Source: Thermococcus radiotolerans (lineage in GTDB: Archaea; Methanobacteriota_B; Thermococci; Thermococcales; Thermococcaceae). From it: a stretch of 64,000 nucleotides of DNA. Position numbers and translations under genes: made by a program. Shown here piece by piece: positions 1 through 64,000 of the stretch; position 1 is the stretch's first letter, and every line of letters begins with the position of its first letter. The stretch lies in the NCBI RefSeq assembly GCF_002214565.1, contig NZ_CP015106.1, positions 806,001 to 870,000 of the forward strand. Direction: 5' to 3'. Below the pieces are notes generated by a model. That model ran no database searches and was not told the origin of the DNA. It worked only from the letters and a program-made list of their open reading frames with translations.

Positions 1-1
1 G

Positions 2-625
2 GAAGCGGTGAAGGAGGCGAAGGCCCGGGCTAAGCCGCGCAACTTCACACAGACCGTCGAAATGGCAGTCAACCTCAAGGATATAGACCTCCGCAAGCCG
101 GAGAACAGGTTTAAGCTTGAGGTTGTGCTGCCCCACGGTCGTGGGAAGGAGCCCAAAATCGCGGTCATCGCTGATGGTGCCGTTGCCGAGGCGGCTAAAA
201 AGCTCGGGCTTGATGTGATTAGTGGAGAGCAGCTTGAGGAACTTGCCAAGAGTCCAAGGGAAGCCAGAAAGCTCGCGAAGAACTACGACTTCTTCCTGGC
301 GGCGGCTCCCCTGATGCCGAAGATCGGTAGGTACCTCGGTAGGTACCTCGGTCCGAGGAACAAGATGCCGCAGGTCGTGCCGCCGACCATGACCAACCTC
401 GAACCGATAGTGGCAAGGCTCAAGAGGACCGTCAGGCTACAGCTCAAGAACAACCCCGTTGTGCACGCCAGGATAGGAACCGAGGACATGGACGACGAGA
501 AGCTCGCTGAGAACGCCGAGGCAGTTCTCAACGCCATTATCAACAAGCTGGAGCGCGGCGAGAATCAAGTGAAGTCAGTGTACGTCAAGACCACCATGGG
601 ACCGGCAGTTAAGGTGGAGAGGTGA
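2..625 (+). CDS. rpl1: Ribosomal protein L1 (uL1), 5' end cut by window
   Basis: Large-subunit protein of the L1 stalk; in archaea it also represses its own operon by binding mRNA. The reading frame is open to the first base, and the residues before the first GTG (position 8) read Glu-Ala, which continues the expected family N-terminus, so roughly ten residues lie outside the window. The core motif [14 protein letters not shown] (around residues 110-125) and the C-terminal GPAVKVER are typical. A 12-nt tandem repeat near 327-350 encodes GRYLGRYLG, which is normal for Thermococcales L1. It is the first gene seen of the L1-P0-L12 operon and its TGA lies 5 nt before the P0 start. Confidence 0.97.
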
Positions 626-630
626 GGGAG

Positions 631-1650
631 ATGGCCCACGTAGCCGAGTGGAAGAAGAAGGAAGTTGAAGAGCTCGCCAACATCATCAAGAGCTACCCAG
701 TGATAGCGCTCGTTGACGTCGCCAACGTCCCGGCTTACCCGCTCAGCAAGATGCGTGAGAAGCTCAGGGGCAAGGCGCTCCTCAGGGTCAGCAGGAACAC
801 CCTCATAGAGCTCGCCATAAAGAGGGCCGCCCAGGAGCTCAACAACCCGGACCTCGAGAAGCTCATCGACCACATCCAGGGCGGAGCAGGAATCCTCGCC
901 ACCGAGATGAACCCGTTCAAGCTCTACAAGCTCCTTGAGGAGAGCAAGACCCCGGCCCCGGCGAAGCCAGGCGTTGCAGTTCCCAAGGACGTCGTGATTC
1001 CAGCCGGTCCGACCTCAATCTCACCGGGTCCGCTCGTCGGTGAGATGCAGGCTCTTGGCATACCCGCGAGAATCGAGAAGGGTAAGGTCAGCATCCAGAA
1101 GGACTACACCGTCCTCAAGGCCGGTGAAGTCATCACCGACCAGCTCGCGAGAATCCTCAACGCGCTCGGAATCGAGCCGCTCGAGGTCGGTCTCAACCTG
1201 CTCGCGGCCTACGAGGACGGAATCGTCTACACTCCAGAAGTCCTAGCGATCGACGAGAGCGAGTACATCACCCTGCTCCAGCAGGCCTACATGCACGCGT
1301 TCAACCTGTCAGTCAACACAGCCTACCCGACCAGCCAGACCATCGAGGCAATCATCCAGAAGGCCTTCCTCGGCGCGAAGAACGTCGCTGTGGAGGCTGG
1401 CTACGTCACCCCAGAGACCGTCGAGGACATCTTTGGCAGGGCTCTGCGTGCAGTCCTGCTCATAGCCCAGGAGCTGCCTGAGGACCTGCTCGACGAGAAG
1501 ACCAAAGAGCTTTTAAACCAACAGGCACAAATAGCCGTTGCCGCTCAGCCTCAAGAGGAGAAGGTTGAGGAGGCTGAGGAAGAAGAGGAGGAAGAAGAGG
1601 AAGCCTCCGAGGAGGACGCGCTCGCGGGACTGGGCGCGCTCTTCGGCTGA
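631..1650 (+). CDS. rplP0: Ribosomal stalk protein P0 (uL10)
   Basis: Base of the ribosomal stalk: the N-terminal domain binds 23S rRNA and the C-terminal helical spine carries L12 dimers that recruit translation GTPases. The product has 339 residues when started at ATG 631, which follows the ribosome site GGTGAGGGAG; the upstream in-frame GTG (622) overlaps L1 and is less likely. The protein ends in a Glu-rich hinge and [11 protein letters not shown], almost identical to the tail of the downstream L12. This shared acidic tail is the GTPase-binding sequence of archaeal and eukaryotic P-proteins. Co-transcribed with L1 and L12. Confidence 0.97.
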
Positions 1651-1728
1651 ACTTTCCATTTCCCTCGTATCCCTGAACAAATCCGTGTGAAATGAATGAA
1701 AAAATGAAGATGATTGGAGGTGCGAAAA

Positions 1729-2046
1729 ATGGAGTACGTGTATGCCGCTCTGCTGCTCCACGCCGCTGGTAAGGAGATAACCGAGGAGAACCTCAAGGCC
1801 ATCCTTGAGGCCGCTGGTGTCAGCCCGGACGAGGCCAGGATAAAGGCCCTCGTTGCCGCCCTTGAGGGCGTTAACATCGACGAGGTCATCGAGAAGGCCG
1901 CCATGCCGGTTGCCGCCCCGGTTGCCGTTGCCGCTGCTCCGGCTGCCGAGGCTCCGGCTGAGGCCGCCGCTGAGGAAGAGGAGGAAGAGGAAGAGGAGGC
2001 CAGCGAGGAGGAGGCCCTCGCTGGACTCGGCGCCCTCTTCGGCTGA
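1729..2046 (+). CDS. rpl12: Ribosomal protein L12 (P1/P2 family)
   Basis: Acidic stalk protein of 105 residues that binds P0 as dimers and recruits elongation factors. The N-terminal dimerisation domain ([15 protein letters not shown]) is followed by an Ala/Pro hinge (residues 60-85), a Glu run and the conserved [10 protein letters not shown] end. Start ATG 1729 is set by the GGAGGTG site at 1716-1722; an upstream GTG (1714) would place the ribosome site inside the gene. A 78-nt gap separates it from P0. The sequence TGTCCGCCTTCGGGCGGACA just after the stop (about 2061-2080) is a perfect stem-loop between this gene and the next. Confidence 0.97.
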
Positions 2047-2152
2047 AATCCTTTCCCTTTTGTCCGCCTTCGGGCGGACACCCAACCACTTTTCTTTGCA
2101 GCCATTCGCCACCGTTAAATAACATGAGCGCCATAATTCTCTGGTGGTCTCC

Positions 2153-2440
2153 ATGCCCATAACCCTCGAAAAAACCGGGGGTAAACCCCTCAACGAGGCC
2201 CTCCAGGAGATGGGAATGGCCTCCAAGGTAATGGTTCTGGAGGAGCTCATGACCGTCTACACCGAATGGGTCAGTATGGTGAGCGAGGTTCTCGTCGGCC
2301 CGTATGGGCTGAGAAAAAACATCGGCGCCTACCGCGTTGATGCCCACTACAAAATCATGGACACCATGGCAAAGGTCTACGCCACCAGCGAGGCCTACAA
2401 AGCGCTTGACGACCTCATAAGAAGCCTGACCCAGGAGTGA
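2153..2440 (+). CDS. Conserved hypothetical protein, 95 aa
   Basis: I do not recognise a named family. The 95-residue product from ATG 2153 (behind GGTGGT at 2143-2148) is predicted soluble and mainly helical, with no cysteines, signal peptide or membrane segment. The codon use is like its neighbours and the gene sits about 100 nt after L12 with its own TATA-like run (about 2115-2121, GTTAAATAA). Its position behind the stalk operon does not by itself give a function. The stretch after it has no gene until tRNA-Arg. Confidence 0.75.
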   Translation: MPITLEKTGGKPLNEALQEMGMASKVMVLEELMTVYTEWVSMVSEVLVGPYGLRKNIGAYRVDAHYKIMDTMAKVYATSEAYKALDDLIRSLTQE

Positions 2441-2556
2441 GAGGCATTTTCGTATTTTGAGGGTCTATCTTTTATCTTGACCCCATTTGCACCGCCTGAG
2501 AAAGGTAACTCCTGAAAAACAAGCACTTTTAGAATTTCACGTCATCTTTCCGCCAG

Positions 2557-2736
2557 CGCTTCGTGGGAAGCGAAGCAAAGTTCTGGGGGTGTGGGGGCGT
2601 TAGCCCCCCGGAGGATTAAGGAACAGAGGAAGGTGGGGAAACGTAGTTTCCCAGGTTTTTAGAGAAAACGGGGCGCGGGGTGGAACCCCGCATCGGGGGT
2701 TTGAGAGTACAGGAAACTTTGCCTGCGCAAAGTTTC
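2557..2736. repeat. Train of five perfect hairpins
   Basis: Five uninterrupted stem-loops follow each other in 180 nt: CGCTTC/GAAGCG (2557-2572), GGGGGC/GCCCCC with GTTA loop (2593-2608), GGGAAAC/GTTTCCC with GTA loop (2636-2652), GCGGGGT/ACCCCGC with GGA loop (2675-2691), and GAAACTTTGC/GCAAAGTTTC with CTGC loop (2713-2736). Their centres lie about 36-44 nt apart. The arm sequences all differ, so this is a conserved layout and not copies of one repeat. No convincing gene runs through it. The last hairpin is also the start of a repeat found again at 45914. Confidence 0.6.
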
Positions 2737-2753
2737 ATCAAAGTTTGTGATTC
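2712..2753 (+). repeat. Hairpin repeat, partner copy A1
   Basis: A 10-bp hairpin (GAAACTTTGC, 4-nt loop) followed by CATCAAAGTTTGTGATTC. The same about 42 bases recur with few changes at 45914-45955. It faces the tRNA-linked copy at 2961-3017, so the two form an inverted pair about 300 bp wide. Confidence 0.7.
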
Positions 2754-2960
2754 TTTTATGGATTGCTATTTAGAAGGGGTCTTCACTTAAATTGGCAGTT
2801 GATTTGGATTCATTCCACGAAGGCAACCTTCAATAGGTTCGGTTTTTTAGCGCTCCTTTGGAGCGCGAGTTGAAGTTGAACCCGTTAAAAAGAGCCTTTT
2901 TGGCAATGAATCCCCTTATAAAGTCACCACTAAAACAAAAACCCGCTAAAAATCTGACCA
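2754..2960. other. AT-rich spacer, no gene seen
   Basis: About 200 AT-rich bases between the two facing hairpin repeats. The only reading frames (for example at 2858) are short, cross the tRNA antisense and lack a ribosome site. An inverted repeat around AGCGCTCCTTTGGAGCGC (2849-2866) is the only further structure. I see no tRNA, sRNA boxes or promoter that I can support. Confidence 0.6.
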
Positions 2961-3017
2961 CTCAAAAGGAATCACAAGCTTTTGATCAAACTTTTGCTCT
3001 GCAAAAGTTTGTATTAC
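2961..3017 (-). repeat. tRNA-trailing double-hairpin repeat, copy B1
   Basis: Read on the minus strand it begins 5 nt after the CCA of tRNA-Arg with ACAAACTTTTGC-AGA-GCAAAAGTTTG, then the near-palindrome GATCAAAAGCTTGTGATTCC and TTTTGAG. Near-identical copies follow tRNA-Thr (33316-33374) and tRNA-Cys (46031-46085) at the same distance and in the same orientation. Confidence 0.75.
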
Positions 3018-3093
<76 letters not shown>

Positions 3094-3141
3094 TCGGAAG
3101 TGTTTTAAGGGGCGGCAAAATAAAGCTTGCGGTGGTTGGTA

Positions 3142-3612
3142 ATGATGCTCCCGGACTGGAAAATCAGGAAGGAAATTCTAATCGAGCCCTTCAACGAGAA
3201 GTCCCTCCAGCCGGCAGGCTACGACCTGCGCGTTGGGAGGGAGGCACACATAAACGGAGAACTGATCGACGTTGAAAAGGCCGGAAAAGTTGTGATTCCC
3301 CCCAAGACCTACTCCCTCATCCTGACCCTCGAGCGTGTTAGGCTCCCGGACGATGTCATGGGGGACATGAAGCTCAGGAGCAGCCTCGCAAGGGAAGGCC
3401 TCCTCGGCTCGTTCGCATGGGTTGACCCGGGCTGGGATGGCAACCTCACCCTCGGAATCTACAACGCCTCGGATGAAGCGGTTGAACTCGCCTACGGAGA
3501 GCGCTTCGTACAGATAGCATTCATCAGACTGGAAGGGCCAGCGAAAAACCCGTACCGGGGAAACTATCAGGGGAGCCAGCATCTCGCGCTTTCAAAGAGA
3601 AACTCGAAATAA
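3142..3612 (+). CDS. dcd: dCTP deaminase
   Basis: Converts dCTP to dUTP plus ammonia (some archaeal members also hydrolyse dUTP), supplying dUMP for dTMP synthesis and limiting dUTP. The product has 156 residues in the dUTPase-fold family: DLRVGRE (about 28-34), the active-site segment RSSLAREG (about 80-87) with the conserved Ser, Arg and catalytic Glu, FAWVDPGWDG, and the C-terminal NPYRGNYQGS loop that closes over the triphosphate. ATG 3142 follows GGTGGT (3131-3136); ATG 3145 is an alternative by one codon, and the upstream TTG is unlikely. Single gene, divergent from tRNA-Arg. Thymidylate kinase (15.8 kb) is in the same pathway. Confidence 0.95.
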   Translation: MMLPDWKIRKEILIEPFNEKSLQPAGYDLRVGREAHINGELIDVEKAGKVVIPPKTYSLILTLERVRLPDDVMGDMKLRSSLAREGLLGSFAWVDPGWDGNLTLGIYNASDEAVELAYGERFVQIAFIRLEGPAKNPYRGNYQGSQHLALSKRNSK

Positions 3613-3887
3613 CCAAATCTGCCCATTAACCCTCGTTCTATTTCTTATGACATTCTCAGGCAGATATAAGCCAACTCCCATTTTCTCGCGACCGTCGGGC
3701 CGATAGACCGCGGTATCACCCGGTTATAGCCGTGGGAAGGCACCATCCAGGTAAGGCCTCCTATGGCATGTTGTGCTTTTGCCAGGTTATCTATTGCTGG
3801 GAATGCTCATGAAAATATTCGGCTGGTCAAGCCGATTGTATTCAAAGGCGCATTGGGCATCTAGTCGACGTAGATGGCTCCGTTTAC
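3613..3887. other. Intergenic stretch, no gene seen
   Basis: About 275 nt between dcd and the histone promoter. It contains GC-rich patches (around 3685-3760) and small hairpins such as CGGCT-GGTCA-AGCCG (about 3820-3834), but no complete C/D or H/ACA box pattern, tRNA or ORF with a ribosome site that I can support. A small RNA is possible but not shown. Confidence 0.5.
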
Positions 3888-3903
3888 CGAAAGGTTTATA
3901 TAT
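3888..3903 (+). promoter_or_regulatory. BRE/TATA promoter of the histone gene
   Basis: CGAAAGG followed by TTTATATA (TATA at 3895-3902) is a strong archaeal BRE/TATA pair. It lies 50 nt before the histone ATG, which leaves a leader of about 25 nt containing the GGAGGTG ribosome site (3940-3946). This fits strong constitutive expression. Confidence 0.85.
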
Positions 3904-3952
3904 CTCCAATTCCTTAAAAAATACCGAAAAACCCTTCCTGGAGGTGTTGTGA

Positions 3953-4156
3953 ATGGCTGAGTTGCCGATTGCCCCGATTGACAGGCTTATAAGGAAGGCC
4001 GGTGCCGAGAGGGTCAGCGAGGAGGCTGCCAAGATCCTCGCCGAGTACCTCGAGGAGTACGCAATTGAGGTCGGCAAGAAGTCCGTCCAGTTCGCCAGGC
4101 ACGCCGGCAGAAAGACCGTCAAGGCGGAGGACATCAAGCTTGCCATCAAGGCCTGA
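3953..4156 (+). CDS. Archaeal histone
   Basis: A 67-residue minimal histone fold (three helices, two loops) that dimerises and wraps DNA. Typical features: [22 protein letters not shown] at the N-terminus with the DNA-binding RKAGAERVS loop, a central dimer helix ([20 protein letters not shown]) and [17 protein letters not shown] at the C-terminus. No N- or C-terminal tail. Monocistronic, with a strong promoter and a GGAGGTG site 6 nt before the ATG, as expected for an abundant chromatin protein. Thermococcales usually carry two close histone paralogues; only one is in this window. Confidence 0.97.
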
Positions 4157-4229
4157 AGGCCTTTTTGGCTTCTTTTACTTCCCATTTCCCAACCGTTAGC
4201 GTTTTAAGCCCCTTCTCAAGGCTTCAAAC

Positions 4230-5504
4230 ATGCCCGAGATAGCCGTCCGAATGACCAAGCGCAACCACAACGCCTTCGTCCATCTCCTCGGCGCCCTGGA
4301 GAGCCAGGGCTTTGACCTGAGCGAGCTCTTGATAACCAAGGACTTCCGGGAGATACTCCGGGCGAGGCCAAAGGTGGTTCTGTACTCCTTCTTCACGGAG
4401 GAGATATGGGAAAACCTGCCCCAAGAGATCCGCCTCCTGAAAGACATGGGAACCCTTCTCGTCGCGGGCGGTTACCACGCGATAGCGATGCCGAAGCACA
4501 CCCTCAATCAACTCGGCTTTGACATCGCGGTTATTGGTGAAGGCGAGGAGGTTCTCTACAGTCTCCTGAGCGCCCTTAAAAACAGTGGATATCGGGTCAC
4601 GAAGGAGCTTCTGAACATCAGGGGGCTGGCCTTCTACCTCAACGGCGAGTTCGTCTTTACGGGCTTCGCCAAGGTTGAGGACTTCTGGCGCTTTCCACCC
4701 TATCCCGAGAGCGTTCGCTTGATATCCCCCATCGAGATAACGAGGGGCTGTCCCTTCGGCTGCTACTACTGTCAGACACCCTATATCAAGGGGCTGAGGA
4801 TGCGACACAGGCCGATAGACCAGATAGTCAAGTACTCCCGCAGGATGAAGGACATGCGCTACATAACGCCGAACGCCTTCGCCTACGGCTCTCCAGGGGC
4901 GATTCTAAAGCTCAACAAGCTCGAGGCCCTCCTTAGGGCACTCCAGCCCCTTCGGAAAGAGGGCAGAAGGCTCTACTACGGCACGTTCCCGAGTGAGGTT
5001 AGGCCCGAGTTCGTCCTTCCAGAGACGCTGGAGCTCCTTATCGACTACGCCGACAACAGAAGGCTGGCGATAGGTGCCCAGAGCGGCGACGATGCAATGC
5101 TAAAAGCTATGCACAGGGTTCACAGGGTGGAGCACGTTAAGCAGGCGGTCGAGTACATGCTCGAGTACGGCTTCGAGCCGATCGTTGACTTCATCGTCGG
5201 CCTTCCGAATGAAACGGAGGAGAGCCAGCGCAAGAGCATCGACCTGATGAGATGGATAATAGCTAGGGGCGGGAAGGTAAGGGCGCACTACTTCATGCCG
5301 CTCCCAGGGACGCCATGGGCACGCTGCAGACCGAGCCCACTGAGCGATGAGATGAAGAAGTTCCTCGGCAGGATGGCGGCTAAGGGGAAGATAGAGGGCT
5401 CTTGGGGGATGCAGATTGAACTCTCCAGAAAGCTCCGGAAACTCATGGACGAGTTCTACGAGGAGCCGATGAGCCACACGGTACCCGTTCGGAACGTCTG
5501 CTGA
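4230..5504 (+). CDS. B12-binding/radical SAM protein
   Basis: A 424-residue protein with an N-terminal cobalamin-binding-like Rossmann region (about 1-130, including VAGGYHAIAMPKHTLNQLGFDIAVIGEGEE) followed by a radical SAM barrel. The iron-sulfur motif CPFGCYYC (C-x3-C-x2-C, about residue 174) follows the preceding EITRG. It resembles the methanogen MJ1487-type B12/radical SAM subfamily, whose substrate I do not know. The usual His of the cobalamin DxHxxG motif is not obvious, so cobalamin binding is inferred. ATG 4230 is used; the upstream spacer of about 70 nt has GTTTTAAG as a TATA-like element. Confidence 0.85.
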   Translation: MPEIAVRMTKRNHNAFVHLLGALESQGFDLSELLITKDFREILRARPKVVLYSFFTEEIWENLPQEIRLLKDMGTLLVAGGYHAIAMPKHTLNQLGFDIAVIGEGEEVLYSLLSALKNSGYRVTKELLNIRGLAFYLNGEFVFTGFAKVEDFWRFPPYPESVRLISPIEITRGCPFGCYYCQTPYIKGLRMRHRPIDQIVKYSRRMKDMRYITPNAFAYGSPGAILKLNKLEALLRALQPLRKEGRRLYYGTFPSEVRPEFVLPETLELLIDYADNRRLAIGAQSGDDAMLKAMHRVHRVEHVKQAVEYMLEYGFEPIVDFIVGLPNETEESQRKSIDLMRWIIARGGKVRAHYFMPLPGTPWARCRPSPLSDEMKKFLGRMAAKGKIEGSWGMQIELSRKLRKLMDEFYEEPMSHTVPVRNVC

Positions 5505-5578
5505 TGTAGACAAAAAAGCGTCAAAAATCATCCAATAAACTTATAACCCCATTCTTTCGTTACCTAACCGACGGCAAT

Positions 5579-5980
5579 ATGTACGCCGAAAACTATAAAA
5601 GATTCCTGGAGCTTATAGATAAACTGCGAGAGTTTGAGGGAGCCCTCATCGTGGAGGGCCCGCGAGACGAGGTGGCTCTGAGGAATCTGGGGGTCAGGGC
5701 GGAGATAATAAGGCTCTCCCGCCTGCCTTTAACGGAAGTTGCGCTCATCGCGTCATCACATAAAGAGGTCATGATACTTACGGACTTCGACAGAAAGGGC
5801 GAAGAACTCGCAAGGAAGCTCCTCCGGTATCTGGAGGGCTATCCCTGCAGGGTTGATTCAGAGACGCGCAGGGAGCTCAAGAGAATAGCAAAGAAGGACA
5901 TCAAAGGGATCGAAGACCTCTATGGTCTCTACCTTAAGGTCGTCTCCGTTTCTGACCCCCCGCTGGAGGGGATTCGATGA
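5579..5980 (+). CDS. Toprim-domain protein, UPF0292 family
   Basis: A 133-residue small Toprim protein. The Toprim signature is visible as EGPRDEVALRNLGV (about 22-35; catalytic-type Glu) and the ILTDFDRKGEELARKL segment (about 62-77; DxD). Toprim domains bind Mg2+ in primases, topoisomerases and RNases; the activity of this short family is not established. It overlaps the start of dnaG by 4 nt (ATGA), and the dnaG product also has a Toprim domain, so a shared role in RNA or DNA processing is plausible but inferred. A TATA-like CTTATAACC precedes it; no clear ribosome site, so it may have a very short leader. Confidence 0.85.
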   Translation: MYAENYKRFLELIDKLREFEGALIVEGPRDEVALRNLGVRAEIIRLSRLPLTEVALIASSHKEVMILTDFDRKGEELARKLLRYLEGYPCRVDSETRRELKRIAKKDIKGIEDLYGLYLKVVSVSDPPLEGIR

Positions 5981-7371
5981 AGAGGAAGAAGACAGTGCTT
6001 CACCACATTTTGGCTGAAAAGCAGAAGTTTGAAAAACGGAAAGAAGGTGGTGGTATGTCAGCCAAAGACGAGTTTGGAACCACAAAGTACGTAATATATG
6101 CGGAGTTTGAAGCGAACGGAATTGTTGAAAGGCCCGACGTCGTTGGTGCTATTTTTGGTCAAACTGAGGGCCTTCTGGGTGACGATCTCGATTTAAGGGA
6201 ACTTCAGAAGACCGGAAGGATTGGAAGGATAAGGGTTGAGGTTCACACCAAGGCCGGAAAGACCTATGGAACGATAACGGTCCCATCGAGCCTTGACAGG
6301 GTCGAGACCGCTATCCTGGCGGCTGCTCTTGAAACCATCGACCGCGTTGGTCCGGCCGAGGCCAAGATAAAGGTTCTCCGCATCGAAGACGTCAGGGCAA
6401 CCAAGAGGAAGTACATAATCGAGAGGGCCAAGGAGATACTCGAGAGCCTGATGGAGCAGGAGATACCGGAAACCCAGGAGCTTACCGAGGAGGTCAAGAA
6501 GGCCGTCCGTGCCAAGGAACTCATAGAGTACGGTCCCGAGAAGCTTCCCGCTGGACCCCACGTGCCGTTCTCAGACTCAATCATAGTCGTTGAGGGCAGG
6601 GCCGACGTGCTCAACCTGCTCAAGCACGGCATAAAGAACGCCATAGCCGTCGAGGGCACCTCCGTTCCGGAGACGATAATCAAGCTCAGCAAAGAGCGCA
6701 TCGTTACCGCCTTCACCGACGGTGACCGCGGCGGCGAGCTCATCCTCAAGGAGCTCCTTCAGGTGGCGGATGTTGACTACGTGGCAAGGGCACCGGAGGG
6801 CAAGGAGGTCGAGGAGCTTACCAAGAAGGAGATAGTCAAGTCCCTCAGGAGCAAGGTTCCGGCCGAGCAGGTCATAACGGAGATATTCTACAAGGGCAGG
6901 AACTTCTACGACGTCATCAAGGAAAAGGAGAAGGCAAAGGCCAAGGAGGAGAAGAGGGAATCCAAGCCACCCGCCCAGGCGGTGACCCCAGCGCAACCGC
7001 AGAAAGTCGAGGAGAGGAAACCCCAGCCGGAGCCCAGGAGGGAGGAGCGCATAATAAAACCCATCCAGCAGCCGAAGCCGAGCGAGCTCGAGGAGTTCGG
7101 CCAGTTCATAGAGAAGGTCAAGGCCTCCAAGGAGTCCATGGCACTCCTCCTCGACAAGGACAAGAACACCGTTGCGGAGATACCGGTCAGGGAACTCACG
7201 AACCAGCTCAAGGAGCGCAAGGACGTCTACGCGGTGGTCTTCAACGGCGTCATAACCCAGAGGCTCATAGACACCGTGAGCGAGAGCGGTGTCAAGTACC
7301 TCGTGGGCGCGAGGAAGTACAACGTCGTCAGGCGCCCGATAAACCTCAAGATAGTTACCTTCGCGGAGTGA
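5977..7371 (+). CDS. dnaG: DnaG-like primase / exosome subunit
   Basis: Archaeal DnaG homologue, known as an RNA exosome component with reported primase activity. Domains: N-terminal conserved region (FGTTKYVIYAEFEANG), central Toprim with the SIIVVEGRADVLNLLKHG motif and the AFTDGDRGG motif (DxD), a charged Pro/Lys/Glu linker (about 310-370) and a conserved C-terminal domain ending RRPINLKIVTFAE. I chose ATG 5977 (464 residues) because GGAGGGG (5965-5971) lies 5 nt before it and the stop-start overlap ATGA links it to the Toprim gene. ATG 6055 behind GGTGGTGGT would give 438 residues and is a serious alternative. Confidence 0.92.
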   Translation: MKRKKTVLHHILAEKQKFEKRKEGGGMSAKDEFGTTKYVIYAEFEANGIVERPDVVGAIFGQTEGLLGDDLDLRELQKTGRIGRIRVEVHTKAGKTYGTITVPSSLDRVETAILAAALETIDRVGPAEAKIKVLRIEDVRATKRKYIIERAKEILESLMEQEIPETQELTEEVKKAVRAKELIEYGPEKLPAGPHVPFSDSIIVVEGRADVLNLLKHGIKNAIAVEGTSVPETIIKLSKERIVTAFTDGDRGGELILKELLQVADVDYVARAPEGKEVEELTKKEIVKSLRSKVPAEQVITEIFYKGRNFYDVIKEKEKAKAKEEKRESKPPAQAVTPAQPQKVEERKPQPEPRREERIIKPIQQPKPSELEEFGQFIEKVKASKESMALLLDKDKNTVAEIPVRELTNQLKERKDVYAVVFNGVITQRLIDTVSESGVKYLVGARKYNVVRRPINLKIVTFAE

Positions 7372-7448
7372 GCTCCGCACCTCTTTTCTCCTAATTTCCG
7401 AGGACTAACTTTATAACCACTCCCGCCTTTCTCCCCCCGGTGAGGAGA

Positions 7449-9164
7449 ATGAACGTGGAGGAGCTTATACTGAAGTACGCGCTCATAAACGCTTACACCC
7501 ACAAGGGAAAGGCGAATGCCAAGGCGGTGATAGGGAAGGTTCTTGGTGAGAACCCAGAGCTGAGGCCGAAGGCGAAAGAGGTAATCCCCCTCGTGAACGA
7601 AATCGTCGAGAGGGTCAACGGCATGAGCATCGAGGAGCAGGAGGCCAAGCTCAGGGAGATTTATCCCGAGTTCTTCGAGGAGAAGAAGGCCAAGAAGGAG
7701 GAGAAGAAAGGCCTCCCACCCCTGCCAAAGGCCGAGAAGGGGAAGGTCGTTACCCGCTTCGCCCCCAATCCGGATGGAGCCTTCCACCTCGGAAACGCGA
7801 GGGCCGCGATTCTGAGCCACGAGTACGCGAGGCTCTACGGCGGCAAGTTCATCCTTCGCTTTGACGACACCGACCCGAAGGTCAAGAGGCCCGAGCCCAA
7901 GTTCTACGACTGGATACTGGAGGACCTCGAATGGCTCGGCTTCAAGATAGACGAGATACACATCGCCAGCGACAGGCTGGAGATATACTACGACTACGCT
8001 GAGAGGCTCATAAAGGGCGGGAAAGCCTACGTCTGCACCTGCCCGCCTGAGAAGTTCCGCGAGCTTCGCGACAAGGGCATCGCCTGCCCTCACAGGGAGG
8101 AGCCGGTTGAGGTTCAGCTGGAGCGCTGGAGGAAGATGCTGAACGGCGAGTACAAGGAAGGCGAAGCCGTCGTCAGAATTAAGACCGACCTCAAGCACCC
8201 CAATCCCGCTGTGAGGGACTGGCCGGCGCTGAGGATAATAGACAACGCGGACCACCCACGCGTCGGTGACAAGTACCGCGTCTGGCCCCTCTACAACTTC
8301 GCCTCGGCCATAGACGACTACGAGCTCGGTGTCACACACATCTTCCGCGGTCAGGAGCACGCGGAGAACGAAACGAGGCAGCGCTACATCTACGACTATT
8401 TCGGCTGGGAGTACCCGGTTACCGTCCACCACGGAAGGCTCAGCATAGAGGGAGTGATCCTCAGCAAGTCCAAGACGAGGAAGGGAATCCAGGAAGGGAA
8501 GTATCTAGGCTGGGACGACCCCAGGCTCGGGACCATAAGGGCCCTCAAGAGGCGCGGCATAAGGCCGGAGGCAATAAGGCAGCTCATCATCGAGGTCGGT
8601 CTCAAGCGGAGCGACACGACGATAAGCTGGGACAACCTCGCGGCGATAAACAGGCACATCATCGAGCCGATAGCCAACAGGTACTTCTTCGTGGCCGATC
8701 CGATACCCATGTACATAGAGGGGGCCAAGGAGTTCACAGCGGAGATACCGCTCCACCCCGACCACCCGGAGAGGGGAACGAGAAAGCTCAAGTTCAGGCC
8801 GGGAGAGCCTGTCTACGTCTCAAGGGACGACATGGAGCTCTTCAAGCCGGGCAGCTTCGTCCGCCTGAAGGACCTCTTTAACGTTGAGATAATCGAGGCG
8901 GGCGAAGACGGGATCAGGGCGAAGTTCCACAGCGTCGAGTACGAGGTGGCCAGGGAGCACCGCTGGAGGATGGTCCACTGGGTCACCGAAGGAAAGCCCT
9001 GCGAGGTTCTCGTGCCGGAGGGAGACGAGCTGATAGTCAGAAAGGGCCTCCTGGAAAGCGACGCAGAGCTCAAGGTCGACGACATAGTCCAGTTCGAGCG
9101 CTTCGGCTTCGTCAGAATCGATGAAGTTGGAGAGAAGGTCGTGGCAATCTTCGCCCACAAGTGA
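7449..9164 (+). CDS. gltX: Glutamyl-tRNA synthetase
   Basis: Charges tRNA-Glu with glutamate; archaeal members also matter for tRNA-Gln via the amidotransferase route. The 571-residue class I enzyme has an N-terminal helical extension (about 1-90, ending in a Lys/Glu-rich linker), a Rossmann fold with RFAPNPDGAFHLGNARAA (HIGH motif as HLGN, about 114) and VILSKSKTRKG (KMSKS equivalent, about 337), and a beta-barrel anticodon region typical of archaeal and eukaryotic enzymes. ATG 7449 follows GGTGAGG directly; GTG 7440 would lie within that site. TATA-like TTTATAACC at about 7410. Confidence 0.96.
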   Translation: MNVEELILKYALINAYTHKGKANAKAVIGKVLGENPELRPKAKEVIPLVNEIVERVNGMSIEEQEAKLREIYPEFFEEKKAKKEEKKGLPPLPKAEKGKVVTRFAPNPDGAFHLGNARAAILSHEYARLYGGKFILRFDDTDPKVKRPEPKFYDWILEDLEWLGFKIDEIHIASDRLEIYYDYAERLIKGGKAYVCTCPPEKFRELRDKGIACPHREEPVEVQLERWRKMLNGEYKEGEAVVRIKTDLKHPNPAVRDWPALRIIDNADHPRVGDKYRVWPLYNFASAIDDYELGVTHIFRGQEHAENETRQRYIYDYFGWEYPVTVHHGRLSIEGVILSKSKTRKGIQEGKYLGWDDPRLGTIRALKRRGIRPEAIRQLIIEVGLKRSDTTISWDNLAAINRHIIEPIANRYFFVADPIPMYIEGAKEFTAEIPLHPDHPERGTRKLKFRPGEPVYVSRDDMELFKPGSFVRLKDLFNVEIIEAGEDGIRAKFHSVEYEVAREHRWRMVHWVTEGKPCEVLVPEGDELIVRKGLLESDAELKVDDIVQFERFGFVRIDEVGEKVVAIFAHK

Positions 9165-9194
9165 CCTCTTTTCTAAAATTTCAAAGGAGCGGGG

Positions 9195-11693
9195 CTACTC
9201 GAAGCCCCTCCACTTAACCAGTCCAAGCAGGAACCTGTGGGGCAATTTCTCATGGTGCGGGTAAACGCGGAGCGCGTAGTGCCAGCAGGGGTCACCGAGG
9301 TGCCTCAGGGCGGTTCCCTCGTAGGTGTAGAGCCACCGGTTCCCGCCGAGCTCCTTCGGGTGCCTCAGCTCGATGATGTATGGCTTCTCCACGTGGTAGC
9401 CCTCAGCCTTGACTCCGTAGTAGAGTTCGACCCTAACATCCTCCGGCGCAAGTCCGTCGAGGTACACGGTGACATCAAAGCCGCTTCTGTCTTCTCTGAC
9501 CCGGAGGTCCTCTATCACCACGCTGTCCCACGACGCCGTGACGCGGTCCTTCCAAGCGGCTATCTCCTTGGTTCCCCTGTAATTCTCACGGGTGAGCCAG
9601 ATGTGGTTACTCATGGCCTTCGCGTAAAACCTGCCGACGTACTCCTTGACCATCCGGTGGGTGCTGAAGCGCGGCGCTATGCTCTTGATGCTCTCCTTCA
9701 TCATGTATATCCATCTCTCCCTGTTGCCGTAGTAGGTCGGGATTATCTCCCTCTCCAGGAGGTCGTAGAGTGCCCCGGCGTCCTTGGCATCGTCGGCCTC
9801 GGTCTCCGGCTCCGTGCTCTCCTCGCCAACGACCCAGCCGTTTTTGCCGTTGTAGCCCTCGACCCACCAGCCGTCGTAGATGCTCGCGTTGAGGACGCCG
9901 TTCAGTCCAGCTTTCATGCCGCTGGTTCCACTCGCCTCCATCGGCCTGCGCGGCGTGTTGAGCCAGACGTCAACTCCCGCCACCATGAGCCTAGCGCTGC
10001 CCATGTCGTAGTTCTCCATCACGAATATCTTGCCCCTGAACTCGGGCATCTGGCTGACTTCATAAACACGTTTGAGGAACTCCTTTCCGGCCTCGTCCAT
10101 CGGATGGGCCTTTCCGCCGAAGACTAGGTAAATCGGTCTTTCGGGGTCGTTGAGGATTCTCTTCAGCCTCTCAAGGTCGGTGAACAGAAGGGTTGCACGC
10201 TTGTAGGTTGCGAAGCGCCTGGCAAAGCCGATTATGAGCGCGTTCTCGTCCATATCGGGTAAAGGATCGTCCGTTCCAAGGCGCTCGTTCCGCCTCATGA
10301 CCTTCCTCCTGAGGAACTCTATGAACTGCCTCTTGGCTTCGAGATGCGCCTCCCAGAGCTCCTCGTCGGGAATCATCTCAACGGCGTACCAGAGGCCTTC
10401 GAGGTTGGTGTGCTCGCGCCAGATCTTGCCGAGGTAGCGGTCAAAGAGCTTCCTCATCTCGTTGTGAACCCAGGTCATGGTGTGGATTCCGTTGGTGATG
10501 CCCTCGATGGGTATCTCGTCTATGGGAACGTCGGGCCAGAGGTCTTTCCACATGCGCTTGCTGACCTCCGCGTGGAGCTGGCTCACGCCGTTAACGTAGC
10601 TCGAAGTTCTTATGGCTAGGAGGGTCATGTTCAGCTGGTTGTCCTCCCTGCCGAGCTCCAAAAGCTCTTCCCTGCCCTCAAGGAACTTTGCCAACCTCTT
10701 TCTGACTTCCTCTATCGGGAACCTGTCGTGGCCGGCCGGCACCGGGGTGTGGGTGGTGAAAACCGTCGTCCCTCTTACTATGCTGAGCGCCTCGGTGAAG
10801 GTGAGGCCCTCATCCATGTACCAGGCAATCCTCTGGAGGTTTGCAAAGGCCGGATGTCCCTCGTTGAGGTGAACCACGCCGGGTTCTATCCCTAGGGCTT
10901 TAAGCAGTCTCATGCCGCCGATTCCCAGGAGTATCTCCTGCTTTATCCTCTTGTCTATCTCCGCGTTGTAGAGGTAGTCGCATATCGTTCTGTCGTCAGC
11001 GTCGTTCTCAGGTACGTCAGTGTCGAGGAGGTATATCTTCACCCTGCCAACCGCGACCTCAAAGGCCCTCGCGTAAACGATTCCATTCCCTATCGGAACC
11101 TCCACCAGCAGGGGCTTTCCGTCCTTGCCGAGAACTGGTTTAATCGGCATCTCACCCGGCCTGTACTCCGGAAAGACCTCCCTCTGTCTGCCGTCCCTCT
11201 CGATTTCCTGCCGGAAATAGCCGTGCTTGTAGAGAAGGCCAATCGCGATGAACGGCAAACCGAGGTCGCTGGCTGTCTTGACGTGGTCTCCGGCCAATAT
11301 GCCCAGCCCTCCGGAGTAAATGGGCAGGCTCCTGCTTATCCCGTACTCCATGCACAGGTACACTATCGGCCTGTCCCACTTGGGGTAGTTGGTGGAGAAC
11401 CACGTGGACTGGGGGTTCATGTAGCTCTCAAACTGCTCGGTGACCAGGTCGTAGAGGTTCATAAAATCGTCATCCTTGAGAAGCTCGCGAAGGCGGCTCT
11501 GGGGAACGTCGAGAAGGAGCTTGACCGGGTTCTTGTGTTCCATCCAGAGCTCCGGGTCTATGTACTCCCAGAGCTTTGTGGCACGCCGGTTCCAGCTCCA
11601 CCAGTAGTTGTACGCCAGCTCCGCCAAATCCTTCAGGGGATGCGGGAGCTTCTCCCTGATTACATCCTGGGTACAGGTGTCAAGTTCAACCAT
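9195..11693 (-). CDS. malP: Alpha-glucan (maltodextrin) phosphorylase
   Basis: GT35-family enzyme that releases glucose-1-phosphate from maltodextrins or glycogen using phosphate and pyridoxal phosphate. The product has 832 residues, within the usual range of the archaeal/Thermotoga subgroup. Visible: N-terminal NYWWSWNRRATKLW, the glycan-binding GGLGILAGDH, HLNEGHPAF, TTHTPVPAGHDRF, and the PLP-lysine region EASGTSGMKAGLNGVLNAS. ATG 11693 follows GGTGGTT. A TGM operator lies between the TATA-like TTTTTAAGG (minus strand, 11741-11750) and the start codon, as in Tgr-repressed sugar-degradation genes. The product feeds the hexose phosphate pool that the phosphohexomutases interconvert. Confidence 0.95.
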   Translation of the reverse strand: MVELDTCTQDVIREKLPHPLKDLAELAYNYWWSWNRRATKLWEYIDPELWMEHKNPVKLLLDVPQSRLRELLKDDDFMNLYDLVTEQFESYMNPQSTWFSTNYPKWDRPIVYLCMEYGISRSLPIYSGGLGILAGDHVKTASDLGLPFIAIGLLYKHGYFRQEIERDGRQREVFPEYRPGEMPIKPVLGKDGKPLLVEVPIGNGIVYARAFEVAVGRVKIYLLDTDVPENDADDRTICDYLYNAEIDKRIKQEILLGIGGMRLLKALGIEPGVVHLNEGHPAFANLQRIAWYMDEGLTFTEALSIVRGTTVFTTHTPVPAGHDRFPIEEVRKRLAKFLEGREELLELGREDNQLNMTLLAIRTSSYVNGVSQLHAEVSKRMWKDLWPDVPIDEIPIEGITNGIHTMTWVHNEMRKLFDRYLGKIWREHTNLEGLWYAVEMIPDEELWEAHLEAKRQFIEFLRRKVMRRNERLGTDDPLPDMDENALIIGFARRFATYKRATLLFTDLERLKRILNDPERPIYLVFGGKAHPMDEAGKEFLKRVYEVSQMPEFRGKIFVMENYDMGSARLMVAGVDVWLNTPRRPMEASGTSGMKAGLNGVLNASIYDGWWVEGYNGKNGWVVGEESTEPETEADDAKDAGALYDLLEREIIPTYYGNRERWIYMMKESIKSIAPRFSTHRMVKEYVGRFYAKAMSNHIWLTRENYRGTKEIAAWKDRVTASWDSVVIEDLRVREDRSGFDVTVYLDGLAPEDVRVELYYGVKAEGYHVEKPYIIELRHPKELGGNRWLYTYEGTALRHLGDPCWHYALRVYPHHEKLPHRFLLGLVKWRGFE

Positions 11694-11707
11694 GGCAACC
11701 ACCCGTG

Positions 11708-11724
11708 TATCATCTTGGGTGATA
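11708..11724 (-). promoter_or_regulatory. TGM operator (Tgr site) of malP
   Basis: TATCAT-CTTGG-GTGATA matches the Thermococcales glycolytic motif TATCAC-N5-GTGATA at 11 of 12 arm positions. It lies downstream of the malP TATA box, near the expected transcription start, which for known Tgr targets is the repression geometry. Confidence 0.85.
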
Positions 11725-11790
11725 CGTAATCGGCGCGAACCTTAAAAAGTCTTGCCGCTCGGCGTTTGACGAAAAGAAGAGAAGAAAGGC

Positions 11791-13668
11791 TCACTCCCCT
11801 TCGAGGACGAAGGGGCTGATGTAGTCACCGTACCTCTCCCTGGCCTCAAGGAGCCTCTTACGCTCCTCCTCAAGAACCTGGAAGAGCTCCTCCGGAACCT
11901 CCCTAACCTGCTCGCGGTAGATCTTCTCGATGCGCTCAATCTTCGCTAGCAGTTCCGGAACCCTTACCGTGAACTGCTTCTCGTAGGCCTCCCTGGTGTA
12001 CTCCTTGTCCAGAACCTCTCTGAATAGCCTCGCCAAATCCTCGTACTTCGGAATGTAGCCTATCGGCGTCTCGATGGCGTCAACGTCGCCGTGAACGCGA
12101 AGCTCCATCCACTTGAGCCAGACCGCCTTGTCGAGCTTGTGGTTGAGCCAGTTGCCGTTTTCGTCGCGGAGGAAGTAGTTCACCGCAAATATCTTCGGGG
12201 CCTTCCTCAGCTTCTTCTCGAACTCAAGGTAGTTTCTGATGTAGTCCCCCAGCGGAACGCTCATGAAGTCCAGGATGGCCATCGGGTTAAAGGCACGGAC
12301 GCCCTCCTTGCCGAGGGTTGCCGCTGTGGTTTCGCTCTCAAGGGCGGCGCCCATCGTAACGACTCCGTGCTTCCAGTCGAAAGCTTCTCTCACCGGGGGC
12401 CAGGTGTCCTTGTCGCGGCCGCCGAATATCATTCCGCCGACTTCCACACCGCACGGGGCTTCGAGGGCCTCCAGGTCAACGTTCGGGAAGTGCTCAAGGC
12501 TGACTGTAAAGCGCGCGTTCTTGTGGCTCGGAGGTATCTCGTTTCCTTCCTTGTCTTTCTTCCCGCACCACCATTTTCCGCTGTGGTTCTCACCCTCGTT
12601 CGGAATCTCAACGCCCATCTCGTTCCAGTAGGGCTTCCCGTCCTTGATGAGAACGTTGGAGAAGATTATCTCGACCGGCGAGTGAAGAACCTTCCATATT
12701 ATTGGGTCGTCCTCCGGGTTTACACCCTGAATTATACCGAAGACTCCCTTCTCGACGTTGGCTCCCCGAGCAACGCCGTTGAAGGGCATTATGAAGGTCA
12801 GATCGTCGCCGACGATGTTCTCCCAGCTTATCATAGCTGTGGATGTCTTCCCGCACATGCTCGGGTATGCTCCCGTGAAGTAGGTCTTCCTTCCGTTGGG
12901 GCCGTTGACGCGCATCAGGAACATGTGCTCGCTGAGCCAGCCCTCCTTAACGGCCTTCTGAATTGTAAGCCTGAAGGCGAGCTTCTTGAGGCCTATGGTG
13001 TTCCCTCCGTACTGGGTGTTAACGGAGTAAACCGTCTCACCAACGAGGTCTATGTAGATGCGCCTCTTATCGAGGTTCTTGCTGGTCTTCCTTTCGTCGA
13101 GCTCGCCGGCTGAGTGGACGAAGCGGAAGAATCTGGCCTGCCTTCCGAGGCGTTTGAACTCCTCATAGCCTTTCCTGTAAAGAATGAACTCGGAGTGGGC
13201 AACGTAGGCCGAATCGGTGAGCTGAACGGCTGGAATCGTGAAAACCGAGTTCTTTGGCCCAAGGACGAAGAAGCACACGAAGAGCTCCTTACCGCGCATA
13301 ACGCCCTTCATGAGCTCACGTATCTCCTTCAGGCCCTCGTCCCTGTCCTTGGTGTTGAGGAAGGGAATCTCCTTACCGCCGGGAACGAGGAGCTTGGTGT
13401 TGGTCTTGTCCCTGGCCTGGTCGTAGTAGTTGTCGTAGTGGACGGTGTGGTTCGGCGTTTCGAGGAGCTTCTCCTCCCCGTAATAGAGGGCCTTCCAGCG
13501 GACGTAGTGCTCGTCCTCTTCACTATCGGTGCAAACGAAAACCTTATCCGGCTCAAGCCATTCGATCCATTCCGCCAAAAACTCGTGGAGTTCGGGATTG
13601 TTTATCGCCCTGATTTTTTCAAACTGCTCTTTGTCGAGGAGTCTTTCGAGCCTCTCCAAGGCGTTCAT
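11791..13668 (-). CDS. pckG: Phosphoenolpyruvate carboxykinase (GTP type)
   Basis: Interconverts oxaloacetate and PEP with GTP/GDP, linking the C4 pool with gluconeogenesis or anaplerosis. The 625-residue protein has the GTP-PEPCK hallmarks: the P-loop region GAYPSMCGKTSTAM (about 270, with the reactive Cys in the loop), FNGVARGANVEKGVFGIIQGV (metal and nucleotide site), and the late F-x-W region AFDWKHGVVTMGA. ATG 13668 follows GGAGGCGAT. The TATA-like run is at about 13692-13709. No full TGM is visible at this promoter; instead an 11-bp inverted repeat lies upstream of the TATA. Divergent from a sugar nucleotidyltransferase. Confidence 0.96.
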   Translation of the reverse strand: MNALERLERLLDKEQFEKIRAINNPELHEFLAEWIEWLEPDKVFVCTDSEEDEHYVRWKALYYGEEKLLETPNHTVHYDNYYDQARDKTNTKLLVPGGKEIPFLNTKDRDEGLKEIRELMKGVMRGKELFVCFFVLGPKNSVFTIPAVQLTDSAYVAHSEFILYRKGYEEFKRLGRQARFFRFVHSAGELDERKTSKNLDKRRIYIDLVGETVYSVNTQYGGNTIGLKKLAFRLTIQKAVKEGWLSEHMFLMRVNGPNGRKTYFTGAYPSMCGKTSTAMISWENIVGDDLTFIMPFNGVARGANVEKGVFGIIQGVNPEDDPIIWKVLHSPVEIIFSNVLIKDGKPYWNEMGVEIPNEGENHSGKWWCGKKDKEGNEIPPSHKNARFTVSLEHFPNVDLEALEAPCGVEVGGMIFGGRDKDTWPPVREAFDWKHGVVTMGAALESETTAATLGKEGVRAFNPMAILDFMSVPLGDYIRNYLEFEKKLRKAPKIFAVNYFLRDENGNWLNHKLDKAVWLKWMELRVHGDVDAIETPIGYIPKYEDLARLFREVLDKEYTREAYEKQFTVRVPELLAKIERIEKIYREQVREVPEELFQVLEEERKRLLEARERYGDYISPFVLEGE

Positions 13669-13713
13669 AGTATCGCCTCCGATGGGAGTTGGATTTAAAC
13701 TTAAAAATTCTTC

Positions 13714-13797
13714 GTCGTTGTGACCAGTCGAAAGCCCAATTCAGACCTTTTCTTGCCCCAATCCTGCAGAAACAGAGAATCTGGTTGTCACAACGAC
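13714..13797. promoter_or_regulatory. 11-bp inverted repeat between pckG and nucleotidyltransferase
   Basis: GTCGTTGTGAC at 13714-13724 and its exact reverse complement GTCACAACGAC at 13787-13797, centres 73 bp apart (about seven helical turns). The right arm also contains the palindrome GTTGT-C-ACAAC. The left arm is just upstream of the pckG TATA box. It could be a paired regulator site; no known factor is assigned. Confidence 0.45.
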
Positions 13798-13894
13798 AGG
13801 TGCTCGGTGTCCAAATTTAGTGACCGATGTTCATCTACCTACCTCCGGCGCAAAGTATATTAACCAGCGGTGATATAGTCCAGTGGTGCGCGTA

Positions 13895-14980
13895 ATGAAG
13901 GCAGTGATTTTGGCCGGGGGCAGGGGGACACGGCTGCTACCGCTGACCGTCTACAGGCCGAAGCCCATGATACCCTTCTTCAACAGGCCTCTGATGGAGT
14001 ACACCGTCCAGAGTCTCGTGAAGGCGGGAGTTGATGAGGTTTACGTTTTGGTTGGGTACCTCAAGGAGCGCATAATGGACTACTTCGGCGACGGCAGCCA
14101 GTGGGGAATCCAGATACACTACTCCAACAGGGACAACGTGAAGCTCGGAACTGCCGGTGCCACCAAGAAGGTGGTTAAGGAGATGGACGATGCCTTCTTC
14201 GTCGTTTCGAGCGACGTGCTCACGAACCTGAACCTGGGGGCGTTGTACGATTATCACGTTCAAAAAAAGGCCCTCGCAACGATAGCCCTCTCACGGGTTG
14301 AAGACCCGACCCAGTACGGCATAGCGATAATAAACGAGGATGGACGGATACTCCGCTTCAAGGAGAAGCCAAAGCCGGAGGAGGCCTTCAGCAACCTCGT
14401 CAACGCCGGCATCTACGTCTTCGAGCCGGAGGCGTTTGACCTCGTCCCCAAGGGTAAGAACTTCGATTTCTCCAAGGATCTGTTCCCCAGGATGCTTGAG
14501 AACGACCTGGCCCTCTACGGATTCCCGTTCAACGAGTACTGGAACGACGTCGGCAGGCCGTCGAGCTACCTCCAGGCTACTGAGGACGTCTTCCTTGGCA
14601 GACTGGTTCTGCCGGGCCTGAGAACCGAGAGCCTCAAGGGAAACCTGGAGTACGGGGGCGCCCTGATAACCGGCAGGCGCTGCGTCCTGAGGCGGCCGGA
14701 GGTCAGGGGCTTCGCTGTGCTCGGAGACGACGTGGAGATAGGCAGAAACGTTAAAATAGAGCGTTCGGTGATATTTTCAGGGGCAATCATAGAGGAGGGC
14801 GCCGAGATTAAGGAGGCGATAATAGGGGAGAACGTCCACGTGGGCAAGGGCGTTGTTATACAGCCCGGCAGCGTTATCGGTGACAACACGCTCATAGAGG
14901 ACTTCAGCAAGATAGGCTCCAACGTTAAGATTTGGGTGGAGTCTAGGATCGGTAAGGAGAGTATAATACTCCCGGATTGA
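13895..14980 (+). CDS. NDP-sugar pyrophosphorylase with LbH tail
   Basis: Transfers a nucleotidyl group to a sugar-1-phosphate, supplying activated sugars. The 361-residue product starts with MKAVILAGGRGTRLLPLT (nucleotide-binding GGxGTR) and RPKPMIPFFNRPLMEY, followed by a catalytic domain with the SSDVLTNLNLG segment and a C-terminal left-handed beta-helix of hexapeptide repeats (about 245-355: IGRNVKIERSVIF, VHVGKGVVIQPGSVIG). Sugar and nucleotide specificity (glucose-1-P/UTP or dTTP, or mannose-1-P/GTP) cannot be read from the sequence. ATG 13895 follows GGTG; the upstream GTG 13883 is less likely. TATA-like AGTATATTAA at about 13854-13863. A phosphohexomutase-like gene follows directly. 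Confidence 0.9.
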   Translation: MKAVILAGGRGTRLLPLTVYRPKPMIPFFNRPLMEYTVQSLVKAGVDEVYVLVGYLKERIMDYFGDGSQWGIQIHYSNRDNVKLGTAGATKKVVKEMDDAFFVVSSDVLTNLNLGALYDYHVQKKALATIALSRVEDPTQYGIAIINEDGRILRFKEKPKPEEAFSNLVNAGIYVFEPEAFDLVPKGKNFDFSKDLFPRMLENDLALYGFPFNEYWNDVGRPSSYLQATEDVFLGRLVLPGLRTESLKGNLEYGGALITGRRCVLRRPEVRGFAVLGDDVEIGRNVKIERSVIFSGAIIEEGAEIKEAIIGENVHVGKGVVIQPGSVIGDNTLIEDFSKIGSNVKIWVESRIGKESIILPD

Positions 14981-14990
14981 GGTGGTGGAA

Positions 14991-15698
14991 GTGGAAGTGT
15001 ACTACTCCCAGAGGTTCAACCCTGAGGAGCTCGCCCTTCTTGGAAGGGCCATAGGAACGATATCCCACGGCACGATAATAGTCGGAAGGGACGGCAGGGC
15101 GATATCCAGATACGGGAAGCGAGCGATGGTGGTCGGAATCGTCAGCACCGGTTCCACCATAATGGACGTCCGTCTGATTCCGCTGATAGCCCTGAAGGAC
15201 TTTGCCCATAGAAAGGGGCTTCCGCTGGCGTACGTCTACTACTACGGCGGTGTTCGCGTCTACGTGAGCGGTATTGACAGCGACGAGATAGGGGCGATAA
15301 TGGAGAGCAAGAGCTTCATCGAGGCTCAGCCCAACGATATCGGGGCGACCGTGTACTATCCCAACGCCCTGGATGACTTCCTCCACGAGGTCTTCAAGTA
15401 CTACAACTTCCGCGTTGAGGCCAAGGCCCTCGTTGACGCCATGAACACGCCGGCGGTGCTGTTCTTCCCACGCATGAGCGACCACTTCGGCTTCGAGGTC
15501 GAGCTGATAAACGACATGATGACGAGTTATCTCCCGCCGAAGCCCAAGGAAGTCTTTATGCACAAACTCCAGAAGGGAGACTACGACTTTGGACTGCGCT
15601 TTAGGCCCGAGGGCATCGTTGAGTTCTACAAGGACGGGGAGGAGTTCGAGTTCGGAAGCATGTGGAAGCTCTTGGACCACATGAAGAAGAACCTTTGA
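14991..15698 (+). CDS. Degenerate phosphohexomutase-family protein
   Basis: Related to phosphoglucomutase/phosphomannomutase but only about 235 residues against about 455 for the full enzyme at 55.0 kb. It keeps the first domain core (IIVGRDGRAISRYGKRAMVVGIV, compare the sugar-phosphate mutase GMDTR segment) but where active family members have TASHNP with the phosphorylated serine it reads YVYYYGGVRVYVSGID. I see no metal-binding DGD motif and no GEENGG or RASGTEP loops. Catalysis by the normal mechanism therefore looks impossible. It starts right after the nucleotidyltransferase (GTG start, GAGGTGG site overlapping the previous stop), so a regulatory or complex-forming role with that enzyme is a reasonable inference. 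Confidence 0.75.
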   Translation: MEVYYSQRFNPEELALLGRAIGTISHGTIIVGRDGRAISRYGKRAMVVGIVSTGSTIMDVRLIPLIALKDFAHRKGLPLAYVYYYGGVRVYVSGIDSDEIGAIMESKSFIEAQPNDIGATVYYPNALDDFLHEVFKYYNFRVEAKALVDAMNTPAVLFFPRMSDHFGFEVELINDMMTSYLPPKPKEVFMHKLQKGDYDFGLRFRPEGIVEFYKDGEEFEFGSMWKLLDHMKKNL

Positions 15699-15800
15699 AT
15701 TTTTGCCCTCCCTTTTAAACCCTCTCAAAAATCTTTAAGAGAAAAGCGTTAAAAGGGTAGGGCTCATTATAATCTTCCGTTCATTTTGGGGGTGACGTCT

Positions 15801-16424
15801 GTGGGAGCATTCATAGTCATGGAAGGCATCGATGGCGCCGGTAAATCAACCCAGGCAAGGCTTCTGGCGGAGTGGTTTGAGGAAAAAGGCTACGAAGTCG
15901 TTCTCACAAAGGAGCCAACGGATACCGCCTTTGGAAAGCTGATAAGGAAACTGGTTCTCACCGGAGGACGTGAGGGTATAATCGATGGCGCCAGAATAAG
16001 CCACGAGGCCGAGGCGCTTCTCTTCGCCGCCGACAGGGCGGAGCACGTCAGCAAGCTGATAAAACCGGCCGTCGAAGCTGGAAAGGTCGTAATCTCGGAC
16101 CGCTACTTCTACTCTTCCCTAGCCTACCAGTGGGCAAGGGGATTGGACCTTGAGTGGCTGATCGACCTGAACCGCTTCGCGATACGGCCCGACCTTGTGA
16201 TTCTCCTCGATCTGCCCGTCAAGGAGAGCATGAAGCGCATAAACGGGCGGAGCATAAAGACGGAGTTCGATAAAATAGCGGAGCTCCAGAAGAAGGTGCG
16301 CGAGAACTACCTAAAGTTAGCCGAGCGCTTCCCCGAGATGAGGATAGTTAACGCCCTGGCCAGCGTGGAGGACATCCACAACGATATAGTCGCGCTGGTT
16401 GAGCACGAACTCTTCAAGAAGTGA
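15801..16424 (+). CDS. tmk: Thymidylate kinase
   Basis: Phosphorylates dTMP to dTDP with ATP. The product has 207 residues from GTG 15801, set by GGGGGTGA at 15788-15795; the upstream TTG is not supported. Motifs: P-loop [11 protein letters not shown] (about 8-18), [11 protein letters not shown] (DRY/H motif, dTMP binding) and [15 protein letters not shown] near the LID. The P-loop Lys-Ser-Thr and DRY are intact. Likely monocistronic. The roughly 240 nt downstream hold no gene I can support. Confidence 0.95.
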
Positions 16425-16663
16425 TGGGGTCGGCCAGTGCCAGTCTCTTCATCCGGTAGCGATCCGACCGGTAAACGCTCTTCATCCCCCTTCCTTCCTC
16501 GACGGATTCTTTTTAAAACCTTGGCATCAACTCCCTCAGGCCGATGACGAGCGTTAGCCACGCTGAGCGGTGAGGAGAAGAGGGTTAGCCGAGGCCGTTC
16601 TGAATCTCAGAATTTCTTGAGGGTTTATATCACATGACGCCCAAATAGAGACTGGGTGAGCCG

Positions 16664-17554
16664 ATGAGAGCCCTTGAGATTAGGGGACTGAAGAAGAGTT
16701 ACGGGGACTTTTTGGCATTGAAGGGAATAGACCTCACGGTCGAGGAGGGCGAGGTTTTCGCGCTCCTGGGGCCGAACGGGGCCGGAAAGACGACGCTCAT
16801 AAGGATTCTGGCCGAGGGGCTGGGCTACGACTCCGGTGAGATAGTGGTCTTCGGTGAGCCTCTCTCAAAGAGGACCGCCAGACTGATCGGCTACGCGCCC
16901 CAGGCGAGTGTGGCCTACGACCTCTTAACCGTGGAGGAGAACCTGCGCTTTTACGCCGACCTCTACGATGCACCGAGAGAACGGGTGAAGAAGCTCATTT
17001 TGGAGTTCTCCCTGCCCGCGAAGAAGAAAGCCAGGGAGCTGAGCGGCGGCTTTAAGAGACGCCTCAATCTGGCGATAGCACTCCTCTACGAGCCGAGACT
17101 CCTAATCCTCGACGAACCTTCCGCCGGACTCGATGTGCCGTCGAGGAGGGAGCTCTGGAGCCTGATCATGAGACTCCGCAAGGAGGGGCGGACGGTACTC
17201 CTGGCGACCCACTACATGGAGGAGGCGGAGGCATTAGCGGACAGGGTGGCGATAATGAACGAGGGAAGGGTGATAGCCGTCGGGACCCCGGACGAGCTGA
17301 AGTCGCTGGCGGGGGAGGGAAGCGTGATACACGTCGAAGGCATTTTGAAGGGCACTGAACTCGTGAGAAAGGAGTTCCCGAGGACGATAGAGCGCGAGGG
17401 GACGCTCAGGATTGGCGTGGAGGAAGCAAAGACCGCCCTGCCGAGGGTCGTCGAACTGCTCGTTGAAGCGGGAAGCGAGATAAGGACGATAAGGGTTGAA
17501 GAGCCGACCCTCGAGGACGTTTTCCTGAAGCTCACGGGGAGGGGGTTGGAATGA
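16664..17554 (+). CDS. ABC transporter ATP-binding protein (ABC-2 exporter)
   Basis: Nucleotide-binding subunit of 296 residues. Walker A GPNGAGKTT (about 38-46), Q-loop YAPQASVAYD, signature LSGGFKRRL, Walker B LLILDEPSAGLD and the switch His in LLATHYMEEAE are all intact. The C-terminal about 80 residues form the DrrA/CcmA-type extension. Stop and start overlap the permease by 4 nt, so the two are translationally coupled and form an exporter of unknown substrate (drug, lipid or polysaccharide are typical for this class). ATG 16664 follows GGGTGAG. A TATA-like GGTTTATATC lies at 16621-16630. Confidence 0.93.
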   Translation: MRALEIRGLKKSYGDFLALKGIDLTVEEGEVFALLGPNGAGKTTLIRILAEGLGYDSGEIVVFGEPLSKRTARLIGYAPQASVAYDLLTVEENLRFYADLYDAPRERVKKLILEFSLPAKKKARELSGGFKRRLNLAIALLYEPRLLILDEPSAGLDVPSRRELWSLIMRLRKEGRTVLLATHYMEEAEALADRVAIMNEGRVIAVGTPDELKSLAGEGSVIHVEGILKGTELVRKEFPRTIEREGTLRIGVEEAKTALPRVVELLVEAGSEIRTIRVEEPTLEDVFLKLTGRGLE

Positions 17555-18780
17555 AGGCCAGAGCCATCAAGGCCATAATCGGCAAGGACTTGAGGGAGAC
17601 GAGAAGGGAGAGGATGGCGCTCTTCTGGATATTTGTCTTTCCGCTCATGTGGATCACCCTGCTAGGGGGAATATGGGGCGGCCACAACCCACCGATAACC
17701 GTCGACGTCGGCGTCGTCTACTTCAACGAGAGTGCCCCCTTCACCGCGGCGGACATCGTTAACGTGATGGAAAACGTGACGATGGAGGGTGTCCACGTTT
17801 TTAAGGTCAGGAGGTACCCCCACGAGAGCGCTGGGGTAGATGCCGTCAGAACCGGAAGAATCGATGTTCTCCTGGTCTTTCCAAGGGGCTTCGGAGAGAA
17901 CGTTTCGAGCGGTCTGCAGGCAGAGGTCTACGCCTACTTCGACAGGAGCGACCCCCAGAACTACCAGATAGTGAGCGGCGTCATCAAGGGCTTCTTCTCC
18001 GAGTTTGAGAAGGAGATGACCGAAAGGCGCTTGAACATCACCCTTAGCTACATGGAGAACTACGTTCCAGCGGATGCAATGGGGAACTTCACGGTGGCTG
18101 ACCTCGAAAGGTATATGCTCGGACTCACGAATCCACTCGAGCTGGAGGAGAGGGAAGTGAAGGGAGAAGCACCCTCCGCTATTCAGTTCTACGTCACGAG
18201 CTTCATCGGGATTCAGTTCCTCTTCGCCACGATGCTCATGATAGGCTCCGGGACTCTTGAGGAGATAGAGCACGGAACGCTGAGGCGCATAGCGGCCTCG
18301 CCTGCAACTGCCTGGGACTTCCTAATTGGAAAGATGCTCTCGACCTTCATCGTCATAACCGTGAGCATAGTCATTGGAATAGTTTACGCAAAGCTGGTCT
18401 TCGGGGAGACCGTCTTTCCAAGCGCCCTCGGCTGGCTCATAATATTCCTCGCGGCGGTCTTCTCAATGAGCCTCGGGCTGGCGATAGCCATGGGCACGAG
18501 GAGCATAAAAGCAACGAACGCGATAGTCAACCTCATCTCGATGCCCCTGCTTTTCCTAGCCGGCATCGTCATCCCGGCGAGCATACTGCCGGAGTGGGCG
18601 AAGCCCATAGCGAACTACTTCCCACTCGGAACTGCGCTGAAGAGCCTCCGCCTGCTGGAGCTCTACCACAGGCCGACAAGCGAAGTCCTGCCCGACGTTG
18701 TCTGGGTCGCCGTGAGCGCCTTTGGAATGCTCCTGATAGCGATACTCCTCTACAACTGGGCGGTGAAGAGGCTTGAATGA
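17551..18780 (+). CDS. ABC-2 type permease
   Basis: Membrane partner of the preceding ATPase, 409 residues. One membrane segment near 25-45 (MALFWIFVFPLMWITLLGGI), a large external domain (about 50-210) and five or so segments in the C-terminal half, in the order of the ABC2_membrane family (LIGKMLSTFIVITVSIVIGIVYA, LGWLIIFLAAVFSMSLGLAIAMG, LISMPLLFLAGIVIPASILPEW). The TLEEIEHGTLRRIAASPAT loop is the family's cytoplasmic coupling region. Convergent with the hydrolase downstream. Confidence 0.9.
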   Translation: MKARAIKAIIGKDLRETRRERMALFWIFVFPLMWITLLGGIWGGHNPPITVDVGVVYFNESAPFTAADIVNVMENVTMEGVHVFKVRRYPHESAGVDAVRTGRIDVLLVFPRGFGENVSSGLQAEVYAYFDRSDPQNYQIVSGVIKGFFSEFEKEMTERRLNITLSYMENYVPADAMGNFTVADLERYMLGLTNPLELEEREVKGEAPSAIQFYVTSFIGIQFLFATMLMIGSGTLEEIEHGTLRRIAASPATAWDFLIGKMLSTFIVITVSIVIGIVYAKLVFGETVFPSALGWLIIFLAAVFSMSLGLAIAMGTRSIKATNAIVNLISMPLLFLAGIVIPASILPEWAKPIANYFPLGTALKSLRLLELYHRPTSEVLPDVVWVAVSAFGMLLIAILLYNWAVKRLE

Positions 18781-18798
18781 GGAATAAAGAAAAGCCAG

Positions 18799-19668
18799 CT
18801 AACCCATCCACTTCCCGAGGAACTCCCCCACTTTCCCTTTCCATTCCTCCGGGTGGAGCTTTATCGTCCTCACGTGGGGGGCATCGGTAACCCAGAGCTC
18901 AACGTCCGGGTTTATCTCCCTGTTTTTCTCGTAGAACTCCCTGACCTCGTCGACCATCACCAGCGGGTCTTTCTCCCCCGCTATGAGAAGGAGGGGTTTT
19001 CTGACCCTCTCGGCGTACTCTATGGGATGGACCTCTTTCCCACCGCTGAAGAGCTTCGTGAGCGGCCTGACGAAGAGGTGGAGCCACTCGGGGAGCTTTG
19101 CAAAGTATCTGAGTCCCCTGGCACCAGCTCTGTCGAGGTACATGGGCGGACTGTCGGCAACGCCGCAGCAGATTCCCTCGACCTCGGCGAGGGAGCGTAT
19201 CGTGACTATGGCACCCATGGAGAAACCTACAAGCCCTATCCTCTGGGCGCGTTCGGGGTGGTTCTCCCTCAGCCACGCTATGGCCGCCCTGGCATCGAGC
19301 AGCTCCCTGTCGCCGACCGTTGTGTACTTTCCTTCGCTCTTTCCGTGGGCCCGGAAGTCAAAGGCCAGAACGTTGTAGCCCTCTCTGAGGAGGAACTCTA
19401 TCGTCGGTCTCATGTACAGCTTCTCCCACCTGCTCGCGGTGTAGCCGTGGAGCGGGAGAACGGTCTTATCGCTTCCGTTGTCCACCCACCAGCCCCTCAG
19501 CTTCAGGCCGTCCTCCGTTTCGAAGGTAACCTCTTCATAATCGAAGCCGAGGTCCTTTGGGGTCCAATCCCCGAGGAGACGGGGCGGCGTTATCATCTTG
19601 TAGGCAACGAAGGCCGAAAAGGCAAGAAAAACAAGGAGAACAATGATAAAAATGCCAACCCAGGTCAT
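18799..19668 (-). CDS. Membrane-anchored alpha/beta hydrolase
   Basis: A 289-residue serine hydrolase with one N-terminal membrane helix (residues 3-26) and the enzyme domain behind it. The triad is visible: nucleophile elbow GFSMGA, acid in GEKDPLV and His in DAPHVRT; the oxyanion region is LHGYTASRW. Close to the FrsA/YqkD-like peptidase/esterase group. The substrate is unknown. The stop of the upstream MFS gene (19672) lies 3 nt beyond its ATG (19668), so both are probably one operon. Confidence 0.88.
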   Translation of the reverse strand: MTWVGIFIIVLLVFLAFSAFVAYKMITPPRLLGDWTPKDLGFDYEEVTFETEDGLKLRGWWVDNGSDKTVLPLHGYTASRWEKLYMRPTIEFLLREGYNVLAFDFRAHGKSEGKYTTVGDRELLDARAAIAWLRENHPERAQRIGLVGFSMGAIVTIRSLAEVEGICCGVADSPPMYLDRAGARGLRYFAKLPEWLHLFVRPLTKLFSGGKEVHPIEYAERVRKPLLLIAGEKDPLVMVDEVREFYEKNREINPDVELWVTDAPHVRTIKLHPEEWKGKVGEFLGKWMG

Positions 19669-19671
19669 GCC

Positions 19672-20976
19672 TCAACCCTCCGCGGTCACGTCCAGGTTCC
19701 GCATGCGCCATATCATGGGCATCGCGAGGAGAACCATCAGGGCCCCGATGGGGAAGAGAACCCTGTAGTTCTCCCCGGTCAGATCAACTATAGCGCCACC
19801 CAGGACTCCCGCGAGGAGAAGCGGCAGGGCGCGGGTGGCCTCGAAGAAGCCGTAGTACCTGCCGGTGAAGGCCTCCTTTTCGAAGCGGGTCAGCAGGTCG
19901 CCGATTACCGGGTACGAGGCCGCCATCAGAATTCCCCATCCCACACCCGCCAGCCCGAGGGCGATCACTATCTCGGTTCTGCTCGTCACGAACCACCCCC
20001 ACAGCTGGGGCAGGGCAAAGATAACGCCGCCGAGGACTATGCTGAGGCGCCTCCCGAGCCTGTCGTAGATTATTCCCCCGGGCAGTGCCCCCAGGAGAAC
20101 CGTAACGTTGAAGAGGGCCATCAGGTAGAGGCCCAGGGAGGTCACCGCCTTTATGTTCTCCTCGCTCGCCGAGCCGTACAGTATGTAGGCGAGTATGCCG
20201 TAGAGGAAGATGGCTATGAACTCAAAGCTCATCCACCAGAGTGTTTGAGCGGCGTAGAACTTGAGAAAATCGCGGTTCTCGACGATGCTTTTGAGATAGT
20301 CCCAGAGGCTCTCATCCTCCATGATCTCCGGCGCTTCGGGCTCCTTGACAATGAAGTACACGAAGAGCGCCGCACCTACCAGGAACGCCGCGGTTACGAG
20401 GAACGGAACCTTGAGGTAGGTCGTCTGGGCCAGTGCCTTTATTCCCTCGCTCTCCCCGGTCTCGGCCACGGCCTTCGCTATCAGGAACCCCGCCAGACCG
20501 AAGAGGAAGAGGTTGCCGGCCCATTCGAGGAGTGTTATAACGCCGCTGGCCTTTCCGCGGTGACCGCTCTCAATCGTGTCGGGCATCAGGGCGCGGTACT
20601 GGGCGGTGTAGAGGTGCATCGAGAGGTAGAAGAATCCCAGAACCAGCGCAAAGCCCCACAGGGGTGCCTCCATGACGTAGGAACCGTATATCATGAGCGC
20701 CGCGATGCCGGCGAGAACTCCGCCGGTCATTATGAATGGCCTTCTCCGTCCGTGCTTTGATTTAAGCGTATCGCTGTAATAGCCGAGGAGAACCGGGACG
20801 AACAGACCGATGAAACCCTCAACGGCCAAAATCGTTCCCTTAATGAAGGCCGAACCGGTGTAACTGGAGAGCAGAGGGAAAGACAGACCTTTGTTGAGAG
20901 CCCAGCCGGTGCTCCTGCTGAACCCGAGCAGGGCAAGGCCCAGAACGGTGCCCCATTTGAATCCCTTCCCCTTCAT
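19672..20976 (-). CDS. MFS permease (sugar-transporter like) I
   Basis: 434 residues with about 12 predicted membrane helices. The conserved loop between helices 2 and 3 is GYYSDTLKSKHGRRRPFI and the symmetric one is IIYDRLGRRLSIVLGG, which fits the GPH/SLC45-like branch of the major facilitator superfamily (cation-coupled sugar or glycoside transport). The substrate is not known. ATG 20976 follows GGGGGTGG. A perfect 8-bp palindrome lies in its leader. Followed by a coupled hydrolase gene; a second permease of the same type lies upstream in the same direction. Confidence 0.88.
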   Translation of the reverse strand: MKGKGFKWGTVLGLALLGFSRSTGWALNKGLSFPLLSSYTGSAFIKGTILAVEGFIGLFVPVLLGYYSDTLKSKHGRRRPFIMTGGVLAGIAALMIYGSYVMEAPLWGFALVLGFFYLSMHLYTAQYRALMPDTIESGHRGKASGVITLLEWAGNLFLFGLAGFLIAKAVAETGESEGIKALAQTTYLKVPFLVTAAFLVGAALFVYFIVKEPEAPEIMEDESLWDYLKSIVENRDFLKFYAAQTLWWMSFEFIAIFLYGILAYILYGSASEENIKAVTSLGLYLMALFNVTVLLGALPGGIIYDRLGRRLSIVLGGVIFALPQLWGWFVTSRTEIVIALGLAGVGWGILMAASYPVIGDLLTRFEKEAFTGRYYGFFEATRALPLLLAGVLGGAIVDLTGENYRVLFPIGALMVLLAMPMIWRMRNLDVTAEG

Positions 20977-20991
20977 GGTTCCACCCCCTTA

Positions 20992-21013
20992 TTTTGACAC
21001 CGTTATGTCAAAA
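20992..21013 (-). promoter_or_regulatory. Palindromic operator, MFS permease I
   Basis: TTTTGACA-N6-TGTCAAAA is a perfect 8-bp inverted repeat with a 6-nt spacer, 16 nt upstream of the ATG and downstream of the likely promoter. The size and position fit a site for a dimeric winged-helix repressor. Confidence 0.65.
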
Positions 21014-21069
21014 GGAAGTTTTTACGTTTTCGGTTCAAAGGGCTAAAAACTGTAAAAAATGAAAGGGCA

Positions 21070-22395
21070 TCAGTCCATGTCCGGAACGTAGTCCAGTGCT
21101 TCTCCCTTACGCCGGACGATGTCTCCACGCCTGACGAACTGCATCGCTATGGCCGCCAGGATGAAGAAGGCTATTGAGAACGGTATCAGCGTCCTGTAGC
21201 CGATGAGGTCAAGGAATGCTCCGGCCAGCGGGGGCGCGACGAGGTTTGCCGCTTGGCTGAAGAAGTAGTAGAGTCCCGTGTAGCCGCCGAGCTTCTCCTC
21301 GGTCGTCATGTCAACGACCATCGGCAGGGAGTTCACGTTGACCATCGCCCAGCCCATGCCGCCTACGAAGAACAGCCCCATGAACGTCATGACTACAGGG
21401 TCCGAGAGGGAGCTGGATTCCGGTTTCTGACCCTCGCCGACGAGGTACGCTCCCACTAATATTCCTATGATTATTATAAGGCCGAGGGTTATGGTTCTCC
21501 TCCTGCCCAGCCTGGCACCTATGAAGCCCGCGGGAATCGCGAATATCATGAAGCTCAGGGAGAACAGCCCGAGCATAAATGCTCCCGTGCTCTCCTCGAT
21601 GCCGAGGTAGTACTTGGCGTAGCTAGTGAAGAAAGTCTCTAGGGAGTTGAAGGCGATGAACCAGAGGAATATAGCAAGGAGAATCGCGAGCAGGCTCCTC
21701 TCGTGGCTGGCGAAGACGTCCTTGAGGTTATCCTTGAGCTCGCCGAAGCTCTTGTGGGAGGTTTCGGCGAGGAGCTTCCGTATGTTGAGCTTCTTTCCCG
21801 GGACGCGGTACTCTTCCGGCTCGGGGACGAAGAGAACGACAAGAAGGTTGGCCAGGAGCATTATGGCGGCGCCGAGGTAGAACGGGTAGGCGTAGTTCAT
21901 GTCGTAGAGGGCCTTGCCGCCGAAGTAGGCCAGCAGGGCTCCAAGGCCACCCATGAAGTTAATTATCCCGTTGGCCTGGGAGCGCTTTTCGCTTGGGGTT
22001 ATGTCGGGCATAAAGGCAACGACCGGGGAGCGGAACAGTGCCATGAAGAAGTTCATGAAGATTATTGTTCCCATGAAGAGGGCGAGGCTTTCATACATCC
22101 TCGAAATCGGTATGAGCGCAAACATTATCGCTGCAGAGGGGGCACCCAGGAGGATGTAGGGCTTCCTACGCCCCAGCCTCGTCCGCGTCATATCGCTCAG
22201 TGCGCCTAGGAACGGGAGCAGCAGGACCGCGAACAGGTTGTCGATGGTCATTATGAAGCCGGTCACCGTCTTGCTGAGGTGGAAGGTGTCCTGCAGGAAT
22301 ATCGGCACGTAGGCGTTGTACAGCGCCCATATTATGCTTATTCCAAAAAAGCCAAAACCGAGGAGGAATATCCTGCTGTACTTGAACTCTACCAT
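21070..22395 (-). CDS. MFS permease (sugar-transporter like) II
   Basis: 441 residues, about 12 membrane helices, same branch as the permease at 19.7-21.0 kb. The A-like loops are GALSDMTRTRLGRRKPYIL and GARLGRRRTITLG; long cytoplasmic stretch around 205-235 between the two halves. ATG 22395 is chosen because GGTGATGAAC precedes it at good spacing; the upstream GTG and ATG (22404, 22401) lie within that site. Divergent from two GDPD genes across a promoter region with a bidirectional TATA-like TTTATAAG and an inverted repeat. Confidence 0.88.
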   Translation of the reverse strand: MVEFKYSRIFLLGFGFFGISIIWALYNAYVPIFLQDTFHLSKTVTGFIMTIDNLFAVLLLPFLGALSDMTRTRLGRRKPYILLGAPSAAIMFALIPISRMYESLALFMGTIIFMNFFMALFRSPVVAFMPDITPSEKRSQANGIINFMGGLGALLAYFGGKALYDMNYAYPFYLGAAIMLLANLLVVLFVPEPEEYRVPGKKLNIRKLLAETSHKSFGELKDNLKDVFASHERSLLAILLAIFLWFIAFNSLETFFTSYAKYYLGIEESTGAFMLGLFSLSFMIFAIPAGFIGARLGRRRTITLGLIIIIGILVGAYLVGEGQKPESSSLSDPVVMTFMGLFFVGGMGWAMVNVNSLPMVVDMTTEEKLGGYTGLYYFFSQAANLVAPPLAGAFLDLIGYRTLIPFSIAFFILAAIAMQFVRRGDIVRRKGEALDYVPDMD

Positions 22396-22412
22396 GTTCA
22401 TCACCCTACTAT

Positions 22413-22433
22413 TTTAGTCCTCAATGAACTAAA
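22413..22433 (-). promoter_or_regulatory. Inverted repeat in MFS II promoter
   Basis: TTTAGT-N9-ACTAAA, 6-bp arms, at the expected transcription start of the permease whose TATA (TTATAAAC on the minus strand, about 22441-22449) lies just upstream. The same TATA element read on the plus strand (TTTATAAG, 22442-22449) can serve the divergent GDPD gene. Confidence 0.45.
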
Positions 22434-22482
22434 CCGCTGAGTTTATAAGGATTTTCGGTCTCCAGGTGAGTAGGGACCGGGG

Positions 22483-23220
22483 ATGAAGCAACCGAAGGTC
22501 TTGGGGCACAGGGGGTTCAGGGGAAGGCTCGAAAACACCCTCCCAGCATTCAGGAGGGCGCTCAAATACGCCGATGGAATAGAGTTCGACATCAGGTTAA
22601 CCAGTGATGGAAAGCTGGTGGTACACCACGACGACTCCTTCTACGCGGACGGCTCGCGGTACAGGCTAAGGGCACTGAGCCTGAGGGAGCTGTGGAAGCT
22701 GCACCCCCTCGGAAGGCTGGTTCCAACTGTCGAGGAGGTTCTCCGCTCATTTCCGAATGTCTTCCTAAACGCCGACGTCAAGGAGATTGAAGCCGTTGAG
22801 GGAATCCTAAAACTCGTTGAAGAGCATAGAGCCCTTGAAAACACGGTGTTCTCCTCCGAGAATCCAGAGATAGTGAAGACCATCCTGAGGGAATGTCCAG
22901 AATGCAGGGTAGGACTCTCGATAGTCGGGTATTCCTCGGTTCCCTGGATACCGCGCCTCGGAGGCATGAGCTCAATCCACGTTCCGATAGACGCGGTCTC
23001 ATACATCGGCTATCGACCGTTGGTGGTCCTCCTACGAACCCTCAGGAGGCGCGGACTGAAGGTCTACATCTGGAACTACAGGATGAACGAGCTGGCCTGG
23101 GTTCCCAGGCTCCTGCCCCTGGCTGATGCGGTTATCTCCGATGATCCCGCGAGGCTGAGGAAAGGTTTTTACGTCAGAGACCTATCGGAAGGAGGCGATG
23201 GAGATGTGGGAACGCGATAG
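22483..23220 (+). CDS. Glycerophosphodiester phosphodiesterase I
   Basis: Hydrolyses glycerophosphodiesters to an alcohol and a glycerol phosphate. The 245-residue TIM barrel has [13 protein letters not shown] (catalytic His and metal-binding Glu), [21 protein letters not shown] (metal Glu/Asp and second His), and NADVKE. The C-terminal ISDDPARL is also typical. No signal peptide, so cytoplasmic. Its end overlaps the next gene, a second GDPD, by 17 nt; the two are diverged (different substrates are likely). Probable substrates include breakdown products of archaeal phospholipids, by inference. Confidence 0.92.
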
Positions 23221-23950
23221 GGTTATCGTCCTTGGACACAGGGGGTACATGAGCGCCTACCCCGAGAACAGTCTCCTGGCCTTCAGAAAGGCCATAGAGA
23301 CAGGTGCGGATGGAATCGAGCTGGACGTATGGCTGACCAGGGACGGAAAGGTCATCGTCATGCACGACGAGAGCATAGACAGAACGAGCAACATGAGCGG
23401 AAACCAGAAGAACATGACGGTGGAGGAGCTGAAGAAGGCGGACATAGGCATGGGCGAAAGAATCCCGACGCTTGAGGAGGTTTTTGAGGCCCTCCCCGAG
23501 GATGCCCTAATCAACATCGAGCTCAAGGACACCGATGCGGCAGGGGAGGTCGCTAAAATAGTGGCTCAGAACGGCCCTGAGAGGGTCATGGTGTCCTCCT
23601 TCATCATAGACGCGCTCAGGGAGTACAGAAAGCACGACAAAGAGACCGTGATGGGACTGCTGATAGACCGCGAAGAAGTTGTCCCCCTTATTCCACAGCT
23701 GAAAGGGGAGCTTAACCTCTGGTCGATAAACGTCCCCATGGAGGCGATACCCCTCATCGGGTTCGAAAAGACTGTTCAGGCCCTCCACTGGGCACGCTCC
23801 CTCGGCCTCAGGGTGGTGCTCTGGGCCGAGAACGACGTTCTGTTCTACCGGGACGACAACCTGGCCAAGCTCAGGGGGCTGTTCGACGTCGTCATAACGA
23901 ACGATGTGGAAAAGATGTTGGGGTATCTTAAAACGCTTGGGCTCAGGTAA
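23204..23950 (+). CDS. Glycerophosphodiester phosphodiesterase II
   Basis: 248-residue second GDPD with all motifs: [42 protein letters not shown] and NIELKD. This copy has the fuller bacterial-like loop DRTSNMSG that copy I lacks. ATG 23204 is preferred over ATG 23198 because the GGAGG site (23191-23195) would be only 2 nt from the latter. Co-transcribed with copy I through overlap. Confidence 0.92.
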
Positions 23951-23991
23951 AGATTTTTAAGGTTCCCTTCTTTACTTCAAATGGTGGGGAT

Positions 23992-24663
23992 ATGCGGTGG
24001 GGTTCGATTCTAATTCTCACGGCCATCGCTCTGATGCTGACTGCTGCAATGGTACCGCCGGAGAGGTACGCTCCTCCCCCCAAGCTGAGCGTGTATCCCA
24101 ACCTAGAGGACTTCACGGAGGAGCTTGAGGAGCACAACGTAACGAAGCCCTATCTATGTGTGCCAGCTGAAAGGGTTCTCGTCACGTGTCACATTCGCTC
24201 CGATTGGGAGCTGAACAGAACCATAATGGCGCTCGATAAGTTTCCACACTTCTCGATAGAACTCACCAATGGCTACGACGAAACCGATGTCGTGGTCTTT
24301 AACAAGAGCGAGTTTTACTACGCCCTTCCGAACACATGTCATCCCTGGGAAAACATTGAACTGAAGCCTATCAAGCTGGACCGGGAACGGCTGGAAAAGG
24401 AGCTGGAAGCCTACCGCGAGCTGGAGGGCCTGATTGATGATCCCACCGAGAAGGAGTTCATCCACAACCGCACCATCGAGTTGGAGGCGCTCCTCGGATT
24501 GAGGCAGAAAGAGCCGATCTGCAACGCAACGTTCGCCCACGTCATCCTGATGTATCCCGTAAAGACGGAGAGCAACGCACCCCTGATGGCGGCCCTGTGG
24601 ACAGGTGTCATTCTCACGGGAATTGCCGGGCTGGTGATGGTATGGAGGGAAAGAAGGCTCTGA
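23992..24663 (+). CDS. Hypothetical bitopic membrane protein
   Basis: Unrecognised 223-residue protein. An N-terminal hydrophobic helix (4-22, signal anchor or uncleaved signal), an external domain of about 170 residues with four or more cysteines (LCVPAERVLVTCHI, NTCHPWE, EPICNATF) and several N-x-S/T sites, and a C-terminal membrane helix (about 197-216, followed by WRERRL). The layout of a two-helix external protein with possible disulfides is clear; function is not. Its 3' end overlaps the next gene, which has a similar layout, so the two may form a heteromeric surface complex. Confidence 0.75.
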   Translation: MRWGSILILTAIALMLTAAMVPPERYAPPPKLSVYPNLEDFTEELEEHNVTKPYLCVPAERVLVTCHIRSDWELNRTIMALDKFPHFSIELTNGYDETDVVVFNKSEFYYALPNTCHPWENIELKPIKLDRERLEKELEAYRELEGLIDDPTEKEFIHNRTIELEALLGLRQKEPICNATFAHVILMYPVKTESNAPLMAALWTGVILTGIAGLVMVWRERRL

Positions 24664-25343
24664 TACTCGCGGTGACTCCGTTCGTGATTTTCATAGTCCT
24701 AGGCTCAATATTCGTCGGCACCTACTACAGGGAGACGTCCCTGGCCCGTGAACAGGTCTCTGCAATGGACGAACTTGAGAGGGTCGGGGAAGAAAACGCC
24801 GCGTGGTACGGGCTCTGCAACATGGTGGACATATACGTCACGGTGAGGGACCGGGAGGATGCCGCAAGGCTGGAGGAGTTTCTCAGGGAGGAGAAAATAA
24901 GGATCGCGGTTTCGAGGCCCAGGGAAAGGATAATAAGAATGACTGGCAGGGTCGCCCTCAAGGATGTTGATAGGATTGTGGAGAAAAGTGGAGAGAATGG
25001 ATGGGTGGCGGCGTATCACAACAACTCCGATTTCTGCGCCAAGAGAATTCTCAGATTTGAAAGAGAGAACCGGATAATATCCGCCCACCTGGATGAACTC
25101 TCACCCGAGAGTAGAGAAATCCTCACGGGAGTTATGGAGAGAAATCGCGGAAGCATTGAGGGAATCGAAAACGAGACGAGGCTGTGGGCGGAGCTGGACA
25201 TCATGGTGCGGGCGGGGCCTTCGTATACACCCGGAAGCTTCCACGACCTGTCGGGCTTCCTGGCGACGTGGGGCGTTGTGCTGGGAACCCCCTTCCTCCT
25301 GTGGTGGGTGTTCGGTGGCAAACAGGAAGAAGAGAAAAAATAA
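24642..25343 (+). CDS. Hypothetical bitopic membrane protein
   Basis: 233 residues from ATG 24642 (overlapping the previous stop by 22 nt). An N-terminal membrane helix (5-25), an external domain with few cysteines (YGLCNMV, DFCAKR), and a C-terminal helix (about 205-225) before a Lys/Glu tail. The central part (VTVRDREDAARLEEFLREEKIRI) reads like a small alpha/beta fold. No family recognised. The topology matches the preceding gene product. Confidence 0.75.
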   Translation: MEGKKALILAVTPFVIFIVLGSIFVGTYYRETSLAREQVSAMDELERVGEENAAWYGLCNMVDIYVTVRDREDAARLEEFLREEKIRIAVSRPRERIIRMTGRVALKDVDRIVEKSGENGWVAAYHNNSDFCAKRILRFERENRIISAHLDELSPESREILTGVMERNRGSIEGIENETRLWAELDIMVRAGPSYTPGSFHDLSGFLATWGVVLGTPFLLWWVFGGKQEEEKK

Positions 25344-25354
25344 CGGCGATGTTC

Positions 25355-26158
25355 TCACCAGAACATTTCATCAAAGTTGCTGACGTTCTCTATTCCATTA
25401 GGAGCCGCTATATGCACCGGCTTGTTCACGTCCGAGAGCCTGACCTCCTCGTGAACCGTCATGCGAACTCCCACAGGCTCCTCGGAGATTGCGGTTATCG
25501 TCATTACAATATCCATGTACGTCTCCATGAAGACCGGTGTTCCATCGTCCCTGAGGTGAACCTCAACCCACCCGGATTTCGTGTCCACGGTCACGTTGCC
25601 GGGGAGAGTTCCCCAGGCCTCATTGAGATAGCTGGTCTGGTTGGTGGCGTTAACGAACTCCCAGAAGGTAATGTTGACCCGGAAGGCGTATCCGCTGGCT
25701 AACTTTTTGATGGTCACGTTCTTCCTCTTCAGGAGGTTCTCGATGTAGGCAACGTTGAGTGAACCCTTCGCCTGGGAGTAGATGGTATCATTGCTGGAGA
25801 CGCGGTACCACTTTCCATCCACGTTGATGTACGTGCTGGTGCCGTTGACGAAGTACGGCCAGTCAAAGTTGATGTCCATCCCCATGGTGTGCGTCTTTAT
25901 GCTCATGTTGCCCTTTTCCAGGCCGGCGGTCTTGTTGAACATCCCGATGACACGACCGGACATCGTTATGTTGACGGTCTTGTTTGTCCCCGGATCAACG
26001 AAGTGCATGGTCATTGAGAAGTTCTGGCCATATTTGGCCGTCTCAATGTTCTCAATGGCGTTCAAAACCTTCTCCTTGGTCAGATCAACGTTCTCCCCGA
26101 TGCATCCACTTGCCAGCGCTATGAGACCAACCAGCAAAAGGGCCATAACCCTCCTCAT
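25355..26158 (-). CDS. Lipoprotein, LolA-like fold possible
   Basis: 267-residue exported protein: hydrophobic signal with lipobox LASGC (Cys about 19), then a domain with repeated beta-strand and N-x-T sequons (KTVNITMSGRVIGMF, MSIKTHTMGMDINFDW, YINVDGKWYRV), resembling the antiparallel LolA/LppX-type or DUF-type outer-surface lipoproteins of Thermococcales. Anchored to the external face of the membrane by inference. The product of 27215-27973 has the same architecture. ATG 26158 is behind GGGAGGTA. Substrate or partner unknown. Confidence 0.8.
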   Translation of the reverse strand: MRRVMALLLVGLIALASGCIGENVDLTKEKVLNAIENIETAKYGQNFSMTMHFVDPGTNKTVNITMSGRVIGMFNKTAGLEKGNMSIKTHTMGMDINFDWPYFVNGTSTYINVDGKWYRVSSNDTIYSQAKGSLNVAYIENLLKRKNVTIKKLASGYAFRVNITFWEFVNATNQTSYLNEAWGTLPGNVTVDTKSGWVEVHLRDDGTPVFMETYMDIVMTITAISEEPVGVRMTVHEEVRLSDVNKPVHIAAPNGIENVSNFDEMFW

Positions 26159-26264
26159 GGTACTACCTCCCGTGGTTTCATTAGAATGTGCGTAAGTGGA
26201 CTTAAATACTTTTCCTATTCAGATTTTGCATACCATCAAAAAGAGTCAACAAAAAGTGGAAAGC

Positions 26265-26465
26265 TCAGAGCGCCTCGAACTTCTGAAGGAATATCCGCAG
26301 GTCGGTCTTAAACGGCTCTTCGGCGCGCTCTATCTCCTCACGAAGGCGTTGGAGAAAGTCCTTTTCATCAACGGATTCGTCCCAGAGACGTTTTACTAGA
26401 TTTTCGAGCCTCTCATAGTATTCCGCGTACGGCCTCGCTTCAAACAGGGCCTCTTCCAGCTTCAC
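26265..26465 (-). CDS. Small conserved helical protein, 66 aa
   Basis: 66 residues, highly charged and helical (probable helical hairpin from about 5-62), no cysteine and no membrane segment. Its ATG overlaps the stop of the PrsW-like protease gene by 4 nt, so the two are translationally coupled; it may act with the protease, but that is inference. No family name recognised. Confidence 0.7.
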   Translation of the reverse strand: MKLEEALFEARPYAEYYERLENLVKRLWDESVDEKDFLQRLREEIERAEEPFKTDLRIFLQKFEAL

Positions 26466-27169
26466 ATCTCATCCCTCCGTTTGAACCAGTAATACCAGAG
26501 CCGGCCGACGTCCTCGGCCTGACCCATTATCAGGAAGTAGCGGAGTATCGCGAGGTTCACGAGTATGAGCAGTATGAGGATGATGTTGTATGCCGGAACC
26601 TCGCGGCTCAGGAAGGCGTAGTAGTCCCAGATGAAATGGAGGAGCATCGCGAGGAGGAAGTACGGCGTGACAGAGTCTATCTTCCCCTCGGCCTTCATTC
26701 CGTAGCCAACACCTATCACCGCGCTCCAGGCACCGTGGGCGAACGGCGTCAGGAACGCCCTCACGATGGTCACTGAGACACCGTATCCCAGCCCGTAGAG
26801 GAAGTTCTCAGTTGCAGCGAAGCCCAGTCCAGCGGCAACGCCGTAGACGAGACCGTCCATTATGCCGTCCATCTGACCGGCTTTGAACGGCCACCTGACG
26901 GCCAGGGCCTTTGCCGGCTCCTCAACGATTCCGGCAACCATCGCCACGTAGAAAGCCGTCGTCGGAAGAACTGGGGTGACGGCTCCCCCCAGCGTCAGGA
27001 CGCTCTCTATCATGTACGCTATGCCGACTGAGACCGTTGCCCCCAGCAGGAAGGTCCCTATGACGTACCTCCGGGGCTCGGGCTCGTACCTGTCGGCGTG
27101 ATAGAAGTACCAGAGTATCACCAGAGCTGGAGCGTATGCGAAGAACACTATAGCACTGAGGAAATCCAT
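26462..27169 (-). CDS. PrsW-family intramembrane metalloprotease
   Basis: 235 residues, about 7-8 membrane helices. The family's metal motifs are present: EEPAKAL (EExxK type, about 82-88), ATENFLYG (about 118-126; E-N pair), AFLTPFAHGAWSA (His) and LLHFIWDYYAF (His and Asp). PrsW relatives cleave anti-sigma factors in Bacillus; archaeal substrates are unknown. Co-transcribed with the downstream 66-residue protein. Upstream on the same strand, but 45 nt away, is a lipoprotein gene. Confidence 0.88.
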   Translation of the reverse strand: MDFLSAIVFFAYAPALVILWYFYHADRYEPEPRRYVIGTFLLGATVSVGIAYMIESVLTLGGAVTPVLPTTAFYVAMVAGIVEEPAKALAVRWPFKAGQMDGIMDGLVYGVAAGLGFAATENFLYGLGYGVSVTIVRAFLTPFAHGAWSAVIGVGYGMKAEGKIDSVTPYFLLAMLLHFIWDYYAFLSREVPAYNIILILLILVNLAILRYFLIMGQAEDVGRLWYYWFKRRDEM

Positions 27170-27214
27170 GCCTCACTTCACCAAAAGAAATTGGGGGGCT
27201 GAAAATTTAAAGGT

Positions 27215-27973
27215 TTAGCATTTTCCAAGGAGTTCCTCCAGGTCCAGACCCTGGCTCTCCAGGTAGTCCACGAGGGTCTCCGGGGGTTTCACCGAAACCG
27301 CGTTGACGTTCCTTATCTCTATCGTTATCTCGTCCACCCATCTCTGGTCTTCCTTCCTGTAGTACGCCTTCTGGGTTATCTCCACCGGGACGAGGTCCTT
27401 GGTCAGCTTAACCGTCACGGTACCGCTGTAGTCCTTCTCGCTCCCGCCCTCGCTCCAGATTGTGTGGTTAACCGTGATGATGTAGTAGTCGCCCTCCGTC
27501 GTCACGGTCGCGTTTTCGAGTGGAAAATCCTTCCACAGGTTGTCGAGAAGGGTCGAGTTCATCTCGGGCCCCTTACCTTCCTCATAGCATGAAAACTGCC
27601 AGTTTACGAGGCCGCTCTTGTTCGTCAGCGTTACAAACCCGGCCTTGGTGGTGTAATAATAGACGGCATAGACCATCTCCCCCGTCTTGTTGGCCACGGT
27701 GGCAGAGGACTTCATCTCGTTTTCCTTGTCTATGGCAACCGAGGAGTGGAGCGTCGCAACGAGTTTGGTTCCGTTGTACGTTTTAACGTCCATGACGTAC
27801 TCATAGCTCTTTATCCCAGCAACGGCGCTCTCAAGCTGCTCCTTCGTGAAGGGCAGATTTGGGGTCGTCGTTGTGGTAGTACTCGGGCTGCTTCCCCCAG
27901 AGGAGATGCATCCTGAAGCGAGAACCATGAGAACGAGCATCGCGCCGATGATTCCTAGGTACCTCTTTCTCAT
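27215..27973 (-). CDS. Lipoprotein
   Basis: 252-residue exported lipoprotein. Signal helix (7-21) with lipobox LASGC (Cys 22), then a Ser/Thr-rich linker (SSPSTTTTTTP) and a beta-rich domain with repeated N-x-T/S sequons (VANKTG, LTNKSG, VNHTIW). The Thr-rich linker after the lipid anchor is typical of Thermococcales surface proteins and is often O-glycosylated. Same fold class as the lipoprotein at 25.4-26.2 kb by layout. No function assigned. Confidence 0.8.
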   Translation of the reverse strand: MRKRYLGIIGAMLVLMVLASGCISSGGSSPSTTTTTTPNLPFTKEQLESAVAGIKSYEYVMDVKTYNGTKLVATLHSSVAIDKENEMKSSATVANKTGEMVYAVYYYTTKAGFVTLTNKSGLVNWQFSCYEEGKGPEMNSTLLDNLWKDFPLENATVTTEGDYYIITVNHTIWSEGGSEKDYSGTVTVKLTKDLVPVEITQKAYYRKEDQRWVDEITIEIRNVNAVSVKPPETLVDYLESQGLDLEELLGKC

Positions 27974-28020
27974 TCTATCACCCGGAGAATAGTTCAGCTC
28001 CCGGTATTAAAACCTTGGCA

Positions 28021-28701
28021 TCAGAGCGAGCCCAAGACCCTGCTCAAGTCGGTGAGTCTGCCGAAGTCCAGGAGCTCCTCGTCCAGAGGGACCAGAACCC
28101 TCGTGCTGGAGACATCATACGCCCTGAGGAACGGGGAGACTATCTCCCTGAGCACGTCGTTTCCGTACGCCCATGGGCTGAACGCGGGCAGGACTATCAG
28201 TTTCTCACCCATCAGGAAGACGGGCACCTTGACGAGCGCCCCCACCTCATCCCGGAGCCGTATCGATGGATGCTCGTGCCCTATGATGAAGCGCTCCCCA
28301 TCGACGAGTTTGTGACCGTGAACCAGCTTCCATCCGGCGAGTTCGAACTCATCAACGATCTCAACGCCCAGCTCCCTGAGCCAGAGCGTTCCCACGTCGT
28401 GGTTCCCCCTCACCAACACAAGTTCATTGACGAAGGGGGCAATTTCCTCAATAAATGCCTTCAGCTCCTCTCTTTCTCTCCACTCGGGAATGAAGGAGTG
28501 CTTAAGGTCGCCGTCCACGACGAGGGTTTTCGGCCTTTCCCGCTCGAGGAGGGACTTCAGCCTTCCAACGACTTCGTTGAACACTCGGGGCAGGTAAAAG
28601 CCCTCCCTGGCCATGCTGATCTCGTAGCCGAGGTGGAGGTCCGCTATGATGAGCGCCCTCCCGAGTTTCAGCGCCTTGCCCGGTAGCGGTGTGGGTCTCA
28701 T
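28021..28701 (-). CDS. Metallophosphoesterase
   Basis: 226-residue calcineurin-like phosphoesterase. All metal motifs are seen: ADLHLG (about 20-25, DxH), VVDGDLKH (GDx), LVRGNHD (GNHD), VHGHKLVDG and IIGHEHP (GHxH). Resembles the MJ0037/PH-type archaeal phosphodiesterase group found beside helicase genes in other archaea. Nucleotide or nucleic acid substrate is a guess. ATG 28701 is used. Divergent from the 94-residue gene; upstream spacer is about 90 nt. Confidence 0.9.
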   Translation of the reverse strand: MRPTPLPGKALKLGRALIIADLHLGYEISMAREGFYLPRVFNEVVGRLKSLLERERPKTLVVDGDLKHSFIPEWREREELKAFIEEIAPFVNELVLVRGNHDVGTLWLRELGVEIVDEFELAGWKLVHGHKLVDGERFIIGHEHPSIRLRDEVGALVKVPVFLMGEKLIVLPAFSPWAYGNDVLREIVSPFLRAYDVSSTRVLVPLDEELLDFGRLTDLSRVLGSL

Positions 28702-28792
28702 GTGTTGGAGTTTGGCCTTCGGCTTTTAAACTTTGTTAGGCCAACCGAAAAGGTTTTAAATCTGTCCACAAAGGGTACAATGGTGAGTAAAA

Positions 28793-29077
28793 ATGCCCTA
28801 TGTTGGATTCGTGAGGAGCCCGCACGGGCCGGTCAAAACGTACGAACTCATACTGAGAGAGCTGGAAAGAAATGGCTTTTCCATCGAGTTCTCAAAGCAC
28901 CACTGGGCGGGAGATCTGCCCTTCGGCCTGGTGATGGCGGAAACGAACATGGGAGAGGTGGCCGTGAGGTGGGCCCTGGGAAGGGAGTTCACGATGGAGC
29001 TCGAGGAGGTTGACAAGGAAACCTACGACGAGTTCGTCGAGGACACGATCGAGTACACCAACGCGGACTCAGGATGA
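28793..29077 (+). CDS. Conserved hypothetical protein, 94 aa
   Basis: Soluble 94-residue alpha/beta protein (VGFVRSPHGPVKTYELILRELERNGFSIEF..., acidic C-terminus). No motifs recognised. A good BRE/TATA (CCGAAAAGGTTTTAAAT, 28743-28759) lies 35 nt before the ATG. It converges with the HAD gene, whose stop it overlaps by 9 nt. Function unknown. Confidence 0.75.
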   Translation: MPYVGFVRSPHGPVKTYELILRELERNGFSIEFSKHHWAGDLPFGLVMAETNMGEVAVRWALGREFTMELEEVDKETYDEFVEDTIEYTNADSG

Positions 29078-29746
29078 GCGCTCCTGCTTTATCCTTTCTA
29101 TAACGTCGAATATGCTCCACAGGTCCCTTATCACGTGGAGGTGCGGAATTAAGGCGAGCCTCTCGCGGTTCTTCTCAACGAACTTCGCACTGAACGGGAA
29201 GTAGTACCAGACGTACTCCGTGTTCTCATCGCCGTGCCCTATGAAGCGCCAGGGCTTGTCATCCACCCAGACGAATATTTCGTCCCCGTACTTCTCCCGA
29301 ACCTTTCTGAAGGCATCGTCTATTGTCATCTCGCGGCCGAAAACTATAACGTCGTCGAATAGGTCGTAGATGCCCATCTCCTTGAGCCTTCGGACCTTCA
29401 TGCCGTCAATGAAGTCCTCCGCCGAGAAGGAGATGACCGTGTGGCCATCCTCCTTGAGTTTCTTCAGCAGTTCCGGGGCATCGTCGAGGGGTTTGCTCAG
29501 CTTTGCCCTCTCCTCGAACCAGGTTTCGAAGAACTTCGTGCGCAGAAAGAAGGGGGGCTTTGAGGTCTTCTTGTGGCTACCGAACGTGGGTCTCTCGAAG
29601 TAGTTCTCAAGCTTCGTGAGGGCCTTGGCCCAGAAGCCCTTGAAGGGCAGCCAGCGGTAGCGCCTCTCCAGAGTCCGTCTGAAGGCCTCCTCGATGCACG
29701 AGTAAGTGTCCGCCAGCGTTCCGTCGAAGTCGAAGGCTATTATCAT
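29069..29746 (-). CDS. HAD-superfamily phosphatase
   Basis: 225 residues from ATG 29746, which sits behind GGGAGGGG; the TTG at 29761 is not needed. Motif I FDFDGTLADTYS (nucleophile Asp), motif II VISFSAE, motif III Lys region and motif IV DVIVFGREMTIDD/VWVDDKP are present. The cap after motif I is helical (subclass I). Substrate unknown. Convergent overlap of 9 nt with the 94-residue gene. Confidence 0.85.
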   Translation of the reverse strand: MIIAFDFDGTLADTYSCIEEAFRRTLERRYRWLPFKGFWAKALTKLENYFERPTFGSHKKTSKPPFFLRTKFFETWFEERAKLSKPLDDAPELLKKLKEDGHTVISFSAEDFIDGMKVRRLKEMGIYDLFDDVIVFGREMTIDDAFRKVREKYGDEIFVWVDDKPWRFIGHGDENTEYVWYYFPFSAKFVEKNRERLALIPHLHVIRDLWSIFDVIERIKQERSS

Positions 29747-29873
29747 GATGACCCCTCCCAAAGCTCTCCAATCGGGGCTTTAAGGGTTTTTCTTTTTTGG
29801 GCCCGAACACAAAGCATATAACAATCCCAACCTTATTTTCCCCCGACTGTCTTAAAGCTAGAGGGTGATAGGC

Positions 29874-31214
29874 ATGGGAAGGCATTACCTCCCCAACGCT
29901 GCGCATAAGGAAGAACTTGCCAAGGAGATTGGTTTCGCCTCCGTTGAGGACCTCTTTTCCGACGTTCCCAAAGGCATGGTCAAGGAGTTCAACCTTCCGG
30001 AGGGTAAGAGCGAATACGAGGTTTTTCTTGAACTCAACGAGGTTCTCTCCAAAAACAGAACCGTTCTTGAGATGCCCAGCTTCCTCGGAGCCGGGACGTA
30101 CTTCCACTACGTTCCAGCCCACGTGAAGTACCTCATCGAGAGGAGCGAGTTCCTGACGGCTTACACCCCTTACCAGCCTGAGGTAAGCCAGGGCATGCTC
30201 CAGGCCCTCTTCGAGTACCAGAGCCTCATCGCGGAACTCGTTGGCCTTCCGATAGTCAATGCCTCAATGTATGATTGGGGAACCGCCATGGCCGAGGCGG
30301 CCCTGATGAGCGCCAGGGTTACCAGAAGGAACAAATTCGTAGTCCCGAAGGCCCTCAGTCCAGAGAAGAGAAAGGTTCTGCACACCTACACCGCGGGTCC
30401 GGGGGTCGAGATAGAGTACGTGGACTGGAATGAAAACGGCCAGGTGGACATCGAGAAGCTCAAGGAGGCGGTTGACGGCGCCGCCGGAGTATACGTAGAG
30501 ATTCCAAACTTCTTCGGAATGCTCGAGGAGGAACTCATCACCATCGGCGAAATCGCCCACGACGCGGGAGCGCTCTTCGTGGTCGGCGTCGATCCAACGA
30601 TCCTCGGTGTGGTGGAGGCGCCCGGAGAACTCGGAGCCGACGTCGTCGTTGGAGAGGCAGCCTACTTCGGAAACCCGATGAACTTCGGCGGCCCGAGGGC
30701 GGGGATATTCGCGGTTAAGAACGACAGGAAGTTGGTAAGGCAGATGCCGGGAAGGATAATCGGAATGACCAAAGACGCCGACGGGAAGAGGGCCTTCGTC
30801 ATGACCCTCCAGACCAGGGAGCAGCACATAAGGCGCGCCAAGGCAACTTCGAACATCTGTTCAAACGAAGCCCTAGTGGCGGTTGCCGCGGCGATACACC
30901 TCGCGACCCTTGGCCCGAAGGGCTTAACCGAGCTCGGAGAGGTCATCCTCAAGAACACCGCCTACCTCAAGAAGAGGCTTTCAGAGGTTGCCGAGGTTCC
31001 CTTCGAGGGCGTCAACTTCAAGGACGTTCTTGTGAGGTTCGGCAAGCCCTACAATGAGATACATGGGGCCCTTCTCGAGAGGAACATCCACGGCGGTTAC
31101 TACATAGGGGAGCACTTCCCGGAGCTGGGAGAGAGCGCCCTCTTCGCAGCCACCGAAACGACGAGGAAGGAATGGGTCGATGCCCTCATAGAGGCCCTCA
31201 AGGAGGTGGCCTGA
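29874..31214 (+). CDS. gcvPA: Glycine dehydrogenase (P-protein) subunit 1
   Basis: N-terminal half of the split PLP-dependent glycine decarboxylase of the glycine cleavage system, 446 residues. Family pieces: [61 protein letters not shown] and [12 protein letters not shown]. It lacks the PLP lysine, as is normal for this subunit. ATG 29874 follows GAGGGTGATA; GTG 29865 is inside that site. TATA-like CATATAAC at about 29815-29822. Immediately followed by subunit 2 with no gap, consistent with an A2B2 complex. The lipoyl H-protein and T-protein are outside the window. Confidence 0.96.
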
Positions 31215-32720
31215 ATGTTCCGCCAGGCTAAATGGGATGAGCCGCTCATCTTCGAGCTTTCCCGCGAGGGAAGGATCGGCTACACCATGCCGAAACCGAT
31301 TGAGGACGTCAGCGTTGAGGTTCCAGAGAAGCTGAAGAGAAAGAGCCCCCTCAACCTTCCCCAGCTGAGCGAGCCGGAGGTCGTCAAGCACTACACCCGC
31401 TTAAGCGAGATGAACTACGGCGTTGACTCGGGCATATATCCGCTCGGCTCGTGCACCATGAAGTACAACCCCAAGATAAACGAGGAGATAGCCGGCCACC
31501 CGGGAGTTGCCTACGTCCACCCCTACCAGGACGAGAGAACCGTTCAGGGAGCGCTAAAGATAATGTGGGAGCTGGAGCAGTGGTTGAAGGAGATAACCGG
31601 CATGGACCGCTTCACCCTTCAGCCTGCTGCCGGAGCCAACGGCGAGTTCACCGGAGTAATGGTCATTCGGGCCTACCACCTCGACAGGGGAGACACCCAG
31701 AGGACGGAGATGCTCGTTCCAGACTCCGCCCACGGAACGAACCCGGCGAGCGCCGCCATGGCGGGCTTCAAGGTCATCGAGATACCCTCCAACGAGAACG
31801 GAACCGTTGACCTCGAGGCGCTGGAGAACGCCGTGAGCGAGAGAACCGCCGGATTGATGCTCACGAACCCCAACACCCTGGGCATCTTCGAGGACGAGAT
31901 ACTCGAGATAGCGAGGATAGTCCACAAGGCAGGTGGGCTTCTCTACTACGATGGGGCAAACCTCAACGCGGTCCTCGGAAAGGTCAGACCAGGGGATATG
32001 GGCTTTGATGTAGTTCACCTCAACCTGCACAAGACGTTCTCAACCCCGCACGGCGGCGGCGGTCCCGGCAGCGGGCCGGTCGGCGTCAAAGACTTCCTCA
32101 AGGACTACCTGCCGGTTCCGCTCGTGGGATACGACGAGGAGCGCGGTTACTACCTCGACTACAACGTGCCCAAGAGCATAGGGAAGGTGAAGGAGCTCTA
32201 CGGCAACTTCGCGGTGATGGTGCGCGCACTCACCTATCTCAAAGTCATGGGCAGGGAAGGCCTCAGGGAGGTCAGCGAGATAGCCGTTCTCAACGCCAAC
32301 TACATCACCCAGAAGCTGAAGGGCACCCGCGGCTACGAGCTGCCCCACAAGGAGCTCAGGAAGCACGAGGTTGTGTTCAGCGCCGAGCCCATGAAGAAGG
32401 AAACGGGGGTTAAGGCCCTTGACGTGGCGAAGAGGCTCCTAGACTTTGGCCTACACGCGCCGACCATATACTTCCCGCTGATAGTCCACGAGGCCCTAAT
32501 GATAGAGCCAACAGAGACCGTCAGCAGGGAGGAACTCGAGGCGTACGTCGAGGCCCTCAAGAGGATAAGCGAGGAGGCCTACAGCAACCCGGAGATCGTC
32601 AAGAGCGCACCTCACAACGCCGCCGTGAGAAGGGTGGACGACGTTCTAGCCGCCAAGAGGCCGATAATCACCTGGCGCATGTACAGGGAGCTGAAGGAAA
32701 AGGGAGAGGTCGACATCTGA
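31215..32720 (+). CDS. gcvPB: Glycine dehydrogenase (P-protein) subunit 2
   Basis: C-terminal half of the P-protein, 501 residues, with the catalytic lysine. The PLP region is [19 protein letters not shown] (Lys in the HKT motif, about 274). [16 protein letters not shown] and [16 protein letters not shown] are typical. Its ATG directly follows the gcvPA stop. Decarboxylates glycine and passes the aminomethyl group to the lipoyl H-protein. No intein or insertion seen. Confidence 0.96.
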
Positions 32721-32978
32721 ACCAGCCACCATTATCTCTCCTTTTTTGGTTGTTCTTTTCTCCATTTCTGGCCTCGATTACTCACCCTCTCATCATGAGA
32801 ACGTCGTTGAGGAGCACGAGGTGTCAGCCAAGGGGTTCTTTTAGGTATGGCGGGCTTCCGGAGGGAAGTTGAACGTATTCCGCCAATGACGGGGCTTCCA
32901 CTCAAAAAAGCACTTCTGGGAGCAGTACCCACCAAACGAGGTTTATCCACTCAGACAGCGTTTTTCAGAAGAGTTTCA
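32721..32978. other. Intergenic stretch, no gene seen
   Basis: About 260 nt between gcvPB and the tRNA pair. Contains a T-rich run just after the stop (about 32740-32762, likely terminator for gcvPB), the palindrome TCTCAT-C-ATGAGA (32788-32800) and no ORF with a ribosome site. The 3' trailers of the minus-strand tRNAs end here. Confidence 0.55.
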
Positions 32979-33056
32979 TGGTGGGCCCGGGGGGCTTTGA
33001 ACCCCCGACCACGCGGTTATGAGCCGCGCGCTCTGACCAGGCTGAGCTACGGGCCC
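32979..33056 (-). tRNA. tRNA with CAT anticodon (elongator Met or Ile2)
   Basis: Minus-strand cloverleaf with acceptor GGGCCCG/CGGGCCC plus A73 and encoded CCA (32979-32981), anticodon stem CGCGG/CCGCG with loop CTCATAA. It lacks the initiator features (A1-U72, three G-C pairs at the anticodon stem base). The GGGCCCG acceptor stem is like archaeal tRNA-Ile, so it may be the AUA-reading Ile2 with agmatidine; the sequence alone cannot decide. Five nt downstream of tRNA-Asn, so probably one transcript. Confidence 0.92.
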
Positions 33057-33061
33057 ACTGA

Positions 33062-33137
33062 TGGCGCCGCCGCCCGGACTCGAACCGGGGACCGCCGGAT
33101 TAACAGTCCGGCGCTCTACCGACTAAGCTACGGCGGC
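33062..33137 (-). tRNA. tRNA-Asn (GTT)
   Basis: Minus-strand cloverleaf: acceptor GCCGCCG/CGGCGGC, anticodon stem CCGGA/TCCGG with loop CTGTTAA (GTT), T-arm CCCCGGTTCGAGTCCGGG, G73, encoded CCA at 33062-33064. A TATA box (TTTATAAA, 33168-33175) sits about 30 nt upstream on this strand. Confidence 0.96.
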
Positions 33138-33238
33138 ACGACCCAATGTAGGGAATACAGGGGGGATTTATAAAACTTACGGTGATGGCCAGGCTGGAGA
33201 GAAAACTTTATATTCCACGCTAGCTCTCTTAAAACCGT

Positions 33239-33315
33239 GCCCCGGTAGCCTAGCCTGGCGGGGCGGCGGACTTGTAATCCGCCGGTCGCGGGTTCAAATC
33301 CCGCCCGGGGCTCCA
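33239..33315 (+). tRNA. tRNA-Thr (TGT)
   Basis: Plus-strand cloverleaf: acceptor GCCCCGG/CCGGGGC, anticodon stem GCGGA/TCCGC with loop CTTGTAA (TGT, reads ACA), T-arm GCGGGTTCAAATCCCGC, T73, encoded CCA at 33313-33315. TATA-like TTTATATT at 33208-33215. A tRNA-trailing repeat follows at 33316. Confidence 0.96.
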
Positions 33316-33374
33316 CTCCAACAAACTTTTGCTCTGCAAAAGTTTGACCAAAAGGTCGTGATCCCTCTGAAGGG
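33316..33374 (+). repeat. tRNA-trailing double-hairpin repeat, copy B3
   Basis: After tRNA-Thr CCA: a 5-nt gap, ACAAACTTTTGC-TCT-GCAAAAGTTTG (33320-33346), then GACC-AAAA-GGTC (33346-33357), GTGAT and a short CCCT-CTGA-AGGG hairpin (33363-33374). Same layout and sequence as the copies behind tRNA-Arg and tRNA-Cys. Its first hairpin loop (TCT) is the complement of the loop in copy B1 (AGA). Confidence 0.75.
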
Positions 33375-33860
33375 CTTCTTTGAGTTAGGTTGGATCTGTC
33401 CCAAAAAATCATAAAATTTCCGAGGATCTTTGTTGACTGCTAGTCCAGTAGGTGGCAAGCAGAGCTAGGAAGCGTCAAGATTTTCAGCAATTAAGGCACA
33501 AGATTTGGCAGTTCGCGTGGATACACTCTCATAGGGGCACATTCAGGATTTAGAGGCCTCTTATTTCCTCAATTTTTACAAAAAACCGACCAAGTTTTAC
33601 CCATGTTTTGTCGGAATATGGCAATTAAGACTTCTGAAAGATATCATAACAACAATCTTTTTCAGTAAAAGATGTCAAAACTCCAGCAGGTTTGGGGAGT
33701 TTAGTCAGTTTTCAAGAAGTTCGAACATCGAACCCGTGCTGAGCCTTTATAAGCCTTTCCCAGGAGAGATGAACATAAGGGTGCATCAAGGTAGCTTTTC
33801 GACATGAAAAATGTTCTTAAACTTTTCGTAACCGATATAAACCCCTGTGAGCGAGTTATC
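33375..33860. other. AT-rich intergenic stretch, no gene seen
   Basis: About 490 nt between the tRNA-Thr repeat and the rpoH promoter. It holds AT-rich, low-information sequence, a palindrome GTTCGA-ACA-TCGAAC (33719-33733), and two weak TATA-like sites (CCTTTATAAGC about 33747-33757; GATATAAACC about 33834-33843) before a 12-codon ORF behind GGAGAG (start 33769). No larger ORF or tRNA found. Parts may be the remnant of something lost. Confidence 0.5.
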
Positions 33861-33863
33861 ACT

Positions 33864-33878
33864 CGAAAAGCTTATATA
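33864..33878 (+). promoter_or_regulatory. BRE/TATA promoter of the RNA polymerase operon
   Basis: CGAAAAGC followed by TTATATA (33872-33878), about 70 nt before the rpoH start. It is the strongest promoter-like sequence before the rpoH-B-A1-A2 cluster. Confidence 0.8.
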
Positions 33879-33941
33879 CCGAAACCCGCAGGTGGGAGGT
33901 AGTGATAATCGTTCTAAAAAATGTTAAGGGGGCAATTCTCG

Positions 33942-34190
33942 GTGGCGGCGAAAAAAGAATTTGATATATTCACTCACGAGCTGGTTCCTGAGCACAGAAT
34001 ACTCAGCGAGGAGGAGAAGGCCGAACTCCTCAGAAAGTACAGAATTAGGATTTCCCAGCTTCCGCAGATCAAGGCTTCGGACCCTGCTGTTGTTGCTCTC
34101 GGCGCAAAGCCCGGAGACGTTCTTGAGATCAAGAGGAAGAGCCCGACGGCGGGCTACTATTACTACTACCGCCTGGTGGTTGAGGACTGA
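33942..34190 (+). CDS. rpoH: RNA polymerase subunit H (Rpo5)
   Basis: 82-residue archaeal/eukaryal Rpb5 C-terminal-domain homologue at the jaw of the polymerase. GTG 33942 gives [18 protein letters not shown], the usual family start; the upstream ATG 33921 would add seven non-conserved residues. Motifs [21 protein letters not shown]-type segment and [17 protein letters not shown] are typical. First gene of the polymerase operon; rpoB follows after 17 nt. Confidence 0.96.
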
Positions 34191-34207
34191 TTCTGTGAGG
34201 TGAGATT

Positions 34208-37200
34208 ATGGCATCGAGAGGACCAACCGTTGTTGATGTTACTCCCGACGACCTCTGGCTCGTTATGGAGGCATACTGGAAGGAGAAGGGACTGGTTAGA
34301 CAGCACCTTGACTCTTACAACGCCTTCATAGACTACGGGATGCAGAAGGTCATAGACGAGTTCGGCGGCATCAAGCCGGACATTCCCGACTTCGAGGTTA
34401 AGTTTGGAAAGGTTCGCCTCGGCGAGCCCGAATTCCAGGAAGCCCAGGGGCAGAGGAAGCCCCTCTATCCTATGGATGCCCGCATAAGGAACCTCACCTA
34501 CTCGGCCCCGCTGTACCTCGAGCTCATTCCCGTCGTCAACGGTATCGCCCAGGAGGCCGTCGAGGTTCGCATCGGAGAGCTTCCGATAATGCTCAAATCC
34601 AAGGCGTGCAGGCTTTACGGTCTCAGCGACGAAGAGCTGATAAAGCTCGGCGAAGACCCGAAGGATCCGGGAGGATACTTCATCATCAACGGTTCCGAGA
34701 GGGTTATAGTTTCTATCGAGGACCTCGCCCCGAACAAAACCCTGGTTGAGAGGGACGAGAGGCAGAACAGGGTGATAGCCAAGTGCTTCTCCTACAGGCA
34801 CGGCTACAGGGCTTTAATAACCGTCGAGAGAAGGAAGGACGGAATTCTCTACGTCAACATCCCGAACGTTCCAAGACCCGTCAAGTTCGTCTACGTCATG
34901 CGCGCGCTGGGCGTTCTCAGCGATAAGGAAATCGTCGAAGCTGTGAGTGACGACCCGCGCATACAGCAGGTTCTCTTCGACAACCTTGAGGACGCAAGCG
35001 ACATAACAACCCAGGAGGACGCCCTCGACTACATAGGAAAGCTCGCCCTCCCCGGCCAGCCGAAGGAGTACAGGCTCAGAAGGGCCCAGCACATAATAGA
35101 CAACAACCTCCTGCCCCACATGGGCGTTGAGGAGAAGGACAGGAGCGCGAAGGCTTACTACCTCGGCATGATGGCCCTCAAGGTTCTGGAGCTCTCCCTC
35201 GGACTCCGTGGCGAGGACGACAAGGACCACTACGCCAACAAGAGGCTTAAGCTCGCTGGAGACCTTTTGAGGGACCTCTTCCGTGTTGCCTTTGGTCAGC
35301 TGGTCAAGGACATGCAGTACCAGATGACCAAAACATACCAGAGAAAGGGTGAGCGCTACACCTTCGAGAACATCCAGCGCTTTGTGAGAAACTCGATAAG
35401 ACCGGACGTCCTCAGCGAGAGGATAGAACACGCCCTCGCTACCGGCGCATGGCCGGGCGGAAGGACCGGTGTGAGCCAGCTTCTGGACAGAACCAACTAC
35501 ATGTCAACCCTTTCTCACCTCAGGCGCGTTACTTCCCCGCTCAGCAGGGATCAGCCCCACTTCGAGGCGCGTGACCTTCACGGAACCCACTGGGGTAGGA
35601 TATGTCCGACGGAAACTCCGGAAGGTCCGAACTGTGGTCTTGTCAAGAACCTCTCCCTCATGGCTCAGATAACCACCGGAATTCCGGAGGAAGAGGCCAG
35701 GGACTATCTGAGCAGACTCGGCGTTATCCCGATAGAGGAGCAGAGACCGAACCCTGAGCTCTGGCGCGTCTACCTCAACGGAGTTCTGATAGGAACCGTG
35801 GAGGATGGAGAGGGGCTCGTGAACAGAATAAGAACCGACAGGAGAAGCGGAAGGATAAGCGACGTTATAAACGTCGCCCTCTACCAGGACGAGGAGGTCA
35901 GGGAGATATACGTCAACAGCGATGACGGCCGCGTCAGGAGACCGCTCATCATAGTCGAGAACGGCAAGCCGAAGCTCACCAAGGAGCACATCGAGGGAAT
36001 AAAGAACGGCACCCTGACCTGGAGTGAGCTCGTAAAGATGGGCGTCATCGAGTACCTCGATGCAGAGGAGGAGGAGAACGCCTACGTTGCCACCTGGCCG
36101 TGGGAGGTCACCGAAGAGCACACCCACCTCGAGCTTATGCCCGCTGCGATACTCGGTATTCCTGCTTCACTCGTTCCGTACCCGGAGCACAACGCGGCAC
36201 CGCGTAACACCTACGGCGCAGGTATGGCCAAGCAGAGCCTCGGTCTCGGCTGGGCCAACTTCAGGATTCGCGTTGACACCCGCGGGCACCTCATGCACTA
36301 CCCGCAGGTTCCGCTCGTCAACTCAAGGATAATGAAGGCCGTCGGTTTCGAGGAGAGGCCTGCCGGTCAGAACTTCGTGGTCGCTGTGCTGAGCTACGGC
36401 GGATACAACATGGAAGATGCGGTCATCATGAACAAGGCCTCCATAGAGCGCGGTCTTGCTCGCTCAACCTTCTTCAGAACCTACGAGGCCGAGGAGAAGA
36501 GGTACCTCGGTGGTCAGACCGACCGCTTCGAGGTTCCAGACCCGACGATCCAGGGTTATCTCGGCGAGAAGTACTACAGGCACCTCGACGAGGACGGTAT
36601 AATCTTCCCGGAGTCAAAGGTCTCCGGCAAGGACGTCCTCGTTGGAAGAACCTCACCGCCGAGGTTCCTTGAGGAGCAGAGCGGCCTCGGAGGTATAATC
36701 CTCCAGGAGAGGCGCGAAACGAGCGTTGCTGTCAGGCCAAGCGAGAGGGGCATCGTCGACAAGGTTATCCTGACCGAGACGGGCGACGGAACCAAGCTCG
36801 TCAAAGTTACCGTGAGGGACCTCCGTATTCCCGAGTTTGGAGACAAGTTTGCTTCGAGGCACGGTCAGAAGGGTGTCATAGGCCTCATCGTCCCGCAGGA
36901 GGACATGCCCTGGACCGAGAGCGGAATTGTTCCAGACCTCATCGTTAACCCGCACGGTATCCCGAGCCGTATGACCGTCGGACAGCTCATAGAGGCCATC
37001 GGCGGAAAGGTCGCGGCACTGAAGGGAAGGAGAGTTGACGGCACCGCCTTCATCGGAGAGCCGGAGGAGAAGCTCAGGAAGGAGCTTGAGGAGCTCGGCT
37101 TCAAGCACAGCGGAAGAGAGGTCATGTACGACGGCATAACCGGAAGAAGGCTTGAAGCGGACATATTCGTGGGCGTCATCTACTACCAGAGACTCCACCA

Positions 37201-37576
37201 CATGGTTGCCGACAAGATGCACGCGCGCTCGAGAGGTCCGGTTCAGGTTCTTACCAAGCAGCCGACCGAGGGAAGGGCCAGGGAAGGTGGTCTCAGGTTC
37301 GGTGAGATGGAGCGTGACGTCCTCATCGGCCACGGTGCTGCGATGCTGCTCATAGAGAGACTGCTCGAAGAGAGCGATAAGACCGAGGTATGGGTCTGTG
37401 AGAGCTGCGGACACCTAGCACTCGAGGACAAGCGCAGAGGAAAGGTCTACTGCCCGGTCTGCGGAGAGGAAGAAAAGATAAGCAAGGTGGAGATGAGCTA
37501 CGCCTTCAAGCTGCTGCTGGACGAGCTGAAGGCGATGGGAATAAGGCCGTCTCTCAATATAGTTGACAGGGTGTGA
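34208..37576 (+). CDS. rpoB: RNA polymerase subunit B (Rpo2)
   Basis: Second-largest polymerase subunit, 1122 residues and undivided (many methanogens split it into B' and B''). Typical blocks: [61 protein letters not shown] (catalytic-site region) and [14 protein letters not shown]-terminal zinc site CESCGH...CPVCG (about 1061-1085). ATG 34208 follows GTGAGGTGAG. No intein or gap. Its last bases (GTGTGA) contain the ribosome site of rpoA1. Confidence 0.98.
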
Positions 37577-37581
37577 TTGCC

Positions 37582-40299
37582 ATGCAGTCGATGAAAAAGG
37601 TCATCGGGAGTATTGAGTTCGGAATCCTCTCACCCCAGGAAATCAGAAAGATGAGCGCGGCCGAGATAACCGTCCCGGACACCTACGACGATGACGGTTA
37701 CCCGATAGAGGGCGGCCTCATGGACAAGAGGCTGGGTGTCATCGACCCGGGACTGCGCTGTGAGACCTGTGGAGCGCGCGCCGGAGACTGTCCCGGTCAC
37801 TTCGGCCACGTCGAGCTGGCCAGGCCGATCATCCACGTCGGATTCGCCAAGACCATCCACCGCGTTCTGGAGAGCACCTGCCGCGAGTGCGGAAGGATAA
37901 AGCTCACCGAGGAGGAGATAGAGGAGTACACCCACAAGTTCGAGGTCATGGGCGACAGGAAGAAGGCCAAGGACAGGCTCATCAAGGAGATTCACAAGAA
38001 GGCCAAGGAGAGGATGGTCTGCCCGCACTGCGGTGCCCCGCAGTTCCCGGTCAAGTTCGAGAGGCCGACCATCTACTGGGAGCTCAGGAAGGACGAGGAG
38101 GGCAACGAGTACAAGCACAGGATGATGCCAAGCGAGGTCAGGGACAGGCTTGAGAAGATACCCGACAAGGACCTGCACCTCCTTGGCCTGCACCCGGAGA
38201 AGGCCAGGCCGGAGTGGATGGTCCTCACGGTTCTGCCGGTTCCGCCGGTTACCATGAGACCGTCCATCACCCTCGAGAGCGGCATTAGGGCTGAAGACGA
38301 CCTCACCCACAAGCTCGTTGACATCATCCGTATCAACAACCGCCTTAAGAGCAACATCGAGGCCGGTGCGCCGCAGCTCATCATCGAGGACCTCTGGGAC
38401 CTCCTCCAGTACCACGTCACCACATACATCAACAACGAGACCTCAGGCATTCCGCCGGCCAAGCACAAGAGCGGAAGGCCCCTCAAGACCCTGGCACAGA
38501 GGCTCAAGGGTAAGGAGGGACGCTTCCGTGGAAACCTCAGCGGTAAGCGTGTCAACTTCTCTGCCCGTACGGTCATCAGCCCCGACCCGATGATAAGCAT
38601 CAACGAGGTCGGCGTTCCGATAGCGGTAGCTATGGAACTCACCGTTCCAGAGAAGGTCACCGAGTTCAACTTCGAGAAGCTCAAGAAGATGGTCCTCAAC
38701 GGGCCCGAGAAGTATCCGGGCGCTAACTACGTTATAGACCCCGAAGGAAGGAGAATCCGCCTCATGGAGAACAACCTCGAGCTCATCGCAGAGAAGCTCG
38801 ACCTGGGCTGGACGGTTGAGAGACACCTGCTGGACGGCGACATAGTCCTCTTCAACAGGCAGCCGTCCCTTCACAGGATGAGTATAATGGCCCACCGCGT
38901 TAGGGTTATGCCCTACAGAACCTTCCGCCTCAACCTCGCCGTCTGCCCGCCGTACAACGCGGACTTCGACGGTGACGAGATGAACCTCCACGTGCCGCAG
39001 ACGGAGGAGGCTCAGGCCGAGGCAAAGATACTCATGGAGGTCCAGAATCACATCATCTCGCCGCGCTACGGTGGCCCGCTCATCGCAGGAATCCAGGACC
39101 ACATATCCGGCGGCTACCTGCTCACGCGCGAGGGCGCCTACTTCACCCGCTCAGAGGTCGAGCAGATGCTCATGTTCGCCGGCGTTGACGTGGACAAGCT
39201 TCCGAAACCTGACAAGGTCGAGAACGGCGTCGAACTCTGGAGTGGAAAGGTCATATTCTCCCTCCTCCTGCCGGACGACCTCACAATCTGGTACCGCAAC
39301 AAGCTCTGCGACGAGCCGGAGCGCTGCGAGGCTCTCGAGAAGCTTATAGAGGAGAAGCTCATCCCCGACGAGGAGGAGGTCAGAAAGCTCGCCTACGACG
39401 GCTTCACCTACATCCTCAACGGAAAGCTCCTCAGCGGTGCGATAGACAAGAAGGCCTACGGAAGGGAGGACGGAAAGCTCCTCGACCTCATAGTGAGGGA
39501 GTACGGCGTCGAGAGGGCGAGGCAGTTCCTCGACCAGGTCACCAAGCTCGCGATCTGGGTCATAACGCACAAGGGCTTCACAACCGCGATAGACGACGAG
39601 GACCTTCCGAGTGAGGCCCTCGACAGGATTCACGAGATAATACGCGAGGCTGAGGAGAGGGTTAACAGGCTCATAGAGGCGTACAAGAACGGCGAGCTCG
39701 AGCCGCTGCCGGGTAAGACCCTCGAAGAGACCCTGGAGAGCAACATAATGGCCGTTCTGGCCGAGGCGCGTGACAACGCAGGTAAGGTTGCCGAGAGGTA
39801 CCTTGGTATGACCAACCACGCAGTCATAATGGCCAAGACCGGTGCGAGGGGTAAGATGCTCAACATCACCCAGATGGCGGCGATGCTCGGTCAGCAGTCC
39901 ATCCGTGGAAAGAGGCTCTATCGCGGCTACCGCGGAAGGGTTCTCACGCACTTCAAACCCGGTGATTTGGGAGCCAGGGCGAAGGGATTCGTTACCAACT
40001 CCTACAAGAGCGGTCTAACCCCGCAGGAGTACTTCTTCCACGCGATGGGTGGTAGAGAGGGACTGGTCGACACGGCCGTCAGGACCGCCCAGAGCGGTTA
40101 CATGCAGAGGAGGCTCATCAACGCGCTCCAGGACCTCAAGGTGGACTACGACGGAACCGTCAGAGACCCGACCGGAATCATCGTCCAGTTCAAGTACGGC
40201 GAGGACGGAATAGACCCAATGAAGAGCTGGGGAGGCAAGACCGTGGACGTTGATAGGGTGATTGTAAAAACCCTGCTCAAAGTGAGGGGGAAGGGGTGA
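37582..40299 (+). CDS. rpoA1: RNA polymerase subunit A' (Rpo1N)
   Basis: N-terminal two thirds of the largest subunit, 905 residues. It carries the active-site NADFDGDEMN (about 458-467, the three Asp that bind Mg2+), zinc sites CETCGARAGDCPGHFGH (about 60-76) and CRECGRIK...CPHCGAP, and the bridge-helix region near the C-terminus (GGREGLVDTAVRTAQSGYMQRR). ATG 37582 follows GGTGTGATT; the upstream GTG 37573 overlaps rpoB. The remainder of the subunit is rpoA2, 5 nt downstream. Confidence 0.98.
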   Translation: MQSMKKVIGSIEFGILSPQEIRKMSAAEITVPDTYDDDGYPIEGGLMDKRLGVIDPGLRCETCGARAGDCPGHFGHVELARPIIHVGFAKTIHRVLESTCRECGRIKLTEEEIEEYTHKFEVMGDRKKAKDRLIKEIHKKAKERMVCPHCGAPQFPVKFERPTIYWELRKDEEGNEYKHRMMPSEVRDRLEKIPDKDLHLLGLHPEKARPEWMVLTVLPVPPVTMRPSITLESGIRAEDDLTHKLVDIIRINNRLKSNIEAGAPQLIIEDLWDLLQYHVTTYINNETSGIPPAKHKSGRPLKTLAQRLKGKEGRFRGNLSGKRVNFSARTVISPDPMISINEVGVPIAVAMELTVPEKVTEFNFEKLKKMVLNGPEKYPGANYVIDPEGRRIRLMENNLELIAEKLDLGWTVERHLLDGDIVLFNRQPSLHRMSIMAHRVRVMPYRTFRLNLAVCPPYNADFDGDEMNLHVPQTEEAQAEAKILMEVQNHIISPRYGGPLIAGIQDHISGGYLLTREGAYFTRSEVEQMLMFAGVDVDKLPKPDKVENGVELWSGKVIFSLLLPDDLTIWYRNKLCDEPERCEALEKLIEEKLIPDEEEVRKLAYDGFTYILNGKLLSGAIDKKAYGREDGKLLDLIVREYGVERARQFLDQVTKLAIWVITHKGFTTAIDDEDLPSEALDRIHEIIREAEERVNRLIEAYKNGELEPLPGKTLEETLESNIMAVLAEARDNAGKVAERYLGMTNHAVIMAKTGARGKMLNITQMAAMLGQQSIRGKRLYRGYRGRVLTHFKPGDLGARAKGFVTNSYKSGLTPQEYFFHAMGGREGLVDTAVRTAQSGYMQRRLINALQDLKVDYDGTVRDPTGIIVQFKYGEDGIDPMKSWGGKTVDVDRVIVKTLLKVRGKG

Positions 40300-40304
40300 G
40301 ATAG

Positions 40305-41480
40305 ATGGTCGCCGCAAAAACCATCAAGAGCATGGTTGACAAGGCCGAGCTTCCCGACAACATCAAGGAAGAGCTCTACAACAAGCTCATCGAGTACAAC
40401 AAGAAGTACAAGCTCAAGAAGGCCGAGGTTCAGGCCATCATAGACGAGGCCGTCAAGGAGTATCAGAGGGCCCTCATCGAGCCGGGCGAGGCAATAGGAA
40501 CAGTCGCCGCGCAGTCCATCGGTGAGCCGTCAACGCAGATGACCCTCAACACCTTCCACTACGCAGGAGTTGCTGAAATCAACGTCACCCTCGGTCTGCC
40601 GAGAATCATCGAGATCGTTGATGCCAGAAAGAACCCATCAACGCCAATCATGACCGTCTACCTCGACGAGAAGCACCGTTATGATAGGGAGAAAGCCCTA
40701 GAAGTTGCGAGACGCATTGAGGGAACGAGCCTTGAGAACCTCGCAAGAGAGATGAGCATAGACATCCTCAACTTCGAGTTCATAGTTGATATAGACCCGG
40801 AGAGGCTTGAGAAGGCCGGTCTCGACATGGAGAGGATTCAGAGGAAGCTGGAGAGCTCCTTCAAGAGCGCTGAATTTGAAGTTGACGGCTACACCGTCAT
40901 AATGCGCCCCAAGAAGGTCGGCAAGCTCTCCGACCTGAGGAGGCTCTCCGAAAAGGTTAAAAAGCACCGCCTTAAGGGTCTCTCGGGCGTCGGAAAGACC
41001 ATCATAAGGAAGGAAGGCGACGAGTACGTCATCTACACCGAGGGCTCGAACTTCAAGCAGGTCATCAAGGTCCCGGGCGTTGATCCGACGAGAACCAGAA
41101 CCAACAACATCCACGAGATCGCCGAGGTGCTCGGCATCGAGGCGGCAAGAAACGCCATCATCGAGGAAATTGTCAACACGATGCGCGAGCAGGGTCTTGA
41201 GGTTGACGTCAGGCACATCATGCTCGTCGCCGATATGATGACGCTCGACGGCGTGATACTGCCCATAGGCAGGCACGGTATAGTTGGGGAGAAGGCCAGC
41301 GTGCTTGCCAGGGCTGCTTTCGAGATCACCACCCAGCACCTCTTCGAGGCGGCTGAGAGGGGTGAAACCGACCCGCTCAACGGTGTCGTCGAGAACGTCC
41401 TCATCGGACAGCCCGTGCCCGTCGGTACGGGAATCGTCAAACTGGCAATGAATCTCCCCCTGAGACCGAAAAGGGAGTAG
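40305..41480 (+). CDS. rpoA2: RNA polymerase subunit A'' (Rpo1C)
   Basis: C-terminal third of the largest subunit, 391 residues. Trigger-loop region [31 protein letters not shown] and the [21 protein letters not shown] block are typical. No intein. Start ATG 40305 follows GGTGAGATAG. Together with rpoA1 it reconstitutes the beta' equivalent. Confidence 0.98.
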
Positions 41481-41493
41481 GGAGGTGTAGTTA

Positions 41494-42239
<746 letters not shown>

Positions 42240-42249
42240 GGTGATGCTC

Positions 42250-42693
42250 ATGCCTGGAAAGAAGGCCCCGTATGGAGAGTTTGCCGGTAGGAAGCTCAAG
42301 CTCAAGAGAAAGAAGTTCCGCTGGAGTGACATAAGGTACAAGAGAAGGGTTCTCCGCCTCAAGGAGAAGAGCGACCCGCTCGAGGGCGCTCCGCAGGCCA
42401 AGGGAATAGTCCTTGAGAAGATAGCCGTTGAGGCAAAGCAGCCGAACTCCGCTATGCGTAAGGCAGTCCGTGTTCAGCTCATCAAGAACGGTAAGGTCGT
42501 TACCGCCTTCACCCCCGGTGACGGTGCCATCAACCACATAGACGAGCACGACGAGGTCATCATCGAGGGAATCGGCGGTCCCAAGGGTGGTTCCATGGGT
42601 GATATCCCGGGAATCAGGTACAAGGTCGTCAAGGTCAACAGGGTCTCCCTCAAGGAGCTCGTCAAGGGAAGGAAGGAGAAGCCGAGGAGGTGA
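42250..42693 (+). CDS. rps12: Ribosomal protein S12 (uS12)
   Basis: 147 residues. Decoding-centre protein. The conserved [18 protein letters not shown] and [14 protein letters not shown] segments are present, as is the archaeal N-terminal extension ([16 protein letters not shown]). ATG 42250 follows GAGGTGATG; the ATG and GTG just upstream fall into that site. Confidence 0.97.
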
Positions 42694-42698
42694 AGTGA

Positions 42699-43346
42699 AT
42701 GGCCAAGGCAATCACCGAGCGCTTTTACCAGCCGAAGGAGCTCAAGGTCATGGGCAGGTGGAGCGTTGAGGACGTCGTCGTGAACGACCCGTCACTCAGG
42801 CCCTACATAAACCTCGACGCGAGAATCCTCCCGCACAGCCACGGAAGACACGCCAAGAAGTCCTTTGGAAAGGCCCAGGTTCACATCGTCGAGAGGCTCA
42901 TCAACAAGGTCATGCGCAGCGGCGCCAGCGGCCACAAGGTCGGCGGCCACTTCATGAGAAGGGAGCACCGCTCGCTCATGAGCAAGAAGATGAAGGCCTA
43001 CGAGGTCGTCAAGGAGGCCTTCATGATCATCGAGAGGAGAACCAAGCAGAACCCGATTCAGGTTCTCGTCAGGGCCCTCGAGAACTCCGCCCCGAGAGAG
43101 GACACGACCACCATCGCCTTCGGTGGAATCCGCTACCACATGGCCGTTGACGTTGCCCCGCTCAGGAGGCTCGACATAGCCCTCAAGAACATCGCTCTCG
43201 GAGCGAGCGCCAAGTGCTACAGGAACAAGACCAGCTACGCCCAGGCCCTTGCCGAGGAGATAATCGCTGCGGCCAACAAGGACCCGAAGAGCTTCGCTTA
43301 CAGCAAGAAGGAAGAGATCGAGAGGATCGCCCAGTCCTCACGCTGA
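42699..43346 (+). CDS. rps7: Ribosomal protein S7 (uS7)
   Basis: 215 residues with the archaeal N-terminal extension. [25 protein letters not shown] and [26 protein letters not shown] are typical; binds the 3' domain of 16S rRNA. Last gene of the operon; a C-rich/T-rich stretch (43352-43385) lies behind it. The EF-1A/EF-2/S10 genes that follow S7 in many archaea are not in this window. Confidence 0.97.
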
Positions 43347-43415
43347 GGACTGGAAACCCCCCCACTCTTTTCTACTATTCTCCTTTGTTCTGGCGTAACT
43401 GTGTAACCCGCGGGG

Positions 43416-44537
43416 TTATCCAATTAAGCTCTTCCCCACCATGTTCCCAGGCTTCTCTATTCCAAAGAACCCTAAAATCGTTGGCGCTATGTCCATAAGC
43501 GAAGGGTTTTCAAGATTAACCTTCTCAAACCCCCAAAGGATCAGTGGGACTCTCAGAACCGGTTCGTTCATCGAGCCGTGCATCCCCCTAACCCAGTGGC
43601 TCACTCCCTTTATGCCCTTGCACATCCTGTGGGAGCAGAACCAGTAGCCGGGCTTTGCTGAGACTATCAGCTCCCCGCTGTTCGGGGTGTTGAGGTGCGG
43701 CAGATCCTCGCGGAAGAAGACGGCCTTAACTCCCGGTGCCTTCCTGAGGGTTTCAAATGCCTCCTCGGCATCGTTCGGATTCCTGAGGTACACGTGAACC
43801 CCGCCACCGGAGGAAACGCGGAGCGTCTCTATCCCGTGCTTTCTCAGGTAGGTCCTCAGGTTCACCCAGGTGTGAACCTCCTCCTGTCCATGGTCCGCAA
43901 AGATTATGAAGGCGTATTCGTCCTTCAGCCTCTCCCAGAGGGTTCTGACGGCGGTATCAACCGTCTCGACGGCCTTCAGCACCCCCTCGCTCAATGGCCC
44001 GTGGTCGTGGCTCATGCCGTCAATCGAGGCAAAGTGGACGAGCAACAGGTCCGGTCTGCACTCCTCGTAGAGGTACAGAGCGGAGCTGAGAACCCAGACG
44101 TCCTTCCTCCAGTCCCTCCCGTGTTGACGGTACATCTTGTCGCTTGAGAAGAAGGGAGGAAAAATCCTCACGTCGGTGCCGCTGAAGGGTGGCATGGTGT
44201 ATCCGGAGACGCTGGCTGTTCTAACGCCCCTGGCACGGAGAATATCAACCACCGTTTGAGCCTTAATGACCCTGTGGGGGTTGAACGCTATTTCGTAGTC
44301 GTAGAAATTGACCTTCCTGTCAGCGAGGCGGTCGTAGTAGCCGTTCTCAACGACGCCGTGGTCTCTCGGCCACACACCGGTCATGACGCTCGTGTGAACT
44401 AGGTCGGTGAGCGTTGGGAAGATGGAATCAACGATGGCAAAATCACCGTTTTCCGCCAGCTCACTGAGGAAGGGCATGTGACCAAGGTTGTAGACCCCGT
44501 TTCCGTCGAGACTTATGAGGGCCAGCTTCTTCCGCAT
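43416..44537 (-). CDS. Type I phosphodiesterase / alkaline phosphatase-superfamily protein
   Basis: 373 residues from ATG 44537, behind GGAGGTTTC. Alkaline phosphatase-superfamily core with catalytic Thr in SIFPTLTDLVHTSVMTG, DGMSHDHGPLSEG (metal Asp/His) and IIFADHGQEEVHTWV (Asp/His). The family hydrolyses nucleotide or phosphonate esters; no membrane segment or signal is seen, so it is probably intracellular. The substrate is not known. Convergent with the S7 operon, 70 nt apart. Confidence 0.88.
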   Translation of the reverse strand: MRKKLALISLDGNGVYNLGHMPFLSELAENGDFAIVDSIFPTLTDLVHTSVMTGVWPRDHGVVENGYYDRLADRKVNFYDYEIAFNPHRVIKAQTVVDILRARGVRTASVSGYTMPPFSGTDVRIFPPFFSSDKMYRQHGRDWRKDVWVLSSALYLYEECRPDLLLVHFASIDGMSHDHGPLSEGVLKAVETVDTAVRTLWERLKDEYAFIIFADHGQEEVHTWVNLRTYLRKHGIETLRVSSGGGVHVYLRNPNDAEEAFETLRKAPGVKAVFFREDLPHLNTPNSGELIVSAKPGYWFCSHRMCKGIKGVSHWVRGMHGSMNEPVLRVPLILWGFEKVNLENPSLMDIAPTILGFFGIEKPGNMVGKSLIG

Positions 44538-44602
44538 TTCGAAACCTCCAGGTGGTGTCAGCCTGACGTGCACTCATCACATTCAGTGGGATGGAGTGGT
44601 CA

Positions 44603-45871
44603 TCATCCACCGGGTTTCTCTCCGCCGAGGCGGTATAAATTCTTTCCGAGCCACTCGTCCAAAGTTTTCTGTCTCGCGAGGCTTCCGAGGATGTAGCTTC
44701 TCGCAAGGTATTTCTCGAAGGGATGCTCAAGGCGCCTCTTTATGGCATCGAGGGCCTCGTTGAGCGTCTCGAAGCGTCCGATCAAGTTGCCCATCGCCTT
44801 CTTCACCCCGAGGCGAATCTGCCAGACGCCGACCGGTGCGTAGTACTCGGGGGTAACCTCACGGAAGACGACCGCTCTCGCCTGCCTCCTCCTTGCCCTG
44901 AGGGCTTCGAGAACGCTCAAACGGGCGGCATGATAGGCACCGGCGGTCTCCTTGACGTACTCCTTCCTCCCGCGGAAGTCCTCGTAGTCGTGGATTACAC
45001 TCGGCTCGCTCGCACCGAAGAGCGAGCCCTTAAGCCAGACCTCAAGGAGTTCGAAGGCGTAAGGCTCCGGCATCAGGAGAACCGCGTAGCGGTTGCCCAT
45101 GAACCGGTAGAAGTAAACCTCGTAGTCGTTTATCTCCGGGTTGTGCAGAATCTCACGCCGCAGGTTCTTTCCAATGGTGTCTTGAACGGCTGTAATGCTC
45201 CACCTCGTTGGGACGAGCCTCTTGTCCAGGCCCAGAAGACCCGCGGAGAGGAGCCTTATGATGTAGTACTCGTCGAAGCCCCAGTTGTATAGGCGCATTA
45301 TAGCCGCTTCCGCCTTCAGCTCATCACTCACGACGTAGTCCGTCCTCCTCGGAATCTTGGGGTTCTCAGTGAGTTCGAAATCGAGGAGCTCGGCCTTCGG
45401 CCCGATAGGCGGTGCAAACTCACTCGGAAGGACTTTGAGAACCGGCTTCCTCTTGAGGAGTACCTCGCTGTCAACGGGCTTTATCGACATCGCCAGCTCC
45501 TGAACCTCGCCGAGGATTCTACCGCTCCGCCTCACGTGGACGTCAGCCTTCGTCTCACCCATGACGAGAAGCGAACGATAGTAGAGGATGTCCCTTATCG
45601 TCTTGTCCTCCCACTTCATCGGACTGTCGAGGTGACTGGTGTTTCCCTCAATAGGGGGCACCAGGGGTCCTATGCGGACCTTGGGATAACCGTACTCACC
45701 AACGAAGATACTCGGCGGTGAGGAGCCGAAGAGGTGGCGTTTGTTCAGTCTCTGTTCGACGGTGCGGGCTACTCTAAACCTCTCAAGAATCGGACAGGTT
45801 GGCCTGCCACAGAGGAGCTTTCTGCCCTTGCAGATCGCACAGAGTTTCGAGTTGAAGACCGGGGCACTCAT
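44603..45871 (-). CDS. Nre-family DNA repair protein
   Basis: 422-residue archaeal Nre protein (DUF650/DUF651). N-terminal zinc finger CAICKGRKLLCGRPTCP (about 11-27) and the conserved blocks SSPPSIFVGEYGYPKVRIGPL and VPTRWSITAVQDTIG. Near the C-terminus QKTLDEWL fits a PCNA-interacting (PIP) box, as known for Haloferax NreA, where the protein protects against mitomycin damage. No start problem: ATG 45871, 42 nt before a hairpin repeat. Intact zinc ligands. Confidence 0.93.
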   Translation of the reverse strand: MSAPVFNSKLCAICKGRKLLCGRPTCPILERFRVARTVEQRLNKRHLFGSSPPSIFVGEYGYPKVRIGPLVPPIEGNTSHLDSPMKWEDKTIRDILYYRSLLVMGETKADVHVRRSGRILGEVQELAMSIKPVDSEVLLKRKPVLKVLPSEFAPPIGPKAELLDFELTENPKIPRRTDYVVSDELKAEAAIMRLYNWGFDEYYIIRLLSAGLLGLDKRLVPTRWSITAVQDTIGKNLRREILHNPEINDYEVYFYRFMGNRYAVLLMPEPYAFELLEVWLKGSLFGASEPSVIHDYEDFRGRKEYVKETAGAYHAARLSVLEALRARRRQARAVVFREVTPEYYAPVGVWQIRLGVKKAMGNLIGRFETLNEALDAIKRRLEHPFEKYLARSYILGSLARQKTLDEWLGKNLYRLGGEKPGG

Positions 45872-45913
45872 CGAAGGTAGGTAAGCGGGGAGGTATTTAT
45901 GGTTTGTTCCCTA

Positions 45914-45955
45914 GGAAACTTTGCTGGGCAAAGTTTCATCAAAGTTTGTGATTCC
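45914..45955 (+). repeat. Hairpin repeat, partner copy A2
   Basis: GAAACTTTGC-TGG-GCAAAGTTTC (45915-45937) followed by CATCAAAGTTTGTGATTC. Apart from the loop it matches copy A1 at 2712-2753 almost base for base. It faces copy B2 (46031-46085), forming an inverted pair about 170 bp wide. Confidence 0.75.
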
Positions 45956-46030
45956 TCCCGAAAAGCCAACTGAGAAAAGGCTTGCAATCTCAACAAGAAT
46001 TTCAAGCAGGAATTCACTCTCAGAGAGGCA

Positions 46031-46085
46031 CCTCAAAAAGGAATCACAACTTTTGATCAGACTTTTGCCCTGCAAAAGTTTGTTA
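46031..46085 (-). repeat. tRNA-trailing double-hairpin repeat, copy B2
   Basis: On the minus strand it follows the tRNA-Cys CCA after a few nt with AAAACTTTTGC-AGG-GCAAAAGTCT, then GATCAAAAGTTGTGATTCC and TTTTTGAG. Layout as in copies B1 and B3, with one base missing in the second part. Confidence 0.75.
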
Positions 46086-46160
46086 TGGAGCCGGGAGGGG
46101 GATTCGAACCCCCGTAAAGCGGATCTGCAGTCCACCGCCTCACCTCTAGGCTATCCCGGC
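46086..46160 (-). tRNA. tRNA-Cys (GCA)
   Basis: Minus-strand cloverleaf: acceptor GCCGGGA/TCCCGGC, anticodon stem GTGGA/TCCGC with loop CTGCAGA (GCA), T-arm GGGGGTTCGAATCCCCC, U73 as in archaeal Cys tRNAs, encoded CCA at 46086-46088. 21 nt downstream of tRNA-Ser, so probably in one transcript. Confidence 0.96.
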
Positions 46161-46181
46161 ATTTGAATCCCAGAAAGATTT

Positions 46182-46267
46182 TGGCGCCGCGGAGGGGATT
46201 TGAACCCCTGTGGCCAACGGCCACCGGCTTAGCAGGCCGGCGCCCTACCAGGCTAGGCTACCGCGGC
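46182..46267 (-). tRNA. tRNA-Ser (GCT)
   Basis: Minus-strand class II tRNA: acceptor GCCGCGG/CCGCGGC, anticodon stem CCGGC/GCCGG with loop CTGCTAA (GCT, reads AGC/AGU), long variable arm TGGCCGTTGGCCA, G73 and encoded CCA (46182-46184). TATA-like CATATAACC about 20 nt upstream. Confidence 0.96.
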
Positions 46268-46379
46268 ACTCCAGTGCCCAGGTTATATGAGCCGGGGAGG
46301 GTTTTTAAGTTTTTTGGACGAGACTCCCCATGAACGGCCAATGCGCTCCGCTCCCTTCGGGCTGAGAGACTGGCCCGGC

Positions 46380-46402
46380 ACCGAGCGGTGCGGCCGCTCG
46401 GT
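46380..46402 (+). promoter_or_regulatory. 9-bp palindrome before the sulfur-carrier promoter
   Basis: ACCGAGCGG-TGCGG-CCGCTCGGT, a perfect 9-bp inverted repeat with 5-nt loop, directly abutting the TATA (TTATAAA, 46403-46409) where a BRE would normally be. Either an operator or part of a structured GC-rich segment (46315-46402). Confidence 0.4.
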
Positions 46403-46442
46403 TTATAAAGGAAGATGGGCAACATCGAGCCGGTGGTGAGCG

Positions 46443-46646
46443 ATGATCAGGGTAAAGGTCCTTGGCAGAGGCATCGAGAGGGAAGTGGAATGGCGAAAGG
46501 GCATGAAGGTCTCCGACCTGCTCCACGAGATAGGCTTCAACACGGAGAGCGCCATAGCCAAACTGAACGGCCGCGTTGCCCTCGAGGATGAGAACCTCAA
46601 AGACGGAGACTACGTCGAGGTTATTCCAGTGGTCTCGGGAGGATAA
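46443..46646 (+). CDS. Ubiquitin-like sulfur carrier (ThiS/MoaD type)
   Basis: 67-residue beta-grasp protein ending in VSGG; the terminal Gly-Gly is the thiocarboxylation or conjugation site. Such small archaeal modifiers serve molybdopterin/thiamine or tRNA thiolation sulfur transfer, and in some archaea protein conjugation (SAMP). The sequence cannot say which. ATG 46443 follows GGTGGTGAG. No E1-like activator is in the window. Confidence 0.88.
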   Translation: MIRVKVLGRGIEREVEWRKGMKVSDLLHEIGFNTESAIAKLNGRVALEDENLKDGDYVEVIPVVSGG

Positions 46647-46712
46647 ACGGGTGCACAGCTTGTCATATATTTTTTATTACTGAGTAAAGATACTCTTCAT
46701 GTTTTTTGAACG

Positions 46713-46745
46713 ATACCCAACAAGGTATACTTCAATAGTTATACC
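46713..46745 (+). promoter_or_regulatory. Three GGTATA-type half-sites before exported-protein gene
   Basis: ATACC (46713-46717), GGTATA (46724-46729) and TATACC (46740-46745) give overlapping inverted repeats (N6 and N10 spacing) just upstream of a TATA-like TGTTATATAC (46761-46770). A regulator site for the following exported-protein gene is plausible. Confidence 0.35.
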
Positions 46746-46812
46746 AAAGATGCGCGAAAGTGTTATATACTGCTTTTGATAATTGTGGTTGACAACCTCT
46801 TTGGGGGGGCGA

Positions 46813-48090
46813 ATGCGAAAGTGGGTAACGATGCTCCTCCTTGGACTTCTCCTCCTGAGCGGCGTTCAAACCGTCAAAGCGAAAGCAACACAAACCACCA
46901 GTCAAGCCCAGACAACCTGTCAGGACTGCTCCTGTATCGACGTTAACGTCCTTCTAAATAACCTCACAGCGAACATCACAAACCTGACTAACACCATTGG
47001 ACAGAAGAAATTGGAACTCAAAACTCTTTACAAGGAATGGAGCGCCACTAAAAACACAAGCGTCCTCTTCGAAATCGTGAAGCTGAAAGATGAGATCAGA
47101 CTACTCACCAACGAGCTGAAGTACCTCGAACGCCAAAAGCTCAGCCTCCAGTTAGTCCAGAATTACACCGTGCAAACACCTTACGGGAGAAAAATTCTCT
47201 ATTATAAACTGCCTCCAGAGAGCACCATCGTCCAAGAGCACGTTAAAAAAGTTCATCCGGTGAGGGCTGATGTTGACTTGGAGTGGTTCATAGCATACTA
47301 CCGGCAGGCGGCGGAGCTGACGTTTACAGAGGTCGTTCAAACGGACATGCGGATGAGAGAACTGCTTAAGAAAGTTGAAGCCGGGAACTACACCGAAGAG
47401 ACCATCAATGAAATCTTCACCCTGCTGGACAAAAGAGAAAAACTCTGGAGTGAAATCTACAAATTCGCAGAAGAGAAAGAAAAACTACAAACCATGCAAA
47501 CACTCAAAGAAACCGGACGAAAGCAGACGCTAATAGCAAGTGCCACCGGAATAGAACCATTGGCAATAAACTTTGGTGGAATCGCACAAGGAGACAGTTG
47601 CTATAGCATTTATTGCAATTTATATGGAACCAGTCCACCACTGCCTGGAGTTAGCGACCCCAAATATGCCTCATCGGCTCCACATGTTTATTATAAGTAT
47701 TTTTATCCAGTTGCAGTATGGGTGGGGATCTATGAAAGCTTATCCCCTCGAAATGACACTTATTGGGGAGAATACTGTACATACGACTTCCCTTCAACCG
47801 ATACAGATTTCAAGAAATATTGGGATCAGGCAGTATGGCTACATTCAGCATTGCCATACATAGGTTCAATACAAGTTAAGTTGTTTTACGTAGGAATAGC
47901 ATACAACCCAGAAACAGGGAATTATCAAGAAAGCAATATAATATGGCAAGTAGAATGTAACAATAACGGGTGTTGGATCATTAATTACAGACTAAAACCA
48001 TTATCCGATCCAGATGTCTCTCATTATTACGAGTATTACAAGTTGTATATAAATACACCATGGTTAGCCTGCTGTAAGAACGAGACGTAG
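46813..48090 (+). CDS. Exported coiled-coil/Cys-rich hypothetical protein
   Basis: 425 residues from ATG 46813 (poly-G ribosome site just before). Signal peptide (about 5-24, TMLLLGLLLLSGVQTVKA), a Cys-rich stretch (CQDCSCIDV), a predicted coiled coil (about 45-110, leucine/lysine heptads), another helical region to about 245, then a Tyr/Trp-rich C-terminal domain with several cysteines. The 5' half has the local GC-rich codon use; from about 47560 it becomes AT-rich (for example GGAATCGCACAAGG onward), so the C-terminal domain looks of different origin. An overlapping ORF carries an extension (see 48078-48227), so the true C-terminus may be longer. No family recognised. Confidence 0.7.
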   Translation: MRKWVTMLLLGLLLLSGVQTVKAKATQTTSQAQTTCQDCSCIDVNVLLNNLTANITNLTNTIGQKKLELKTLYKEWSATKNTSVLFEIVKLKDEIRLLTNELKYLERQKLSLQLVQNYTVQTPYGRKILYYKLPPESTIVQEHVKKVHPVRADVDLEWFIAYYRQAAELTFTEVVQTDMRMRELLKKVEAGNYTEETINEIFTLLDKREKLWSEIYKFAEEKEKLQTMQTLKETGRKQTLIASATGIEPLAINFGGIAQGDSCYSIYCNLYGTSPPLPGVSDPKYASSAPHVYYKYFYPVAVWVGIYESLSPRNDTYWGEYCTYDFPSTDTDFKKYWDQAVWLHSALPYIGSIQVKLFYVGIAYNPETGNYQESNIIWQVECNNNGCWIINYRLKPLSDPDVSHYYEYYKLYINTPWLACCKNET

Positions 48091-48227
48091 GAAGTACCTG
48101 CAAGTGGGCAAATAGGCATTGTGGAGGATGCTTTGCTCCTGACGCATCGAGGTCCCAGAATTTTGTGGTTTGTACTCAGGAAGAGTATGGGAGTCAGTGT
48201 GGCTCAAGGTGGATAGTAAAGTGGTGA
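48078..48227 (+). other. Possible frameshifted C-terminal extension
   Basis: In a different frame the sequence after the stop of the exported protein stays open for 49 codons, reading VGSTCKWANRHCGGCF then Cys/Trp-rich residues, and ends in TGA at 48225-48227, only 6 nt before the next ATG (48234), with its ribosome site GTGGTGA overlapping that stop. This is normal operon spacing, which suggests the upstream gene originally ran to 48227 and now has a one-base shift near 48087. Confidence 0.45.
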
Positions 48228-48233
48228 CAAAGC

Positions 48234-48988
48234 ATGAACAAAAAGAAGAAAGCAATAATTTTGGTATTTATTTTCCTGCTCTTGTTTTATTTTTCTCCCA
48301 AGGGGCTACTAATCAATACAAACGCAAAAGGATTATCTTTCGAGAATAGCAACCTGAGATTCCTACCGTGTCCCTCAAACCTTCAAGTGAAAGCAGAATA
48401 CTACCAATACCAACTTGATCATTTTGTAAACTTTACACTTTCTTTTAAAGAGAAGGAAGCCAACATAACTCTTAAAGGATTTTTTGGGAAACACTTCTTT
48501 TGTATTCCTGAGGGAGTCTTTGTTTATTCGTATTACCTTGGCGACCCTGCAGTGGGGATTAATGCGGCATTGTTTGATTACAATCTGAGCCTTAAATGGT
48601 GGAGGCACTCGTCGATAACAGGATATACGTCACTCTAGGGTATTACAGTGTTGGAACCTTCTCCGGAGAGACGAAGGCATTCTTGTACCTCATAAGTGGA
48701 GATGATGTGAAGAGAAAAGAAGTTGCCAATATTGAAGGTCATCCGCTCGGCGTTAGATTGCCGCTTGACATTAACGAAAAATACGTGGCTGTTGCGTACT
48801 ATCTTCACGATGAGATTGGAAATGAGAGGAATGGGGTCTGTGTTTTTACCTCAGGTAGGCTGATCAAAATCGCCTGCAAGGAATTTGGGGAGTGGGAGCG
48901 ACCGATAAATGTGAAACTCGAAGGAAATATCGTTTACGTTCAGACTACCAATGGGGTGAGGGCATACAAAATACTCAGCCTGTGGTGA
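48234..48988 (+). pseudogene. Exported protein broken by a frameshift
   Basis: Two overlapping frames: 48234-48638 (134 codons, N-terminal helix/signal KKAIILVFIFLLLFYFS, ending after LSLKWWRHSS) and 48596-48988 (LVDNRIYVTLGYYSVG onward to AYKILSLW). Joined at about 48599 by a one-base change they give one continuous, beta-rich protein with strand repeats resembling a PQQ/beta-propeller-type surface protein (NINA-L-FDYNLSLKW, then VDNRIYVTLGYY, RLIKIAC, GNIVYVQTTNGVRAYKIL). The second ATG is immediately preceded by TAA in its own frame, and there is no ribosome site, so two separate genes are less likely. AT-rich, unlike its surroundings. No exact family recognised. Confidence 0.55.
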
Positions 48989-49113
48989 TTTTGGACAGTG
49001 AAAGAGTCAGAGAGTCGAGGAATCGTTATCAGAAAAATTCCAGTCTTCTTACCTTGGAGCCACTTATTCCAACAAATGTTGTTTCCTTATCCAAAGTTAA
49101 GAATAAAGGGGCT

Positions 49114-50313
49114 TCAGGCCCCAAGCCTCTTCCTCATGAAGGCCTCGAAGTTGTTCATGGCCTCCTCGAGTATCTCAACCGGCGGCAGGAAGACTATCCT
49201 GAAGTGCCACTCGCCGGCGTATCCAAAGCCCGAGCCGTGGACGAAGAGCACGTGGGCCTCGTTGAGGGCGTCGAGGACGAACTCCTTGTCGTTCTTCCAC
49301 TTCGAGCGCTCCTCAATGCGCGGGAAGATGTAGAACGCTCCCTGGGGCTTGGTGGTGCTTATCCCCGGAATCTCCGTGAGGCGCTTGTAGATGTAGTCTC
49401 TCCTCTCCTTGAGCTTGCCCATGTACTCATCGAGGTAGTCCATCGGCCCTGTTAGGCCGGCTACCGCGGCGAACTGGGCTGGGGTGTTGGGACACAGCCG
49501 TATCCTGGCCATCTTGTCTATAGCCTCTTTGACTTCGGCGAGCTTGTTTTCAGGATCAATGTAGTAGAAGTAGCCGAGGCGCCAGCCGGTGGCGAAGTAG
49601 ACCTTGGACATGCCGTTCATGACTATAACGGGGACATCCTTCGTGAGCGAACCGGGGGAAACGTGTTGCCCCTCGTAGGTCATAAGGTCGTATATCTCGT
49701 CGCTGATGACCGGAAGGTCGTACTCGCCGGCCAAATCGAGTATCTCCCTCACGGTTTTCTTCTCGTAGAGCGCTCCCGTTGGGTTGTTGGGATTGATGAC
49801 CGCTATGGCCTTTGTTCTCTCGTTAATTTTCTTCCTCATGTCGTCTATGTCCGGCTGCCATCCGTTCTCCTCAACAGTCAGATACTCGTTGGCGATTCCG
49901 CCGTAGAACTTGACGAGGCCAACGTAAGGCGGGTAGCTGGGACTCGGGACGAGGATGTTGTCCCCCGGGTTGAGAAGGGCGCCGAATATGAACTGTAGAG
50001 CCTCGGTAACGGCCGCAGTAACGCGAACGTCCTCGGGCGTTATATCAACACCGTTCTTCCTCTTCTCCCTCGAGACTATGGCCTCCCTAAGCTCCGGAAG
50101 CCCCTCGCTGGGGCCGTAGTAGTTGTGGCCGTCCTGAATGGCCTTACAGTAAGCGTCCCTCATGTGCTTCGGCGGCTGGAAGTCGTATTTTCCCGGATCG
50201 CCTATGTTGAGGCGGATGACCTTTATTCCCTTCTTCTCAAGCTCCCTTGCAGGCAGAACAACGTCCCTGATGGCGTACTCAATTCCCATAGCACGTTCGG
50301 ATGCGCGAATCAT
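49114..50313 (-). CDS. Alanine aminotransferase
   Basis: Class I PLP aminotransferase, 399 residues, transferring the amino group between alanine/2-oxoglutarate and pyruvate/glutamate. It is very similar to the biochemically known Pyrococcus furiosus AlaAT (MIRASERA, YAIRDVVLPARELEKKGIKVIRLNIGDP, NPNNPTGALY, PVISDEIYDLMTYEG, and the PLP-lysine region MSKVYFATGWRLGY). ATG 50313 behind GGTGATCC is preferred to the upstream frame starts. In Thermococcales alanine is a main fermentation end product. A GGGGC/GCCCC hairpin overlaps the stop codon (49108-49122). Confidence 0.95.
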   Translation of the reverse strand: MIRASERAMGIEYAIRDVVLPARELEKKGIKVIRLNIGDPGKYDFQPPKHMRDAYCKAIQDGHNYYGPSEGLPELREAIVSREKRKNGVDITPEDVRVTAAVTEALQFIFGALLNPGDNILVPSPSYPPYVGLVKFYGGIANEYLTVEENGWQPDIDDMRKKINERTKAIAVINPNNPTGALYEKKTVREILDLAGEYDLPVISDEIYDLMTYEGQHVSPGSLTKDVPVIVMNGMSKVYFATGWRLGYFYYIDPENKLAEVKEAIDKMARIRLCPNTPAQFAAVAGLTGPMDYLDEYMGKLKERRDYIYKRLTEIPGISTTKPQGAFYIFPRIEERSKWKNDKEFVLDALNEAHVLFVHGSGFGYAGEWHFRIVFLPPVEILEEAMNNFEAFMRKRLGA

Positions 50314-50397
50314 GTGGATCACCATTTGAATGATGAGAGGTTTGTAGTAAAAAGCTTTGCCCACATAGGTTTAAAAAGAAGCAAGGATAACGGATTA

Positions 50398-50464
50398 CGG
50401 GCGATGACGACTAGCAAGCATGCTGAAGAGATGCACCATGATGACGTGAACACCCACCGAGCCC
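50398..50464 (+). ncRNA. Candidate C/D-box-like small RNA
   Basis: GGGC (50398-50401) and GCCC (50461-50464) can form a closing stem around a C-like box (CGATGA), a CTGA D'-box (about 50423), an ATGATGA C'-box (about 50438) and CCGA in place of D. A TATA-like GGTTTAAAAAG (50369-50379) lies about 25 nt upstream. The C and D boxes deviate from consensus (CGATGA, CCGA) and spacing is a little long, so this is a tentative call. Confidence 0.25.
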
Positions 50465-50502
50465 CTCGATACGTTTATTAACCTTCAGAGGAAGGTTTTT
50501 GC

Positions 50503-50748
50503 ATGAACATCTTCATCCCACTTATCGCGGGTGTTCTCGTAGGCTACGTCCTCCGCAGGAAAGAGCGCAGGGTAAACGTTGATGCCCCCATGAGCATCGC
50601 ACTCCTCTTGTTGATATTCTTCATGGGCGTCGAGGCGGGGAAGGTGAAGATAGACGCCCTGTGGCTCTTGAGTTCATCCATCGTCTTCGCGGCCCTGACC
50701 ATCGCGGGAAGCGTTGGAATCGCTCTCCTAGTGGGGGGAAGGGGATGA
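50503..50748 (+). CDS. LysO-type exporter, N-terminal half
   Basis: 81 residues, three predicted membrane helices (3-18, 28-45, 51-78). It matches the N-terminal domain of the lysine exporter LysO (YbjE, DUF340), which in bacteria is one 300-residue protein. Stop overlaps the start of the second half by 4 nt (ATGA). TATA-like GTTTATTAAC (50473-50482) upstream. Confidence 0.8.
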   Translation: MNIFIPLIAGVLVGYVLRRKERRVNVDAPMSIALLLLIFFMGVEAGKVKIDALWLLSSSIVFAALTIAGSVGIALLVGGRG

Positions 50749-51338
50749 GGTTTCTGGTCTACGTTCTGGTGGCTCTGATTACCGGCATACTCACAGGCCA
50801 CTTCTACGCCCCGGAATTCGGCAACCTCTACGAGGTCATGCTCTACCTGCTGATACTGATAATCGGAATAGACCTCGGTCAGAGCTTCCGGCTTGCGGAG
50901 ATTAGGAAGCTCGGAAGGCTCGCCATAAAGCTGCCTCTGGGGACGCTCCTCGGTTCCCTGCTCGGTGGCCTCGCCGCCTCCCTTCTCCTGGGGATAGAGC
51001 TCAGGTGGGGGCTTGCCGTCGCTGCCGGTTGCGGCTGGTACAGCCTCACGGGACCACTGATCGCCCAGTACTCCGCCGTCTACGGCACCCTCGGCTTCCT
51101 GGCCAACCTCACCAGGGAGATATTCACCGTTCTGCTGTACCCAGTAGCTATCGGGAAGATGCGAAAGGAGCTGGCGGTTTCCATGGGCGGTGCAACCACG
51201 ATGGACACGACGCTACCGATAATGACGAAGTTTGGGGGCAGCGAGGTCGCGCTCATAGCCTTCGTCCACGGCTTCGTCCTCACCGCACTGGTGCCATTCG
51301 TCGTTCCCTTTATACTCCAGCTGTTGGCCGGCGGGTGA
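50745..51338 (+). CDS. LysO-type exporter, C-terminal half
   Basis: 197 residues, about 6-7 helices, with the LysO/DUF340 C-terminal signature (GLAVAAGCGWYSLTGPLIAQYSAVYGTLGFLANLTREIFTVLLYP, then GGATTMDTTLPI). ATG 50745 overlaps the stop of the N-terminal half, so the two halves are translationally coupled and presumably assemble. In E. coli this exports lysine (or thialysine); substrate here is inferred. Confidence 0.85.
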   Translation: MRFLVYVLVALITGILTGHFYAPEFGNLYEVMLYLLILIIGIDLGQSFRLAEIRKLGRLAIKLPLGTLLGSLLGGLAASLLLGIELRWGLAVAAGCGWYSLTGPLIAQYSAVYGTLGFLANLTREIFTVLLYPVAIGKMRKELAVSMGGATTMDTTLPIMTKFGGSEVALIAFVHGFVLTALVPFVVPFILQLLAGG

Positions 51339-51353
51339 GAAAAACTTTTTTAA

Positions 51354-51461
51354 AGCCTCACGGCTACCGGGGTTTGCAGGCACTATCATGCCTCACGGCT
51401 CGGGGGTGTCCGAGGCTGGGGCGAGTAGGAACCCACCGGGCCTCTGCGTGGAGGTGAGAGA
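51354..51461 (+). promoter_or_regulatory. Structured leader of the L44e operon
   Basis: GC-rich leader with an 11-bp direct repeat GCCTCACGGCT (51355-51365 and 51390-51400), a hairpin CTCGG/CCGAG (about 51398-51413) and a CCTC-TGCGTG-GAGG pairing that covers the ribosome site (51441-51454). A TATA-like TTTTTTAAAG lies just upstream. Candidate for autogenous or small-RNA control of L44e, but not shown. Confidence 0.35.
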
Positions 51462-51746
51462 ATGAAGTATCCGAAGCAGATAAGGACTTACTGCCCCTAC
51501 TGTAAGAAGCACACTATCCACAAGGTCGAGAAGGTCAAGAAGAGACCGAGGAGCGAGCTCAGCCAGGGCCAGAGGCGCTTCCGCAGGATCATGAAGGGTT
51601 ACCGCGGTTTCCCGAGGCCGAACCCGGCCGGAAGGGAGAAGCCGGTCAAGAAGCTCGACCTCCGCTTCAGGTGCACCGTCTGCGGCAAGGCCCACACCAG
51701 GGGACAGGGCTTCCGCGTTAAGAAGTTCGAGCTGGTGGAGGTGTGA
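51462..51746 (+). CDS. rpl44e: Ribosomal protein L44e
   Basis: 94-residue zinc-binding large-subunit protein. Zinc ligands: CPYCKKH and CTVCGKAH. The archaeal [20 protein letters not shown] and C-terminal [15 protein letters not shown] are typical. First gene of L44e-S27e-aIF2alpha-Nop10-PAC2. ATG 51462 follows GGAGGTGAG. Confidence 0.97.
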
Positions 51747-51749
51747 AGC

Positions 51750-51947
51750 ATGGCGCTCCCGAAGAACCTCATCCCGATGCCGAGGAGCAGGTTCCTCCGC
51801 GTCAAGTGCATAGACTGCGGCAACGAGCAGATAGTCTTCAGCAACCCGGCGACCACCGTCCGCTGCCTCGTCTGCGGCGCGACCCTCGTCGAGCCGACCG
51901 GCGGAAAGGGCGTCATAAAGGCCAAGATACTCGAGGTTCTCGAGTGA
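51750..51947 (+). CDS. rps27e: Ribosomal protein S27e
   Basis: 65-residue zinc-ribbon small-subunit protein with CIDCGNEQ and CLVCGATL as the zinc site. Lies 3 nt after L44e. Family-typical ending [11 protein letters not shown]. Confidence 0.97.
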
Positions 51948-52049
51948 ACCTTTTCCTTTCCTTTGCCTCCGTTCCCGGAGGCTTCTGCTAAACTTTAAAT
52001 ACCTCTTTTCGTAACTTACCCCGGCAGAGAAAATTTTGAGGTGGTTAAA

Positions 52050-52877
52050 ATGCCGAGGAAAGCCAAGGAGTACCCCGAAGAGGGAGAGTTTGTGGTTGCC
52101 ACTGTTAAGAGCATTCACCCTTACGGTGCGTTCCTCAAGCTTGACGAATATCCGGGCAAGGAAGGATTCATGCACATAAGCGAGGTCGCCTCCACCTGGG
52201 TCAAGAACATCAGGGATTACGTGAAGGAGGGCCAGAAGATAGTCGCCAAGGTCATCCGCGTCGACCCGAGCAAGGGGCACATCGACCTGAGCCTCAAGCG
52301 CGTCAACCAGCAGCAGAGGAAGGCCAAGCTCCAGGAGTACAAGCGCGCCCAGAAGGCCGAGAACCTGCTGAAGATGGCGGCCGAGAAAATAGGAAAGGAC
52401 TTCGAGACGGCCTGGAGGGAGGTCTGGGTTCCCCTCGAGGAGGAGTACGGCGAGGTTTACGCCGCCTTCGAGGACGCGGCCCAGAACGGGATGGACGTTC
52501 TCAGGGGACTCATCGGCGATGAGTGGACCGAGGCCCTGAGGCCGATAATCGAGGCCTACGTCGAGATTCCGACCGTTACGATCGACGCCGAGTTTGAGAT
52601 AACCGTGCCCAGCCCGAACGGGGTTGAAATCATCAAGGAAGCCCTGATAAGGGCCCGCGACAGGGCCAACGAGGAGAAGGAGATAGAGGTCAAGTTCTCC
52701 TACCAGGGAGCGCCGAGGTACAGGATAGACATAACCGCCCCGGACTACTACAAGGCCGAAGAGGTTCTTGAGGACATAGCCGAGGAGATACTGCGCGTCA
52801 TAAAGGAAGCGGGCGGCGAAGCGACGCTCATCCGGAAGGAGAAGAGAATCAAGAAGATAAAGAGGAGAGGGGCATGA
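52050..52877 (+). CDS. Translation initiation factor aIF2 alpha
   Basis: 275 residues. N-terminal S1 domain (GEFVVATVKSIHPYGAFLKLDEYPGKEGFMHISEVAS... HIDLSLKRV), a central helical domain and a C-terminal alpha/beta domain that binds the gamma subunit. aIF2 delivers initiator tRNA; the position equivalent to the eukaryotic phosphorylated Ser51 lies in the VASTWVKNIRDY region. ATG 52050 follows GAGGTGG; GTG/ATG further up is not favoured. Its stop overlaps the nop10 start by 4 nt. Confidence 0.96.
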   Translation: MPRKAKEYPEEGEFVVATVKSIHPYGAFLKLDEYPGKEGFMHISEVASTWVKNIRDYVKEGQKIVAKVIRVDPSKGHIDLSLKRVNQQQRKAKLQEYKRAQKAENLLKMAAEKIGKDFETAWREVWVPLEEEYGEVYAAFEDAAQNGMDVLRGLIGDEWTEALRPIIEAYVEIPTVTIDAEFEITVPSPNGVEIIKEALIRARDRANEEKEIEVKFSYQGAPRYRIDITAPDYYKAEEVLEDIAEEILRVIKEAGGEATLIRKEKRIKKIKRRGA

Positions 52878-53053
52878 GGTTTCGCATAAGGAAGTGTCCC
52901 GAGTGCGGGCGCTACACCCTCAAGGAAACCTGTCCAGTCTGTGGGGCTAAAACAAAGGTAGCCCATCCGCCGCGCTTCTCGCCGGAGGACCCGTACGGCG
53001 AGTACAGGAGAAGGCTGAAGCGCGAGCAGCTGGGCATCGTCGGGAGGGATTGA
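52874..53053 (+). CDS. nop10: H/ACA RNP component Nop10
   Basis: 59-residue zinc-finger/helix protein of the H/ACA pseudouridylation complex. MRFRIRKCPECGRYTLKETCPVCG with both CxxC pairs and FSPEDPYGEYRRRLKR are typical. The start ATG overlaps the stop of aIF2 alpha (ATGA). Too short to be flagged by simple ORF lists but unambiguous. Confidence 0.95.
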   Translation: MRFRIRKCPECGRYTLKETCPVCGAKTKVAHPPRFSPEDPYGEYRRRLKREQLGIVGRD

Positions 53054-53054
53054 G

Positions 53055-53855
53055 ATGAAGGAGTCAGTTATCCACGTCTACGAGAGGCCCCAGCTCAGGG
53101 ACCCCGTTTTCATCGAGGGGCTGCCCGGCATAGGGCTGGTGGGAAAGCTCGCCGCCGAGCACCTCATCCAGGAGCTCAACGCGGTCAAGTTCGCGGAACT
53201 CTACTCACCGCACTTCATGCACCAGGTTCTCATCAAGAAGAACTCCGTCGTCGAGCTGATGAAGAACGAGTTCTACTACTGGAAGAACCCCGACGAAAAC
53301 GGCAGGGACATCATAATCATCACCGGCGACCAGCAGGTTCCGCCCACAGACAGCCCCGGCCATTTCGAGGTCGTCGGGAAGATGCTGGACTTCGTCAACG
53401 AGTTTGGCGTTCGCGAGATAATCACAATGGGGGGCTACCAGGTGCCGGAGCTCCAGGGGGAACCGAGGGTTTTGGCCGCAGTGACCCACGAAGAGCTCGT
53501 TGAGTACTACCAGAAAAAGCTGGAAGGTTGCGGCATTGAGGTTATCTGGCGCGAAGACGAAGGGGGAGCGATAGTCGGCGCCGCCGGCCTTCTGCTCGGC
53601 ATGGGCAAGCTCCGCTCGATGTACGGGATAAGCCTGCTCGGCGAGAGCCTTGGCTATATCGTTGATGCGAAGGCTGCAAAATCCGTCCTCCTCGCGGTGG
53701 CGAAGATACTCGGCCTCGAGCTCGACATGACCGCCCTGGAGGAGCGCGCCAAGGAGACCGAGGAGATACTCAGGAAGGTCCAGGAGATGCAGAGGGCCAT
53801 GCTGGAGCAGCAGATGCCTCCCACACCCGAGGAGGAGGACAGGGGCTACCTCTGA
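53055..53855 (+). CDS. PAC2-family proteasome-assembly chaperone protein
   Basis: 266-residue archaeal PAC2-domain protein (EGLPGIGLVGKLAAEHLI, PTDSPGHFEVVGKMLDFVNEFGVREIITMGGY). C-terminal helix with coiled-coil character (LEERAKETEEILRKVQEMQRAMLEQQ). Related to the PAC2 (DUF75) proteins that aid 20S proteasome assembly. Starts 1 nt after the nop10 stop, so in the same operon as ribosomal genes. Confidence 0.92.
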   Translation: MKESVIHVYERPQLRDPVFIEGLPGIGLVGKLAAEHLIQELNAVKFAELYSPHFMHQVLIKKNSVVELMKNEFYYWKNPDENGRDIIIITGDQQVPPTDSPGHFEVVGKMLDFVNEFGVREIITMGGYQVPELQGEPRVLAAVTHEELVEYYQKKLEGCGIEVIWREDEGGAIVGAAGLLLGMGKLRSMYGISLLGESLGYIVDAKAAKSVLLAVAKILGLELDMTALEERAKETEEILRKVQEMQRAMLEQQMPPTPEEEDRGYL

Positions 53856-53864
53856 TTTTCCGCT

Positions 53865-54461
53865 TTATCTCTTCGATTCTTTTTGACCGCTTGAAACTTC
53901 AGGCTTCCCAGGATTGGGAATCCCCGGTACATCCCGCAGTTCTCTGCCAACAATCCGCTCTATGAGTAAGCCCATAGCGAGCACAAAGACCACCGTGAGG
54001 GCGAGTCTCGCCAGCATGAACCCCGCGCCAAGGAACTGGAGTTCTACCAGCTCCTGGGGAATCTTTATGCACGCCCAGGCAGAGAGGAAGGCAATAACAC
54101 TCGCAACACGGGCACCTTTTTTGAGCAGGGACGCCGCTATGGGGAAGGCCACGTAGAGCGGACCCGTTGGAAAGGCCCCGATGAATATCGCAAGCAGCAT
54201 GCTTTTTACCCCAGAGTTCCCCCCGAGGTATCTCACGATCAGGTCATCCGGCACAAACACCGCAAAGAGCCCCATCAGGACCATCACAGCGGGCAGGATG
54301 AGGATCATCTCAACGAAGAACTCGGCCGAAGATGATATCACCGGCTCCCTCTTATCCGGATACATGAGCAGCAGAGCCACCGCAACGACCAGTGTGGCGC
54401 CTAAAAACATCAAGTCCTTTATGAATCCTTTTTTCCGCCCTTCCTTCTGTGTTCCTTTCAT
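53865..54461 (-). CDS. Permease half, DUF318/ArsP_1-type
   Basis: 198 residues, five or so helices, with GVKSMLLAIFIGAFPTGPLYVAFPIAASLLKKGA, the repeated half of the UPF0718 permease family (metalloid or unknown export). Overlaps the upstream half-permease by 4 nt. The tandem half-genes resemble the internal duplication of the full-length family, which is about 300-340 residues. Confidence 0.8.
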   Translation of the reverse strand: MKGTQKEGRKKGFIKDLMFLGATLVVAVALLLMYPDKREPVISSSAEFFVEMILILPAVMVLMGLFAVFVPDDLIVRYLGGNSGVKSMLLAIFIGAFPTGPLYVAFPIAASLLKKGARVASVIAFLSAWACIKIPQELVELQFLGAGFMLARLALTVVFVLAMGLLIERIVGRELRDVPGIPNPGKPEVSSGQKESKR

Positions 54462-54940
54462 AGAATCGCCCCCATGATAAGGCCGATAATGATCGCAACG
54501 ATGAAGCTGAGGGCGTTCCTGAGCAGGGCCAGCTTATTCCCCAGGATTCTCATCTCGAGGGGCAACGTCACGAAGCCGATCATAGTCAGCGTCGTTATGA
54601 AGACGGCAACCGAGGTCACGGAGGCACCCTTTTCAAGCAGCGAGGCCGCGAGGGGGAAGGCTATCAGGGAGGGGATGTGCAGTATTGCGCCGAGGAATGC
54701 AACGGTTAGAATACCAACCAGCCCTGCTTCATTTCCAACGATCCCGGAGATTGTCTTCTCCGGCACAAAACCGGACATCAGCCCTATGATCAGGATTATG
54801 GCGAGCATCGTTGGGAGAATCCTGACGAACGACTTCGCGGCAACCCTTAGGGCCCGTCTCGCCTTGGCCTCGTCCTTCCAGAAACCGACGAGGAGACATA
54901 CGAGGGCTAGGACGTTTATAAACAGAGTAGTCGTGCTCAT
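54458..54940 (-). CDS. Permease half, DUF318/ArsP_1-type
   Basis: 160 residues with about five helices and the same core as its partner, GIVGNEAGLVGILTVAFLGAILHIPSLIAFPLAASLLEKGASV. The two share the F/GPL or IPSLIAFPLAASLLxKGA block, so they are paralogous halves of one transporter. ATG 54940 lies some 65 nt from the converging upstream region. Confidence 0.8.
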   Translation of the reverse strand: MSTTTLFINVLALVCLLVGFWKDEAKARRALRVAAKSFVRILPTMLAIILIIGLMSGFVPEKTISGIVGNEAGLVGILTVAFLGAILHIPSLIAFPLAASLLEKGASVTSVAVFITTLTMIGFVTLPLEMRILGNKLALLRNALSFIVAIIIGLIMGAIL

Positions 54941-55004
54941 GGCTTTTCCACCATGAGAAGCATGAAAAAAGTTTTATAAAAAACTAACTGGCGGCATCGG
55001 ATAA

Positions 55005-56372
55005 TCAGCCCAGTGCCGCTTCCAAAAGGCTCAATCCCAGCTCAAGGTACTCTTTAGCCTTCTCCTCGCTCTTTGCCTCGCTGAAGACCCTGATTATCGG
55101 CTCCGTTCCGCTGGCCCTGACGAGAACCCAGCCGTCCGGGAAGAGCACCTTAGTGCCGTCGGTGGTGTCAACAGTGTAGCCCCTCTTTTCAGCGAGCTCG
55201 GCGACCCTGGAGACTATCGCCTTTCTGTCGCCTTCGACTTTCCTTTTCGTCTTGAACTGGTAGTATTTCGGCAGTTCGTCAATCAGCTCGCTGAACTTCT
55301 TGCCGGATTTCGCGAAGATCTCGACTATCTTTGCCACCGTCATCGCCCCGTCCCTGCCGAGGACGAAGTCTGGGAAAATTACTCCACCGTTCTCCTCTCC
55401 TCCTATCGTTCCGTTGTGCTCGAGGAGAGCCCTCGCAACGATGAGGTCGCCGACCTTGGTTCTCATGACTTCCGCGTTGTTCCTCTTCGCTATGTCATCC
55501 AGCAGGTTGGAGGTGGCTATCGTCGTGACGAGAAGCCCACCGCCGTTCTCCCTCAGAACTGCATCGGCAACCAGAGCGAAGGTCTTGTCCCCCTGTATGA
55601 ACCTGCCGTTCTCGTCTATGAAAACCGCCCTGTCGGCGTCGCCGTCCTGGGCAACCCCAAAGTCGGCACCGAGGGCCTTCACGATCTCCATGAAGCCCTT
55701 CAGGTTCTCCTCGTTCGGCTCGGGATTTCTGGCCGGGAAGTGGCCGTCCGGATGGGCGTTGACGCTGACGACCTTGCAGCCGAGCTCGCGAAGGAGGTAG
55801 GGGAGTGTTAGGCTTCCGGCACCGTTGGATGTGTCCACGACCACGAAGGGCCTCCGCTTTTTGATGGCCTCAACGTCAACCCTGCCCTTTATCGCCTCGA
55901 TGTAGGGCTTGATGACGTCCTCCTTCCTGACGTCGCCTATCTCGTCCCACTTGGCCCTGTCGAAGTCCTCTTTGAAGAAAACCTCCTCCACGACGGCTTC
56001 GCGCTCCTTCTTCAGCCCCATGCCGTTGGGTTCGAGCAGTTTTATGCCGTTGTATTCGGGCGGGTTGTGGGAGGCGGTTATCACAGCACCGCCGTCGGCC
56101 CCGAAGTGTGCCGTTGCGAACTGTATCGCAGGGGTTGGGGCTATTCCGACGTCTATGACGTCGCAGCCGGTGCTGAGAAGGCCGCTTATAAGAGCGCCCT
56201 TGAGCATCTCCCCGCTGACGCGGGTATCCATGCCGACCACTACGAGGGGCTTCTCCCTCCCCTCGCGCTTGAGCATCGTTCCGAAGGCCATGCCCATCCT
56301 GAGGGCAAAGTCCGGGGTTATCATTTCGTTGGCTATCCCCCTGACGCCGAAGGTACCGAACAGCCTTCCCAT
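55005..56372 (-). CDS. manB: Phosphomannomutase/phosphoglucomutase
   Basis: 455 residues. All four family loops are intact: TASHNPPEYNGIK (phospho-Ser), DGDADR (Mg2+), GEENGG and RASGTEPIIRV (phosphate). Converts mannose-6-phosphate and mannose-1-phosphate (and glucose equivalents) for GDP-mannose and for glycogen metabolism. ATG 56372 follows GAGGTGATT; the preceding GTG is inside that site. It ends the mannosylglycerate operon, as in Pyrococcus. Confidence 0.95.
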   Translation of the reverse strand: MGRLFGTFGVRGIANEMITPDFALRMGMAFGTMLKREGREKPLVVVGMDTRVSGEMLKGALISGLLSTGCDVIDVGIAPTPAIQFATAHFGADGGAVITASHNPPEYNGIKLLEPNGMGLKKEREAVVEEVFFKEDFDRAKWDEIGDVRKEDVIKPYIEAIKGRVDVEAIKKRRPFVVVDTSNGAGSLTLPYLLRELGCKVVSVNAHPDGHFPARNPEPNEENLKGFMEIVKALGADFGVAQDGDADRAVFIDENGRFIQGDKTFALVADAVLRENGGGLLVTTIATSNLLDDIAKRNNAEVMRTKVGDLIVARALLEHNGTIGGEENGGVIFPDFVLGRDGAMTVAKIVEIFAKSGKKFSELIDELPKYYQFKTKRKVEGDRKAIVSRVAELAEKRGYTVDTTDGTKVLFPDGWVLVRASGTEPIIRVFSEAKSEEKAKEYLELGLSLLEAALG

Positions 56373-56382
56373 TGCAATCACC

Positions 56383-56808
56383 TCACATTAGAGCACTGGC
56401 AAAGTTGATTATCATCATCACGAAGATGTAGAGCCCGTAGACGAACGCCCCAGCCTGAATCAGAGAGACGAGTATTTTCAGCGGCTTCCACTTGCCGGAA
56501 AGCAGAGGCACGGGAATGCCGATCAGTATCGCGGCGAAGAGGTATATCACCGCGTTCTTTATGGCGGAGTAGTCCACAGGTATGTTTATCTGCGGGTAGG
56601 TTATGGTGACCTCCTGTCCCTGGACCGTGAACGTTATATCCGCGTTCTGGAGGCCCACGACGATTATGTAGGACATTATGAGCACGAAGAGCAGCGTGGG
56701 CAGGAGACTGAGCGAAAGGGAAGATATCGAGCTGCTGAACCGCTCCCACTCATCCCCACAGTTCTTGACCTTCTCTTTCTTTTCCTTCTTTTCAGCTTCT
56801 TCAGCCAT
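56383..56808 (-). CDS. Small membrane protein of the mannosylglycerate operon
   Basis: 141 residues. A highly charged Lys/Glu N-terminus (about 1-20), Ser-rich linker, and three predicted helices (about 34-54, 87-108, 113-138) with a short external loop (QNADITFTVQGQEVTITYPQINIP) between. It lies between manC and the phosphomannomutase, in the same direction, with 2 nt after the previous stop. No function known; its fixed place in the operon makes a role in solute synthesis, retention or sensing worth testing. Confidence 0.75.
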   Translation of the reverse strand: MAEEAEKKEKKEKVKNCGDEWERFSSSISSLSLSLLPTLLFVLIMSYIIVVGLQNADITFTVQGQEVTITYPQINIPVDYSAIKNAVIYLFAAILIGIPVPLLSGKWKPLKILVSLIQAGAFVYGLYIFVMMIINFASALM

Positions 56809-56810
56809 CA

Positions 56811-58193
56811 TCACTCCCTCCCGAAATCGTCCGCAAAGCGGACTATATCGTCCTCACCCAGGTACTCCCCGATCTGGGTCTCGATGACCTCAAGAACTAC
56901 CTTGCCCGGGTTCTCAAGCCTGTGGATGACGCCGGCGGGTATGAACGTGCTCTCGCCCGGCCGGAGGAGGATTTCCTTCTCCCCGACGCGGACCTTTGCG
57001 GTACCCCTGACCACTACCCAGTGCTCCGAGCGGTGATAGTGCATCTGAAGGGAGAGCTTCTTGCCGGGCAGAACGGTGAGGCGCTTTATCTTGTAGCGGT
57101 CCCCCTCCTCCAGAACCGTGTAGCTTCCCCAGGGCCTGTATGCAGTTCTGTGGACCATGACACGCTCATCGTTCATCTCCTTGAGGCGCCTGTAGACCTC
57201 CTTCACCCTCTGTCCCTCGCCGCGGTGGGCGACGAGGAGAGCATCGTCGGTGTCTATGATTATCAAATCATCAACACCAACCGTGGCCGTTAAGCGGCTC
57301 GTCATCACGAGGTTGTTGCGCGAGTTAACACCGATGTGATAGCCCTTCTTGCCGCCGACCTTGACGGCGTTTCCACTATCGTCCTTCTCCATCACCTCGT
57401 AGATGGCGTCGAAGCTGCCCAGGTCGTTCCAGTAGGCGTTGAGCGGAACCACCGCGGCCCTGTCAGTTTTCTCCATGACGCCGTAGTCAACCGAGACCTC
57501 GGGAACCAGCTCGTAGGCCTTCTCGATGCTCTCCGCCGTTTCAAAGGCCTCGTAGACATCGGGGGCGTGCCTCTTCACCTCCTCGGTGAAAACCTCCGTG
57601 TCGAACATGAACATGCCGCTGTTCCAGTAGTAGCCGTTCTCGACGTAGCGCTTCGCGGTCTCAAGGTCCGGCTTCTCCTTGAACTCGGCCACCAGATAGC
57701 CGCCCTCAAGCTTCTCCCCGGGCTTTATGTAGCCGTAGCCGGTGTGAGGCTTGGTCGGCTTTATCCCGAAGGTCACGAGGTAATTCCTAGCAAGTTTCTC
57801 CGCGTTTCTGAAGGCTTTTACGTAGTTCTCGTTGGCCTCTATCAGGTGGTCGGAGGGGAGCACCGCGACTATCGAGTCTCCGAAGGTCTCTTCGATTCTC
57901 TTTATTCCCCAGAATATAGCCGGCAGAGTGTTTTTTCCCTGGGGCTCGAGGAGGATGTTGTTCTCGGGCAGCTCCAGGCCCAGCTCCCGCAGGTCGTCGA
58001 GAACGCGGAAGCGGTACATATCGTTGGTGACCACGAAAATCTCCTCGGGCTTTGAAAAGGTAAGCGCCCTCTGGACGGTTTTCTGGAAGAGGGAGTACTC
58101 GTCGAACATCCTTATGAACTGCTTGGGCATCAGCTCCCTGCTGAGGGGCCAGAGCCTCGTTCCCTTTCCCCCGGCAAGAATCAGCGTCTTCAT
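56811..58193 (-). CDS. manC: Mannose-1-phosphate guanylyltransferase / mannose-6-P isomerase
   Basis: Bifunctional 460-residue enzyme. N-terminal GDP-mannose pyrophosphorylase domain: LAGGKGTRLWPLSRELMPKQF and FKEKPDLETAKRYV. C-terminal type II isomerase cupin: QMHYHRSEHWVVVRGTAKV and PGESTFIPAGVIHRLENPG. Makes GDP-mannose for mannosylglycerate. Its start overlaps mpgP by 4 nt. Confidence 0.95.
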   Translation of the reverse strand: MKTLILAGGKGTRLWPLSRELMPKQFIRMFDEYSLFQKTVQRALTFSKPEEIFVVTNDMYRFRVLDDLRELGLELPENNILLEPQGKNTLPAIFWGIKRIEETFGDSIVAVLPSDHLIEANENYVKAFRNAEKLARNYLVTFGIKPTKPHTGYGYIKPGEKLEGGYLVAEFKEKPDLETAKRYVENGYYWNSGMFMFDTEVFTEEVKRHAPDVYEAFETAESIEKAYELVPEVSVDYGVMEKTDRAAVVPLNAYWNDLGSFDAIYEVMEKDDSGNAVKVGGKKGYHIGVNSRNNLVMTSRLTATVGVDDLIIIDTDDALLVAHRGEGQRVKEVYRRLKEMNDERVMVHRTAYRPWGSYTVLEEGDRYKIKRLTVLPGKKLSLQMHYHRSEHWVVVRGTAKVRVGEKEILLRPGESTFIPAGVIHRLENPGKVVLEVIETQIGEYLGEDDIVRFADDFGRE

Positions 58194-58921
58194 AACACCA
58201 CCTCCAGTAGTTCGACGACAGAGCTTATATTTTTAGCCCTCCGATGTCTGAGGCTTCCAACGATGAACGGATGGTCAACGACGTCCAGGAGAGGGAAATC
58301 GTTCTCCCCGTCCCCCAAAGCGTAGCTCTCAACCCGCTCCAGGCAGGAGTAGAGGTTCAGCAGCTCCACTGCGGCCCGCCCCTTGTCGGTGTCCCCTGTA
58401 ACGCCCAGGAACCTGCTGCCCCTCGACACCCTCAGGCCCATGCTCTCAAGCACTTCCTCGAAACCTGAGCTTTCCCACTTGAATATCGTCTCGCTGTAAC
58501 CGCGCTCCATCGCCAGCCTCGCCAGGCTCTCCGGGAGTCCCGTGAAGGCCATGACCTCTGCGAGCGTGCAGTTGCCGTAGTACTTGAGGCCGTATTCCCC
58601 TGCGAGACCATCGAGGGCAGCCTTTATCCGGTCGTATTCCTCCCCCAGCTCGATGATAACGTATTCCCCCCGCTTCCTTCCGTTGACCTCGAAGGGGAAG
58701 TAGCCCTCGGGAATCACGATGGCACTTCCGTTCTCGACTATGAACGGGCCCTTCAGCCCCCAGGCCTTCCTGTAGTACTCCTGCTCCGCGAGGGTCTTCG
58801 AGGAGTTGAGCACGACCTCAAAGCCCGCCTCGAGAAGTGATTTAAGGACCGGTCCGGCCGGTTCGGGGGAGTAGTCGTCGCCGAGCAGTGTTCTGTCGAG
58901 GTCGAGGAAGAGCACCCTCAT
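58190..58921 (-). CDS. mpgP: Mannosyl-3-phosphoglycerate phosphatase
   Basis: 243-residue HAD phosphatase with motif FLDLDRTLLGDD and GDGENDFPLLD. Removes phosphate from mannosyl-3-phosphoglycerate to give the compatible solute mannosylglycerate. ATG 58921 follows GAGGTGTG and lies 2 nt before the mpgS stop. Overlaps manC. Confidence 0.95.
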   Translation of the reverse strand: MRVLFLDLDRTLLGDDYSPEPAGPVLKSLLEAGFEVVLNSSKTLAEQEYYRKAWGLKGPFIVENGSAIVIPEGYFPFEVNGRKRGEYVIIELGEEYDRIKAALDGLAGEYGLKYYGNCTLAEVMAFTGLPESLARLAMERGYSETIFKWESSGFEEVLESMGLRVSRGSRFLGVTGDTDKGRAAVELLNLYSCLERVESYALGDGENDFPLLDVVDHPFIVGSLRHRRAKNISSVVELLEVVL

Positions 58922-58923
58922 CG

Positions 58924-60105
58924 TCACACCTCGAAGCGAAGGAGCGTTTCGGCGTTGTCCTCCAGGGTCTCCATCCACCGGTTCACGTCTATGTTCTCTA
59001 TGGGGGGCATGATCCTCGGACTCGGCGGTTCCTCGTTCTCACCCAGGAGACCGTGGAGGCGAAGCTCCTTCAGTATCTGGTTCCTCATGGATTCCGTCGC
59101 CAGCTTGGAGTGGTATATCGTCCCCAGGGAGCTGAGAATCATGTTAACGACGTGCTCCTGCCCCTTGTCCTCGTGCAGGTGGGGGTTCAGCGTTTCTATC
59201 TGGAACACCTCTACCCCTTGGTCGTAAACGTCCGTGTGAGGGTCCTCTCCCCACCTTCCGAAGGTCTCGAAGAGGTACACCAGCTCAAAGGGTTCTATCG
59301 AGTAGCCCGTCGAGAACGGCATTATCTCGGCCAGCTTTATGCTCATCGCGTGCTCGCCGGCGTTTCCGGTCACTATGATGTTCGTCTCGAAGTTCGTGGC
59401 CACGCCGAAGAGGGCGTTCATGTAGCGGTTCGTTATCTCGCTCACGCGGCCCCACTTTCTGAAGTACAGCCCCTTCGTGCTGACCTTGGGCTTGTGGCGC
59501 CAGCTCAGGCGAACCATCGCGTATTCGCTCTCGCTCATCAGAAAGCCAGCCGCGTAGTCCTTCACGTACTCGTTGACGGAGCCGGGAATGTAGTTGTCGG
59601 CATCAACGAAGCCCACGTACTTGGCCCCTATAGCCTTCGCCAGGAGGATTCCTATAAGCATCCCCTCACCTTTCCCACTCCGCACGCTTCCGTTTTCGTC
59701 GAGGATGTCCGTGTATCCCACCTCGCGGAAGGCCTCGGCGACCCCCACGTCCTTCTGGTGGACCATTATTATGCGCGAGTGTGTGAGGTTGTAGAAGTGC
59801 TTTACGAGGTCAACCTCCTGCTTGAAGAGGTTCGGCCCCTTCCTCTTGCTGTTCGAGACGATTATTATCGGGCACTGGTGCGGTATGGCCTTCAGAACAC
59901 CGTCGACAAGCTGGAGCTTCTCGTTCTTCATCGGGACGACTATCGCGATGTCTTCAAGAGTTCCATAGATGTCCTCGCGGGGCACGTTCGTGACGGTAAA
60001 GCTCCCCACGTCTCGCGTCTGAGTGTCCAGCTTGATGACCTTCTGAACCTCGTAAATCTCAACCGCTCCAAACAGCTCCTTGTAAACCGGAGCCTCCAAA
60101 AGCAA
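58924..60105 (-). CDS. mpgS: Mannosyl-3-phosphoglycerate synthase
   Basis: GT55 glycosyltransferase that joins GDP-mannose and 3-phosphoglycerate. 393 residues. It contains [19 protein letters not shown] and [15 protein letters not shown], matching the Pyrococcus horikoshii enzyme along its length. Start is the TTG at 60105 ([13 protein letters not shown]), chosen because GGGGTGGT lies just before it and it matches the known protein; the open frame runs further up to 60213 but overlaps the upstream gene stop. First gene of the mpgS-mpgP-manC-membrane protein-pmm operon, induced by salt and heat in related species. Confidence 0.92.
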
Positions 60106-60187
60106 TTCAACCACCCCTTGATAATTTTCGAAGATGAAAAGGAAACCCCGTAAAAAATTTGGGAACACGAAAATAAAAAGGTTTGTT

Positions 60188-62192
<2,005 letters not shown>

Positions 62193-62244
62193 TGGAACCA
62201 CCGTGATAGAAGTGAGGGTGGACCTATTTAACCTTTCCCTTCTG

Positions 62245-62261
62245 TATCACCGAAAGTGTTA
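62245..62261 (-). promoter_or_regulatory. TGM-like site upstream of pgi
   Basis: TATCAC-CGAAA-GTGTTA, 11 of 12 arm bases. It overlaps the end of the M50 protease gene and is upstream of the pgi TATA-like element (GGTTAAATAG, minus, about 62227-62236), the opposite geometry from malP and glk. A half-site GTGATA also sits at 62203-62208. Confidence 0.5.
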
Positions 62262-62867
62262 CAGCAGTCTGAAGAGGAGGTAGGCGACGCCGATGGAGAC
62301 CGCCCAAGCTCCAGCGTTCCAGCGGACGACCTTGGAGCCGTCCAGGGGCGGGAAGGGGAGCAGGTTGAAGAACGCCAGCCACAGGTTGACCGTTGCCGTA
62401 GTCTTGACGACCCACCAGACGGGCGTGAACGGAGCCACTGCCCTCAGGGCCACCAGCGCGGCAGCGCCGACGGCTATGTTGGTAAGCGGACCCGCGAGGG
62501 CTATCTTTCCGAAAGCCTCCCTGGAATCCACAGCGTAGGGGGCGTAGACCTGAACGGCACCGAGGGCGGCGAATATCCACGCCGTTCCGGTGAGAAGGCG
62601 AGTCGCTATGCCCACGAGAAGCGCCAGGAGTATTCCCGTGTCCCAGCGTTTGTAGTACGCCCTGTAACCGTAGTGCCGCGCCACCTGCCTGTGGGCTATT
62701 TCGTGGAAGATGAAGGCCGTCAGAACGGCGATGACGGAGTAGGGAATCGCGTATGGGTCAAAGTTGGAAAACAGCAGAGCGAGGACTAGAAAAGAAATCA
62801 GTAAATCCTCGATCTCCCTCCTTCCCATGCCGCCCCTGTGAACTCCCTTCCACGGTTCGTAGCCCAT
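62259..62867 (-). CDS. Site-2 protease (M50) family membrane protein
   Basis: 202 residues, about six helices. Zinc motif FIFHEIAHRQVARHYG (HExxH, about 53-57) and NLLPFPPLDGSKVV (NPxPxxDG type, Asp third ligand). Intramembrane zinc protease; no PDZ or CBS domain, so a minimal form. Substrate unknown. ATG 62867 is used; ATG 62828 is possible. Last gene of a likely TraB-zinc ribbon-KH-M50 operon. Confidence 0.9.
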   Translation of the reverse strand: MGYEPWKGVHRGGMGRREIEDLLISFLVLALLFSNFDPYAIPYSVIAVLTAFIFHEIAHRQVARHYGYRAYYKRWDTGILLALLVGIATRLLTGTAWIFAALGAVQVYAPYAVDSREAFGKIALAGPLTNIAVGAAALVALRAVAPFTPVWWVVKTTATVNLWLAFFNLLPFPPLDGSKVVRWNAGAWAVSIGVAYLLFRLL

Positions 62868-62888
62868 CGGAACGCCCCGCGGGGAGGC

Positions 62889-63068
62889 TCACTTGCCCTT
62901 TACTTCAATCTTCTTGCCGATTACAAGCTCGGCGGCTTTAACGGCGGCACCACCGCTTCCCACCGCTATCCTCACCTGATCCTCCGGAACGTAAACGACT
63001 ATCTTGTCCTCAAGCTCCTCGATTTCAAGGATCTTGACGTTGAGCATCTTCTCAAGTCTGTCCTTCAT
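62889..63068 (-). CDS. Small KH-domain protein, 59 aa
   Basis: MKDRLEKMLNVKILEIEELEDKIVVYVPEDQVRIAVGSGGAAVKAAELVIGKKI-type sequence: a short alpha/beta fold with a GSGG turn where KH domains have GxxG, so it probably binds RNA. 59 residues. Not in simple long-ORF lists but has the right codon use and tight spacing. Function unknown; similar to the KH modules of archaeal NusA. Confidence 0.75.
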   Translation of the reverse strand: MKDRLEKMLNVKILEIEELEDKIVVYVPEDQVRIAVGSGGAAVKAAELVIGKKIEVKGK

Positions 63069-63117
63069 GGTGAATCCCCAAGAATGCTGTAGCGGTTCTA
63101 AATATAAAAGTAACGAA

Positions 63118-63294
63118 TCAGTCGAAGTCCCAGATGGTTCTCCCCTTGTGAAACATCATGACGTAGCCGCAGTTCCTGCAGATGACTATCTTCACCTTGT
63201 GCGCCGTAAAGCCCCATTTGCTGTCTATCTTCCCCTCCTCAACGCTGAAATCCGTTCCGCCGCAGAGCGGGCAGACCAGATGCTTTCTCTCCAT
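63118..63294 (-). CDS. Small zinc-ribbon protein, 58 aa
   Basis: 58 residues with CPLCGG (about 8-13) and CRNCGY (about 39-44) as a four-Cys zinc site, and the W-G-F-T-A-H-K segment between. Common archaeal family of unknown function. ATG 63294 follows GGTGATGTG. Its start lies 4 nt beyond the TraB stop, so co-transcribed. Confidence 0.8.
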   Translation of the reverse strand: MERKHLVCPLCGGTDFSVEEGKIDSKWGFTAHKVKIVICRNCGYVMMFHKGRTIWDFD

Positions 63295-63298
63295 CACA

Positions 63299-63994
63299 TC
63301 ACCCCCCTGTCCAGTAGGGCGAGAGGAACCTCCTCTCTTTCGCCCTGTCGAGGAGGTGCTCTATCCCGGGCTTGTGGCCGAGGCCGACCACGGCTATAAC
63401 CCTCGGTCTCTTAACTCCTTGGAGCTTAAGGTTCTCGACTATGGAGACGAGGTTCCTCGCCATGACTTCATTCCTCTCCTCGACCAGAACGCGGTAGAGG
63501 TATGGGTAGCGGCGCTTGAACTGCACCATCATGATCCTGTACTCCGCCATTGGGTCGGAGGGCTCGCCGAGCCTAACGGGCAGGAATATCCCCAGGGCTT
63601 CCAGGGCCATTAGGAGCTTCTCCCTCCCAGGGGCGGCGGCTATCTTGGAGAGTATGACGTTGATATCCTCATCTATGAGGTAGAGGGGGACGCCGAGGGC
63701 CTGGGCGGCGCTTATAGCCGCTTTCATCTCCTCACCGGGCTTCATCCCGAACTCCTCTCCCAGTTTCTCCTCGACCTTCGCGAGTGCGTAGTTTATCAGC
63801 CCCTTCCTGCCGAAGCGGAGGGCATCCTCGAGGGTCATCTTCCTGTTCTCGTTCATGGCAAGGAAACGTGCCCTGTCGAGCTCTATCGCAACGGCGTGGG
63901 GCCTCTCATCGAGTATCGTCCTGATGACCTCCTCCCTGCTCTTCGGCGAAACGTGCATCGTGCCTATGAGCCTGACGTAGCGAAGATAGCTCAT
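63299..63994 (-). CDS. TraB/PrgY-family protein
   Basis: 231 residues. TraB motifs GTMHVSPKSREEV (N-terminal), AIELDRARF and VVGLGHKPGIEHLL. Related to the pheromone shutdown protein TraB of enterococci and to Tiki-like metalloprotease folds; archaeal function not known. The ATG is 6 nt from the window end and is preceded by GAGAGG, so the gene seems complete. Confidence 0.88.
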   Translation of the reverse strand: MSYLRYVRLIGTMHVSPKSREEVIRTILDERPHAVAIELDRARFLAMNENRKMTLEDALRFGRKGLINYALAKVEEKLGEEFGMKPGEEMKAAISAAQALGVPLYLIDEDINVILSKIAAAPGREKLLMALEALGIFLPVRLGEPSDPMAEYRIMMVQFKRRYPYLYRVLVEERNEVMARNLVSIVENLKLQGVKRPRVIAVVGLGHKPGIEHLLDRAKERRFLSPYWTGG

Positions 63995-64000
63995 CCTCTC

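Follow-up and report, generated by a model that had tools for sequence, protein, structure and literature searches.

A family of near-palindromic, non-coding units behind stable RNA genes in Thermococcus, probably mobile and predicted to terminate transcription in both directions

The hairpin that follows three tRNA genes in a 64-kb stretch of Thermococcus radiotolerans DNA (the window, by which we mean the whole stretch analysed) is one end of a discrete, non-coding, near-palindromic unit of about 304 bp. The unit is laid out as inverted hairpins at the two termini, a GC triloop hairpin of 7 bp at the midpoint, and T-rich arms of roughly 139 nt each. We consider it probable (roughly 0.6) that such units are a family of non-coding, near-palindromic mobile elements that sit at the 3' boundaries of stable RNA genes in Thermococcus and act as two-way terminators.

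Complete and partial units in the window

A sequence-only reading of the window had described three copies of the hairpin, and all three were borne out: AAACTTTTGC-N3-GCAAAAGTTT occurs at 33323-33345 and 2988-3010 with no mismatch and at 46059-46081 with one, against a chance expectation of 0.00 in 100 shuffles. As that reading had stated, the copies lie in tRNA orientation, their hosts being tRNA-Thr(tgt) (33239-33315, +), tRNA-Arg(tcg) (3018-3093, -) and tRNA-Cys(gca) (46086-46160, -); the GATCAAAAG / GACCAAAAG part comes after the hairpin; and the window's other three tRNAs (Met, Asn and Ser) lack it, those for Asn and Ser each being directly trailed by another tRNA. On the tRNA strand the loop sequences are TCT for Thr, AGA for Arg and AGG for Cys, so that reverse-complementing the Thr loop yields the Arg loop and not, as had been claimed, the Cys loop. 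A second, facing end, missed by the earlier reading, is present at 2711-2762 (Arg) and 45913-45961 (Cys), leaving only the Thr copy as a lone end. Both ends of these units are matched by R1, a covariance model built from the terminal end and looser than the strict hairpin search.

The complete triple-hairpin unit, 303 bp long, lies behind tRNA-Arg(tcg) at 2711-3013 on the tRNA strand (-), with R1 matches of 81.4 bits at 2962-3013 (-) and 37.7 bits at 2711-2762 (+). Its RNA fold (-108.2 kcal/mol, z -7.06) consists of a hairpin at each terminus and a single long arm with the central hairpin at its tip. The tRNA-proximal terminal hairpin, CAAACTTTTGC-AGA-GCAAAAGTTTG (2987-3011, -), was found by both hairpin search and RNA fold; the central hairpin, GCGCTCC-AAA-GGAGCGC as read on the tRNA strand (2850-2866, -), stands at 0.51 of the unit's length; and the distal terminal hairpin, GAAACTTTGC-CTGC-GCAAAGTTTC (2713-2736, -), was identified from the RNA fold. 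No listed open reading frame of at least 80 aa lies inside 2711-3013. Outside the unit is part of a GC-hairpin linker that we call module B (GTACTCTCAAACCCC..GCGGGGTTCCACCCCGC..GGGGGGCTAACGCCCCC; 2574-2710, -), with 87-91% identity (77-78 nt compared) to B behind Thr(ggt), Arg(ccg) and Leu(tag). Farther out lies a remnant (..AGCGCTGGCGGAAAGATGA; 2542-2573, -), matched by eye to C-type ends, a related kind of end of the form CATCAACCC..GCGTTGATGG.

The other two copies are incomplete. Behind tRNA-Cys(gca), a 172-bp deletion derivative (45913-46084, -) has kept both ends, with R1 scores of 70.2 bits at 46033-46084 (-) and 44.3 bits at 45913-45961 (+); the central hairpin was not found in it. Behind tRNA-Thr(tgt) there is a lone proximal end (33320-33370, +; R1 64.6 bits), for which the R1 search gave no facing end with E<3 downstream; no central hairpin is present, and the remainder of the unit is lost or unrecognisably diverged. 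Rfam also places two C/D box sRNAs in the window, sR34 (16540-16594, +) and sR7 (44556-44610, -), and no unit was recognised near them.

The unit evolves as one entity

We examined 50 units from this and other Thermococcus genomes, which were gathered by requiring both ends, a criterion that in part predetermines their end pairing and folding scores. They measure 306.6 ± 7.2 bp, and their pairwise identity has a median of 52%. Arm lengths are 140 ± 5 and 138 ± 5 nt and do not correlate with each other, and the central 7-bp GC triloop hairpin lies at half length in nearly all 50 units. Three sequence versions of this hairpin exist, each paired with a partner strand of its own. The end boxes are likewise of two classes, GTGATTCC facing GGAATCAC or GTAGCTCC facing GGAGCTAC, and the same class was found at both ends in 39 of 40 units (29 GAT/GAT and 10 AGC/AGC; permutation p<1/5000). 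Box class is, moreover, associated with centre class. Given this match within units and the association between box and centre, we conclude that the unit evolves as one entity.

Folded as RNA, all units together gave a mean z of -6.4, a value inflated by the selection of two-ended units; the unit interior, which played no role in selection, gave a mean z of -3.2, or -2.1 without the central hairpin. Foldback potential as DNA is also strong (z -6.4). The interior arms do not form a perfect palindrome, being only weakly similar to each other (7.0 for a unit's own arms, 6.8 across units and 4.4 when shuffled). Units may also be stacked, in arrays of up to three.

In orthologous units (the Gln(ttg) and Arg(tcg) flanks of genomes G000 and G059), the body is kept and the apex of the terminal hairpin is exchanged symmetrically. 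Some apices hold extra small hairpins (GACGTTGGAGCGAAGCTCCAACG; the apex cases include L274 and Thr(ggt) of G059), as if they were sites of repeated insertion or inversion.

Units lie behind stable RNA genes

The strict hairpin search of the 1.87-Mb T. radiotolerans genome gave 8 copies, none more than about 12 nt from the 3' end of a tRNA. The sequence-only reading had proposed that a comparison of tRNA 3' flanks should show the element at several tRNAs, and it does: among the 44 Rfam tRNA flanks of this genome, directly behind the CCA, 16 carry this end, 5 module B and 3 a C-type end. R1 matches in the same genome come in pairs that face each other at a distance of about 300 bp. Two of these pairs at first appeared to have no tRNA but proved to lie behind intron-bearing tRNA-Trp and tRNA-Met genes, one lies behind the C/D sRNA sR36, and one follows a two-hairpin, H/ACA-like RNA ending in ACA; the leftover pairs without an annotated tRNA belong to second units that are stacked on a preceding element. 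The R1 search found no significant unit away from stable RNA genes in this genome, the 3' sides of protein genes included. Random spread through the genome, which the earlier reading had named as the outcome that would speak against it, was therefore not seen, and the clustering of significant matches behind stable RNA genes eliminates a random intergenic repeat. In other Thermococcus genomes, 28 of the 29 top matches lie a few nucleotides from a tRNA 3' end, across many isotypes. The target range is broader than tRNA: genes for C/D and H/ACA-like sRNAs are also included.

The intron-bearing tRNA-Trp (L132, about 203-343) and tRNA-Met (L130, about 635-740, minus) had both escaped ARAGORN and the Rfam tRNA search. 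The two-hairpin RNA (L133:320-408; G000:C1:649619-649707) is present in 27 of 31 genomes, with 81-98% identity in 26 other Thermococcus genomes; it has no Rfam match and, with its terminal ACA, looks like an H/ACA sRNA. The unit itself is not a known Rfam RNA, as nothing in it scored above the gathering threshold (Rfam 15).

R1 matches were obtained in 58 of 61 Thermococcus genomes, G022 and G060 being free of units, and are sparse in four sister genera; a further genus of the same family gave no match in any of the 9 genomes sampled. In the one member of that match-free genus that was inspected, the tRNA flanks are plain, and a T-run frequently lies near the CCA.

Each arm is rich in T-runs when read inward

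Read from the RNA gene, the proximal arm contains 32-54% T in most bins and has 3.0 runs of four or more T, compared to 1.2 such runs of A and to 1.5 after shuffling. The distal arm mirrors this pattern, being A-rich, with a weaker signal. Of 16 tRNAs with a unit, 11 have their first T4 run 7-11 nt after the CCA, close to the position of the native T-run in the unit-free genus. It had been remarked earlier that archaeal termination depends on T-runs and not on hairpins; the remark is apt, but the element itself does contain T-runs.

The account of the P. furiosus polymerase in PMC2253867 includes efficient stopping at five to six T at 90 C. Because the archaeal polymerase, on that account, ends at T-runs, a two-way terminator would be the simplest function for the unit, as the inward T-run richness of each arm suggests. 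The stronger T-run signal in the arm on the RNA-gene side fits selection for termination; T-rich arms could also reflect A+T bias plus symmetry. Archaeal oligo-T terminators similarly place sense-strand T-runs of 4-6 shortly after a gene, but they consist of a single T-run, whereas the unit is a large, symmetrical and, on our reading, mobile cassette with hairpins.

The same RNA 3' end is filled differently across species

We found that the DNA behind a given RNA gene varies among species. Behind sR36, 21 genomes have A (the triple-hairpin unit), B, C, remnants or nothing, and every element begins 0-3 nt past the conserved RNA end; behind the H/ACA-like RNA there is A, C or nothing. At the Val(cac) locus the upstream DNA of G002, G032 and G000 is 92-93% identical over 476 bp; in G002 and G032 the tRNA is followed by a unit and then by a C-type remnant, in G000 by the C-type element only. 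Close relatives also occupy different genes. G000 carries Lys(ttt) and Arg(tcg) units with 90% identity to each other across 311 bp, and the best match of the Lys unit in G059 lies behind Val(cac), while the G059 Lys gene carries a different unit. Module B, which contains GGGGGCTCCGCCCCC, GTGGGGTTCCACCCCAC and other GC hairpins and reaches about 170 bp, is 91-95% identical between several tRNAs. It too starts directly behind the tRNA CCA (flanks at G000:C1 796553, 931529, 1155903, 1254907 and 1829273; the window's copy is the part at 2574-2710), and it occurs behind sR36 in other species.

Because the same RNA 3' end is differently filled across species, the unit is better described as a mobile, target-restricted palindromic repeat than as a fixed trailer. 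The earlier reading had offered a conserved tRNA trailer, a mobile element targeting tRNA 3' ends and a processing signal. The second is the best supported of the three, on the grounds that the units are discrete and two-ended, that sites are filled or empty depending on the species, and that the closest relatives sit at different tRNAs. A fixed tRNA trailer is rejected in view of sites that are empty or otherwise filled in relatives, and a fixed trailer that is needed is made unlikely by the lack of matches in the 9 sampled genomes of the match-free genus and by the plain tRNA flanks of its inspected member.

We propose that a new copy lands just past the point where the mature tRNA or sRNA ends and would thereby displace the native T-run terminator. 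The unit would replace it with its own, each arm read inward presenting a hairpin and then several T-runs. Whichever way round it lies, a symmetrical unit would halt transcription coming from the RNA gene as well as from the other flank, and its insertion would therefore be harmless or useful. We infer that transcripts end in the unit, that copies are directed to these sites instead of inserting at random and being selected afterwards, and that movement occurs through some enzyme or through ectopic recombination; the strict boundary at mature RNA ends could stem from selection instead of targeting. More tentatively, and with somewhat less than even odds in our judgement, the units may represent a new class of mobile element that addresses the 3' ends of transcribed small RNAs (tRNA, C/D and H/ACA) and pays its way with a symmetrical two-way terminator, types A/C and B sharing the address. 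The address might then be read through the terminating polymerase, an exposed single strand or the nascent RNA.

A rather unlikely alternative is that the units do not transpose: they would be host cassettes for termination or 3'-end processing, which gene conversion and ectopic homologous recombination pass from one stable RNA gene to another in a highly recombining genome and which are retained for ending or trimming RNA. Strict placement directly behind mature RNA 3' ends, the greater T-run enrichment of the tRNA-side arm, the preservation of length and structure despite sequence divergence, and the fact that certain orthologous units, such as the Gln(ttg) pair, have stayed with their gene would all be expected of such cassettes. 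Gene conversion, however, makes no discrete unit at a site that is empty in relatives with unrelated downstream DNA, and species and a genus that are free of units have ordinary tRNAs.

Mobilisation and relation to known systems

Among the loci examined we saw no coding copy, autonomous partner or mobilising enzyme for the unit. The region at G006 1044683-1045692, where a 1-kb spacing had raised the suspicion of an autonomous copy, contains stacked units only. There is no consistent target-site duplication: the longest word shared across unit borders was 1.65, compared to 2.00 when permuted (n=49). A long direct repeat (9 nt, TTATCCTTG) flanks one unit alone, G000:C1:1828799-1829101; it is possibly a target-site duplication or due to chance. 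The far end of the unit carries no tRNA 3' part, and the distal flanks differ. The Y1 transposase (PF01797) is absent from 46 of 61 genomes (that of T. radiotolerans and 45 of the 60 others), including the carriers with most units, and an origin from IS200/605 or RAYT elements is dismissed since most carriers lack the gene. A plasmid or phage origin is disfavoured, as the plasmid and phage records searched contain no match to the unit. The mover is possibly ectopic exchange between repeats, perhaps aided by integrases, or some further enzyme; Thermococcus integrases recombine short homologies (PMC5495485).

We found no account of the element, either in Rfam or in the papers searched. Its form recalls MITEs and BIMEs; it lacks key features of each, and its strict address sets it apart from them. 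With MITEs it shares small size, lack of coding capacity, multiple copies, inverted ends and movement across loci. That it is a classical MITE of a DDE transposase whose autonomous partner is gone, confined to RNA ends by the survival of harmless insertions, would agree with inverted ends of about 50 bp and with a multicopy, non-coding length of about 300 bp. We nonetheless hold this origin improbable: the unit has neither a consistent target-site duplication nor a detected parent transposon, its exact symmetry about a midpoint hairpin is unusual, its ends hold hairpins of their own, and in T. radiotolerans it was found only behind stable RNA genes, the search giving no copies elsewhere, even at the 3' sides of protein genes. 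REP/BIME sequences mobilised by RAYT (Y1) likewise form inverted hairpin pairs in 3' intergenic positions; in contrast to them, the unit is about 304 bp long, has three hairpins, is tied to RNA genes rather than to mRNA 3' ends, and occurs in genomes that mostly lack the transposase. Elements of tyrosine integrases (pTN3, tgv1/tgv2) also use a tRNA gene as their address, but they recombine inside the gene and duplicate part of it, whereas the units lie outside, behind the CCA, with no duplication seen, are free of genes, and are found at sRNA genes as well.

Thermococcus genomes rearrange fast and have few insertion sequences or known repeats, and inversion breakpoints lie in tRNA gene pairs (PMC2718504, PMC5495485). 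Equally improbable to us is the idea that the palindromes form cruciforms or bind proteins at highly transcribed genes, in the manner of BIMEs, and act as substrates for the tRNA-linked inversions known in Thermococcus: the strong DNA foldback, the fixed spacing of the three hairpins, the inverted orientation of tRNA-Arg(tcg) beside rplL in some species and the inversion breakpoints reported in tRNA gene pairs (PMC5495485) would agree with it, but extrusion or protein binding has no backing in the present results, the published inversions were ascribed to an integrase acting on tRNA genes (PMC5495485), and T-run polarity is not among its predictions. Palindromic repeats found genus-wide exactly at such sites are a candidate rearrangement substrate that annotation has overlooked. 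They also provide a natural experiment on archaeal termination, in which one RNA gene is followed by a native T-run, A, B or C across related species.

At the rplL locus (tRNA-Arg(tcg) of the window; L150-L179), the content downstream of the tRNA varies by species; the tRNA lies on the opposite strand in some, and other tRNAs take its place in others. tRNA-Arg(tcg) together with its elements thus flips or swaps at this locus.
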